Origin: Nanoarchaeota archaeon
Lineage (GTDB): Archaea > EX4484-52 > LFW-46
Reading direction: 5' to 3'
Assembly (NCBI GenBank): GCA_018897155.1
Contig: JAHILE010000003.1
Span: forward strand, 1-42,986
DNA length: 42,986 nucleotides
Made by a program: the position numbers and the translations under genes. A model generated the notes under the pieces. It was not told the DNA's origin. It saw only the letters and a program-made list of their open reading frames with translations, and made no database searches. Shown in pieces: positions 1-42,986 of this stretch (positions are counted from its first letter, which is position 1; every line of letters starts with the position of its first letter).

Positions 1-1
1 C

Positions 2-187
2 TTTGGATGTCATGAAGGCGCAAAGGATTTTCTGAATTTGAGGCGAATAATCCACAATTTCGTTAATCCGCATATGAGCTTGAAAGGAAAAACGCCTGCT
101 GAAGAAGCTGAAATACATTTGAAATTAGGGCGAATGAAGTTGTTGAATTTGATAACTTATGTTGTTGATATGGATGACGATAAGTAG
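2..187 (+). CDS. Transposase, C-terminal fragment (partial at window edge)
   Basis: The first 61 codons read open from the window edge to TAG at 185-187. The peptide contains HNFVNPHMSLKGKTPAEEAE, which matches the C-terminal signature of DDE/integrase-core transposases (…NFxRPHxxLxGKTPAEAA…). The catalytic DDE residues would lie to the left, outside the window, so intactness cannot be judged. The next gene, PAN, starts only 52 nt after the stop, so the right end of this insertion sequence must lie inside the PAN promoter region. The exact IS family is not certain; an IS6-like or related rve-fold group is most likely. No terminal inverted repeat can be recognised without the other end. Confidence 0.7.
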   Translation, partial: FGCHEGAKDFLNLRRIIHNFVNPHMSLKGKTPAEEAEIHLKLGRMKLLNLITYVVDMDDDK

Positions 188-204
188 ACAATATCACGAA
201 ATAC

Positions 205-239
205 ATAAATATAAATACCCCCCCACATAATTTATTGCC
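205..239 (+). promoter_or_regulatory. TATA promoter of PAN, probably leaderless
   Basis: An A/T-rich TAAATATAAATA block at about 207-218 lies 25-30 nt before the PAN ATG at 240. It is followed by a C-run and TTTATTGCC. No Shine-Dalgarno is seen, so the transcript probably begins at or next to the ATG. The box lies within 30 nt of the transposase stop. Confidence 0.5.
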
Positions 240-1391
240 ATGGAAGACGTCAAAGAAAAAGATATCTCGAGCGCAGAACAGATGCCTGCGCAGGACTGGC
301 ACGCAATTAATCTTGAAACAGAAAATCGCGTTCTCAAAAAGCGAGTCATCGACCTTGAAACAGAAATGGATAAGTTCTCAAAGCCGCCTCTTATAGTCAC
401 ATCAATTGTCGACATCATCAGCCCGCGGGAGGTAATAATACGCCTCAACAGCGGTGATTTTGAAGTCGCGGTTTCTCGCGCACTTGAGGGAAAACTCACG
501 ATTCTTGATCGCGTCCTGGTCGATCAGAAATCACTCACAGTAATTAGAAAAATCGGCGTCACAAAACACTTTGACGTCTCAAATTATGTCATAATTGAAA
601 AGCCCGAAGTTTCATGGAACGATATTGGCGGCCTGAAAAGCGTAAAAGAAGAGCTTCAGGAAGTAATAGAACTGCCGTTGCTTAAGCCTGAGCTTTTCAA
701 GAAAGTCGGAATCGACCCTCCAAAAGGCGTGCTTCTTTATGGGCCTCCAGGAACCGGAAAAACCCTTCTTGCAAAGGCTGCGGCTGCAACAACAAACGCC
801 ACATTCATCGAAATCGTAGGCTCGGAGCTTGTGCAGAAATTCATAGGCGAGGGAAGCAAATTCGTGAAATCCATATTCGATTTGGCGCGAGAGAAAGCCC
901 CGGCAATCATATTTATCGATGAGCTCGACGCAATAGCTGCAACAAGAATCGATGTCGGAACAAGCGGCGAGCGAGAAGTCCAGCGCACATTCATGCAATT
1001 GCTCTCAGAAATCGACGGCTTTAAACCGCTCGGTAATGTAAAAGTAATCGGCGCGACAAACCGGCTTGACATCCTTGACCCGGCGGTAACGCGCCCTGGA
1101 AGGCTTGATAGATTGATAAAAGTCGAAATAATTACAATTGAAGAGCGCCTTGAAATACTAAAGATTCATACGCGCAATATGAATCTTGGCGCAAATGTTT
1201 CTCTTGAGAAAATCGCGCACATGTGCGATAAACTGTCAGGTGCAGAGCTAAAAGCAATATGCACCGAAGCAGGATATTTTGCGATACGCGCAAGCAGGAC
1301 AGAAATCGCAATGGATGACCTTCTTGACGCAGTAAAGAAAGTGAAGAAACCGGAGAATCGCGCGCATCTAACGCTTTATGGGGATGTATAG
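240..1391 (+). CDS. pan: Proteasome-activating nucleotidase (PAN), AAA+ ATPase
   Basis: This is the hexameric ATPase that unfolds proteins and feeds them into the archaeal 20S proteasome in the cytoplasm. At 383 residues it is shorter than the roughly 400-430 usual in the family. Residues ~20-48 form the N-terminal coiled coil, ~50-120 the OB domain, and ~125-383 the AAA+ module. The Walker A motif GPPGTGKT is at 168-175, Walker B IIFIDE at 223-228, and the arginine-finger region is RPGRLDR. PAN normally ends in a hydrophobic-Tyr-X (HbYX) motif that docks into the 20S ring. Here the protein ends LYGDV, so the LYG triplet is followed by two extra residues. No proteasome subunit gene is adjacent. 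Confidence 0.93.
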   Translation: MEDVKEKDISSAEQMPAQDWHAINLETENRVLKKRVIDLETEMDKFSKPPLIVTSIVDIISPREVIIRLNSGDFEVAVSRALEGKLTILDRVLVDQKSLTVIRKIGVTKHFDVSNYVIIEKPEVSWNDIGGLKSVKEELQEVIELPLLKPELFKKVGIDPPKGVLLYGPPGTGKTLLAKAAAATTNATFIEIVGSELVQKFIGEGSKFVKSIFDLAREKAPAIIFIDELDAIAATRIDVGTSGEREVQRTFMQLLSEIDGFKPLGNVKVIGATNRLDILDPAVTRPGRLDRLIKVEIITIEERLEILKIHTRNMNLGANVSLEKIAHMCDKLSGAELKAICTEAGYFAIRASRTEIAMDDLLDAVKKVKKPENRAHLTLYGDV

Positions 1392-1508
1392 ACCGTCGCC
1401 AATATGTTTTGGTAGACATACCTGAGTAAAATAAGCGTATGTTTAATGACGATGCGTCCAATACGTTTTACAGTAACATAACACTGCATATAGCGTCTAA
1501 TCAAAACA

Positions 1509-2885
1509 TTATCGCTTCTTAGCTGCCGGCTTGCGTTTAAAGAAATACGCGCCCAAACCGACAAGCACTATAAGACCTATTATTGATAATGTGCTGCCGG
1601 ATGCAAAGGCGAACATTCTGCCGGTGATTCCTGACAAACCGCTGGATTTAGACGCGCTATCATCGGATGCATCTGCGCTTGTCAATATGATCTCACAAGG
1701 CTGTGTTGTCAGGGGAAGGTCTTCTATTGAACCGCATTTGTTCGCATCAGTACAGCTTCTTTTCTGGATTCCGCCAGTGCATTCAGACCATGCATTGCAG
1801 GTCCATCGTTCGTTACACAGACCGCTTGATGTTGTTAAAGAAGAACTACTTACGGAATTGTTTGTAGGTGGAATTATTTTAGTATTATTTGTTGATGTAG
1901 TTTGTATTGATCCTCCGGAACTTCCGCCGCTGCCACTACTGCCAGAGCCTTCGCCAGGGGGTGTGGATGCAATGTAGGTCAGATTGCTAATAAGTGAATT
2001 CATATTTCCACTTCCATCTCTTGAGTAATATGTGAACTTATAACCTCCTGCTATTGATGGTGTTACGGACACGCTGTAATAATACTCATTTCCAATATGG
2101 CTAACTTGTGCCAAGGTATAGTTTGTCTTTACTTGATTGGGATCTTGAAGTTCCAGTTTTACCCAGTCCATGTTGTTTGCCTCTGTTGCATTAACATAAA
2201 CTGTAAATGGATTATTAGTATTTCCGCTTAAAGCTGAAATAGAATCATTATGCAGTACTGGCGCTATTGTATCTGATATAGTCACAGTACTTGAATTAAC
2301 CCACGTGCTATTATACGTTCCGTCGTAAGCGCGAATAGAACAGATAACCTGATCATTTAAAGAATAATTACCGACGCCAAGAATTTGTCCAGTAATTGGT
2401 TTTAACAAATCATTAACATACCACTGAAACCAATGTGCACTCATTGTATCGGAATTCACATCAAAATAAGTATATGTACAGTTAAGAGAATCATTTAAAG
2501 TTGCAGAACTTGGCGAAATCATAGCGGTGACAACAGGTGGTACATTAACAGTTATCGCAAGATCAAGATTTGTTGATTTTCCGTTTGCGAAAATATCGCT
2601 TGCTGCCTGAACAGTATTAACAAATATAAGAATTGTGTCACCCTGATTATTCGGATTCTCTACAATAAGATTATATGCTCCGCCAGAAGTTGTTTTAGCC
2701 GAACCTGCCAAATCTCCGTAGATGGTAGCTGTTATGGATGTTCCGACAGGAGCAGGAACGCCGTTTATGGTCGCTATGCCCCAAAACTGATGCGGAGGCA
2801 TAGTTGGAGCAGTTACTTCTGCAAACGACGGCTGTGCAGCTAACAGCAACATAGATAACGCAAGCAAAAAATATTTTAGTGTCAT
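1509..2885 (-). CDS. Secreted, C-terminally membrane-anchored Ig-like surface protein
   Basis: The start at 2885 (MTLKYFLLALSML…) is chosen because it opens directly on a signal peptide ending around PSFA; an upstream Met at 2915 would add ten polar residues. The mature part begins with a carboxypeptidase-regulatory-like β-sandwich (GIATINGVPAPVGTSITATIYGD), followed by one or two Ig-like domains. A Ser/Gly/Thr-rich linker comes next, then a small Cys-rich module (CNERWTCNAWSEC…KRSC) resembling thrombospondin type 1 repeats. The C-terminus has one transmembrane helix and a basic KRKPAAKKR tail, so the chain is anchored with its bulk outside. It lies downstream of the giant surface protein, separated by a strong terminator, and has its own promoter. 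No enzymatic motif is visible. Adhesion or envelope structure is inferred. Confidence 0.8.
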   Translation of the reverse strand: MTLKYFLLALSMLLLAAQPSFAEVTAPTMPPHQFWGIATINGVPAPVGTSITATIYGDLAGSAKTTSGGAYNLIVENPNNQGDTILIFVNTVQAASDIFANGKSTNLDLAITVNVPPVVTAMISPSSATLNDSLNCTYTYFDVNSDTMSAHWFQWYVNDLLKPITGQILGVGNYSLNDQVICSIRAYDGTYNSTWVNSSTVTISDTIAPVLHNDSISALSGNTNNPFTVYVNATEANNMDWVKLELQDPNQVKTNYTLAQVSHIGNEYYYSVSVTPSIAGGYKFTYYSRDGSGNMNSLISNLTYIASTPPGEGSGSSGSGGSSGGSIQTTSTNNTKIIPPTNNSVSSSSLTTSSGLCNERWTCNAWSECTGGIQKRSCTDANKCGSIEDLPLTTQPCEIILTSADASDDSASKSSGLSGITGRMFAFASGSTLSIIGLIVLVGLGAYFFKRKPAAKKR

Positions 2886-2923
2886 AATATAATCACAATC
2901 GCTTGATTCAATCAAATGTTAAT

Positions 2924-2947
2924 ACTTATAAGTAAAAACTTATAAAG
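2924..2947 (-). promoter_or_regulatory. Palindromic TATA region before the Ig-like surface protein
   Basis: Two copies of ACTTATAA stand 14 nt apart; the first is part of the perfect palindrome ACTTATAAGT (2924-2933). On the minus strand this gives TTATAAGT-loop-ACTTATAA some 40-60 nt before the ATG at 2885. It could supply the TATA box and a symmetric binding site. The transcription start is not resolved. Confidence 0.35.
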
Positions 2948-2971
2948 CCTTGTTTCTAACAAACTCAAAAA

Positions 2972-3001
2972 AATAAAGGGCCACGGACAGAAGTCCGTGG
3001 C
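2972..3001 (-). terminator. Intrinsic-type terminator after the giant surface protein
   Basis: A perfect 9-bp hairpin, GCCACGGAC-loop AGAA-GTCCGTGGC (2980-3001), is followed on the minus strand by a T-rich tract (TTTATTTTTTT). It lies about 25 nt past the stop at 3027 and isolates this gene from the next minus-strand gene. Confidence 0.7.
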
Positions 3002-3026
3002 ATTGTTTGTTTAATTATTGTTTTAT

Positions 3027-6000
3027 CTATGGCGCGTATTGATCCGGCTCATCCATGTGTATCCAGTATCCGTATCCCGCAACCATTCTGTATTTGCCGT
3101 TGTGCGGTTCATTCCATACATCGTTCTGGAACTGTATGACCCACTGGTCATTCATGCAGTTTACGCGTGTGTATAGCGATTCCCATCGCGGGTATCCGTT
3201 ATGCAAATCAACGAGTGAATGCAATGAATCGTAAGTGTGGTCCCAATATATCGGGCCTACATCATACGAGCACTCAGGGTCTTCGCCATACTGTTGCCAT
3301 TCTGTACCGTAAAATCCGATAAGGTTCCAACCGGCAGTCAAAGGTCTAGCAGGTGGAATAGTTACTGGGCTTAACAAACTTCCGCCAATCCATATTTTCT
3401 CGCGGCTCTTTGAAAGCACCCAATATCCCCAACCAGGCTTTACAGTGTTCAATGTATCTGGCGCAGGTCCCGGAGTCCATACAGACCACGTTCCATTGTC
3501 ATAAGCCCATACAGCAATTATGTTGTCCTTCACATCCTTAAACAGGTTTTCGATGCTGTTGTTCAAAAGCACAAATGGCACGGATATGAGGTTCCATTTT
3601 TGATAAAGGTTAAGCTCAAATCTTGTGCCTTCGACCTTGAACATTTCATCGTCTTCAGGACCTTGATTGCCAAGCGCGTCAGTGCAGTAGAACTTCAGGT
3701 TGTGGTTTGATTCATTCCTGAGGTATAGCGTTACTGACGATTCATCACCTACTGTGCAGTATCCGTCAGGGCCAATCTGTCCGCCAAGCATTCCGCAGTA
3801 GTATGGTGTGAGGTCCTTTAGGTTATCGAAGTTTATATTAAAGGATATTTCTGAATGGTCTACCGGATGCGGCTCTGGGTCGTTGCAGCTCATTGTTATG
3901 GGTGTGAGCGTAGTAACTTTCCAGCAGGTCTCATTTGCGCATCTTTCCGGAAGGTTGGGGAAGTAAGTCACTTCGTCCTTCTCGTTTACTCCATCCCATA
4001 TTGCCTTTGGCTCGCCAACTGTTTTGTTTGTTTCTGGCGCGGTATTATCGACAAATACGCACTGCTTCTTAACATCCTCTGTCTTTTCGACATTGTCTAT
4101 GCTATAGTATTCAATGAGATGGCAGGATTGTTCATCAATCTGGAATGGTGTTGTATACGTGTTCCATTCGCCATCTCCGCTTTGCTCTTGGCAGATATCA
4201 TCGCTTAAGCAAGGCAGATTGCCTTCCATCAATGTTACCTTATAATTGGTTTCGTTCACACCAGATTTATGCGGTCCTGCGTCTTCAACAGAGAGTGCAA
4301 TGTTTGTCTCTGAAGTCACCCATTTCGAAGTTTCATTGTTATAATATGGTTCGCCATAGTGCTTTGATGTTACTGGCGGCGTCTTGTCGACGTAGAATGT
4401 TTCGCGGTCAGTTACAGAGTTTCCAAGCTCGTCCCTGCAGGTAATTGTCAGCTTATGCTTTGACTCTTCCGGAAAGTTAATGTCAAACGGAGCAATTACT
4501 CCGATTTGTCCGCTGCCAATCTTTTGGCCGCCGTATACTGTGTAATCCCAGTCACAAGTAACGTTATTCACCGGGTGCGGTTCAGGATCAACTGCTTCGA
4601 CATGTATCTGAGTCACGCCGTCAATATAGCACTTCGGCTTTTGGGCGCATTCTACGCTTAAGTCATCAGCACATACATCCGACAGAGATTCAATTTCTAT
4701 TAGATTTTCAGGAGGACATGCACCTGCTCTTGGCCCGACAATTGTCTTGTTTATAACCGGAGGCTGTGTATCAACGATATCGATTTCGCTATTTATCGGT
4801 CCCGTATTTCCAAGTCCGTCAACACAGTAATACTCAAGTTCATGGCATGAGTCTTCAGGGAAGTGAATTATCTTCTCAAGGAGGTATGGATTACCGTTCA
4901 AATCTCCTCCGTTTGGATCAACCCACGCGGTCCATTCACTACCATCTAAATTGTCGCAACTCTCGTTAAAACGATATCTGTACCATAGCGAGACATGGTC
5001 AACTGGATGTGGAAATGCGTCTTTGCAAGTAAGTGTTATCGGTGTTTGGTTAGTTATGTAAGTTATCTGATTGACATCCTGCCCTTCGCTTCTAACTACC
5101 TTCGGCTCTCCGATTGTCTTATTGACCTCGGGAGGTGTATTGTCTACAAAGACGCACTGCCATTTGACAGGCTCTTCATTTCCAAGTTTGTCAACACTGT
5201 AGTATTCGATAACATGACAAGATTCTTCTGGCTTGTAGAATGACCCGTCATATTCGTTCCACGGCGTGTTCAGATTTACATACTGATCATAGTATTCCGG
5301 ATTGCAATGATTAGATCCGTCAAACTGAGCTCCATCAGCCTCTGAATTCTGGCAGATTATCTCACCCTCTTCATTATTCGTTACGAGCATATTCCTCCAA
5401 TATATTTTATCAACCCCTACTTTTTCGTCTGTTGCATCAAGAGTTACGGGTGTATTTGAGGTTATCCAATGAGCCCATCCGCAAGATACTTCATTAAACA
5501 CTTCATTAAAGTCCCCATTGGCGATATTCAATTCATCAATTAAATAACACTCTTTCGGATACCATTCTTCAACGAATGGCTCTCCGTAGGTTTTGGTTGT
5601 TTCCGGCGGTGTTGAATCGACGAGGAATGTTTCAACGTCTTCTGCCATTGCATTGCCAAGGGCATCCTTGCAGTTTATGACAAGCTTGTGCGTCGAGTCT
5701 TCCTGGAATAGTATGTCCTGTCCATCTTCACCGAACTGACCTGCTTCCACAGTGCACCAACCGTTCTCATACGGCCTTCCTGCGCAGTTTTCTTCTGTTG
5801 TCTGCCATATCAGCTTGTATGTGCACTGAACATTGTTCACGGCGCAAATCTCTCCGCCGTCCTTGACTGCAATGTGCACTCCGTTTTCGTCGTTGTCCCT
5901 AACATAACAATCGTCATCCTCGCTCTTCGGCGGGCATGCATCCTCATTCAGTTCTCCGTCAGTGTAACCGAGGTGGTCAGTTCCAATCATTGTCTTCTCG

Positions 6001-8372
6001 ATAGAAGGCGGAGTATCGTCTACCTTATAATATTGTATGTGCGTTTCACTTTTCTTTTCAACAGCATCTTTACAATAATATTCAAGGTTGTGCATTGATT
6101 CTTCCTGAAAGTTGAATACAAACGGATTTTGCGATGTTGCAGGAACACAGCAGTAGTCGTCAGCTGTCATATCTTCAGGATCACAGTATGTATCTGTATT
6201 ATAGCCCCACTCATAGACGCCAGGGGTTACTTCTACATAATCATAGGATACCTTGAAGCAAATCTCTTCGTCACCTGATGGATGTGGTTCCGGATCCGTG
6301 CAAGTAAATGTTATCGGTGTTTCCTGAGTTACATAATGTTCACAGGACATTTCTGAATATATTTTTATATTGTCCGTGTACCAGCCTTCCTGATTATCAG
6401 GACCGCAGCAACCGTCGCCTGTATCGTACCTGAATCTTACCTGCACATCTTCTCCAGCATAGGCGCTTATGTCATATGAGAAAGTTCTCCACTGCATGTC
6501 GGAGTCATTGTGCAAGGGGTCGTCTCCGTTGCTTGTCTGGACATCACTAATTCCGACACCTCTAACTGGCGGCTCATTTGATAATGTACCTATGCTGCCA
6601 ACATTTACACCGCCGCATGTATTAAGCGTTGCCCATGTCTGGCCGCCGTCACTGGAAATTTCAATCCATTCGACATCGTACCAATCAGGGCATCCGCCTT
6701 CGTTTGCTGTGTAGGAATCAAATTCCAGTGTAATTATGTCATCTCCCGGGAGGGCTATCACCGGCGACATAAGATAGCTGTGCTCGTATCCTCCATGGCT
6801 TCCATGATTTGTCGTTCCGTAAACAGTTGTGCCGAAATCATAGTTGTCTATTCCATAGGCAGTTGTCCTTATTTCCCACCAATCTGAACTATTATATCCC
6901 TCTCGTGGTTCCAGCATGCCATGAGTCCATCCTGTGGCGCCGCTTTCAAAATCTTCTGAAAAGACCGTTATTTCATTGCCTTCTCCTGGTCCGCATATAG
7001 TAACACTAGGGTCCCCTACTTCTTTATCCACAACAGGTGGTTTCTTGTCAACAAAGAAGCAGTTGACATTAGTATTCTCTACATTACCTAGATTATCTAC
7101 GCTGAAATAATATAGTTCATGGCATGATTCTTGGTCCTTGTTTATTGGATTTCCGTCATAGAGATGCCAATTCGGATCGACCTGGCACTCTTCATGAACA
7201 TAGTCCTCGACGCATGCTTCCCAATTAGGATCCTGCTCAGACTCCCAGTTTTCATCGCAATATGCCTGCGCTTCGTTAATACAATAAACTGTTTTCGGAT
7301 TGCCATATGGTGTTGAGACCTCAATAGCATTACAGTATTGAGCAGGATCCCAACAAGAATCCTCACCCTCTGCAAGAACATTCTTGTACCATGTCTTGTC
7401 AACACCTATGTTGCATGAATGACCTGTCGGGTCCGGGTCAACAGCGTTAAGCGTAATTGTTGTTACAGTGTCAATCCATTCAACATTGCCATCTATTTTC
7501 TTTGGCTCGCTGATTATTTTTGTTGTCACCGGCGGTGTCGAGTCGACTTTATCGGTCTCTGTCAAAACTTTCTTATTTCCGGCAAGGTCATAACATTCGA
7601 CTTCAAGATAGTGGTTTGAGTCTCCGACAAATTTTAAATCCCAGTCAAGTGTTTCTCCGTTTTCAACAGTATTCCAATCGCCTGGGACTCCGTCAAGCGT
7701 AACTCTCCACCTGCAGTAGTCAAGACCTAAATCACAGTCTTCATTATTATCAGAAGCATCTAAATGAATATTAGTATTTGTGGTTACCCACCAGTCAAAC
7801 CCGGTTCCGAGTAATTTTGGATCTCCAACAATCTTGGAAATTTGCGGGTTTGAGCAATCTATTCTTACTTGCGGCCAGGTAAATTTTTGTTGGCCTATCG
7901 GTCGATTATTATCTAATGTCGAAATCAGAAATTCGCTTATACATCCTTGGCTCCACATTACGGCATCAAAGGTGAATATCTTACTGTTTCCTGGCTTAAT
8001 TATGGTTGAATTATTATTCCATTCAGTCTTATATTCACAGTAACCATATTGCTGAACGTGATCAAACAATGTCCAACCGGATGGAGCTGAACCGCATGAG
8101 AAATTAGTTATTCCGAGAGTTCCGCTATATATTCTTACTTCATAAATGCTGTCACTGCTGGAAACGTTATTCAATATATTTACTGTGAATGTATCGCCAA
8201 GCTGATTACAGTTTGCAATATCTGGAGATAATGTGATAATCGGATCATGCTGAGCAAACGCAGGGCTCGCGCTAACAGCTAAAAACATAGCGAAGATAAA
8301 TAAGAATGAAATTTTTGCCATATTGCTGGCAGCATTTGTCTTTCCGGCTCCGGATATAAATGTAGATTTCAT
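3027..8372 (-). CDS. Giant secreted Cys-rich repeat protein (~1,780 aa), probable surface protein
   Basis: The start at 8372 is preferred over 8396 because GGAGTTGAG precedes it; the extra residues would be polar. The signal peptide is long, with a hydrophobic core FLFIFAMFLAVSA and a likely cut after AFA. The body has about eight Ig-like/Big-type repeats of roughly 100-190 residues. Each is linked by VDxxPPxxxKxxGEP and contains a conserved SCHxIEYYSVDxLGN strand with paired Cys, suggesting disulphide-stabilised β-domains. Between two repeats sits a MAM/jelly-roll-like insert (FESGATGW…SPVIALPG…VRFRYDTGDG). The C-terminus holds two WNLIxxP…GYGYW(I/V) modules, known from archaeal and bacterial surface proteins. 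There is no C-terminal membrane helix, so attachment must be non-covalent or through a partner. Function is unknown; S-layer, adhesin or host-contact roles are inferences. Confidence 0.85.
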   Translation of the reverse strand: MKSTFISGAGKTNAASNMAKISFLFIFAMFLAVSASPAFAQHDPIITLSPDIANCNQLGDTFTVNILNNVSSSDSIYEVRIYSGTLGITNFSCGSAPSGWTLFDHVQQYGYCEYKTEWNNNSTIIKPGNSKIFTFDAVMWSQGCISEFLISTLDNNRPIGQQKFTWPQVRIDCSNPQISKIVGDPKLLGTGFDWWVTTNTNIHLDASDNNEDCDLGLDYCRWRVTLDGVPGDWNTVENGETLDWDLKFVGDSNHYLEVECYDLAGNKKVLTETDKVDSTPPVTTKIISEPKKIDGNVEWIDTVTTITLNAVDPDPTGHSCNIGVDKTWYKNVLAEGEDSCWDPAQYCNAIEVSTPYGNPKTVYCINEAQAYCDENWESEQDPNWEACVEDYVHEECQVDPNWHLYDGNPINKDQESCHELYYFSVDNLGNVENTNVNCFFVDKKPPVVDKEVGDPSVTICGPGEGNEITVFSEDFESGATGWTHGMLEPREGYNSSDWWEIRTTAYGIDNYDFGTTVYGTTNHGSHGGYEHSYLMSPVIALPGDDIITLEFDSYTANEGGCPDWYDVEWIEISSDGGQTWATLNTCGGVNVGSIGTLSNEPPVRGVGISDVQTSNGDDPLHNDSDMQWRTFSYDISAYAGEDVQVRFRYDTGDGCCGPDNQEGWYTDNIKIYSEMSCEHYVTQETPITFTCTDPEPHPSGDEEICFKVSYDYVEVTPGVYEWGYNTDTYCDPEDMTADDYCCVPATSQNPFVFNFQEESMHNLEYYCKDAVEKKSETHIQYYKVDDTPPSIEKTMIGTDHLGYTDGELNEDACPPKSEDDDCYVRDNDENGVHIAVKDGGEICAVNNVQCTYKLIWQTTEENCAGRPYENGWCTVEAGQFGEDGQDILFQEDSTHKLVINCKDALGNAMAEDVETFLVDSTPPETTKTYGEPFVEEWYPKECYLIDELNIANGDFNEVFNEVSCGWAHWITSNTPVTLDATDEKVGVDKIYWRNMLVTNNEEGEIICQNSEADGAQFDGSNHCNPEYYDQYVNLNTPWNEYDGSFYKPEESCHVIEYYSVDKLGNEEPVKWQCVFVDNTPPEVNKTIGEPKVVRSEGQDVNQITYITNQTPITLTCKDAFPHPVDHVSLWYRYRFNESCDNLDGSEWTAWVDPNGGDLNGNPYLLEKIIHFPEDSCHELEYYCVDGLGNTGPINSEIDIVDTQPPVINKTIVGPRAGACPPENLIEIESLSDVCADDLSVECAQKPKCYIDGVTQIHVEAVDPEPHPVNNVTCDWDYTVYGGQKIGSGQIGVIAPFDINFPEESKHKLTITCRDELGNSVTDRETFYVDKTPPVTSKHYGEPYYNNETSKWVTSETNIALSVEDAGPHKSGVNETNYKVTLMEGNLPCLSDDICQEQSGDGEWNTYTTPFQIDEQSCHLIEYYSIDNVEKTEDVKKQCVFVDNTAPETNKTVGEPKAIWDGVNEKDEVTYFPNLPERCANETCWKVTTLTPITMSCNDPEPHPVDHSEISFNINFDNLKDLTPYYCGMLGGQIGPDGYCTVGDESSVTLYLRNESNHNLKFYCTDALGNQGPEDDEMFKVEGTRFELNLYQKWNLISVPFVLLNNSIENLFKDVKDNIIAVWAYDNGTWSVWTPGPAPDTLNTVKPGWGYWVLSKSREKIWIGGSLLSPVTIPPARPLTAGWNLIGFYGTEWQQYGEDPECSYDVGPIYWDHTYDSLHSLVDLHNGYPRWESLYTRVNCMNDQWVIQFQNDVWNEPHNGKYRMVAGYGYWIHMDEPDQYAP

Positions 8373-8765
8373 TTTTCTCAACTCCAATTCAACCATACTG
8401 ATAAATATGGTGTTTCTTGTTATGCGACAGTTAATCGCACTGCCGCGGATTCAGCATAATCTCTGCAATGAAATTTTATTTAATGAAAACGCAGTGAAAT
8501 AAATTTTTGATGAACTAAAAAAGAGGAATTTTGAAAAGAAAAACTATTTAAAAATACGGCACAACAGCGCCATAAACTTCCGAAGAATTTATTCACAAAC
8601 ATAAGGTTCACCTACAATTCTACCCCCCTTAGGATGTGATTTGGCGGAATAATGGTTTCATTTTGGATGAATGCCCGCAGTATTTTAGGTATTCACCACT
8701 GAATCTATATAAATCTTTTGGTATCTGTCAGAAAAAGTACGTCAAATGCTGTAAAACAAGAAAAA
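8373..8765. other. Intergenic region upstream of the giant surface gene
   Basis: This 390-nt spacer is A/T-rich and contains no convincing gene. A TATA-like stretch on the minus strand (TATTTTTAAATAG, about 8547-8559) lies ~175 nt before the surface-protein start. An imperfect inverted pair (AAATTTTATTT / AAATAAATTTTT) lies at about 8470-8505. A long 5' leader for the surface gene is possible. Plus-strand open frames here run on antisense into the regulator gene and look like shadows. Confidence 0.4.
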
Positions 8766-9473
8766 TTACATCGCCTTCAGAACGGCAATCAGCTCGTCAA
8801 CTGTTTTCGTGCCGGAAAGTATTACGGGAATTTTTTCTGTACGCGCGATTCTTTCCGCCACTTTGTCAAATGCCTCCAGACCGTGAAAAATCACAGCAGC
8901 GGGCTTGACATTTGCAACCTTGATTGCGACAAGCGGCGAGCGCCCGCGCTTGACTCCGGTAAACACAATCGCCTTGCCGGACATAAAATGGTGCATCTCG
9001 GAAAATTCCGCGGGAGAAAAAGATATGATGGCTTTAATCGAATCAATGATTACATACGCGCCGATATTTTTTTCCGCATCGCCATTAAAAAACATTGCTG
9101 TTCCGCCAAGCGCATTTGCAAAATCGCCCAAAGTCTTCGGGGCGTTCAGCTCGCGCACATCAATAACAGAGTCGTGAAAAGTTTCTGCTGAATTAATTGC
9201 GCTTTCGGATGCCGCGCGGCCCATCCCGATATCGAAAGAAGAAAACGCCTTGACGATTTTTTTTATCATCGCAGACCCCGGCGATTTCCTGCGCCCTGAT
9301 TCATAATCGGAAATTATTGAAGAGCGGATGCCTATCTTTTCCGCAAGCCCGCACTGGGATATTTTGAAAATGTCGCGCCATTTGCGTATTGCCGCGCCTG
9401 AGTCGCCTGAAAGAACTATGTCTGACACTATGATTCTTTCCAGATTCTCGCGGAACGCTTCGGTTTCAGACAT
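8766..9473 (-). CDS. XRE-type HTH regulator with C-terminal archaeal domain (COG1709-like)
   Basis: The start at 9473 (MSETEAFRENLERI) is chosen because the longer frame adds hydrophobic residues translated from the promoter. Residues ~25-75 hold a Cro/CI helix-turn-helix: IRKWRDIFKISQCGLAEKIG…SSIISDYESGRRKSPG. The remaining ~160 residues form an α/β domain. It has no catalytic motif I recognise and matches the layout of the archaeal predicted-regulator family with N-terminal XRE and a conserved C-terminal domain. It stands alone on the minus strand. Direct repeats of GTTACT in its promoter could be its own operator. The ligand or target is unknown. Confidence 0.75.
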   Translation of the reverse strand: MSETEAFRENLERIIVSDIVLSGDSGAAIRKWRDIFKISQCGLAEKIGIRSSIISDYESGRRKSPGSAMIKKIVKAFSSFDIGMGRAASESAINSAETFHDSVIDVRELNAPKTLGDFANALGGTAMFFNGDAEKNIGAYVIIDSIKAIISFSPAEFSEMHHFMSGKAIVFTGVKRGRSPLVAIKVANVKPAAVIFHGLEAFDKVAERIARTEKIPVILSGTKTVDELIAVLKAM

Positions 9474-9805
9474 AAGCAACACAAAAAGTAATGTATAACA
9501 AGTGATTACATTTGCAAGTAACGGTGTAGTAACAAATACTTTTAAAGCTACGCATTTTCTGAATCGAAAAATCATGCGCAAGACAAAAAGCCCACAGATT
9601 AATATGACGCCAACTAAACAAAAAGCATTATGAAACCATTTACAATACGTGCTGTTCGTATAAAAAATACAACTATAACATCAACAGGATAACCTCGAAA
9701 TTAGAAATTTCAGAGAAACCGTTTCCAATATTGGAAAGAAAAAAGGAATGCTCTAAATCAAAATAAGTTAAAATGACTAGAGCCTCTGCCGGCATCTGTG
9801 CTGTT
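9474..9805. promoter_or_regulatory. Spacer with promoter and possible operator of the XRE regulator
   Basis: On the minus strand a TATA-like CTTTAAAAG (~9540-9548) precedes GTTACTACACCGTTACTTG, a direct repeat of GTTACT with 11-nt spacing, about 45-65 nt before the ATG at 9473. The rest, to 9805, holds no gene I can support. Confidence 0.35.
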
Positions 9806-9897
9806 AGTTCGCGCCTTACAATCACATCATTTCAAGAACGCCCAGACAGATGATGTCTTTTTAAAGCCGAGTTCGCGCCTTACAATCACATCATTTC
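9806..9897. repeat. 28-nt direct repeat, two copies 64 nt apart
   Basis: The same 28 nt (beginning AGTTCGCGCC, ending CATCATTTC) occur at 9806-9833 and 9870-9897. The second copy covers the stop codon and last codons of the cysteine desulfurase gene. Between them lies a short hairpin AGACA-GATGA-TGTCT followed by five T (9844-9862). The arrangement looks like a local duplication of the gene's 3' end. Confidence 0.8.
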
Positions 9898-11045
9898 CCC
9901 ATCGGCGACATCGCTCTAAGTCTTTTTATAATCGGCGGCAGAACTTTCAGAACATAATCGATATCTTTTTCAGTAGTGCTTCTTCCCAAACTAAACCGCA
10001 CAGAACCGTGGGCTTCTTCATGCTTCTGCCCGAGCGCGAGCAAAACATGCGAAGGCTCAAGAGATTTTGAGGAGCATGCAGAGCCGGTTGATGCAGCAAT
10101 TCCTTTCAAGTCAAGATTAAGAATTATCGATTCGCCTTCGATAAATGCAAATCCGACATTTGCATTGTTGGGCAGGCGGCTTGACGGATGGCCGTTAAGC
10201 CAAGTGTTTTCTATCTGCAAACATCCATTGATAAGTTTGTCGCGCAAAGAAGAAAGTTTTTTTGCGTCCGTGTCCATTCGCGCCATTCCGATTTCTGCGG
10301 CTTTTGCAAAACCGACAATTCCTGCGACATTTTCAGTGCTTGAGCGCAGTCCCCGCTCGTGTCCGCCTCCGTGAAAAAGCGGCTCGATTTTTATGCCGCG
10401 CTTTTTGTAAAATGCACCGACGCCTTTAGGGCCGTAAATTTTATGCGCGTTAATAGTAACTAAATCCAAATTATCTGCCCTGACATCAAGCGGAATTTTT
10501 GTAAAGCTCTGGCACGCGTCAGTATGAAAATAAACATTTTTTTCGCGGCAAATTTTTCCAATCTCGCGTATCGGCTCAATTGTTCCGATTTCGTTGTTCG
10601 CATGCATAACTGAAACTAATATTGTATCGCTTTGTATTGCTTTTTTTACATCATCTGGATTAACCAAACCGTATTTGTCAACAGAAAGAAAAGTTACAGA
10701 AAAACCTTGAGACTCAAGCCATTGCGATGAATGAATGACACAATCATGCTCAATCTTTGTAGTGATTATATGCTTTCCTTTATTGCGATTTGCAAATGCG
10801 ATTCCTTTAAGTATTGTGTTGTTTGACTCGGTGCCGCTTGATGTGAAATATATTTCGTCCTCTTCCGCATTCAATGCTTTCGCAATTATTTTTCGCGAAT
10901 CTGCCAGCGCAACTGCAGCCTCCTGCCCGAACTGATGCAGGCTTGAAGCGTTGCCGAATTTTTTTGAAAAGTACGGCATCATCGCTTTTTGAACTTCAGA
11001 ATCGACCGGCGTTGTTGCACCGTGGTCTAGGTATATCTTCACCAT
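9891..11045 (-). CDS. Cysteine desulfurase (NifS/IscS family)
   Basis: This PLP enzyme removes sulfur from L-cysteine as a persulfide for Fe-S cluster assembly and tRNA thiolation in the cytoplasm. At 384 residues it has the full family length. Visible motifs are YLDHGATTP near the N-terminus, FTSSGTESNN, catalytic His100 in KIEHDCV, the PLP lysine K202 in INAHKIYGPKGVG, and the persulfide Cys324 in STGSACSSKSLEPSHVL. The SSGSACSSxxxxPSHVL-type loop fits group I (IscS/NifS). No IscU scaffold gene is adjacent. The start at 11045 directly gives the conserved VKIYLDHGATTP. NifS, IscS and IscS-like members cannot be separated from sequence alone, so no symbol is given. Confidence 0.93.
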   Translation of the reverse strand: MVKIYLDHGATTPVDSEVQKAMMPYFSKKFGNASSLHQFGQEAAVALADSRKIIAKALNAEEDEIYFTSSGTESNNTILKGIAFANRNKGKHIITTKIEHDCVIHSSQWLESQGFSVTFLSVDKYGLVNPDDVKKAIQSDTILVSVMHANNEIGTIEPIREIGKICREKNVYFHTDACQSFTKIPLDVRADNLDLVTINAHKIYGPKGVGAFYKKRGIKIEPLFHGGGHERGLRSSTENVAGIVGFAKAAEIGMARMDTDAKKLSSLRDKLINGCLQIENTWLNGHPSSRLPNNANVGFAFIEGESIILNLDLKGIAASTGSACSSKSLEPSHVLLALGQKHEEAHGSVRFSLGRSTTEKDIDYVLKVLPPIIKRLRAMSPMGK

Positions 11046-11120
11046 AATTAATATAACGGCGTTATAAGTTTATATATTAATTAGGTATTGTTTTTTATAA
11101 TTTCCCGCCCGAATAGCATA

Positions 11121-11612
11121 ATGCAAAATGAAAGAATTTATATCCTTGATTCAAACGTATTTTTGCACGGCGCGCAATCCATTTTCGCGGACAAGCCCTG
11201 CGTCACGGTTTACGGCGTTGTGGAGGAAATGAAATCAAGTGCATCTGAAATTGAAATAGACAGGTTCATGCTCTCAGGGCTCCAGATACTTGAACCGTCA
11301 AAAGAAAGCGCAGATGATGTTTTGCGCGCGCAGAAAAAAACGCAGGACAAAACGTCAAAGACAGACATGATGCTGGTCGCACTTGCGCTTGACTTCAAGA
11401 AAAAAAATAAGGACTATATTATAATAACTGATGATTACGGCGTTCAGAACCTTGCAAAAGTTTTGAAAATAAATTATTCCGGCCTGAGCCAGGACGGCAT
11501 AAAAAAGCCTATTGCGTGGTCTGGAAAATGCACTGCATGCGGACATAAAACTAATGAGAAGATCTGCCCTGATTGCGGAAGCAAAGTAAAATTTCATGCA
11601 AAAAAGATATAA
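11121..11612 (+). CDS. nob1: rRNA maturation endonuclease Nob1 (PIN domain + zinc ribbon)
   Basis: Nob1 cuts the 3' end of 16S rRNA during small-subunit maturation. The start at 11121 is chosen because a TATA box (TTTTTTATAAT, ~11090-11100) lies right where a longer frame would begin, which implies a leaderless message at 11121. The PIN fold covers residues ~1-115 with acidic metal-binding positions in ILDSNVFL, KTDMMLVALALD and ITDDYGVQ. A rubredoxin-like zinc ribbon follows (CTACGHKTNEKICPDC) with a basic tail. The length of 163 is typical for archaeal Nob1. The promoter is divergent from the cysteine desulfurase start at 11045. Confidence 0.9.
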   Translation: MQNERIYILDSNVFLHGAQSIFADKPCVTVYGVVEEMKSSASEIEIDRFMLSGLQILEPSKESADDVLRAQKKTQDKTSKTDMMLVALALDFKKKNKDYIIITDDYGVQNLAKVLKINYSGLSQDGIKKPIAWSGKCTACGHKTNEKICPDCGSKVKFHAKKI

Positions 11613-11641
11613 TTTTCGCCCAATGCACAGCATGAATGGCG

Positions 11642-11697
11642 AAAAATCCGTTCGTTCCGCATTACTAACCATTATTCGCGGAACTCTCGGCTTTTTT
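11642..11697. repeat. Dispersed hairpin element, copy A
   Basis: Read on the minus strand it is AAAAAAGCCGAGAG, then an internal hairpin with arms TTCCGC and GCGGAA, then CGAACGGATTTTT. The two outer blocks recur at 39734-39761 and 40572-40597. It begins 30 nt after the nob1 stop and ends 34 nt before tRNA-Ala. Confidence 0.7.
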
Positions 11698-11731
11698 GTT
11701 TGCCATGTATAAAATGTTGCAAACAAAAAAC

Positions 11732-11879
11732 GGGCCTGTGGTCTAACGGTATGACGCTGCCATGGCACAAGGTCTTGAAAATCCAAGATTTTCAAGCTTT
11801 CCAAACTCTTTCGAGTTTGAAAATTCCTCAGAACCTTATATATTGGCAGAGGCTCCGCGTTCGATTCGCGGCAGGTCCA
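11732..11879 (+). tRNA. tRNA-Ala(GGC) with a 76-nt intron
   Basis: The acceptor stem GGGCCTG pairs with CAGGTCC and contains G3·U70, the alanine identity pair, with A73 as discriminator. The D arm is GTCT-AACGGTA-TGAC, the anticodon stem is CTGCC/GGCAG, and the loop reads A-T-GGC-A, giving anticodon GGC. The T arm is CCGCG-TTCGATT-CGCGG. CCA is not encoded. Exon 1 is 11732-11767 and exon 2 about 11844-11879; the intron between follows position 37, the usual archaeal site. AAGG/CCTT pairing at the intron ends supplies the central helix for the bulge-helix-bulge that the splicing endonuclease cuts. The intron holds two perfect hairpins. The last 44 nt overlap the end of the dus gene on the other strand. 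Confidence 0.9.
11768..11843 (+). repeat. tRNA-Ala intron with tandem hairpins
   Basis: Hairpin 1 is CTTGAAAATC-CAA-GATTTTCAAG (11774-11796) and hairpin 2 is CAAACTC-TTTC-GAGTTTG (11802-11819), both perfect. They are joined through TTTCAAGCTTT. The same order of blocks (GTCTTGAAA, TTTCAAGCTTT, a second hairpin, TTGAAAAT) occurs in RNase P RNA at 31934-31989. Confidence 0.75.
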
Positions 11880-12834
11880 TCAAATATCCTAGTTCCAAAA
11901 CTTTGAGAAGCTCTTCTTCGTCTTTCGTTTTTTGTATATCCACCCTTAACTTTCTCGTTCCTGGCGCGCCTATAGTAAACCAAGTTGCCTGCGCCTTGAT
12001 TTCCGCAAAGCCCTGTTTGCGGGAATATTTTTTGTAATATGCTAAAAATCGCGAAAAGGCGGAAAGCCGCCCCTCCAAAGAATGCGAAGCAGGATATTCT
12101 TTTCCAGCCAGCGCGAGTTTCGCATCACTGAAAACAAACGGATTTCCCATTGCTCCGCGGCCAATCATTAATGCGTCGCATCCCGTCTCACTAAACGCGC
12201 GCATCGCATCCGCAGCAGAAAACACATCGCCGTTCGCGATAATCGGAATATTTGCGGCTTCTTTTATTTTCGCGAGCAAGCCCCAGTCTGCCTTGTCCAG
12301 ATAATTGTGCACAACGAAACGCGCGTGAATTGCAATCGCATCAATTCCTACATTCTCGCAGACTTTCAGAATTTCAAAAATCTCCGGCTCTTTTTTGTTC
12401 ATCCCAAGGCGCACCTTGACAGTAAGCGGCATCTTGACAAACTCGCGCATTTTTGACAAAACAGCCTCAAGTTCTTTTGGATGGCCTGAAAACCAACCAC
12501 CCCATTTGCGCCCGATGTAATGCCTTTTCGAACAGCCGGCATTAAAGTCAATCACATCAACTTTTTTTTCTAGGGATTCTGCAATCCATCGGATATTTTC
12601 TGTGTTGTTTCCGACAATCTGCGCACCGACAGGCCGCTCTTCTTCAATAAAATCATCGAACTGCGCGCGGTCCATTTTGAATTTTCCGGCTTCAAGCATT
12701 TCGGAATATGATAGCCCTGCGCCGAATTCTTTGCAAAGAAGCCGGTAAGGCGCGCGTGATACGTCGCACATCGGGGCAAGAATAAGCGGCGTAGCTATCT
12801 TTAGCTTTCCGATTTTAAGTGGTTTGATTTTCAT
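11836..12834 (-). CDS. tRNA-dihydrouridine synthase (Dus family)
   Basis: This is an FMN/NADPH-dependent enzyme that reduces uridines in tRNA D-loops. The start at 12834 (MKIKPLKIGKLKIATPLILAPM) fits the family; the longer frame runs back through the divergent promoter. The protein is a 332-residue TIM barrel with LAPMCDVSRAPYR for FMN binding and catalytic Cys101 in DFNAGCSKRH, where the usual GCP is GCS. Further down come KVRLGMN, the HAR region, IIANGDV and MIGRGAMGNP. The last 14 codons (MDLPRIERGASANI) are the reverse complement of the 3' exon of tRNA-Ala, and the TAA stop lies inside the tRNA intron. The real C-terminus may thus be shaped by the tRNA. It is divergent from the small gene at 12898. 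Confidence 0.9.
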   Translation of the reverse strand: MKIKPLKIGKLKIATPLILAPMCDVSRAPYRLLCKEFGAGLSYSEMLEAGKFKMDRAQFDDFIEEERPVGAQIVGNNTENIRWIAESLEKKVDVIDFNAGCSKRHYIGRKWGGWFSGHPKELEAVLSKMREFVKMPLTVKVRLGMNKKEPEIFEILKVCENVGIDAIAIHARFVVHNYLDKADWGLLAKIKEAANIPIIANGDVFSAADAMRAFSETGCDALMIGRGAMGNPFVFSDAKLALAGKEYPASHSLEGRLSAFSRFLAYYKKYSRKQGFAEIKAQATWFTIGAPGTRKLRVDIQKTKDEEELLKVLELGYLMDLPRIERGASANI

Positions 12835-12897
12835 AATGGCGCCTTTTCCTATTGGCGCGAGAAAAGATTTAAATAGTTTTATAGCCATTCGAAAGTT

Positions 12898-13311
12898 ATG
12901 ACAACATTTAAGACACCTTCTTGGCCGGTTTGCAAGGTCGCACTGAACGGAGATGTGAAGGCCTACGTAGGATTTTCTAAAGAAACGGCTCTCGGTATTG
13001 GAAACGATCCCATAACTGGCGGTAACCAAAGTCAAAAAAATTATGTATTTTTAGAGCAGTATAATAGCCACATACCAGTATATGAATTAGATACATTAGA
13101 CGGACAAAAAATTGAAAGCGGCCCGGGATATCTCTTGGATGCCGAAGCTCTTAAAAAATATCTCGAAGAATCATGCGAAGACATAGTTGATATACTACAA
13201 AATTTTGGCGGCAAAATGAATTCTGAAAAAGTAAGCGAGTTAAAAGAAAATCTCAAGTCATATGAAGATGCATATATGGAGATATTTGGGCTTGAAATAC
13301 CGGCAGAATAA
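12898..13311 (+). CDS. Conserved-looking hypothetical protein (137 aa)
   Basis: I do not recognise the family. The protein is acidic and soluble, with no signal peptide or membrane helix. The first ~60 residues look β-rich (CKVALNGDVKAYVGFSK…NYVFLEQYNSHIPVYEL). The second half is helical and charged (AEALKKYLEESCEDIVDILQ…SELKENLKSYEDAYMEIFG). A TATA-like TTTAAATA at 12868-12875 lies 27 nt before the ATG, supporting a leaderless start here. The ATG is 64 nt from the divergent dus start, so the two promoters overlap. Confidence 0.6.
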   Translation: MTTFKTPSWPVCKVALNGDVKAYVGFSKETALGIGNDPITGGNQSQKNYVFLEQYNSHIPVYELDTLDGQKIESGPGYLLDAEALKKYLEESCEDIVDILQNFGGKMNSEKVSELKENLKSYEDAYMEIFGLEIPAE

Positions 13312-13477
13312 CTCCATACAAACGGTATTACAAATCATTTCTTTTTTGCAAAGTGTTCTATCGGCAATTCATAGCAGTTATCTTTTTAAACATATCTTGA
13401 CGAATACACTCAAGCGATTAAAAAAATTTAATACGATTTAAAAATCGTAAATAAAAAACAAAAATCGCAATTACGAG

Positions 13478-14248
13478 TTGATTCATATCGAAAAAGAAAA
13501 GCGCCGCCTGACCGCATACAAGACAAGGATAAAAGACGTTGTCGAAGGGAAATTCGTTTCTCTCGGCGGATTCAACCCCAGTTACGCGCTGACAAGCTAC
13601 GGATTGAAATTGTCGCGCATACACATTCTTGCAACAGTAATAAACACATATATTACAGAAGACAAGAAATACGCATTCATAGTCATTGACGACGGCACAG
13701 GCATCATCCGCTCAAAAGCTTTCCAGGACACTGCGCCGCTTGCAAACGTTAAAGTCGGCGACATCGTGGACTTCATCGGAAAAGTCAGGGAGTACAACGA
13801 CGAGCGATACCTTGTTCCGGAAGTAGTCGTACCGATAAACGATCCGAATTTTGAATCAATGAGAAAGCTTGAGATAATGCTCTTTTTAAGAAGGTGGGCT
13901 GCAAAGAGAAAGATAGTTCTTGAAAACAAAAACCTGCCAATTGAAGAACTAAAAAAAGAGATGCTTGAAAAATACAAAATCGACGAAAATGATGTTGAAG
14001 GAATTCTTGAAGCTGAGGAAAACATGAAAAGCGGCGGAGAAGTGGAAGCAGCAGCAATAGACAACAGAAGCGGCCGCGAAATCGTACTGAAAGTCATAGG
14101 CGAACTTGACAAAGGCGAAGGTGTTTCATACAGCGCGATAGTAGAAAAAGCAAATCTTCCCGAAAACGTCACAGAAAGCGCAATGAACGAATTGTTGGAA
14201 GAAGGCTCGTGCTATGAGCCGAAGCCGGGGATTATTAAGATACTTTGA
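13478..14248 (+). CDS. OB-fold single-stranded DNA-binding protein, RPA32-like
   Basis: Residues ~40-120 form an OB fold: LSRIHILATVINTYITEDKKYAFIV, then the DDGTGIIRSKAF strand, then VGDIVDFIGKVREYNDERYLVPE. Residues ~185-256 look like a winged helix (REIVLKVIGELDKGEGVSYSAIVEKANLPENVTESAMNELLEEG). OB plus C-terminal winged helix is the layout of the RPA32 subunit of replication protein A, so a role in ssDNA binding during replication and repair is likely. The only start compatible with the frame is TTG at 13478; the frame has a stop at 13448-13450. No partner RPA gene is adjacent. A TATA-like TTTAAAAAT lies at about 13437-13445. Confidence 0.75.
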   Translation: MIHIEKEKRRLTAYKTRIKDVVEGKFVSLGGFNPSYALTSYGLKLSRIHILATVINTYITEDKKYAFIVIDDGTGIIRSKAFQDTAPLANVKVGDIVDFIGKVREYNDERYLVPEVVVPINDPNFESMRKLEIMLFLRRWAAKRKIVLENKNLPIEELKKEMLEKYKIDENDVEGILEAEENMKSGGEVEAAAIDNRSGREIVLKVIGELDKGEGVSYSAIVEKANLPENVTESAMNELLEEGSCYEPKPGIIKIL

Positions 14249-14314
14249 AGACGGACGTTATACAAAATAGACTAACTGGAAGCAGGGATATGGGTGTTTG
14301 GAAGATTAGACTTG

Positions 14315-14678
14315 CTAGTTCTGTTTAATGAGGTCTTTCGCATCTTGGAGTAATTGTAATTTAACATTTTCATCCAGTACATTATATTTCTTGTTCACTT
14401 CGTCAAAATCTTCTACTCTCTTAATTATTCGCTTCGCAGCATCAAGTTTTTTAACTTCTATATCTACATCATATTCTCCTTTCATTGAAAAAAATCCCCA
14501 GAGAAAAAAATAGATGCCGGCCACAAAAAAAAGTATCTGCAATTGTGGATTAAGAAGTAAAGAATAAGGCGTTGGCAGTTCCATAGCGGTGTTATTAAGA
14601 TAGATAGGTGTCAAAAAAAACAGCAATACCCATCACAAGAAGAAGAATATTATATTTTATTGAGTTTGGTATCTCCAT
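14315..14678 (-). pseudogene. Small two-helix membrane protein, frameshifted at an A8 run
   Basis: An ATG at 14678 lies 4 nt after the stop of the upstream small gene, with AAGGTGA before it, and opens a hydrophobic reading frame (MEIPNSIKYNILLLVMGIAVFF). That frame ends after 27 codons. The +1 frame continues as LTPIYLNNTAMELPTPYS…, with a second membrane helix (LQILFFVAGIYFFLWGFF) and a charged helical tail (VKKLDAAKRIIKRVEDFDEVNKKYNVLDENV). The shift falls on eight identical bases at 14613-14620; removing one gives a single ~120-residue protein. If the break is real, translation could restart at ATG 14584. An assembly error is equally possible. Family unknown. Confidence 0.6.
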
Positions 14679-14682
14679 ACAC

Positions 14683-14865
14683 TCACCTTATCGTCCTATA
14701 AATTGCTCGACGATTCCACGAGATAAATATCGCTATGAATAATAATAGAGCGCCAAAATCTCCATAGAATTTAAAGTAAACTAAAGAAATGCCAAGTATT
14801 AGCAGTACAAAAATCAGAGCATCAAGAAATAGTTTTTTATCCACACCCAATATTTTTTTACCCAT
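14683..14865 (-). CDS. Small membrane protein (60 aa)
   Basis: The protein has two predicted membrane helices (LFLDALIFVLLILGISLVYF and FGALLLFIAIFISW) and basic ends (MGKKILGVDKK… and …NRRAIYRTIR), so both termini probably face the cytoplasm. It is the first gene of a tight two-gene minus-strand unit with the frameshifted membrane gene that follows after 4 nt. A TATA-like TATATAAA element sits ~20-30 nt before the ATG (ACTATAAATA… on the minus strand, ~14882-14895). I do not recognise the family. Confidence 0.6.
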   Translation of the reverse strand: MGKKILGVDKKLFLDALIFVLLILGISLVYFKFYGDFGALLLFIAIFISWNRRAIYRTIR

Positions 14866-15034
14866 GCTTTCTATGAGTTCATAGTATTTATATAGACCTT
14901 TTTTGAGGCGTTATTCATTAACTTCTATACCCGCCAACATCCTTCTTTTTCGGCGAATACGCGCCAAGTGCTTCTGAAGATGTCTCTAAATCCCTTTGGC
15001 GGAGGCTCTTTTCGCGGCTGACGCGCGTTTTTTC

Positions 15035-15787
15035 CTAAAATTTCTTGAGAACTTCTGCTTTTATTTTCTTAAAATCAGGAAGCTCGCCCATTATCAAGCC
15101 CGATAAATCGGGCACAAAAAGCCCTGATTTTTCCTCAAGCTTTTCGGCAAATGCTTTTTTTGAAAAAGAAAGTTTGCATACTTTCAGCTTTTTTTCAATC
15201 ATTCTCATATCAGGGGCAACGCCTCTTTTAATCAAAAACCAAATGTCGTAAACATCGCGCGCCTTGTTTCTTGAATATATCGCCCTGACTTTTTCGGCAA
15301 GTATTTCTTCGGCGCCCATTACAAAAACATCAAAAGACGGGATTTCGCGGTAAAAGGGAACAAAAAGCTCTTTTTTTGCTGCAATCGGCTTTTCCCTTAG
15401 ACTACAGTTAATGGCAACATAAGCCATGCTTTCCTTGCTTCCATTGTAAAGCGGGCCTTTAAACAATAATCTTGCATTTATCTCGTTGCCGTATTTCTCC
15501 ATATCTGATTTCCCTTCGATTCCAAGAGCAGACAGCCTTCTTAGCGCAACCTGCACAACTTTTTCGATATCAACACGCCTTTTGTTTATTGTAAAATCCA
15601 GGTCTTCGCTAAATCGGTTCAGGCTGTAGAACTTATACAGCGCGGTTCCTCCCTTGAACAATAAAGAATCCCCGCTTTCAGAGAAGATGGCAAACAAAAG
15701 CAATTCCAGAAGATAATCTTTTTCAGCATTTTTCATTGAAAGCTTTTTCGCATCAGCAATTCGCACTAGTTCTTCTTTTCTTATCAT
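15035..15787 (-). CDS. AbiEii/AbiGii-type nucleotidyltransferase toxin
   Basis: This is a DNA polymerase β-superfamily nucleotidyltransferase of the type IV toxin-antitoxin systems linked to phage abortive infection. Known members act on tRNAs. Motif I is GGTAL at 46-50, followed by SEDLDF at 60-65, the classic GGTx…SxDLDF pair that binds metal and NTP. Further motifs are AEEILAEKVRAIYSRNKARDVYDIW near residues 160-185. The length of 250 is typical. The ATG overlaps the TGA of the upstream antitoxin-like gene by 4 nt, so the two are translationally coupled. It is inferred to be functional because no key residue is missing. Confidence 0.88.
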   Translation of the reverse strand: MIRKEELVRIADAKKLSMKNAEKDYLLELLLFAIFSESGDSLLFKGGTALYKFYSLNRFSEDLDFTINKRRVDIEKVVQVALRRLSALGIEGKSDMEKYGNEINARLLFKGPLYNGSKESMAYVAINCSLREKPIAAKKELFVPFYREIPSFDVFVMGAEEILAEKVRAIYSRNKARDVYDIWFLIKRGVAPDMRMIEKKLKVCKLSFSKKAFAEKLEEKSGLFVPDLSGLIMGELPDFKKIKAEVLKKF

Positions 15788-16500
15788 AATATCACCGTAT
15801 TTTCAAGGACTCGCCATTTTTCATTTCTCTTTCCTTTTGCAGGAATGGCATATTCCAAAGGGACGAAAGAGCCGGATAGATGTTTTTTGAATTTATTATA
15901 ATAGTCAAAACCCAATGCATCAAGCAGATAGCCGAGCCGCTTTATAGCCGGTTGATTGCTAGATTCGATAGCAAAATCTGCAAGCAAGTTCATGCGCAAT
16001 ATTTTCCTATTGTGCTTTATTATGTAAGCAATCTCAGAGAAAGAGATTTTTTTAAAAAGTATCCCGTCCAGCAATGCCTTTTCAGGCTCTGCAATAAATG
16101 CTTCGAAACCTGAGATCTGTGTTTTTCGGTATCCGAAAAAATATTTCGGCCGAGTGCGTATAAATAGAATCCGCGTATTGTTAAACAATATTTCTTTTCT
16201 CGAAATGTTCCGTGTTGTTATCACCCATATATCGCGCGGCAATTGTTCGGTAAGATTGTAATGCCTTATTGCGCTCCAAAGAGAAATGTAAGATGGCCAA
16301 ACAATATTTGACGCTAAAATAAACGGATCTTTATGCACCGTGTATTTGTTTCTTTGAAGCTCGAATATATATCCTTTAATTTTTAGCCTGTGAAGGCATA
16401 GCTTTGCATATTCTGAATTGTTTTGAGTCAAATTCCTAATTGTTGCTATATCAAATACAGGGTATTCTTCCAGCTTTTTTAGAAGCTCAAGGGTTTTCAT
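15784..16500 (-). CDS. AbiEi-type antitoxin/transcriptional regulator
   Basis: The N-terminal ~60 residues form a winged helix (FDIATIRNLTQNNSEYAKLCLHRLKIKGYIFELQR in order), followed by the AbiEi domain. That domain shows WPSYISLWSAIRHYNLTEQLPRDIWVIT and FEAFIAEPEKALLDGIL, both typical of the family; the EKALLD stretch is conserved in AbiEi proteins. The protein is expected to neutralise the downstream nucleotidyltransferase and repress its own promoter. A 9-bp inverted repeat lies upstream at 16543-16564. The ATG at 16500 is preceded by a strong TATA region. At 238 residues the length fits. Confidence 0.85.
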   Translation of the reverse strand: MKTLELLKKLEEYPVFDIATIRNLTQNNSEYAKLCLHRLKIKGYIFELQRNKYTVHKDPFILASNIVWPSYISLWSAIRHYNLTEQLPRDIWVITTRNISRKEILFNNTRILFIRTRPKYFFGYRKTQISGFEAFIAEPEKALLDGILFKKISFSEIAYIIKHNRKILRMNLLADFAIESSNQPAIKRLGYLLDALGFDYYNKFKKHLSGSFVPLEYAIPAKGKRNEKWRVLENTVIL

Positions 16501-16514
16501 AGCGTAGTATGCAC

Positions 16515-16564
16515 TTCTGCTCTTTATATATTTAATATATAAAAGTTATCATTTTTGATAACTT
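16515..16564 (-). promoter_or_regulatory. AbiE promoter with inverted-repeat operator
   Basis: AAGTTATCA-TTTT-TGATAACTT (16543-16564) is a perfect 9-bp inverted repeat. On the minus strand it sits immediately upstream of the TATA-rich ATATATTAAATATATAAAG (16521-16541), 21-41 nt before the AbiEi ATG. Known AbiEi proteins bind inverted repeats at their own promoters, so this is the likely operator. Confidence 0.7.
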
Positions 16565-16626
16565 ACGTGTATTTATTATAATTTATAATGGGGCGGATCA
16601 TACGCATAGAAAACATCACGAAACTA

Positions 16627-17793
16627 TCATGAATTCCTATACCCTTCCAAATCCTTCTTTTTCGGCGAATACGCGCCGATTGCAGCAGAAGAAGGCTCTG
16701 AATAGACAGTTATATTTTCGCCTTTCCGGACATACTGCCTCGCGCCGGAATCTACAACAACATAGGGCTTTAATGACGCGCCGGAAAAAGTTCTTTTCAC
16801 ATCAGAACATCCGGCATCCGTTGGCGCGAATCTTACCGTCAATAAAACATCAGGACTCATGCCGAAAAATTGCTCGTTTGAGAATTTCGATTTCAGGGCA
16901 AGCGCCCACTGGACATTTGCCTTTGATATGTCGCAGCCTGAAAAATCAGTTCCTGAAATATCGCACCAGCTCATGTTTGACTCCTTCAGGTTCGCGCCTT
17001 CCATTGTTGCGCCGCTTATGCGCGACCAGTACAGATTTGCTTTCGAAAGATTCGCATTCCGCAAAATCGTGCTGTCAAATGCGCAACTTGTAAGTTCAGC
17101 TCCTGACAAATCCGCACCGGTCAAATCAGTATGCCCGAAAGAGGAATAATGCAGATTTGCCTTGCGCAAAATTATTCCTGAAAGCTTCTGCCCTGAAAAA
17201 TCCGAATTCGGCGCAAAGATTCTGGAAAAATCACGCGCGCCCTGTTTGTATTCTTTTATTATGTCTGCCGCAGTCATTTTCCTGCCTAAAAATAACGGCG
17301 CAGTAATCGCATTTAAGAAATCGGCGGAACTTTTATCGCAGCCGTCAAAAATGCATTCGGAAATATTCGCGCGTATGAATTTCGCGCCATTGATTTTCGC
17401 ATTCCTGAAATTCGAATTAAAGGCGGTTGCATCGGAAAAATTCGCGCCCCCTAAATCTGCGCCCTCGAAATTTGTATCCTGCATTTCTGCAGATGAGAAA
17501 TCCGCACCGTTTAGTTTGCAGTTCTTAAACGATGAATTAATGAGTTTCGCGCGCGTCAAAATAATTCCAGAAAGATTCAGGCCGGAAAAATCAGAGTTCG
17601 GAGCGAGTATATCGGAAAAGTCGCGCTCGCCTTCACCGTATAATTTCACGATTTCTGCCTTTGCCATAGGGTGGACGGTTTTCTTCTGTAAAATGGGCTT
17701 GTCAAGAATATCCGCATCATTGGATTCGGAAACAAAATCAAAAACCATATTAGATAATAGGCGTGATGGTATAAGTATCTTCGCTACTTCCAT
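16627..17793 (-). CDS. Pentapeptide-repeat protein with internal duplication
   Basis: The protein contains two runs of A(D/N)LxX repeats (GADFSS, GANFSD, GADLSG, ANLSKANLYWS) that should build two right-handed quadrilateral β-helices. The two runs start with the same module: MAKAEIVKLYGEGERDFSDI and, 130 residues later, MTAADIIKEYKQGARDFSRI, each followed by APNSDFSG. Residues after ~300 leave the repeat and carry a short globular tail. Family members range from DNA-gyrase mimics to scaffold proteins, so function cannot be assigned. The start is uncertain: a TATA box at 17798-17806 sits so close to the ATG at 17793 that the ATG at 17748 could be the true start. Confidence 0.8.
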   Translation of the reverse strand: MEVAKILIPSRLLSNMVFDFVSESNDADILDKPILQKKTVHPMAKAEIVKLYGEGERDFSDILAPNSDFSGLNLSGIILTRAKLINSSFKNCKLNGADFSSAEMQDTNFEGADLGGANFSDATAFNSNFRNAKINGAKFIRANISECIFDGCDKSSADFLNAITAPLFLGRKMTAADIIKEYKQGARDFSRIFAPNSDFSGQKLSGIILRKANLHYSSFGHTDLTGADLSGAELTSCAFDSTILRNANLSKANLYWSRISGATMEGANLKESNMSWCDISGTDFSGCDISKANVQWALALKSKFSNEQFFGMSPDVLLTVRFAPTDAGCSDVKRTFSGASLKPYVVVDSGARQYVRKGENITVYSEPSSAAIGAYSPKKKDLEGYRNS

Positions 17794-17871
17794 CACATTT
17801 ATAAAACTTACATTCAATTAGAAATTAACAAATGAAATAACACTTTAATGTGTTTTTTTTGGTGTGTTTTA

Positions 17872-19887
17872 ATGCAACCAGTTCTTTTAGCATTTATAGC
17901 AAGCATTTTATCGATTGTTTTTGCCGGGATTCTGGCGATGGATGTTCTCCGAAAGCCTGCGGGCAATGCAAAAATGCAGGAAATCGCGCGTGCGATACAG
18001 GAAGGCTCAACCGCATACCTTAACAGGCAGTACCGCACTGTTGCGGTCATTGCAGTAATACTCACAATAGTATTATATTATATAATAAACGCGCCAACTG
18101 CCATAGGATTTGTGGCAGGGGCGATTTCCTCGGCACTTGCCGGATACATCGGAATGAATATTTCGGTACGCGCAAACGTCAGAACAGCCGAAGCTGCAAA
18201 AGACGGCCTTGGAAGCGCACTATCGCTTGCATTCAAAGGCGGCGCAGTAACAGGGCTTTCTGTTGTCGGCCTGGGGCTGCTTGGCGTAACAACGTTCTAT
18301 TATATATATGGCGACCCGTTGATGATTGTCGGATTCGGATTCGGTGCATCATTGATTTCGCTTTTCGCAAGAGTCGGTGGGGGAATATTCACAAAAGCAG
18401 CAGACGTTGGCGCTGACCTGGTCGGAAAAATCGAGGCTGGAATTCCTGAAGACGATCCTAGAAATCCGGCAGTCATCGCAGACAACGTAGGCGATAATGT
18501 CGGAGATTGCGCAGGAATGGGCGCAGACCTTTTCGAGACATACGCAGTCACATTGATTGCGGCAATGCTTATCGGCTCCCTCATATTGAAGGACGCCGTA
18601 TACTCGCTTTACCCTCTGCTTCTTGGAGCGGTGGCAATATTCGCAAGCATTCTCGGCACATTTTTCGTAAAGCTCGGAAGCTCAAAGAATATCATGGGCG
18701 CACTCTACAAAGGCGCGATTGCGTCAGGCATATTTGCTGCAATAGGTTTTTACGCAGTAACGCAATACATGGCGCTTAACATGAACCTGTTTTATGCAGG
18801 GCTTATAGGCCTTGGCGTCACTGTATCGATAATTTTGATAACCGAATACTACACATCAACTGAATACAATCCTGTTCGAAGCATAGCAAAAGCATCACAG
18901 ACAGGTCCCGGAACTAATATAATAACCGGGCTTGCAGTAGGGCTTCAAAGCACGGCAATGCCGGTGGTTGCGATTGTCGCAGGAACCCTGATATCATACG
19001 GTTTTGGCGAAGCAATTGGCGCAGGATATGGAATATATGCTGTTGCAATAGCGGCTGTTGCAATGCTTTCAACAACAGGGATGATAGTGGCAATAGACTC
19101 GTTCGGCCCTATAACAGACAACGCCGGAGGAATTGCAGAAATGTCTGCGCTTCCCGAAGACATCAGAGAGATAACAGATGCTCTTGATGCTGTCGGAAAC
19201 ACGACAAAAGCAGTCACAAAAGGCTATGCAATAGGCTCTGCTGCACTTGGGGCTCTCGCGCTTTTCGCATCATACGTCCATGAAGCAAGCATAAAAAAAG
19301 CCCTTGTTTTCAGCCTCAGCGATCCTTTGATTATAGCAGGCCTTTTCCTTGGAGGAATGCTTCCATTCCTTTTCTCCTCATACTTAATGAGCGCAGTAGG
19401 AAGAGCGGCTTTTGAAGTCGTCGAGGAAGTAAGAAGGCAGTTCCGCGAGATAAAAGGCATAATGGAAGGCACTGCAAAACCGGAATACGGCAAATGCGTT
19501 GACATAGTAACAAAGGCGGCACTGAAGGAAATGACAGTTCCTGCAATAATTGCAATTGCTTCGCCTCTTGCAGTTGGCTACATACTCGGGCCTGTTGCTC
19601 TTGGCGGCCTTCTTGTAGGCGTGATTGTCACAGGCCTGCTCCTTGCAATACAAATGACATCCGGAGGAGCTGCATGGGACAACGCAAAGAAGTATATCGA
19701 GAAGGGCAACTACGGCGGAAAAAAATCAGATCCGCATAAAGCAGCAGTTGTCGGGGATACTGTAGGCGATCCATTCAAAGACACCGCAGGGCCTGCGCTC
19801 AACTCGCTTATTAAGGTCATGAACACAATCGCGCTGATATTTGCCGCAAGCATTGCAGCGCACGGCGGGTTGATTGCGCTTGTGTGA
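17872..19887 (+). CDS. hppA: Membrane-bound proton-pumping pyrophosphatase (K+-independent type)
   Basis: This integral membrane enzyme couples PPi hydrolysis to ion pumping. The start at 17872 follows a GGTGTG Shine-Dalgarno; an in-frame ATG at 17848 would add eight residues before it. The 671-residue chain has about 16 membrane helices. Hallmarks are [34 protein letters not shown] and, near the end, [17 protein letters not shown], which hold the Mg-PPi site. The segment [15 protein letters not shown] has Lys at the position that is Ala in K+-dependent enzymes. By the known rule this marks a K+-independent, H+-pumping enzyme. It suggests PPi-driven energy conservation in a cell with few respiratory genes. 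Confidence 0.95.
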
Positions 19888-19997
19888 GTGATGATTCACT
19901 TATATGTATGCCCGGCAATATCGCTAAAGAAATCTTAGAAGCTTTACTGAAATTGTATTAAATGAATGCTATAAAAGAAATGATTACCGGTATTGAC

Positions 19998-20432
19998 ATG
20001 ATAACTATTAATGAAGCCGAAGAATGTGATTTTGCGCAAATTGAGGCAATACTCGCAGAAAACCATATGCTTGTTCCGGCAATAGACGGCAAAAAAGCCA
20101 TGGAAATGATAAAAAAGCGGATGGGCAGATATTTTCTTGCAGCTAAAGAAAATAATCTCGTCTTGGGATTCATACGAGCCACATATGATGGCTCAAGGGC
20201 GTTGATACAGCAAATGGCAGTTAAGAAAACGCATCAAAGAAAAGGCATCGGCAAAAAGCTTATCTTTGAGGTCTGCAAAAGGCTTAGAAAAGATGGCGCG
20301 CCAACGGTCTCTGTTACATCGACCGAGAAGTCGTGTCCATATTACGAAAAATTATCATTTAAAAAACTGCCTATCACGCTAATGTTGGCAGAGGAGATTG
20401 ACAGAGTTATAAGCATAACAGATACAAAATAA
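19998..20432 (+). CDS. GNAT-family N-acetyltransferase
   Basis: The acetyl-CoA pyrophosphate loop is QRKGIGKKL, preceded by the β4 strand ALIQQMAVKKTH and followed by VSVTSTEKSCPYYEKLSFKKL, which matches the GNAT β5-α4 region. The start at 19998 (MITINEAEECDF) is favoured because CTATAAAAG at 19969-19977 lies 25 nt upstream and because the domain begins there; the longer frame from 19962 would cover that TATA box. The protein has 144 residues. Substrate unknown: N-terminal Ala/Ser acetylation, small molecules and antibiotics are all possible. Confidence 0.8.
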   Translation: MITINEAEECDFAQIEAILAENHMLVPAIDGKKAMEMIKKRMGRYFLAAKENNLVLGFIRATYDGSRALIQQMAVKKTHQRKGIGKKLIFEVCKRLRKDGAPTVSVTSTEKSCPYYEKLSFKKLPITLMLAEEIDRVISITDTK

Positions 20433-20491
20433 TAAATTTACAACAGTAACGGAACTTACCTTTATAAAGAATCCTCGCAATAACTCTAAAT

Positions 20492-20935
20492 ATGCTTCAA
20501 TTAAAAGTGACTCCGGCGCTCAAGAAAATACTAAAAAAATACAGAGCCCAAGTAGTTTATCTTTTCGGCTCTGCCGCAACAGGCGAGACTACCGCGCTAA
20601 GCGATGTCGATATTGGCATTGTTTTCAAAGATATTCGCGCGAAAAACAAAGACCCGTCAGGCATATTTACAGAGCTTTACGAGGCGTTCAGGCACGCGCT
20701 TAACATGCCTTTCGAACAGCGCCTTGATTTGGTTTATCTTCAGGAAGCGCCGCTAAGGCTTCAGATGAACGCAATTAAGTACGGCAAGGTGCTATATCAA
20801 AAAAGCGAAGATATCAGGACAGACTACGAAGATTATGCCACAATGCGGTATCTGGACTGGAAATACGCCGATGATCTTTATCTCAAAGAAGTTGCCGAGG
20901 AAATAACCGGCAAAAGGATGGAACTTGAGGCGTAA
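20492..20935 (+). CDS. mntA: Minimal nucleotidyltransferase, MntA-type antitoxin
   Basis: The motif GSAATGETTALSDVD (residues 26-40) is the GSx10DxD signature of MntA proteins, which AMPylate and neutralise their HEPN partner HepT. The 147-residue length fits. A TATA box (CTTTATAAAG, 20460-20469) lies ~27 nt before the ATG. Six nt after the stop comes an ATG opening MAVDKKLVVDRIK, the start of a HepT-like gene that is then interrupted. The system was therefore a mntA-hepT operon. If HepT is inactive, this gene may be free of its former role. Confidence 0.85.
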   Translation: MLQLKVTPALKKILKKYRAQVVYLFGSAATGETTALSDVDIGIVFKDIRAKNKDPSGIFTELYEAFRHALNMPFEQRLDLVYLQEAPLRLQMNAIKYGKVLYQKSEDIRTDYEDYATMRYLDWKYADDLYLKEVAEEITGKRMELEA

Positions 20936-20941
20936 TCGCGT

Positions 20942-21468
20942 ATGGCTGTCGATAAAAAGCTTGTTGTTGATAGAATAAAGTGAATTCAAGAACTTTTGAT
21001 AATAATCTTTTCGAGTGCTTGAATTCACAATCTAGTTAATCGCTAATATAATATCAATCAAAAGATGTGCAATTAACTATAGCAACAATAAGGGAAGATA
21101 TAAAAAGACTTGAAGCTTTATAAAATATGCCTCTTTCAGAATTTAAAAAAAATCCGGACAATTACGCAATTGCGGAGCATCATTTACGAAGGGCATCCGA
21201 AGCTGTGCTTGATATTGGCAGGCACATCATTTCGAAAGGCGGCTTTTCGCATCCGGAAGATTACACGCAGATAATTGACATACTCGGGCAGAACGAAATA
21301 ATTCCGGAACCATTTGCCAAAGAGTTTCGAAAAATCGGCGGATTTAGAAATCGCATGGTCCATGCATACTGGAAAGTGAGTTTTGAGGAATTGCGCCAAA
21401 CACTAAAAAATGACTTAGACAAACTAACAGATTTCTGCAAATATGTTTTAAAATATCTTGAAAAATAA
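20942..21468 (+). pseudogene. hepT: HepT-like HEPN toxin gene, interrupted by ~104 bp; 3' part open from 21127
   Basis: HepT proteins start like MxVDKELVxxKLxxIREDLKRLExL. Here MAVDKKLVVDRIK is read from 20942 to 20980 and then stops. TIREDIKRLEAL resumes at 21085 in another frame, meets an in-frame TAA at 21121, and continues from ATG 21127 as MPLSEFKKNPDNY… to 21468. That last part (113 residues) contains the HEPN catalytic RNRMVHAY with R74 and H79 (Rx4H). The intervening segment carries an 11-bp inverted repeat. GATATAAAAAG at ~21097-21107 lies near the correct distance to drive a leaderless message from 21127, so a truncated HEPN protein may still be made. The known RNase site is intact, but the first helix is missing. 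Confidence 0.75.
20980..21028. repeat. Inverted repeat inside the interrupted hepT gene
   Basis: GTGAATTCAAG (20980-20990) and CTTGAATTCAC (21018-21028) form a perfect 11-bp inverted repeat with a 27-nt spacer. It begins at the point where the hepT reading frame is lost and looks like the core of a small inserted element. Confidence 0.75.
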
Positions 21469-21479
21469 GGTGAAATATA

Positions 21480-22094
21480 ATGTTCGAAATCGCAACTTTT
21501 GAAGACGAAATAAGAGTCCCGCCGGAAAATATCGGCGGAAAAAAGGAAGATGTAGTGCTAAAAAGCCTTGTCCAGAAATACGAAAACCACATAATTCCTG
21601 ATGTCGGCGTTGTTCTTGCAGTTACTAAAGCATTCGATGTAAAAGGAGGTGCAATAAAAGCAGATGATCCGGGGGTATTTTACAGCTCGAAATTCGAAGC
21701 AATGTTATTTATCCCAAAACTGCATGAAATCGTTGAAGGCACAGTAATTGACATTACTGATTTCGGAGTATTTGTGCGCTTCGGCCCGATTGACGGCATG
21801 TGCCACATTTCACAGGTAATTAATGATTACGTAAGCCGTGACCAGAAAGCAAATGTCATTGTAGCTAAAAAATCAGGAAAATTGCTAAAAATCGGCGACC
21901 TAGTAAGAGCGCGCATCACAGCGATAAGCCTTGAAAAGCGCGAGGTAAACAAGATAACAATCACCATGCGCCAAGATGGCCTCGGCTCGCTTGATTGGAT
22001 TGCTGCAGACAAAAAAGAAAAAGAAAAGAAAGCGAAAAGGGCAAGCGGAGAAGAGGAAGCAAAGCCTGAGAAAAAAACTAAAAAGAAAGAGTGA
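21480..22094 (+). CDS. rpo7: RNA polymerase subunit Rpo7 (RpoE')
   Basis: Rpo7 forms the stalk of archaeal RNA polymerase with Rpo4 and helps open the promoter and bind nascent RNA. Residues 1-~80 are the RNP-like tip domain (VPPENIGGKKEDVVLKSLVQKYEN…). Residues ~83-170 are an S1/OB domain with VEGTVIDITDFGVFVRFGPIDGMCHISQV. The C-terminus is a Lys/Glu-rich tail (KKEKEKKAKRASGEEE…) longer than usual. It starts the rpo7-spt4-rps24e-rps27ae cluster. A TAAGGTGAAAT Shine-Dalgarno precedes the ATG. The start is 11 nt after the HEPN gene's stop, so the two may be co-transcribed. Confidence 0.93.
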   Translation: MFEIATFEDEIRVPPENIGGKKEDVVLKSLVQKYENHIIPDVGVVLAVTKAFDVKGGAIKADDPGVFYSSKFEAMLFIPKLHEIVEGTVIDITDFGVFVRFGPIDGMCHISQVINDYVSRDQKANVIVAKKSGKLLKIGDLVRARITAISLEKREVNKITITMRQDGLGSLDWIAADKKEKEKKAKRASGEEEAKPEKKTKKKE

Positions 22095-22095
22095 T

Positions 22096-22119
22096 TCGAG
22101 GTTCCACATAACCTCGAGC
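22096..22119 (+). repeat. Perfect hairpin directly after rpo7
   Basis: TCGAGGTT-CCACAT-AACCTCGA is a perfect 8-bp hairpin starting 3 nt after the rpo7 stop. It is followed by a weaker inverted pair (GAAGCGACC…) and an A/T run before spt4. There is no T-tract directly after it, so it may act as an mRNA stability or processing element rather than a terminator. Confidence 0.6.
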
Positions 22120-22175
22120 ACTGAAGCGACCTTAACTTCGTTGAGGGCGCAAATTTTAAAAAAAGGTGTCATGAT

Positions 22176-22361
22176 ATGAACGAACGTGCATGCAGGGTCT
22201 GCAAAAGGCTCGTTGAAGAAGGAAACGAATGCGACGTATGCAAATCAACCGATCTCACAAACAACTGGAAAGGCGTAATAATGATTTTTAATGCCGATTC
22301 CGAAGTTGCGAAAAAGGCGGGAATAGCGGTGCCTGGAAAATACGCTATGCAGGTTATGTGA
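22176..22361 (+). CDS. spt4: Transcription elongation factor Spt4 (RpoE'')
   Basis: Spt4 pairs with Spt5 and increases RNA polymerase processivity. The 61-residue protein has the zinc site CRVCKRLV…CDVCKS, followed by WKGVIMIFNADSEVAKKAGIAVPGKYAMQV, which matches the family closely. An AGGTGTC Shine-Dalgarno precedes the ATG. It keeps the standard archaeal position after rpo7. Confidence 0.95.
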   Translation: MNERACRVCKRLVEEGNECDVCKSTDLTNNWKGVIMIFNADSEVAKKAGIAVPGKYAMQVM

Positions 22362-22383
22362 AGCATATTTTAAATTGATGAAT

Positions 22384-22606
22384 ATGGCAAAAGAACCATA
22401 TAATTCAAATGTTGTAAGGGGCACGCTTTGGTTGGATTGAACTCGATATAAGTAATGTTGAAGTTCCTGAAAACTGGTATAATAACGGAAAACCCAATAT
22501 CGAACAAATGCAAGCAGATATTAAAAAAGAATTGATAGATTCGCACAAAAAAGGAGAAAGATGGCAACAATACGCCATAAAAAACTCATTGCCTTGCAAA
22601 AACTGA
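22384..22606 (+). pseudogene. Small unknown protein gene with a frameshift at a G4 run
   Basis: The ATG at 22384 opens MAKEPYNSNVVRG and reaches a stop at 22435. From the GGGG run at 22417-22420 another frame continues as ARFGWIELDISNVEVPENWYNN and on through a charged helical tail ending CKN, with TGA at 22604. Deleting one G fuses them into a ~74-residue protein. The composition of both parts looks like real coding sequence. I do not recognise the family. Inactivation and a base-call error cannot be told apart here. Confidence 0.45.
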
Positions 22607-22646
22607 TGTTTTTAAATTCAGCCGACCAAAATATTCCGTGATTGTT

Positions 22647-22871
22647 ATGGAATTCATAGTAATTTTAATGGAGGAAGAAACGGGATATTCGGTTCAAGTG
22701 CCTGCGCTTCCAGGATGCCACACACAAGGCGATACAATAGATGAGGCTCTTGCAAATGCAAAAGAAGCGATAGAATGCTATTTAGAAAGCGCTGAAAAAG
22801 ACGAAATTCCAAAAGCGCCGTCACACATCCAGATTGCTGCAGTAAGCGTTTCAAATAATGTTGGCGCGTAG
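22647..22871 (+). CDS. hicB: HicB-family antitoxin
   Basis: The N-terminal HicB fold is MEFIVILMEEETGYSVQVPALPG, followed by CHTQGDTIDEALANAKEAIECYLE, which matches the family's partial RNase H-like domain. The C-terminal DNA-binding part is reduced to a short tail (AAVSVSNNVGA). A GTG at 22638 would add three residues. TTTTTAAATT at 22611-22620 is the likely TATA box for the pair. The gene is placed before hicA with a 14-nt gap, as in hicB-hicA ordered loci. Confidence 0.85.
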   Translation: MEFIVILMEEETGYSVQVPALPGCHTQGDTIDEALANAKEAIECYLESAEKDEIPKAPSHIQIAAVSVSNNVGA

Positions 22872-22885
22872 GGGATTTGGTTTAA

Positions 22886-23110
22886 ATGGCAAAACTTCCG
22901 GCAGTATCGGGCAAGGAAGTTATAAAGGCATTGGTGCGAATAGGCTATTTTGTTCACCATCAAAAAGGAAGCCATATTTGCCTGAAGAACAGCAATTCAC
23001 CATACAACCGCATTACTGTGCCAAACCACAGAGAATTAAAGAAAGGAACGCTTAACGGAATATTAAAAGATGCCAAATTAAGCGTGGATGAATTATTAAA
23101 ATTATTGTGA
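22886..23110 (+). CDS. hicA: HicA-family mRNA interferase toxin
   Basis: This is a small double-stranded-RNA-binding-fold RNase that cleaves mRNA when free of HicB. Residues LPAVSGKEVIKALVRIGY, then HHQKGSHICLK, contain the catalytic His in the conserved G-S-H motif. They are followed by ITVPNHRELKKGTLNGILKDA, where family members read VPxHxxxxxGTLxxIL. The length of 74 is normal. The DUF3850 gene starts 4 nt after the stop and is probably co-transcribed. Confidence 0.9.
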   Translation: MAKLPAVSGKEVIKALVRIGYFVHHQKGSHICLKNSNSPYNRITVPNHRELKKGTLNGILKDAKLSVDELLKLL

Positions 23111-23114
23111 TTTT

Positions 23115-23378
23115 ATGGCAGAAATAAAGAAAAAAATCTGGTCCGAGTTTTTTGATGCGATACAGCGAGGAGAAAAGAAATTCGAGTTGCGACTTGCTGA
23201 TTTCGACCTGAAAGCCGGCGATATTCTCGTCCTTGAGGAATTCGACCCGAAAACAAACAAATACACTGGCAGAAAAATCACAAAGAAGTGCATGAAGGTT
23301 TTTAAACTTGACATTTCAAAGTTCTATACCCCGAAGCAACTTGAAACAAACGGGCTTTATGTAATTGAACTTGACTGA
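23115..23378 (+). CDS. DUF3850 / ASCH-like RNA-binding domain protein
   Basis: The 87-residue protein shows the DUF3850 pattern W-x-x-FF-x-x-I-x-x-G-x-K-x-FELR followed by GDILVLEEFDP (residues ~9-45), a PUA/ASCH-type fold that binds RNA or nucleotides. The usual N-terminal His (HxLK) is replaced by IKKK. The ATG is preceded by TTGTGAT, matching the GTGAT ribosome-binding core. It is coupled to hicA, so it could be an accessory of that locus or an independent passenger. Function unknown. Confidence 0.7.
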   Translation: MAEIKKKIWSEFFDAIQRGEKKFELRLADFDLKAGDILVLEEFDPKTNKYTGRKITKKCMKVFKLDISKFYTPKQLETNGLYVIELD

Positions 23379-23410
23379 AACATAAGGACAAAATAAAAAA
23401 AGGTCATAGT

Positions 23411-23707
23411 ATGCAAGAATTAAAAATAACATCAGACAAAAGAAACGAACTGTTCGCAAGGCGCGAGATAAAAGCGATATTTACAAAAATCGGTGCAACT
23501 CCGAGCATTGCGGAGACCATAAAAGAAATCGCAAAAGCTGCCGAAGCTGCAGAGAATAAAATAGTTGTTGAACATATTTATCAAAAATACGGCACTCCAA
23601 ACTCGGAAATAATTGCAAAAATCTACGACAAGGAAGTTCCGAAAAAGAAGGACAAGAAAGGATCTGCAACGCCTGCTGATGCGGCAGTGCCTGCGGAAAA
23701 GAAATAG
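23411..23707 (+). CDS. rps24e: Ribosomal protein S24e
   Basis: Small-subunit protein. The sequence LKITSDKRNELFARREIKAIF matches the S24e start (xxNxLLxRREIxxxI), followed by TPSIAETIKEIAKAAEA and KIVVEHIYQKYGTPNS, the family's RNP-like core. A Lys/Ala-rich tail follows. An AAAAGGTCAT Shine-Dalgarno precedes the ATG. It normally sits near spt4 and rps27ae in archaea; here hicBA and two other small genes lie between. Confidence 0.9.
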   Translation: MQELKITSDKRNELFARREIKAIFTKIGATPSIAETIKEIAKAAEAAENKIVVEHIYQKYGTPNSEIIAKIYDKEVPKKKDKKGSATPADAAVPAEKK

Positions 23708-23730
23708 ATAAATCAGAGAATGCGTTTCAT

Positions 23731-23964
23731 ATGAGCCCCGAAGAATTTCGTAAACAAGTATACGACCAAATTACTCGAATTAATAAAAAATTAGAGGGAT
23801 TTGATCGTATTGATGCTACGTTGGATAGAATACAAGGCACGTTAAATGGGCAAAGCAAAGAGTTCAAAGAGCTTCATGAAGAATTAAACATTGCAACTAA
23901 TCAACTATATATTTCAAGAATTACAAATATGCCATCTCACGATGGCGAATTGACGTATAGATAA
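23731..23964 (+). CDS. Small coiled-coil hypothetical protein (77 aa)
   Basis: The protein is mostly one amphipathic helix with heptads (ITRINKKLEGFDRIDATLDRI…LKELHEELNIATNQLYI-like spacing), then a polar tail NMPSHDGELTYR. There is no membrane helix or metal motif. The gene lies between rps24e (23 nt before) and rps27ae (18 nt after) on the same strand. I do not recognise the family; it may be part of the accessory insertion in this cluster. Confidence 0.55.
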   Translation: MSPEEFRKQVYDQITRINKKLEGFDRIDATLDRIQGTLNGQSKEFKELHEELNIATNQLYISRITNMPSHDGELTYR

Positions 23965-23982
23965 TATACTTATGGTGTTAAA

Positions 23983-24165
23983 ATGCCAAAAAAAGCAAAA
24001 TCAAAAAGCAAGCACAAATCCGTGCAAATGTGGAAAATGTACGAAGTCAAAGACGGCGGCATAGTCCGCAAGAACAAGCAGTGCCCGAAGTGCAAAAAGA
24101 ACCTCGCGCAGATGAAAAATAGAATCTATTGTGGCGGTTGCGGGTATACTGAAATCAAGAAATAA
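23983..24165 (+). CDS. rps27ae: Ribosomal protein S27ae
   Basis: The 60-residue zinc-ribbon protein has a basic N-terminus (MPKKAKSKSKHKSVQMWKMY) and the zinc site CPKCKK…YCGGCGYTE, the family signature. It assembles into the small subunit. A GGTGTTAAAATG start context gives a clear Shine-Dalgarno. It closes the information cluster; kae1, its frequent archaeal neighbour, is not here. Confidence 0.93.
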   Translation: MPKKAKSKSKHKSVQMWKMYEVKDGGIVRKNKQCPKCKKNLAQMKNRIYCGGCGYTEIKK

Positions 24166-24217
24166 AATTTTTCTTTACAGATCATTAATTTAGCGCAAGC
24201 ATTATTTGACAAGCGCG

Positions 24218-24514
24218 TCATTCATCAAGTTCGCCAATTATATTATTGTCCAAAAATTTCAGAAGGGGCTCCATGCTTTCAGGAACTTTAAACAACAACA
24301 TATACTTCTTTCCGATTTCAATAACCGTCTCGCCATATTCTATTTTGATTTCCGATCCTATTTCGTTCTGCGGCAAGTAAGTTATTTTTCCACCCGTTGG
24401 TATGCGAAAGCCGTCACTATTTCCTTTAATCTCAACAGATTCTCCGAGTTTTGCATCTTCAAGAATTCCGCCATCAGTCAAAACCTCATATATTCTTGAA
24501 AGATTGTATTCCAT
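24218..24514 (-). CDS. Hypothetical protein (98 aa)
   Basis: This is an acidic soluble protein with alternating β-strand character (ESVEIKGNSDGFRIP…GGKITYLPQNEIGSEIKIEYGETVIEIGKKYMLLFKVP) and a helical N-terminus that could be a short winged-helix-like piece (LSRIYEVLTDGGILEDAKL). There is no signal peptide or metal site. It is convergent with rps27ae, with a ~50-nt gap. I do not recognise the family. Confidence 0.5.
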   Translation of the reverse strand: MEYNLSRIYEVLTDGGILEDAKLGESVEIKGNSDGFRIPTGGKITYLPQNEIGSEIKIEYGETVIEIGKKYMLLFKVPESMEPLLKFLDNNIIGELDE

Positions 24515-24591
24515 AAAATAAATTAAAGTAAACTTTTTTAAATTCCATGCAATAGCACATCATAGAAATCGACAAATAATGAAGAATATCT

Positions 24592-25752
24592 TTAAAGGTC
24601 AGTTTCTCTTACGCCGGAAAAAATTCCGAGAATAAGAAGAACTGCACCTATTGAAACCATCGTGCCCTGAACACTCCAGTCCATCATTATACCGACAGCA
24701 AGATTCAGCGCGGCTGCTAAAAAGCGCCCAAGCATCGAAATAGCTGAAAGCATTGTCGCGCGCTTGCCTGAAGGAATATGGATGTTAAAATATGATGAAA
24801 AAAGCGGTGTACGAAGGCCTCGAAATCCCATTATTGCAAAAATCAGGATAATCGTAATTGCAAAATTTTGCGTAAACGCTCCGGCAATAAATGCAATGCC
24901 CGGAATTAAAACCGTTGCCCGAATCAAATTCCTTTTTCCGAAAAATGCGTCAAGCCGCGCAATCTGCGACAGAAGCAGTATCGCAAAAATATTCATTCCC
25001 GCCGAAATCCATCCGTATTGAAATATCTCGGCGCCGGAATTCGCAAGCATCACCTGATAGAGCCATAATATATAATACAGCATAGTTCCGCCAAGAATTG
25101 AATCAATAACAAGCGGCCGTAATTTCGGATGGTTTTGAATGTATGATATGCTTTCAGCAATTATTCTGAAATAATGCTTTTTCGCACGCAAAATCTTACG
25201 TTTTGGCTCTTTTAATGTCATTGCAACAAACCCTGCAAAAACAGCAGGGATTCCGGTAAATATCATCGGATAATTCATGCCGAATTTTACGGCAATAATG
25301 CTTCCAATCGGCGATGCGATTATGAATGCGAGAGAAAGCGCCATAGAATAGCGCGCAAACACGCTTTTTGAATCGTTTGTTCTGCGCAATGTCTTTAATG
25401 TATCATAAATTATCGCTTCATCAGCTCCTGAAATAAACGATAAGCCCAGAGCCCAGAGAACTTCGCCGAGCATAAAAACGTAGATGTTCGGAACGCTGCC
25501 ATATATGAACGCCGCAAGGGCTATTGAAAAACAGCCGATAATTATCGATTTTTTCCTGCCGAATTTATCTGCAAACGCGCCTGTCGGAACCTCAAAAACA
25601 GCCCATGCGAAGATAAAAAGCGATTGCAAAAGCATAGTTTCCGAAAAGGTCAGGCCACCCCAAACGGTAAAAAACGGTATTGTCACGGCTGCGAGAAAGT
25701 GCATATTGATGAAAAACTGAATCAAATTCATCTTTTTGATATTCGCAAGCAT
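24592..25752 (-). CDS. Major facilitator superfamily transporter (12 TM)
   Basis: The protein has twelve hydrophobic helices and the MFS loop 2-3 signature in GAFADKFGRKKSIIIG. A long charged central loop (EPKRKILRAKKHYFRIIAESISYIQNHPKLRP) separates the two six-helix halves. The start at 25752 (MLANIKKMNLIQFF) fits the way archaeal MFS proteins begin; ATG 25779 would add nine residues. It is divergent from a second MFS-type gene at 25847 with a common palindromic TATA box between. Drug or metabolite export is possible; the substrate is not visible. Confidence 0.85.
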   Translation of the reverse strand: MLANIKKMNLIQFFINMHFLAAVTIPFFTVWGGLTFSETMLLQSLFIFAWAVFEVPTGAFADKFGRKKSIIIGCFSIALAAFIYGSVPNIYVFMLGEVLWALGLSFISGADEAIIYDTLKTLRRTNDSKSVFARYSMALSLAFIIASPIGSIIAVKFGMNYPMIFTGIPAVFAGFVAMTLKEPKRKILRAKKHYFRIIAESISYIQNHPKLRPLVIDSILGGTMLYYILWLYQVMLANSGAEIFQYGWISAGMNIFAILLLSQIARLDAFFGKRNLIRATVLIPGIAFIAGAFTQNFAITIILIFAIMGFRGLRTPLFSSYFNIHIPSGKRATMLSAISMLGRFLAAALNLAVGIMMDWSVQGTMVSIGAVLLILGIFSGVRETDL

Positions 25753-25815
25753 AAAACCACAGAATCCGAAAACACGCATCAAAAACAACAAAACAAGAAC
25801 AATTATCTGCGCAAC

Positions 25816-25825
25816 CTATATATAG
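25816..25825. promoter_or_regulatory. Palindromic TATA box shared by two divergent MFS genes
   Basis: CTATATATAG is its own reverse complement. Its centre is 26 nt before the plus-strand ATG at 25847 and places minus-strand initiation around 25794, upstream of the other MFS gene. TBP could therefore direct transcription both ways from one site. Confidence 0.55.
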
Positions 25826-25846
25826 CTAAAAAAGGCAATAAAACAT

Positions 25847-26479
25847 ATGAAGCGCGAGGTCCAGCTGCTCATTCTTGCAGAAGTCATTTTTCTTTTCGGC
25901 TCAGGGCTATACGGGCCAATCTACGCAATATTCGTGCAAAAAATAGGCGGCGACATACTTGATGCAGGGGCTGCGTATGCGCTTTTTCTGATTTCCATGG
26001 CAACGCTTGAATACCCTGTAGGAAAACTAATGGACAAATACGGGAAGAAATATTTCCTGTTTTCCGGATATCTGCTTGCGACTGTCGTTATTTTCGGATA
26101 TATGTTTGTAGAAAACGTGATGCAGCTGTTCATACTGCAGATCCTTATGGGTATAGCGTTTGCAATAGGCGACCCTTCCTGGGATGCCTGGTTCTCTGAT
26201 ATAATCCCGAAAAAGAAAAGCGGATTCGATTGGGCTGTATTCCACATGGTCGCAGGATACAGCGCGGGATTTTCAGCACTTATCGGCGGCGCGGTTGCAA
26301 AATACCTCGGGTTCTCAACACTATTTTTCATAGGCGGAATGATTGCGATATTCAGCGCGTTTACCGTGCTTTCAATAAACGAAATGCAATTCGGCAGCAG
26401 ACGGCGCGGCAAACAATCCAATAAAATCCATCATAGAGGACACGGATTTAAAAGGCGTGTGAAAATGAAGAGTCATTGA
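25847..26479 (+). CDS. MFS-type membrane protein, six-helix half-size
   Basis: The 210-residue protein has about six membrane helices and one MFS loop motif (GKLMDKYGKKYFLFSGY). It equals the N-terminal half of a normal MFS transporter, then ends in a basic His/Arg/Lys-rich tail (SRRRGKQSNKIHHRGHGFKRRVKMKSH). It may work as a homodimer, or it may be a truncated descendant; the DNA shows no second half downstream. The start is leaderless from the shared palindromic TATA box. It ends 9 nt before the end of the convergent fen1 gene. Confidence 0.75.
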   Translation: MKREVQLLILAEVIFLFGSGLYGPIYAIFVQKIGGDILDAGAAYALFLISMATLEYPVGKLMDKYGKKYFLFSGYLLATVVIFGYMFVENVMQLFILQILMGIAFAIGDPSWDAWFSDIIPKKKSGFDWAVFHMVAGYSAGFSALIGGAVAKYLGFSTLFFIGGMIAIFSAFTVLSINEMQFGSRRRGKQSNKIHHRGHGFKRRVKMKSH

Positions 26480-26487
26480 ATCGTAAT

Positions 26488-27516
26488 TTATTTCCCCCAC
26501 CCACCAAGTGTCGTTTGCTTTCTCTTTTTCGCCGCCTCGTCAAGCTTTGCGAACATGGATTCCATTCTCTCGCGCGAGAAATTATGCTTCTGGACCATAA
26601 TCTCAAGGACTTTCTCGCGGTCAAATGCAGGCGCATCAAGCGAATAATTGTGCAGGACCGGCGGACTTTTAAAGAAATCGAAAATGTCGCGCGGGTCTAG
26701 ATCATAATTCCATTCAACTTTTTCAAGGACTTTATCCAATTCCTTGTGCTCCAAAACAAGCTTGAGCGCCTTTTTTTGGCCAATGCCAAGAATTCCGCCG
26801 GGATTGTAATCTGTTCCGACAAGAATGCCAAGAATTATGAGCTGGTCATGAGTGATTTTAAGGTCGGCAAGAGTCTTGTCAAGAAAGATCATCTCAGGCT
26901 TTATCTCGCGATAAATTGTTGTGCCCGGAATCTTTCGCTTGCCGGTGATGTTCAAATTGCGCACAAGCCGTGGAGCCCCAAAAAGCATTGAATCCATATC
27001 CTGCGACACCGAAGCATAAGCGTCGCGGTTCTTTGCGAGATATGCAGCCTGCGCCTCGCCTTCTGACGGCGCCTGAATAATCGGTATTCCAAGCGCGCGA
27101 AGCAGCTCCTTTGCCTCATCAATCATTTCAGACGTTAGTTTTGTCGCCATCTGCGCCTGCTTTTTCGCCTCTGCTTCGTCGCCCGATTCAAGGGCTTCCT
27201 CGCGCTTTTTTTCTGCAATCTGTTTTGCTGCGACGCGGGAATTTACTGTCGCGCTCTTGAACTGTGGCCTAGGACCATCGAAAACATAAACCAGCTTGAT
27301 GTTATGCTGCATCAGGTTTATGCTGCGGTAAAATATGCCTGAAAGATGCGACGTGACATTTCCTGAAAAATCCATGAGCGGCGTGCCGTCCTGCTGGCGG
27401 ATTATTGTAAGAAACTGATAAAGCGTGTTGAATGCATCCATTGCCAGGGTTTTTCCTGCAAGCGCTTCTGCAGATGTTTCTTCTTTTGTGACAATGTCGC
27501 TAATCTTGACGCCCAT
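26488..27516 (-). CDS. fen1: Flap endonuclease 1
   Basis: FEN1 removes 5' flaps in Okazaki-fragment maturation and base-excision repair. The 342-residue protein has the N and I nuclease domains with acidic metal ligands in AMDAFN (D27), VFDGPRP, PSEGEAQAAYL, SQDMDSMLFG and VGTDYNPGG. A helix-hairpin-helix follows (GILGIGQKKALKLV). The C-terminus ends QTTLGGWGK, a PIP-box-like PCNA-binding motif with Trp in place of the usual aromatic pair. The promoter overlaps that of the divergent ferredoxin in a 55-nt spacer. Confidence 0.96.
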   Translation of the reverse strand: MGVKISDIVTKEETSAEALAGKTLAMDAFNTLYQFLTIIRQQDGTPLMDFSGNVTSHLSGIFYRSINLMQHNIKLVYVFDGPRPQFKSATVNSRVAAKQIAEKKREEALESGDEAEAKKQAQMATKLTSEMIDEAKELLRALGIPIIQAPSEGEAQAAYLAKNRDAYASVSQDMDSMLFGAPRLVRNLNITGKRKIPGTTIYREIKPEMIFLDKTLADLKITHDQLIILGILVGTDYNPGGILGIGQKKALKLVLEHKELDKVLEKVEWNYDLDPRDIFDFFKSPPVLHNYSLDAPAFDREKVLEIMVQKHNFSRERMESMFAKLDEAAKKRKQTTLGGWGK

Positions 27517-27522
27517 AAATAT

Positions 27523-27555
27523 CTATAAAAGCTTTGTTTCTCATTTTAATATATC
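27523..27555. promoter_or_regulatory. Overlapping divergent promoters of fen1 and ferredoxin
   Basis: CTATAAAAG (27523-27531) is a plus-strand TATA box leading to initiation near 27554 and a short leader with AGGGGAT before the ferredoxin ATG. TTTTAATATATC (27544-27555) read on the minus strand is ~30 nt from the fen1 ATG. The two boxes are interleaved. Confidence 0.5.
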
Positions 27556-27571
27556 TTTTAGGGGATATTCT

Positions 27572-27796
27572 ATGCCAACTGTTGATATGAATCTTTGTAT
27601 GAAATGCTTTGCATGTGTCGGTGCGTGCCCGAATGATGCGATTTCTGATGCGCCCGAAGGCCCGAAATTTGACAATAAGAAATGCAAAAAATCATACCGC
27701 TCAGACGGCAAGCTTTTGAATCCAAAAAGTATTGCAAATGATTCAAAATGCGGAATTTGCGCCGAAATGTGCCCTGCAAGCGCGATAAAAATTTGA
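27572..27796 (+). CDS. 2[4Fe-4S] ferredoxin
   Basis: The start at 27572 follows AGGGGATATTCT; the longer frame back to 27425 is antisense to fen1. The 74-residue protein has eight Cys: C9, C12, C15, C19 in CMKCFACVGACP, and C38, C60, C63, C67 with CGICAEMCP. Each set can hold one [4Fe-4S] cluster, with a ~20-residue Lys-rich insertion (NKKCKKSYRSDGKLLNPKS) between C38 and the second CxxC. It is a soluble electron carrier. The redox partner is not visible in the neighbourhood. Confidence 0.9.
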   Translation: MPTVDMNLCMKCFACVGACPNDAISDAPEGPKFDNKKCKKSYRSDGKLLNPKSIANDSKCGICAEMCPASAIKI

Positions 27797-27834
27797 ATGC
27801 GTACTTAACAGATCCCAACAGTTTCTTGCCCAAA

Positions 27835-28578
27835 TCAACGTTCAAAAAGTAATATCATCACTGTAATTCCGGCAATAAAGGCAATAAGATGAACCGCTGA
27901 TTTTGCAGGATTTGTCTCCTTATGAAGCTCGGGTATCAGGTCAAAACCTGCGATGTAGATAAACCCGCCTGCTGCAAAAGGCACTAAATATATTGAAAGA
28001 TCTGCCCCTTTTGTACCGAATGCCAAAACAACCGCAACGCCAAGAATAGAGGCAAGCGCAGACATAAAGTTGAAGAAGAGCGCCTTTTTCTTAGAATATC
28101 CTGCGTGAAGAAGGACACCAAAATCACCTATTTCCTGGGGGATTTCATGCAAAATAACTGCAAGCGTTGTAGCAATGCCAACAGGAATTGACGCCAGATA
28201 ACTTGCGCCAATAACAAGCCCGTCGATAAAGTTATGTACGCCATCTCCGATCAGGTTCATGAATGCGACGGGATGATGATGATGCTCCGACGCCGGAATA
28301 TGGCAGTGCCTCCAGTGGATAAATTTCTCAAAAATAAAGAACACTACTATTCCGCCAAGAAGACTGATGGAAACCGACATGCTAAAACCCTGCGCCTCGA
28401 CGGCTTCAGGCAATAGATGTAAAAACGCATCGCCAAACAAAGCTCCGGCCGAGAAACTAACAAGAAAAAGCAGCACTTTTTCAAGAGTCCGCTCTTTCAT
28501 CGGAAACGTAAAAAGCCCTATAAACGATAGCAGGCTCACAAGAATAACGCTTCCCAACGAATATGCCCATGCATCCAT
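27835..28578 (-). CDS. ZIP-family divalent metal transporter
   Basis: The protein has eight membrane helices. The central metal path carries GDGVHNFIDGLVIGASY in helix 4 and LHEIPQEIGDFGVLL in helix 5, the ZIP family signature. A His-rich loop (CHIPASEHHHHP) precedes helix 4. The likely job is Zn2+ or Fe2+ uptake across the cytoplasmic membrane. At 247 residues it is a standard short ZIP protein. It is convergent with the ferredoxin gene. Confidence 0.92.
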   Translation of the reverse strand: MDAWAYSLGSVILVSLLSFIGLFTFPMKERTLEKVLLFLVSFSAGALFGDAFLHLLPEAVEAQGFSMSVSISLLGGIVVFFIFEKFIHWRHCHIPASEHHHHPVAFMNLIGDGVHNFIDGLVIGASYLASIPVGIATTLAVILHEIPQEIGDFGVLLHAGYSKKKALFFNFMSALASILGVAVVLAFGTKGADLSIYLVPFAAGGFIYIAGFDLIPELHKETNPAKSAVHLIAFIAGITVMILLFER

Positions 28579-28902
28579 CTTAAATCAGTGCACAAAACGT
28601 TTATAGGGATCTATGAAGACATATCAAGGCATGCAAGCTTTAAATCATCTCGTTGGCACTCGAAGCTTTAAAGCAAAGCTTTAAATACTCCAGTAACCAT
28701 TTAAGAGTAGTCATTACATTAAATGAGCAACTCAACAGTTGCATAAGCCAGTGCAACTCAAGAGGAATATATAAACAACACCAAGAGAACAAGCTTATAT
28801 ACTCGTAGTGACAAATAAAAAGGAAGTAATAAAAATCCTGCTCATCAGCTTCGAGAAAACGAGGCTTTTAAACAGGGTAAATTAAAAATTTAGGTGTTAA
28901 AA
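28579..28902. other. Spacer with repeated AAGCTTTAAA motifs
   Basis: No gene can be supported in these 324 nt. The block 28634-28690 has three copies of AAGCTTTAAA and the stretch AAATCATCTCGTT at 28642-28654, which recurs at 40522-40534 next to the dispersed hairpin element. The last ~60 nt include AGGTGTTAAAAATG, the ribosome-binding context of the next gene. A small hairpin CTTCGAGAAAACGAGG lies near 28850. An open frame of 22 codons at 28612 is not convincing. Confidence 0.5.
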
Positions 28903-29433
28903 ATGGCTATAAACTTTACAGGAATTGTTGGTAAACTTGCCGGCCTGGGCTTCTATAGTTTTGTCCTTCCCTGGCTGTTGTTCTTCGCCGTAATTCTCGG
29001 CGTACTGAACGTGACTAATATCTTCGGCAGTAAAAGAATTAACGCAATAATCTCTGCTGTGATCGCATTTTTTATAACTGCATTCACTCCGGCAGGCGTC
29101 TCGCTTGCAACGTACTTCACCACACTCTTTGGTGTAGGTGCAATGACTATCGCAGTACTATTAGTAATAGTGCTGCTTGGCGGTGCGCTTGGATATAAGG
29201 TAAAAGACTACGAAACCAGTGCCTGGGTAAAACCCCTCATCGGTCTTGTAGTTATTGCTCTTGCAGTTCTTGCATTTGGCGCAGCAACAGGAACAGATGT
29301 CTCAGTTGACCTTCCAGGTCTTGACAGCGACACGTGGACAATAATATTTATACTTGTCTTTGTGCTGCTCGCAATTTGGTACGCTGATGAAGGCGCTCCT
29401 GCAGCTGCTGGCGAAGGTAAGAAAGACAAATAA
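28903..29433 (+). CDS. Five-helix membrane protein, paralogue of next gene
   Basis: The ATG at 28903 is chosen because AGGTG lies 7 nt upstream. The protein has about five membrane helices (FVLPWLLFFAVILGVLNV, INAIISAVIAFFITAF, TIAVLLVIVLLGGALGY, LIGLVVIALAVLAF, WTIIFILVFVLLAIW) and a short Ala/Lys tail. Its N-terminus (GIVGKLAGLGFYSFVLPWLL) aligns with that of the next gene (KMLANLTNLGFYDFVLPWLM). The family is not recognised; comparable tandem membrane proteins occur in small-genome archaea. A strong terminator follows. Confidence 0.7.
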   Translation: MAINFTGIVGKLAGLGFYSFVLPWLLFFAVILGVLNVTNIFGSKRINAIISAVIAFFITAFTPAGVSLATYFTTLFGVGAMTIAVLLVIVLLGGALGYKVKDYETSAWVKPLIGLVVIALAVLAFGAATGTDVSVDLPGLDSDTWTIIFILVFVLLAIWYADEGAPAAAGEGKKDK

Positions 29434-29454
29434 ATTAAACTAACAAATTCATTC

Positions 29455-29490
29455 GGAGCGGAGTAAAATCCGCTCCTTTAAACTTTTTTA
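29455..29490 (+). terminator. Intrinsic-type terminator between the two membrane paralogues
   Basis: GGAGCGGA-GTAAAA-TCCGCTCC is a perfect 8-bp hairpin (29455-29476) followed by TTTAAACTTTTTT. It closes the first membrane gene and lies upstream of the second gene's TATA region (GATATTTATATTTC, ~29491-29504). Confidence 0.75.
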
Positions 29491-29554
29491 GATATTTATA
29501 TTTCTTCATTCACAATAAATCAACAAATAAATGCTTAAGTGGGATAAGATAACT

Positions 29555-30037
29555 ATGGCTAATATTTTTTCAAAAATGCTGGCAAACCTCACAAACCTTG
29601 GATTCTACGACTTCGTGCTTCCATGGCTCATGTTTCTTGCAATAATTTTCGGGCTTCTGCAAAACAAAAAAACAATAAGCGAAGACCCTGCAGTAAACGG
29701 CGTAATCTCAATAGTCGCGGCATTTTTCATCGCATACATAGCACGCGGAATGTTTTATACCCAATTTTTCGGCATATTCGGAGGGGTAATTGCGGTATTT
29801 TTGATATTGATAATCTCTCTTGCAATGTTCGGAATAAAGCCGGAAGAGGCTCTTGGCTCGAACAAAACAGCACTAAGCATAGGCATTGCAATAATAATTC
29901 TAATGGTATTCATTGCTTCCGGCGCGTTTGAGGAACTATTCAAGACATCAATAGACGGTGATACTGTAGCAACAGTCCTTATTCTAATCGCCCTTCTTGG
30001 CGCAGCCGCTTTCATTGGCGGTGGCGGAAAGGACTAA
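29555..30037 (+). CDS. Five-helix membrane protein, paralogue of previous gene
   Basis: Alignment with the preceding paralogue puts the start at 29555 (MANIFSKMLANLTNLGFYDFVLPWLM); ATG 29531 would add eight residues and fits the TATA spacing equally well, so the choice is uncertain. The protein keeps the shared first helix and about four more, a charged loop (GIKPEEALGSNKTAL) and a Gly-rich end (FIGGGGKD). The two genes clearly arose by duplication but differ in their C-terminal tails. Function unknown; a membrane complex of both is possible. Confidence 0.7.
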   Translation: MANIFSKMLANLTNLGFYDFVLPWLMFLAIIFGLLQNKKTISEDPAVNGVISIVAAFFIAYIARGMFYTQFFGIFGGVIAVFLILIISLAMFGIKPEEALGSNKTALSIGIAIIILMVFIASGAFEELFKTSIDGDTVATVLILIALLGAAAFIGGGGKD

Positions 30038-30069
30038 GCTATAAAACATTCTGAATAACAATATAGCGC

Positions 30070-30645
30070 ATGGAAATTCTATTCGTGACTGGAAATAAAG
30101 GCAAATTAGATGAAATTGCGCAATTTCTTAAAAACTCCGGCATCACCCTCATACACAAACACCTTGACTTAGTCGAGCCCCGAAGCGAATCATTGGCAGA
30201 AATCGCAAAGGAGAAGGCAAAAGACGCTCAAAAAACGATAAATGTACCCTTTATTGTCGACGATTCGGGTCTCTTTATTGACTGCCTGAACGGCTTTCCC
30301 GGCACAAATTCAAACTGGGTGTTCAAAAAAATCGGCTATCCGGGCATATTAAAGCTTCTGGAAGGCAAAAAAGAAAGAACCGCCGCTTTCAGGTGCGCGG
30401 TTGCGCTCGCAATTCCAGGCAAAGAGATTATGATATTTGAGGGCGAAGAACACGGCATCATCGCAAATGAAGAGCAGGGTATAAAAGGTTTTGGTTATGA
30501 TCCTATATTCATACCTGACGGCAGCACAAAAACATGGGGCGAAGCGCCCGATATAAAGAATATTCACTCGCATCGGCAGCAGGCGATTGAGAAGCTAATT
30601 AAATGGATTAAGGAGAATCCGCGGGCTTTCTCGCAAGAATTGTAA
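30070..30645 (+). CDS. XTP/dITP pyrophosphatase (RdgB/Ham1 family)
   Basis: House-cleaning enzyme that hydrolyses non-canonical purine NTPs to the monophosphate and PPi. The motifs are FVTGNKGKLDEI near the N-terminus, IVDDSGLFIDCL at ~68-79, KGFGYDPIFIPDGS at ~140, and SHRQQAIEKL near the C-terminus. The usual PGxYSA segment after the DDSGL motif reads FPGTNSNWVFKKIG, an unusual variant. The length of 191 is normal. The last 38 nt overlap the convergent methyltransferase gene tail to tail. Confidence 0.92.
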   Translation: MEILFVTGNKGKLDEIAQFLKNSGITLIHKHLDLVEPRSESLAEIAKEKAKDAQKTINVPFIVDDSGLFIDCLNGFPGTNSNWVFKKIGYPGILKLLEGKKERTAAFRCAVALAIPGKEIMIFEGEEHGIIANEEQGIKGFGYDPIFIPDGSTKTWGEAPDIKNIHSHRQQAIEKLIKWIKENPRAFSQEL

Positions 30646-31423
30646 GGTTAATCCTCATTTCGAACCCACCACTATTCAGCTTTGGGTTCGAAAGCTTGAA
30701 ATCCTCACAATCGCCCAAGGATTTCATGACCTTCCTAGCGCGTTTATCAAACGTTCCCGCGTCTTTCTCCTCAATCGCGCCCAACTTTTGTAGCTCATCA
30801 AGCGTTTTGTCTGAAACTTCAAGCACTTTCAGGCCTGCGGCTTGGATTGCGCGCAAATAATCCTCTTTTGAGCGCCGGTAAAGCTCCAAAAACACAGGCT
30901 TTCCGCGGGAATCGTTGAAAAGACTTACGTTATAGCGCAAATTGCCTCTTTTATCTTTCTTGCAATCCGACTCTTTAGGTGGATTGACAACAGTTATCAT
31001 GACATATCCGCCACTACGTGTCACGCGCGCCATCTCAACAATCGCTTTTTTGTAGTTTTCTATGTGGTTTATAGCCCAACTTGAATTCACAAGATCAAAA
31101 ACATTGCTCTTCCAGCACAAATACAAGGCATATTCTGCAATAACTCTCTCTTTCAGGCGTATTTTTGCAAACTTTATCATTCCTTTTGAAATATCAGATG
31201 CAAAAACTTTCGCTTTCCATGTTCTTTTGAATGCTTCAGCCACTCTGACAGTGCCAGTACCAATGTCAAGCACACAATTCCCCTTCAAATATATCTCATA
31301 TTTTCTAAAAAGATACTTTTGCGAAGCAAATTCTATTGCTGAACCAAGCGAATCTTGTCTGCAATATGGATGAATGTCATACTGACCGGCAAATTTATTG
31401 TAACTCTTTTTTATTGATGCCAT
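30608..31423 (-). CDS. SAM-dependent class I methyltransferase
   Basis: Motif I is VLDIGTGTVRVAEAF (residues ~50-64), where the usual third Gly is missing (GTGT instead of GxGxG). It is followed by the acidic FASDISKGMIKFAK, then VFDLVNSSWAINHIENYKKAI, then ARVTRSGGYVMITVVNPP. This is the UbiE/Methyltransf_11 layout. A C-terminal extension of ~100 residues (YRRSKEDYLRAIQAAGLKVLEVSDK…) may bind substrate. The substrate cannot be inferred from its neighbours. It overlaps the end of the Ham1-like gene by 38 nt. Confidence 0.8.
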   Translation of the reverse strand: MASIKKSYNKFAGQYDIHPYCRQDSLGSAIEFASQKYLFRKYEIYLKGNCVLDIGTGTVRVAEAFKRTWKAKVFASDISKGMIKFAKIRLKERVIAEYALYLCWKSNVFDLVNSSWAINHIENYKKAIVEMARVTRSGGYVMITVVNPPKESDCKKDKRGNLRYNVSLFNDSRGKPVFLELYRRSKEDYLRAIQAAGLKVLEVSDKTLDELQKLGAIEEKDAGTFDKRARKVMKSLGDCEDFKLSNPKLNSGGFEMRINLTILARKPADSP

Positions 31424-31647
31424 AAAATGCCTTTTCGAATATTTTTATTCTGAATTATATTTGCAGACAAAACAATAAATACAAAATAACGCTCAAATCA
31501 GCCTTTAAAAAATGTCTTGCGTCTTTAGAGCCAGTAAAGACATACTAAAGACATCAAAAGACATGAAAGACAGCAACGACTTAGAAGAAGATAAATGAAC
31601 GCATTGAGAAAAAAAACATTTAAATACTTGAAGAAACAATAAGGGCG
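31424..31647. promoter_or_regulatory. Spacer with helically phased AAAGACA repeats and the rnpB promoter
   Basis: AAAGACA occurs at 31536, 31547, 31557 and 31566, steps of 11, 10 and 9 nt, about one helical turn each. Inverted TGTCTTGCGTCTTT lies just before, at 31513-31526. A TTTAAATAC TATA box at 31619-31627 lies about 25 nt before RNase P RNA. The repeats stand 80-110 nt upstream of rnpB and 115-150 nt upstream of the divergent methyltransferase. Confidence 0.5.
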
Positions 31648-32081
31648 TGGTGTGGAAGGATTGCTATGGTTTTTGTGTGTCTTGTCGCATGCATGCGTTC
31701 ATAGCGCATGTTAGCGATTATTCATATCAAAGATTGAGGAAAGTCCCCCCACGGATGCAGAGATGCATTTAATCCCAGAAAACTAGGGCGCCGGGAGGCG
31801 CGGCAACGTATTAGAAACGATACAGAAGGCAGTTAAGGATGAATGTTTATGACGTTTCTGCCATTCTGATGAAACGTAACGTCCATGCGTGCAAGTCGAA
31901 CGACGCGCGCGAAGCAATTCGCGTCCTCAGAAAGTCTTGAAACCTTGCGAAAGTGAGTGTTTCAAGCTTTTCAACCCATGGTTGAAAATGAGGGAGTCTA
32001 ATGCGATAAAATCTATCAGCACCGGCAATTGCGCCGGATGTAAAGACGGATTGAACAAAAGGGGGCTTACTCTCCACACCA
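31648..32081 (+). ncRNA. rnpB: RNase P RNA
   Basis: This is the catalytic RNA that trims tRNA 5' leaders. The conserved GAGGAAAGTCCCCCCA is at 31736-31751 and an AGAAACGATACAGAA-type core element is at 31811-31825. The CR-V-like ACAAAAGGGGGCTTAC lies at 32055-32070. P1 is GGTGTGGA (31649-31656) paired with TCCACACC (32073-32080). A TTTAAATAC TATA box ~25 nt upstream supports the 5' end. The length of ~434 nt is long for an archaeal RNase P RNA. Part of the excess is an internal two-hairpin segment at 31934-31989 that resembles the tRNA-Ala intron. A T-rich tract (GGCTTTTTTTCTTTT) follows ~40 nt after the 3' end. Confidence 0.9.
31934..31989 (+). repeat. Tandem hairpins within RNase P RNA, like the tRNA-Ala intron
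   Basis: CTTGAAAC … GTTTCAAG (31936-31943 / 31959-31966) is followed through TTTCAAGCTTT by TTTTCAACC-CAT-GGTTGAAAA (31968-31988). The order and core sequences match 11772-11824 in the tRNA-Ala intron. Confidence 0.65.
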
Positions 32082-32115
32082 ATCATTTATTTCTTAGGCC
32101 GCAAAGACAAATGTC

Positions 32116-32523
32116 TTAAGGCTTTTTTTCTTTTGGCTTAACTTCATTATAACATTCTAAAAACAAACGATTATCCGGATTGAACATCTTGCCGTTTTCA
32201 AGAACTTCATCCAAATACGTGCGCTCCTTAGCTCCAATAGAGCCGTATTTTGAAGGATCCTGTTCAAAAAGCCTTTCTAAATCGCACACAAATAAAAAGG
32301 GATTGAGCGGAGTCCCAAGATGCAAAACATTTGGAATCGCGCCAAGATAACGGAATTCAGATGTTTTTGAAGCATTCGTTTGCTTAAAACACCCTGATAT
32401 TACATATATCGCAGGCCCGTCGAAAAATAATTTAATCGTCAGTTCGCCATCGCGAGTCTGATAGCGATACTTTCTAACGGAGTTTTCCAAAAAATCTGAG
32501 TTTTCATCCATATCAAACGCCAA
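32116..32523 (-). CDS. Hypothetical protein (135 aa)
   Basis: This is a soluble protein of mixed β and α character (YRYQTRDGELTIKLFFDGPAIYVISGCFK; NPFLFVCDLERLFEQDPSKYGSIGAKERTYLDEVLENG; NPDNRLFLECYNEV). There are no membrane segments or metal motifs. The frame runs into the rnpB terminator-like tract at its 3' end (…KPKEKKP), so the last residues come from that T-rich DNA. On the minus strand a TATA-like GTATTTAAATC at 32589-32599 lies ~70 nt upstream. I do not recognise the family. Confidence 0.55.
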   Translation of the reverse strand: MAFDMDENSDFLENSVRKYRYQTRDGELTIKLFFDGPAIYVISGCFKQTNASKTSEFRYLGAIPNVLHLGTPLNPFLFVCDLERLFEQDPSKYGSIGAKERTYLDEVLENGKMFNPDNRLFLECYNEVKPKEKKP

Positions 32524-32587
32524 ATGTGAGTTTTGGATTATTAACTGAATAGGTAATAACTTCTATAGAGTAATAAACAACCCAAAG

Positions 32588-32880
32588 ATTTAAATACTAT
32601 TGGGTGCATAGTAGTACTTTGTTATAGTACTAACAATGTATTATTACAAACATTCATTTTTTCCAAACTCTCATTAATCCAAAGCCGTATGCTGATTTTT
32701 AATCAAATTATGCATATGCTAGGCGTCACGTCTTGTAAGACATTGAAGACGCTCGCACTAGTTCTGAAAATATTTGAAAATAGGCGCGCATTCTGCCGTG
32801 TCTGGCTTGCGGTTTTGAGGGAGTGAAAGAATAACACATAAACACGGCGGCTCCTCAGCCGCTTGTTAGCTTTTTTCAAT
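32588..32880 (+). ncRNA. Possible small RNA or structured leader ending in a terminator hairpin
   Basis: A TTTAAATAC TATA box (32588-32597) predicts a start near 32618. Downstream lie a hairpin GCGTC-ACG-TCTTGTAAGA-…-GACGC (~32724-32752), a long-range pair CCGTGT (~32797) / ACACGG (32842-32847), and GCGGCT-CCTC-AGCCGC (32847-32862). TTGTTAGCTTTTTT follows. No open frame covers it. It could be a small RNA, or an attenuator leader for the 52-residue membrane protein at 32928. The last hairpin with its T-tract is the most certain part. Confidence 0.35.
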
Positions 32881-32927
32881 TTTTACCCAAACTTTGGGTG
32901 AAAAAAGCGCTGGGGAAGGAGGAAAAG

Positions 32928-33086
32928 GTGAACATAAAATCATTATTGGTTCTAATTCTCGGCATTTTTCTTTTCTTCTGGAGCCTGACAAACTTTGGAG
33001 GAGGCGAATTTGCCGAGGAGTACATACCCTATGTTTTTGGCGGCATTGTTTTGGCAGCAGTTATTTTTTTGCTGCGCCGTCGCTAA
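32928..33086 (+). CDS. Small membrane protein (52 aa), GTG start
   Basis: The GTG at 32928 is preceded by GGGAAGGAGG at 5-nt spacing, the strongest Shine-Dalgarno in the window, which decides the start over a GTG at 32898. The protein has two hydrophobic helices (IKSLLVLILGIFLFFWSL and YVFGGIVLAAVIFLL) and an RRR end. Family unknown. It is convergent with the PspC gene at 33161 and lies directly downstream of a terminator-like hairpin. Confidence 0.65.
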   Translation: MNIKSLLVLILGIFLFFWSLTNFGGGEFAEEYIPYVFGGIVLAAVIFLLRRR

Positions 33087-33160
33087 TTTTTTTCTTCCTT
33101 AATATATCATTAATAGACACATATCTTCAAAACAAGCGCCACATTAAAAAATAAATAACC

Positions 33161-33421
33161 TCAATCCCCCCATTTATGCTCAGGATTTCGCGGAATTATT
33201 ATCCACGCAATTATGTAAAGCAAAAAACCGCTGCCGTAAACCAATATTGAAACCGCCCATATCAGCCGAATTATAACGGGATCAACATTCAAGTATTCTG
33301 CAATCCCTCCGCACACGCCGCCAAGAATCTTCTCTTTTCCTGAACGGTATAACCTTTTGATTGGTTTTTGCCCTTCATTTGCTGCAGTTCCTTTGCTTGC
33401 TTTCCGGTCTGTTTTTTTCAT
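33161..33421 (-). CDS. PspC-domain membrane protein
   Basis: The PspC signature is LYRSGKEKILGGVCGGIAEY, followed by LNVDPVIIRLIWAV (residues ~24-57). One strong membrane helix follows (LVYGSGFLLYIIAWIIIP). The N-terminal ~20 residues are basic and disordered. Bacterial PspC senses envelope stress with PspA/B; in archaea the domain occurs alone with unknown role. The ATG is 10 nt after the stop of the upstream Pro-rich gene, so the two form an operon. Confidence 0.88.
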   Translation of the reverse strand: MKKTDRKASKGTAANEGQKPIKRLYRSGKEKILGGVCGGIAEYLNVDPVIIRLIWAVSILVYGSGFLLYIIAWIIIPRNPEHKWGD

Positions 33422-33431
33422 AAAGACATCC

Positions 33432-33914
33432 TCATCGTAATTTCGATTCCATCCTTTGTATTCTTCTTAGAATTTCGTTATTCTGTGCACGTATATCCTC
33501 TATCTCGTCAAAAAGCCGCTTCTCTGTATATGTCAATTCTCGGCTAGAATTTATTGCAGAATCAACAGCTCTTTCAGGAATATTGCTATTTAAATCAGGA
33601 AACCCGACAGGCGTATTCATATTCTGAAAGCTGCTCGCTTGAGATGGGGGTGGCATATTTGAACTAGTTTCTTGCTGTCCAAAAGCATCTTGTCTTACCT
33701 GCAATGGAGGTGGCGGTCTTGGAGGTTCCATGCGATCGAGATCGTCATTAAAATCAAGGGGGTTTGCATTAAATTCTGTGTCGGGATCTCCAAATCTTCC
33801 GAATTCATCAGTGCGTCCAAACTGGGCTGTTGAAGGCGCGGGTGCCTGAGTAACATGCCTTTGATTGAACTGATTGCCGAATTTTTCCTGTCCGGCAAGG
33901 ACGCGCTCAGACAC
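33432..33914 (-). CDS. Pro/Gln-rich protein with C-terminal coiled coil; true start perhaps at 34073
   Basis: From the GTG at 33914 the protein is 160 residues long: a low-complexity Pro/Phe/Gln region (RMEPPRPPPPLQVRQDAFGQ) and a C-terminal coiled coil (YTEKRLFDEIEDIRAQNNEI, then RRIQRMESKLR). The same frame stays open upstream to about 34118 and reads IIGDIIGILGKLKSSFGGGG, then DKNDIDSKIDSAFSRPSAFG, which looks like real protein but has no ATG, GTG or TTG. An ATT at 34073 lies ~24 nt after GTATATAAT. Either a rare start codon is used or the N-terminus is altered. It is probably co-transcribed with PspC. Family not recognised. Confidence 0.6.
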   Translation of the reverse strand: MSERVLAGQEKFGNQFNQRHVTQAPAPSTAQFGRTDEFGRFGDPDTEFNANPLDFNDDLDRMEPPRPPPPLQVRQDAFGQQETSSNMPPPSQASSFQNMNTPVGFPDLNSNIPERAVDSAINSSRELTYTEKRLFDEIEDIRAQNNEILRRIQRMESKLR

Positions 33915-34155
33915 AGATGAACCGGCTATGCCTACTTGAGGCGATTGAAAGGACTTTCCAAATGCAGAAGGCCGCGAAAAAGCAGAATCGATTTTAGAAT
34001 CAATATCGTTTTTGTCCCCACCACCACCGAAACTGGATTTTAGCTTACCTAGAATTCCGATAATATCACCAATGATATTATTGGAATTTCGAGTATATAA
34101 TGATTCGCGAGAATAACATATCCTTTAATGACCTATTTGGAAAAGAAAAAAAATA

Positions 34156-34722
34156 TTAGTTCTTCTTTCGCTGAAAAAGAAAAACTAAACTAAATATTCC
34201 GAGTATCACGAACCCCAAATTTGGGAATTCAGGAACTGGGTTCGGCGGAGTTCCTGTGGGGGTTGGCGTTGGTGTTGTTGTTGTTGTCTGCTGCTGCGCC
34301 ACAACAGACCGCTCGCTGTGGCTAGTACAGTCAAACTGCACCAGTTTACGAGCGACTTCTTGCAAGTTGGCTTTTACAAGAAGTTCTCCATCAACCTTTT
34401 TGCCCCCAAATATTTCATTGAAGCTTGCGCTTCTCTTTTCATTGGGGTTAAGGTCTAAGCGGTACAGCTTCGTACCCGCAAACCATAAATCCATCCTTGC
34501 AAAATCGCTGGATGGATTGCGAGCCCAAACGCCGCATGTTTCGAGCCCCCAACCAATTGGTTTCGGGATTGATGTTACCACCTTTGGCGACATCGCGATT
34601 GGTGTCGCGGTTGGTGTAACCGTTAGCGACGAGACGTTCGTTTCAACAGGTGTTTTTAGCCCCACCAGAAAAAATGTTGCAAAAAGCAACACAAACAATA
34701 TCATACCTATTTCTTTCTTCAA
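34156..34722 (-). CDS. Secreted protein with PEF-CTERM sorting signal
   Basis: An N-terminal signal or anchor helix (MKKEIGMILFVLLFATFFLVG) is followed by a Thr/Pro linker and a small globular domain of ~90 residues with two Cys (TCGVWARNPSSDFARMDLWF…VQFDC). A second Thr/Pro linker (TTTTTPTPTPTGTPP) leads to VPEFPNLG, a hydrophobic helix and FQRKKN. The PEF motif plus helix plus basic end is the PEF-CTERM signal cut by archaeosortases. The mature protein is thus expected to be processed and linked to a lipid. No archaeosortase gene is in the window. Confidence 0.8.
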   Translation of the reverse strand: MKKEIGMILFVLLFATFFLVGLKTPVETNVSSLTVTPTATPIAMSPKVVTSIPKPIGWGLETCGVWARNPSSDFARMDLWFAGTKLYRLDLNPNEKRSASFNEIFGGKKVDGELLVKANLQEVARKLVQFDCTSHSERSVVAQQQTTTTTPTPTPTGTPPNPVPEFPNLGFVILGIFSLVFLFQRKKN

Positions 34723-35075
34723 GATGTTTCATCTCCTTCCTTATTTTTATCTTTTCAGAATTCATTTCACGCAAGACACCTAATTTTATAAAAACAAAGC
34801 CAATGCTATCTGTTTTGTCTTTTTCAGCCGAAGGCTGAAAAGCTTGCCGCAAGGCATGATTTCTCTTGCGCGCCTTCCTCATTCTTTATTCAAAAATGAT
34901 TCAGACGGCTCAAAAAAAACCGCGAAAGCGAAAAACAAGATAGTGCATACCTCGTTTTAAAAAGTGAATTTTGTGAAAGCATAACTGCGATGAATCGTCA
35001 TTACTATTAAAGACTAATTATTTAAAGCTATGTTTCACAAACGTTTTTTTATACAACCTTCACCAATAGTATACT
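34723..35075. other. Spacer with tandem hairpins and a plus-strand promoter
   Basis: TTTTCAGCC-GAA-GGCTGAAAA (34821-34841) is a perfect hairpin followed by GCTTGCCGCAAGGC, again with an AAGCTT junction as in the dispersed elements. A TATA box TTTTTTTATAC at 35044-35054 lies 27 nt before the ATG at 35076. No further gene is supported. Confidence 0.5.
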
Positions 35076-37325
35076 ATGTCCGAACATTCCGGCAATCATG
35101 GCGCGAATAAACCCGCTGGCAAATGGGATCCTTTATTGGCGGAAATAGAGGGTGGAAGTAGCAGATGGGATCCTACAAACCATCCTGTCGGATATATTCT
35201 TGGAGTAAGCCCGGGATTCTCGCAAATGGGACAGGGTGAAGAACGCCTGATAAACATGGGCTTGGCAAGAAAGATAGTGAAAGCCGCGCGCCTTGGCTTC
35301 GACTTCACCGAAATCGATTACGAAGCGCTTTCTGAAATGTATGAACCGTATGTCGACAAGCTGATAAAACACGTCAAGGAAGTGCAGAACATGGAGGTCG
35401 GCCTTCACCTTCCTGTAAAAGTGGATCTCTGCATAGCGAATGCATTCGAATGGAAAGAGATGCATGAAATTCTGCGCAAAGGTGCATATTCGGCAAGAGA
35501 AGTAATCGGCGCAAAATTCTTCCTATTCCACACATCATCAAGAATAAGGCCGCATGTTACGTTTACTGTAGGGCATCAGGAACATAGTGTGCAGCAGAAT
35601 TCATTCAGCGGAATGAATCTCGGGCAGTGGATGAGTGAAGTTGACAAAGGCAATTTCACGGACCCAAAAACCGGAAACAATATAAAATTACCTTCTGGAA
35701 AAAGCATGCAGCAATGGTTCAAGGCGAGATTTACAAAGGTACTTTTCCATGTTATGGGGCTTGCAGGAGATGTAGGGATGCTGACTTTCCTTGAGAGGCA
35801 TGAAGATTTTAGAAAAGGTGCAGAAGAAGCTGGAAAAGAACTGGGCATATTACGCGACAAAATTTGGTTCAGTACTGTGAAGAACAAAATGCTTGAAAAA
35901 TATAGTGAAAACGCAGAAAATGCGCAATCAATCATTAATAGCCGAAGAGAGTATTACCGTAGGCTATATTCTAATCAGTTCTCAGGTGCCCAATTAGAGC
36001 AGGTAATCGATCAGCAGCTAAGAACCGATAGAGAATATAATAGTGCTCTTGATCAGATTCAGGGAACTATTCCAATAATCAGAGAAATACAACGTGCAGT
36101 GCATGAAAAAGATTTGTCATTCGGTTACCAGCAAGAACGTGAAAAAGAAGAACTAATGGCGCAATGGGTAAATGAAGGTGTGCGCCCAGACGAAACTTTA
36201 GGAAAACTCTCGCCAAGATACAAAAAGCATCAGACCTATCAAGAAGTAATACATTATGTACAGCGTACGGATTTTGACAAAGTATTCGATTTTTGGACAA
36301 CAAAGGGTTCTGAATGTGAAGAACAGGTTGCATACAGGGCTGTAGCAAAATATATGTACTGGATAAAGGATCCTATTTGGATGGACATCGTAGGCGATTA
36401 CGATCCGGATAGCATAATAAAATGTGCGGATTTAGGAAGATCACAATACAACAAAGATATTTTCAAGGAATTTGACATAACCGGTGAAAAAAAGCATTTT
36501 GAAGAAAAAAAATCCCACAGCGAAAAAAAGAAAACTACTGTCGATGAACTTGTTGAAAAGATGATCACCGCAGTCGCCTGCAAGTATATTGAAGGGCATT
36601 TGTATGTCAGCGGCGATATCTTGGGCATGGCCGCTGAATTCCCTGAATTCAAGCACCTAAAAGACGAATCAGTTTACAAATACACAAAAGATGCAAAAAT
36701 GATGATTTTCATCGAAACCTCAATGCCGCCTGAAGGCCAGGAAGGAGAACTAAGGATTATGTCTGCGCACGACCATGTTACATTGGTCAAGCATCTTGAC
36801 AAAGGCGAAATCACCGGATATACAATGGACTTTGAGCATCTTACAGTAAACTTTGTGAGAGTTACGGATGATATAAAAAGCCTTAAAGAAGGCGATGCGA
36901 AATACATCAAAATGATGCATATCAATGCTCCAAGACCAATAATTGGAGCTCACGCCCCCATACCGCTCATGTCGCACGATATGTTTGTCATATACGAATG
37001 GCTTTTTGATCTGCGAAAAAAAGGCATGAAGAACGCATATTTCATCTGGGAAATGGGAGGATTTGGCATTGACCAAAGCGCAATAGCTTTCAGAAATATG
37101 GTTATTGAACTTGCTAAAGGCACGGGCCCGAAAGACCTTCCGCAGGAATTCTATGGCATTGACGACACTTTATGGGCTGCACAGCACGTTGCAATAAGAA
37201 ACCACGGCTTAGACCCACTAAAAGGCATGATAATGGTGCCTGAAGTCGACCACGGAGTTTTTTCTAAGGCTGCGCATGAAAAAGGAAAGGCGAAAGAGTG
37301 GGAGGAGGAGAAGTACAAATATTAA
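35076..37325 (+). CDS. Large conserved protein with TIM-barrel-like features (749 aa)
   Basis: I do not recognise a named family. The N-terminal ~190 residues alternate strand and helix (PVGYILGVSPGFSQMGQGEE; NMEVGLHLPVKVDLCIANAF; SAREVIGAKFFLFHTSSRI), as in xylose-isomerase/AP-endonuclease type TIM barrels. Residues ~200-540 are mostly helical and charged, probably an inserted arm. The C-terminal ~200 residues again look barrel-like (KMMIFIETSMPPEGQEGELR; YTMDFEHLTVNFV; GAHAPIPLMSHDMFVIYEWL; AYFIWEMGG). Conserved-looking His, Glu and Asp at strand ends could bind metal. There is no signal peptide. A TATA box 27 nt upstream indicates a leaderless start. A sugar- or nucleic-acid-related enzyme is an inference only. 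Confidence 0.7.
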   Translation: MSEHSGNHGANKPAGKWDPLLAEIEGGSSRWDPTNHPVGYILGVSPGFSQMGQGEERLINMGLARKIVKAARLGFDFTEIDYEALSEMYEPYVDKLIKHVKEVQNMEVGLHLPVKVDLCIANAFEWKEMHEILRKGAYSAREVIGAKFFLFHTSSRIRPHVTFTVGHQEHSVQQNSFSGMNLGQWMSEVDKGNFTDPKTGNNIKLPSGKSMQQWFKARFTKVLFHVMGLAGDVGMLTFLERHEDFRKGAEEAGKELGILRDKIWFSTVKNKMLEKYSENAENAQSIINSRREYYRRLYSNQFSGAQLEQVIDQQLRTDREYNSALDQIQGTIPIIREIQRAVHEKDLSFGYQQEREKEELMAQWVNEGVRPDETLGKLSPRYKKHQTYQEVIHYVQRTDFDKVFDFWTTKGSECEEQVAYRAVAKYMYWIKDPIWMDIVGDYDPDSIIKCADLGRSQYNKDIFKEFDITGEKKHFEEKKSHSEKKKTTVDELVEKMITAVACKYIEGHLYVSGDILGMAAEFPEFKHLKDESVYKYTKDAKMMIFIETSMPPEGQEGELRIMSAHDHVTLVKHLDKGEITGYTMDFEHLTVNFVRVTDDIKSLKEGDAKYIKMMHINAPRPIIGAHAPIPLMSHDMFVIYEWLFDLRKKGMKNAYFIWEMGGFGIDQSAIAFRNMVIELAKGTGPKDLPQEFYGIDDTLWAAQHVAIRNHGLDPLKGMIMVPEVDHGVFSKAAHEKGKAKEWEEEKYKY

Positions 37326-37334
37326 AATAGCGCG

Positions 37335-37631
37335 TTAAAGCCCCAGAACTCTTACAATCTTTGCGCGCAAATTTCCTGCAAATTCTTTTCCTTTATCATT
37401 CAAAGCATATATTTTTCTCTGCCTCTTGCCCTCGACTTTTGTTGCCATCTCGACAAATCCTTTTCTCTGCATTGCAGAAAGAAGCGGATATATCTGGCCG
37501 GGGCTGAGAACCTTTCCTGTTGCTGCTTTGAACTCCTTCATTATGTCATAGCCATGAGCAGGGCCTTTTGATAAAATAAACAGTACATAAAGCTTTGTGA
37601 GATTTGTGATAAATGATTCTTCGCGTTTCAT
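37335..37631 (-). CDS. PadR-family transcriptional regulator
   Basis: The 98-residue protein is a winged helix: TKLYVLFILSKGPAHGYDIM, then KVLSPGQIYPLLSAMQRKGF, then GKRQRKIYALNDKGKEF. This matches the PadR N-terminal DNA-binding domain without the C-terminal dimerisation helices of larger members. On the minus strand CATATTTAAATC (37651-37662) lies ~27 nt before the ATG, so the message is probably leaderless. It is convergent with the 749-residue gene (9-nt gap). Ligand and targets unknown. Confidence 0.88.
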   Translation of the reverse strand: MKREESFITNLTKLYVLFILSKGPAHGYDIMKEFKAATGKVLSPGQIYPLLSAMQRKGFVEMATKVEGKRQRKIYALNDKGKEFAGNLRAKIVRVLGL

Positions 37632-37720
37632 AAATTATCTTGGTTGCAAAGATTTAAATATGTTATTGCATTATATATCTTTTAATGACTCATAATATAA
37701 AAAAGTAAATACTAGTATAA

Positions 37721-37975
37721 GCCGCCTGCCTGTAAGACCTACCCAAGAGCATGGGAAGAACCGGCAAGCGGACATAAATATAGTGTCTCCGCGGGAAGCT
37801 TACTTAGTAAGCAGGCAACGACAACCCGCGAAGACTGAGCGGGAGTGTGGGGGTTTTAAAAAAGATCGTTGCCCCATCATAACGCAAAAAGCGTTTTGAT
37901 GATTGAAAATAATCGCGTGAGAGCCAATGCCGACACATCGACTCTCGGATGTAAACGCCGGAGCAAGCGCATTAC
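37721..37975 (+). ncRNA. Candidate structured non-coding RNA, H/ACA-like 5' part
   Basis: No open frame fits this stretch. ATATAAAAAAG (~37695-37705) predicts transcription starting near 37721. The first hairpin has CCGC-c-TGCC / GGCA-a-GCGG (37722-37730 / 37763-37771), a two-sided internal loop, an upper stem CCCA/TGGG and then ACA at 37772-37774. That is 16 nt from the loop top to ACA, as in H/ACA guide RNAs. Next comes CGCGGG (37790) / CCCGCG (37825) enclosing GCTTAC-TTA-GTAAGC. A competing fold pairs GGCAACGA (37814) with TCGTTGCC (37866) and CCCGC with GCGGG. Further hairpins are AACGC-AAAAA-GCGTT (37881-37895) and GAGAG/CTCTC (~37919-37945). SRP RNA, tRNA and rRNA motifs are absent. Identity unknown. 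Confidence 0.45.
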
Positions 37976-38203
37976 AAGAAATTTACAAGAATAACAATAT
38001 CCTCAATGTCTTGCTGTCTTTTGTGAAGACAAGCATCAAAGCGTTCAATTAAAATAATTGAATGACATTATTTTTAAAAAAGTGTTTTGAAACATGAATA
38101 AATTACCGAATAATTCGGCAAATATTGCGTTCTACCCAATACAGTTGATATTATGGCATCCGGAGTATAAAAATGTTTTTATCACTATTGCGCCACAACG
38201 TCG

Positions 38204-40435
38204 CTACTCAAACCCGATTTTTTTGAACTTCTCGCCCTTGTGCAAAGATTCAAAATCCGCAATAGAAAGCACAAACGGCCTGTTTGTTTCGCTAATCCTT
38301 TTTGCCGCCATCTGCATAAGCGCGTTTTTAACTCTCACATTTGCTGCAACAAAATATGCGCCCTCGTTCGCCACATTACCCTCAAGCATGGCGCGCTCAA
38401 GGCTTGACGCAAGAACGGCTTTCAGCTGCCTGTCTTTTTTTGAAAGAATCCAAACACTGTCAGCCCGATTAACTGCCCATCCTTCACTCCTGAAAAGCTT
38501 TTCTGCTGCAACGGCAAATTCCGCGGCGTTGATTTCCTCACGCGGCATCCCGAAAGTCCTTGAAAATGCTGCAGCACCTTTGTTTGTCAAAAAGTAGAAA
38601 ATAGAATTTTGGCGGTACACTTTTGCGCTGCGGAATCCAAGATATCCGTCAGATACCAAGCGGTTCGCATTCTTCTTGAATGTGCTGCCCGACATCGAAA
38701 TTCCGCCGTAAATCTCTGATGTTGCGGATGCATCGAATCTGCCAAGAACGCGCATAATCTTAAGGCATGCGTCAGGCAAATCGATTTTCCCGGCATCCTT
38801 TTGCACTTGCGGTTCGCGTATTTCCAACTGCTCGCGCGGAATTTGCGGCGCAGTCGGTGAAGAAACATCCTCTTTTTCTTCCATAATTTCAACAGGCTCT
38901 GTTTCGGCATGCTTCGGCTTTTCATGATGATGCTTTTTTCTTTTCATATGGTCCCTTATGCGCGAGGCCTCAGACAGCGGCGGCTCAATCACAGTTTCTT
39001 CAGGAAGCTCCGGCGCAATTTGCGCAACCATTTCATCGGTAATTGTGCCTTTATTCACTTTCGCATGCGGGAATCGTATAAGGAATGGATGCGGAAAACT
39101 AAGGCGGCGCGCAAGCAAAAAGCCGTCGCCCACAGGAAGCTGGCGCAGATAAGTGCCCTCTGTCCGGTAATCGAGGCCAAGCATGCTGCATGCGTCCTGA
39201 ATGTCTGAAGAATACTGCGTGTCAAGCCCGAGGTTCATGTAAATATGAGTGCTGGTATTTCCAAGAGCAGGATAGCTAATAAGGGACGGGTGCTGGTCAA
39301 CATAAATTATGCCCATTCCGAGCTCTCTTACCTCGCGGAAAACAAGGTCAATAACGCTTTCAGTACCCATCTTTTTCGACTTCTCGCGATTCAGGACATG
39401 GTGTGCCTCCTCCAAAACAATCACGCCCTGCAGCTGCTCCTTTGTGTTTCTTACAATCAGCCAATCACGGATCCACTGCAGCAGGATTTCAATGAAAAAG
39501 GTTTTGTCGTTCGTTGCAAGAGAATCAAGCTCAAGAATAGTAATTTTATTGCCTTCGAAAAAACTCGATGGAAGAACACCTTCGTTTGTGTCAAAAATCT
39601 CGCCCGTTTCACGGAAACAAAGCGATTCAAGCGGCCTCTGTGCAGTCACGATCCAATTCCGCTCTCTTGCCGAGTTTTTATCGCTTTCAAGCTCGTCAAG
39701 CAGATATTTTACGCCGCGCAATTGCGGAAAATCAAATCCGTTCGCTCCGCTCTCGGCTTTTCGATTTGCAATCGAAAATGATTTTGGGTTCTTAAAAACC
39801 GTATCAAGAGCCTTTAATATGATGTGCCTCCCGCCGCCCAAAAGCCAGTAAGCATGGTCAAAAATCTCTGCAAACTCCTTTATCCACTGCGAAACTTCAA
39901 CGCCTGCCGGCGGGCGCAGCGGATTGAACTTGAAAGGCGAAAGATTTCTTCCGACAGTGAAAATCTGGACACGGTCCTTTAATTCCGGAATATTTATCAA
40001 ATCGCGGTAATTTCTTTTTGAGAAATCAAATATCAGAACAGGCACACTTTTTTCCGAAAGCTGATTGACAAGGCTGTGAACCACATTAGTTTTTCCATAT
40101 CCCGAGGAGCCGAAAATACCTATATGAGTCAAGAACATACTGCTGTCAAGATTAAAAGGATAAAGAGCCCGCTTTCCGTAAAGCGCAGTGCCTATAAAAA
40201 CATCGCCCTTTGCTGCTGTTTCGCGCGACGGCGCCTCAATCAGCACGCTGTCTTTTAAGCTTTCGTCGGCAAACGCTGCTGCTTTGACCGCATCAAGCAT
40301 TTCTATTACGCGCTTTTTTGTCTCTTCATCGCCCAAAAGATACGCCTGCTCAATTTTGAGCGCGTTATCTTTACCAAGAACAGGAACGAGCTTTTTTATC
40401 TCGTTTGCAATTTCGATGCGGACAAAATCAGCCAT
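38204..40435 (-). CDS. HerA/FtsK-like ATPase with C-terminal winged helix
   Basis: This 743-residue P-loop ATPase belongs to the HerA/VirB4 group (COG0433-like). Walker A is GSSGYGKTN at 109-117 and Walker B is GVIVLEEAHHVL near 337-348, with the LEEAH form typical of HerA. Further motifs are IIYVDQHPSLI and NLGLDTQYSSDIQDACSMLG. A charged linker (~480-560) leads to a winged helix (PDACLKIMRVLGRFDASATS). The end, ~630-743, is a small α/β domain (FAVAAEKLFRSEGWAVNRAD…) that could be a restriction-endonuclease-like fold. Residues ~217-236 are encoded by a copy of the dispersed hairpin element. DNA translocation or repair is likely; NurA is absent. Confidence 0.85.
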   Translation of the reverse strand: MADFVRIEIANEIKKLVPVLGKDNALKIEQAYLLGDEETKKRVIEMLDAVKAAAFADESLKDSVLIEAPSRETAAKGDVFIGTALYGKRALYPFNLDSSMFLTHIGIFGSSGYGKTNVVHSLVNQLSEKSVPVLIFDFSKRNYRDLINIPELKDRVQIFTVGRNLSPFKFNPLRPPAGVEVSQWIKEFAEIFDHAYWLLGGGRHIILKALDTVFKNPKSFSIANRKAESGANGFDFPQLRGVKYLLDELESDKNSARERNWIVTAQRPLESLCFRETGEIFDTNEGVLPSSFFEGNKITILELDSLATNDKTFFIEILLQWIRDWLIVRNTKEQLQGVIVLEEAHHVLNREKSKKMGTESVIDLVFREVRELGMGIIYVDQHPSLISYPALGNTSTHIYMNLGLDTQYSSDIQDACSMLGLDYRTEGTYLRQLPVGDGFLLARRLSFPHPFLIRFPHAKVNKGTITDEMVAQIAPELPEETVIEPPLSEASRIRDHMKRKKHHHEKPKHAETEPVEIMEEKEDVSSPTAPQIPREQLEIREPQVQKDAGKIDLPDACLKIMRVLGRFDASATSEIYGGISMSGSTFKKNANRLVSDGYLGFRSAKVYRQNSIFYFLTNKGAAAFSRTFGMPREEINAAEFAVAAEKLFRSEGWAVNRADSVWILSKKDRQLKAVLASSLERAMLEGNVANEGAYFVAANVRVKNALMQMAAKRISETNRPFVLSIADFESLHKGEKFKKIGFE
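39734..39778. repeat. Dispersed hairpin element, copy B, in frame inside the HerA-like gene
   Basis: On the coding strand it is TTTTCGATT-GCA-AATCGAAAA followed by AAAAGCCGAGAG-CGGAG-CGAACGGATTT. The hairpin is a perfect 9-bp one. The element is translated as about SFSIANRKAESGANGFDF without disturbing the frame. Confidence 0.75.
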
Positions 40436-40815
40436 TTTTTATCATTCTCCATTTTTAGCCATTCACAATATTCATTGGGTTTGAAAGCCTTGAACGAAGT
40501 GAAAGGATTTTATTTGGATAAAAATCATCTCGTTCGCTGACAGCGAATTCGAAGCTTTTGAACATTCGTTCAAAAAGCCGAGAGCGAACGGATTTTTAAC
40601 CATTTACCTCTGCATTGGGTTAAAATCACAATATTACAAAAGACATAACAGTAGGACTTAAGACATATTGTGGATAGAAGTATTTAAAACTTCGCCAACG
40701 CAAATGCGAAGTTTTAAAGCCAAGAGCGTAGCGAATGTATTTAAACATTTTAAATCTTTGCGTTGTTTAAAACAGATAAGCTCAAAAGCCTATAGCGAAT
40801 TAAATAAGGAATAGT
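40436..40815. other. Spacer rich in nested inverted repeats, with promoter of the HerA-like gene
   Basis: Besides element copy C (40521-40597), the spacer holds AAAACTTCGC … GCGAAGTTTT (about 40686-40718) and a CAACGCAAA/TTTGCGTTG pair enclosing it. There is also a minus-strand TATA box (TTTTAAATAC at ~40679-40688) and the 27-nt motif at 40639-40665 shared with 41606-41632. No gene is supported. Confidence 0.5.
40521..40597. repeat. Dispersed hairpin element, copy C
   Basis: AAAATCATCT leads into TTCGCT-GAC-AGCGAA, then GCTTTTGAAC-ATTC-GTTCAAAAAGC (40554-40578), then AAAAAGCCGAGAGCGAACGG and ATTTTT (to 40597). The final blocks match copies A and B. The initial AAATCATCTCGTT also occurs at 28642-28654. 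Confidence 0.75.
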
Positions 40816-41013
40816 TCAAACTTCTCCCCCGCCCCACTCTGTTCTTGCCCATCGGCGATAGCCATCGTTTTTCTTCTTTGGAGGCTTTTCCTCCTTCTTT
40901 CCTTTTAGCCGATTTATGAGCTTGCGCACGGCCTTTTCTACATCCTCTTTTATGTCGCAATATATACAGTAAGGAAGGCTTCGATATCTTGAATATTTTG
41001 CGCTTATAACCAT
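40816..41013 (-). CDS. Small basic hypothetical protein (65 aa)
   Basis: The start is placed at 41013 because GTGAT precedes it at the usual spacing; GTG 41022 and ATG 41019 are also in frame. The protein has a CIYC pair (YCIYCDIKEDVEKAVRKLIN) followed by a Lys/Pro-rich tail (KGKKEEKPPKKKNDGYRRWA). A single CxxC could bind metal as a dimer. It overlaps the upstream coiled-coil gene through TGATG and is coupled to it. Family unknown. Confidence 0.6.
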   Translation of the reverse strand: MVISAKYSRYRSLPYCIYCDIKEDVEKAVRKLINRLKGKKEEKPPKKKNDGYRRWARTEWGGGEV

Positions 41014-41018
41014 AAACA

Positions 41019-41582
41019 TCACTTTACCCCAATACTTTCAAAAATTCCCGCAATCTTGCTCTCCATCTCATGCCGCTCCTCTAGCTCGCGCAGTTCAGTC
41101 GTTATCTCAAGCAGGTCGCGCCAGAATTGCACGTTTTCCTTGCGTTTTTCTCGTGCGAGAAGAGATATATCCAGCATAAAATCGCGCTTGTCTGATAGTT
41201 CCGAAAGCGTGCGCATGAACTCCTTTCTCTGCACAATATCCTCATTCACTTCGGCAATTATCTCGCGATTGACGCGCTTTCTATCATCAACAGCCGTTTT
41301 CAATTCTGCGATTCGCTCGCCCAAGAAACGCACGCGGTCAAACAGATTTCCGATTATTATCGGGCTGATGCGCTGAAGCGACTTTATTTCCTCGTCTTCT
41401 GCACGAGGCATTGTTTCTCTTTCGCGCACCTTGATTATCTTCTCTTTTGGCTCCTTTTCAAGATAGGGCTCCTCTTTTTCAAGAAACTGCTGCGGCTCGG
41501 GCTCTTCAAGTTCACGATAGTCGTCCTGCGGCTTGATGTAGCGCTTTGTCAGATCAGCAACTTCTTTTGGAGGGCGAACCAT
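41019..41582 (-). CDS. Coiled-coil protein (187 aa)
   Basis: The start at 41582 (MVRPPKEVADLTKRY) has GTGAT just upstream, in the same context as the next gene's start. Residues 1-~65 are acidic and Pro/Glu-rich (LEEPEPQQFLEKEEPYLEKE). Residues ~70-187 form long helices with heptad character (NLFDRVRFLGERIAELKTAV; QRKEFMRTLSELSDKRDFML; RDLLEITTELRELEERHEM). No enzymatic motif is seen. It forms a two-gene operon with the CIYC protein. Function unknown; a structural or scaffolding role is likely. Confidence 0.7.
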   Translation of the reverse strand: MVRPPKEVADLTKRYIKPQDDYRELEEPEPQQFLEKEEPYLEKEPKEKIIKVRERETMPRAEDEEIKSLQRISPIIIGNLFDRVRFLGERIAELKTAVDDRKRVNREIIAEVNEDIVQRKEFMRTLSELSDKRDFMLDISLLAREKRKENVQFWRDLLEITTELRELEERHEMESKIAGIFESIGVK

Positions 41583-41605
41583 AAGCATCACATTTTTGAA
41601 TTACG

Positions 41606-41632
41606 AAAGACGCAGCAATAGGACTTAAGACA
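41606..41632 (-). promoter_or_regulatory. 27-nt leader motif shared with 40639-40665
   Basis: The two stretches agree at 23 of 27 positions (AAAGAC-x-x-A-x-CA-x-TAGGACTTAAGACA). Each lies a short distance downstream of a minus-strand TTTAAATAC TATA box, so the motif would be at or just after the transcription start of both minus-strand units. Confidence 0.5.
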
Positions 41633-41731
41633 AACGTCAATTACAACCGTGTTTACAGATATATTCGTGAAAGGTGTATTTAAAGGTTTGATAAATATCT
41701 TTTAATGATATATTGAATTTGAAAGCTTATA

Positions 41732-41768
41732 AATATCGGATAACAAAATAAATATACTATCCGATATT
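41732..41768 (+). promoter_or_regulatory. Fic promoter flanked by a perfect 11-bp inverted repeat
   Basis: AATATCGGATA (41732-41742) and TATCCGATATT (41758-41768) surround the TATA-like AAATAAATATAC. The Fic ATG is at 41780, ~27 nt from the box. A repressor on the two arms would cover the promoter completely. Confidence 0.75.
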
Positions 41769-41779
41769 GAAGGAATTTT

Positions 41780-42712
41780 ATGCAAAACGAACTGCGCGAT
41801 AATTTAATATTCCTGCGCATTGAAGAAAAGAAGCGCCGTTTAGACAATATACGACCTCTTTCAAAATCCGCACTTGAAAAACTAAAAGAACGTTTCGTTG
41901 TAGAATGGACTTATAATTCAAATGCAATAGAAGGCAATACGCTGACGCTAAACGAAACAAAACTTGTTCTTGAAAGAGGACTAACCATAAAAGGCAAATC
42001 TTTAAGAGAGCACTTTGAAGCAATAAATCATAAGAATGCAATAGCACATCTTGAGAGCATTGCCGGAAACAAAGAATCGATAACTGAAGACTTGATTAAA
42101 AAACTGCATGCTTTAATATTGAAAGAAATAGACGATTCTGAAGCAGGAATTTATCGCAGCGTGCGCGTCAGAATCCTTGAAGCAATATTCACTCCGCCGG
42201 ACCCGCTAAAAATTCCTGCACTCATGTCCGAATTGATTAATTGGCTAAAAAATGAAAAATCACCTACTGTAGAAGTTGCTGCTTTAGCGCATTATAAACT
42301 GGTTCGAATACATCCCTTTATCGACGGAAATGGAAGAACATCAAGACTTCTGATGAACCTGATATTAATGAAAAACGGTTTTCCGCCTGCAGTAGTTCTT
42401 AATGCTGAAAGGAAAAAATACTGCGACAGATTAAAAAAAGCGGATTCTGGCGATTTAATGCCATTTGTAAATATGATGGCGCAATCTGTCGAGCGCTCGC
42501 TTGACTTGTATTTAGAGGCTCTGGAACCATCAAAATCAGGTGAAGAAAAAGCGCTCATTCCGCTCAGTGAAGCTGCAAAAGGAACGCCTTACAGCGCAGA
42601 ATATCTGAGCCTTCTTGCGCGAACCGGAAAACTCGGCGCAATAAAAATCTCGAGAAATTGGGTTATTTCTAAGGACGAACTGAAAAAATACATCGAGAAA
42701 ATGAAAAAATAA
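41780..42712 (+). CDS. Fic-domain protein (class II, self-inhibited AMPylator)
   Basis: The catalytic motif HPFIDGNGRTSR is at 178-189 with His178, and matches HPFxxGNGRxxR exactly, so AMP transfer from ATP to protein hydroxyls is likely. The N-terminal helix carries SNAIEGN at 47-53, the S/TxxxE(G/N) inhibitory motif that places Glu51 in the ATP pocket. A C-terminal DNA-binding helix-turn-helix (LSEAAKGTPYSAEYLSLLAR…ISKDELKKYIE) suggests it represses itself through the palindrome at its promoter. The 310-residue length is normal for DUF4172/Fic_N-type proteins. AAGGA also precedes the ATG. Confidence 0.92.
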   Translation: MQNELRDNLIFLRIEEKKRRLDNIRPLSKSALEKLKERFVVEWTYNSNAIEGNTLTLNETKLVLERGLTIKGKSLREHFEAINHKNAIAHLESIAGNKESITEDLIKKLHALILKEIDDSEAGIYRSVRVRILEAIFTPPDPLKIPALMSELINWLKNEKSPTVEVAALAHYKLVRIHPFIDGNGRTSRLLMNLILMKNGFPPAVVLNAERKKYCDRLKKADSGDLMPFVNMMAQSVERSLDLYLEALEPSKSGEEKALIPLSEAAKGTPYSAEYLSLLARTGKLGAIKISRNWVISKDELKKYIEKMKK

Positions 42713-42906
42713 CGCGCGTTCTTGCTGAAGTTGAGAAGGCGAAATGATTCTTAATCGCGACAAAATCCGCAAAAGGCGCGCAATATGTCTTTTAATGATA
42801 TATTAGCGAAAAAAAGGGGGGAGAAAATCAAAACTTACGAAGGTCTATTGTTCCAATATTTTCATTGGAAAAATTAAGAACTCAAACATTAGACCTCTTG
42901 CATAAT
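42713..42906. repeat. Spacer after fic with direct repeat and imperfect inverted repeat
   Basis: TCTTTTAATGATATATT at 42788-42804 repeats 41698-41714, so fic is flanked by 17-nt direct repeats. AGGTCTATTGTT (42841-42852) and AACATTAGACCT (42885-42896) form an inverted repeat with one mismatch, enclosing CCAAT-ATTTTC-ATTGG. A 30-codon frame at 42785 is too short to support. Confidence 0.5.
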
Positions 42907-42928
42907 TATAAGGGCGTCAGCCCTTATA
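42907..42928 (-). terminator. Terminator hairpin near the right edge
   Basis: TATAAGGGC-GTCA-GCCCTTATA is a perfect 9-bp hairpin. It lies 18 nt after the stop of a minus-strand frame that enters from the right edge, so it is the likely end of that transcript. Confidence 0.55.
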
Positions 42929-42945
42929 TCTTTTAATTCCTGATG

Positions 42946-42984
42946 TTAACCGACAAACTCGTTCAAGTCAAACCCTTGGTTCAT
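42946..42984 (-). CDS. Probable C-terminal end of a gene entering from the right (partial)
   Basis: The minus strand reads MNQGFDLNEFVG then TAA at 42946-42948. The 12 visible residues are too few to identify a family; the Met may be internal. A terminator-like hairpin follows at the right distance, which is the main support. Confidence 0.3.
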   Translation of the reverse strand: MNQGFDLNEFVG

Positions 42985-42986
42985 CA

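Follow-up and report, generated by a model that had tools for sequence, protein, structure and literature searches.

How does a short palindromic sequence that also lies between genes come to stand inside the reading frame of a HerA-like ATPase in an archaeon? The initial annotation of the window, by which we mean the whole stretch of 42,986 nucleotides analyzed here, had proposed a dispersed hairpin element with three copies, one of them inserted in frame in the ATPase gene. We recovered the repeat at all three places (11648-11692 and 39738-39758 on the minus strand, and 40576-40591 on the plus strand), and the three-copy pattern, found three times in the real window, had no occurrence in 100 dinucleotide shuffles of it. 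A search of the 1.43-Mb genome with the pattern AGCCGAGAG-N(0-30)-CGAACGG, which had been suggested as a check, returned nine matches versus none for the reversed pattern, and when up to one mismatch was allowed the two shared blocks taken singly matched 52 times (AGCCGAGAGCG) and 56 times (GCGAACGGATTT), against seven matches for each reversed control. The proposal would have failed had the blocks been no more common than expected, but they are far above their reversed controls. One might still see in them AT-rich palindromes produced by chance or composition without any family relation, and the modules are short (24-53 nt); however, the counts given above already refute this, and the near absence of the module from other archaea stands against it as well, so that we give it practically no credence. 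The window contains more copies than the three reported, with others beginning at 28641, 28832, 27688, 34838, 40483, 40521 and 40715 (Table 1).

Table 1. Element copies and host gene in the window, and genes elsewhere in the genome that carry an in-frame copy.
Feature	Position in window	Strand	Insert	Basis or comparison
HerA-like ATPase, 743 aa, DUF87/HerA central domain	38204..40435	-		Pfam
In-frame insertion in the ATPase gene, flanked by TTT at each end and made up of the palindrome TCGATT-GC-AAATCGA and a hairpin module	39734..39775	-	42 nt	orthologue alignments
L module of the ATPase copy, AAAAGCCGAGAGCGGAGCGAACGGATTTG	39733..39761	-		covariance model R1, 43.6 bits
Long-form L module, inner stem TTCCGC/GCGGAA, spacer between nob1 and tRNA gene	11643..11695	-		R1, 40.7 bits
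Long-form copy, nob1-side hairpin, TTTTCGCCC...GGCGAAAA	11613..11647	+		sequence, fold
Long-form copy, tRNA-side palindrome, TTTTTTGTTTGC...GCAAACAAAAAA	11692..11731	+		sequence, fold
ATPase 5' leader of nested copies; AAAAATGGAGAATGATAAAAA before the start codon, GGAG being Shine-Dalgarno-like	40436..40620	-		sequence, fold
L module, GCCTTGAACGAAGTGAAAGGA subtype, lying within the loop of the hairpin at the start codon	40483..40511	+		R1, 35.3 bits
L module, TTCGAG/CGAGATGA subtype	40521..40559	-		R1, 25.7 bits
L module with inner stem lost (third copy of the initial annotation); palindrome TTTTGAACATTCGTTCAAAA just upstream	40573..40596	+		R1, 35.3 bits
Decayed L module	40715..40743	+		R1, 23.8 bits
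L module, TTCGAG subtype	28641..28670	-		R1, 31.8 bits
Weaker L module	28832..28869	-		R1, 20.1 bits, E 0.01
Sister-subtype module, AAAGCTTG-stem-(C/T)ATGATTT	27688..27717	-		R1, 17.6 bits, E 0.05
Sister-subtype module, AAAGCTTG-stem-CATGATTT	34838..34863	+		pattern match; covariance model E 0.15
TopA-like topoisomerase			42 nt	absent in genus-mate
MetRS (tRNA_bind domain)			34+20 = 54 nt	absent in genus-mate
Trm9-like methyltransferase			57 nt	absent in genus-mate
Molybdopterin-family oxidoreductase			57 nt	absent in genus-mate
Aminotransferase			57 nt	absent in genus-mate
RlmH (SPOUT_MTase)			66 nt	absent in genus-mate
Glycosyltransferase			90 nt	absent in genus-mate
UvrC			108 nt	absent in genus-mate
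KsgA-like methyltransferase, contig C28			double insert, ragged DNA ends	genus-mate without copy

To place the segment in the ATPase, we aligned the protein with ten orthologues (41-77% identity), one, L071, from a second genome of the same genus (hereafter the genus-mate) and nine others. None of the ten has the residues in question; relative to these orthologues the segment is an insertion. Its size had been overestimated at about 18 codons (residues 217-236); it comprises exactly 42 nt, or 14 codons, from about residue 221, the coordinates in Table 1 assuming placement after the upstream TTT, and in the alignment against the genus-mate orthologue it leaves the frame intact, as had been claimed. 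In the predicted ATPase product, the peptide SIANRKAESGANGFDFPQLR spans the insert. In the AlphaFold2 model the insert falls in a loop of low confidence (pLDDT <50 at residues 223-231) that links two helices, and it is predicted to be flexible.

The two shared blocks pair with each other and so form the outer arms of a single hairpin. This conserved hairpin, the L module, reads AAAAGC-NNN-GAG-stem-loop-stem'-CGA-NNN-GATTTT and is preceded by a second, variable palindrome, one unit consisting of the palindrome TTTT-p-loop-p'-AAAA and the conserved hairpin GC-NNN-GAG-stem-CGA-NNN-GA. We compared 86 distinct L modules in an alignment anchored from the two ends only. They start with AAAAGC and end with GATTTT, or close variants of these, with a G.A mismatch after the A/T run in 84/86 and a tandem motif of which GA is present in 74/86 and AG in 79/86. 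The outer stem occurs as CCG/CGG, CCT/AGG, CTT/ATG or CTG/CAG, and the inner stem differs in nearly every copy; both remain paired more often than in shuffled sequences (78% versus 56% for the outer stem, 77% versus 65% for the inner), although these figures lean towards structure because the hits came from a covariance model that contains it. That the copies constitute a family, and that the stems stay paired while both of their strands change, is observed directly. A sister subtype, AAAGCTTG-N(5-30)-CATGATTT, lacks the GA motif and has 28 copies in the genome studied and 45 in the genus-mate, with no match to the reversed pattern. The GA/AG motif invites a reading as a kink-turn, which inspection ruled out because the internal loop is symmetrical and has no three-nucleotide bulge. 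The module is not enriched in open frames (4.09 of six open, versus 4.18 in shuffles).

The variable palindrome is a regular part of the unit: a perfect palindrome of at least six bases ending at the A-run precedes 67/86 modules, compared to about 14 in a cross-copy control in which the left half was taken from another copy. In the window, the initial annotation had placed a hairpin before the shared part in two of the three copies, which is correct for those two, but the third (11642) also has such a palindrome (GTTTGC...GCAAAC), besides the further hairpin between its shared blocks, which we confirm. Palindromes whose arms vary widely while keeping their complementarity might be made locally, by hairpin-primed or template-switching replication errors at T-tracts and without any mobile element, and the left arm in some copies (L140, L141, L143 and C47) repeats host sequence that is seen again past the module. 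However, the lengths of the A-run and the T-run barely correlate (r = 0.12), and GC-NNN-GAG..CGA-NNN-GA is conserved at more than 100 unrelated places, so that local templates cannot be the source of the module; we hold this explanation to be quite improbable. A related idea, a host-templated palindrome with its left arm copied from the target, fits only a few copies and was not adopted because of the same weak correlation of run lengths.

The comparison with Rickettsia palindromic elements, made when the ATPase copy was first noticed, holds for behavior, in that nine further genes carry an in-frame internal copy that the genus-mate, with which they were compared along with other genomes, does not have (Table 1; gene names are from Pfam, except that MetRS, UvrC and Trm9 were named by reading of alignments). 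Insertion relative to orthologues and retention of the frame are direct observations in these comparisons, and so is the preference for T-rich sites, with a T-run of at least three at 8/8 reconstructed insertion sites and likewise at the majority of the genus-mate sites that are unoccupied. As the element itself starts and ends with T-runs, a target duplication of 4-5 bp cannot be distinguished from clean insertion. Intragenic copies occur in both orientations. We found no second genomic copy of MetRS, UvrC, the topoisomerase or RlmH in the same genome, and the KsgA-like protein has a paralogue there (39-48% identical) at C15:4505-4849.

In an intergenic long form of about 110 nt, two palindromes enclose an L module whose inner stem has 7 bp and whose conserved loop is ATGGTTCATAA or close to it. 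The long form is common in the genus-mate, and its placement there is observed to be strongly oriented: on the strand complementary to L, a start codon immediately follows the terminal hairpin in 17/21 long copies, versus 0/21 on the other side. The loop of this hairpin, on the same strand, is usually Shine-Dalgarno-like (GGAG, GGTGA or similar), and we infer that it acts as a ribosome-binding site. Genes with such a leader include those of the ribosomal proteins uL14 and L30 and of an Spt4-like protein, all identified by reading the sequences. Before the other genes of the window no start-codon hairpin of this kind was seen; the Spt4-like gene at 22176 is without the element, and the leader of its genus-mate orthologue has a long copy. 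The tRNA gene beside the long copy in the window (11732-11879) contains a 76-nt intron and was called Ala-GGC by ARAGORN with introns allowed; the intron holds hairpins resembling the element family, which suggests an insertion there too. The sole Rfam match in the window is the archaeal RNase P RNA (RF00373) at 31704-32080.

A structured regulatory RNA could likewise account for the strong orientation bias seen in the long form. It would be a 5' leader that regulates translation through a Shine-Dalgarno sequence folded into the loop of its last hairpin; the tandem GA might serve as a protein-binding site, and the short copies would be relics. In its favor, the non-canonical G.A and GA/AG pairs are conserved and the stems covary, and one orthologous pair (L231, L130) keeps the leader in both genomes with differing stem letters. 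But short copies lie in either orientation within unrelated genes, orthologues in the genome studied of six leader-bearing genus-mate genes have no element in front, no common theme was seen among the genes served, and Rfam 15 gave no match above the gathering score for the element in the window or at ten loci with long copies. We consider a regulatory RNA unlikely as the origin of the family. A bolder combination, in which mobile modules both enter proteins in frame and install a ready-made translation-initiation hairpin before dozens of genes, ribosomal protein genes among them, as a shared translational control device of this archaeon, seems to us equally unlikely at present.

Within the genome studied, the covariance model (E up to 1) found at least 106 copies of the L module; this is a lower bound, because scoring covered only 150 out of 1,019 candidates, and one or more strong copies are known outside the count. 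Under stricter settings the model counts 86 copies in this genome and 87 in the genus-mate (LFW-46). Farther away, it detects one to five modules in each of 11 genomes of a related family (f7), three weak matches in one genome of another (f4), and a single weak match (E 0.03) among 27 archaea outside the order. An exact-pattern scan of 84,980 genomes returned 40 stretches, of which 35 are in the same archaeal lineage (in LFW-46 and the archaeal assemblies CSMAG_334, CSMAG_1486 and RS_3_1) and five are single matches in unrelated bacteria, a number near the chance estimate of about four; no Rickettsia was among the matches. RS_3_1 bears the name Candidatus Aenigmatarchaeota, and as agreeing contig numbers and positions group the order with it, the window is inferred to belong to Aenigmatarchaeota as well. 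The best reading of these distributions is that the element family is archaeal and lineage-specific. A viral origin was also considered and set aside, as the exact pattern had no match in viral contigs. In f7 genomes (L140, L141, L143 and L145) modules occupy the 3' end of a gene encoding a protein with the C-terminal sequence EAFLAQ(V/L)xAL, and this gene end also bears a copy in the genome studied (C29:26988); some of these modules are tandem repeats that duplicate the gene tail.

Several features are signs of recent movement. Copies are seen nested within the loops of other copies, the ATPase leader being one example, and in the genus-mate identical cassettes of a module plus a hairpin stand at unrelated loci with different neighbors. 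Four contigs of the genome studied (C21, C25, C26 and C46) terminate in one and the same hairpin array of about 140 bp, as expected of a repeat at which assembly breaks, and parts of it terminate two more (the start of C2 and the end of C23). This array lies between putative ends of another repeat (TTTCAGTTTGGGTTTAATACCCCGCAGC ... TGCGCAAATTTTAGGCAATTTCTTTA), of which a minimal version is found near a Y1 transposase gene at C46:15444. Simple copy-and-paste does not account for the variable palindrome, which differs among copies that have the module in common.

The first candidate for a mobilizer is the IS200/IS605 Y1 transposase, which would move REP/BIME- or PATE-type elements in trans, as single strands, to places beside short targets and without duplication. 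Three Y1 genes are present in the genome studied and one in the genus-mate, the hairpins are imperfect, the nested copies of the genus-mate fit clean insertion, and PATEs are known from the archaeon Haloquadratum (PMC3119063). Nevertheless, no module lies directly at any of the three Y1 genes, the nearest strong one being about 950 bp from the gene on C46, which led us to reject Y1 as a flanking partner; the GTAG tag is absent; and the presence of Y1 shows no clear correlation with element number across genomes, most f7 genomes, which are incomplete, having modules and no Y1. We regard mobilization by Y1 as possible but doubtful, and no transposase linked to the element was found.

We favor, with good though not full confidence, the explanation that the copies belong to one family of short palindromes, mobile but not autonomous, which survive in genes where the frame is kept and in leaders that remain translatable. 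Transposition itself and the enzyme responsible are inferred, movement being deduced from comparison and not observed. Under such a scheme, a unit would insert at T-rich sites and leave T-runs on both flanks, and later copies may then insert into the loops of earlier ones. Most copies lie between genes. The few in coding sequence would persist because they add a whole number of codons and are read in a frame free of stops, the host protein thereby gaining a segment of 14-36 residues. The long intergenic form abuts the start codon of the downstream gene with its terminal hairpin, whose loop presents a Shine-Dalgarno-like sequence, and long-form insertions would in this way keep the gene translatable.

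Protein-coding palindromes are best known from Rickettsia, and we found no report of archaeal ones in the open literature, subscription papers being outside our scope. The present case would be a second and unrelated one, in a DPANN-type (symbiont-type) archaeon, and would establish the in-frame entry of short palindromes into conserved genes as a recurring process. The genome also offers ten natural experiments on the tolerance of inserts, in MetRS, UvrC, topoisomerase, RlmH and others, and the hairpins at start codons open to test the idea that a mobile repeat may bring its own ribosome-binding site.

Among known systems, Rickettsia palindromic elements (RPEs) are many short palindromes that lie in frame in unrelated conserved genes as well as between genes, with no transposase of their own known (PMC10969869, PMC3733652), and the archaeal element is likewise palindromic, hairpin-folding, present in many copies and in frame in genes whose orthologues lack the insert (the HerA-like gene and nine others). 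The CGTC tag reported at one palindrome end of R. conorii RPE sequences, including RPE-4 and RPE-6 (PMC3733652), is absent from the 86 distinct modules; the archaeal element, unlike RPEs, consists of two hairpins with a conserved G.A and tandem GA/AG mismatches, lies at T-rich sites and has a long form with a start-codon hairpin. The likeness to Rickettsia stands for behavior, but, with the end tag missing and the element confined to one archaeal lineage, it is an analogy only. GTAG REPs and BIMEs are also numerous dispersed short hairpins that combine into arrays, show alternative complementary residues in their stems and in some cases lie within genes (PMC3733652, PMC2817692), and the archaeal element agrees with them in each of these respects, whereas its 86-module consensus has no GTAG tag and no Y1/RAYT gene is flanked by a module.

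Archaeal repeats provide the other comparison. MITEs of Sulfolobus and other archaea are, like this element, non-autonomous, multicopy and short (PMC10969869); a MITE has terminal inverted repeats in common with a parent transposon, usually together with a target duplication. The element described here shows no constant terminal inverted repeat, only the outer AAAA/TTTT and a variable palindrome, no clear target duplication, although its T-runs could hide one, and no parent transposon that we could find short of a full IS survey. In Haloquadratum walsbyi, PATEs are transposase-free and palindromic, make no target duplication, and have palindromes that match the ends of IS605 elements in the same genome, and SMR-A repeats of about 110 bp insert into the palindromes of other elements with no known mobilizer (PMC3119063). 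Our element resembles both as an archaeal, transposase-free repeat, and PATEs also in being palindromic. In contrast to PATEs, we found no confident module match at the ends of the three Y1 loci (ends of TnpB-only elements were not included), and in-frame intragenic copies are not described for PATE or SMR-A in the passages considered. Lacking the CGTC and GTAG tags, and any IS605-like parent that we could find, the element is not filed as a member of the RPE, REP or PATE groups, even though it works like them. Its behavior is closest to that of the Rickettsia palindromic elements and other intragenic REPs (PMC10969869, PMC3733652), and its setting closest to that of the transposase-free repeats of Haloquadratum.
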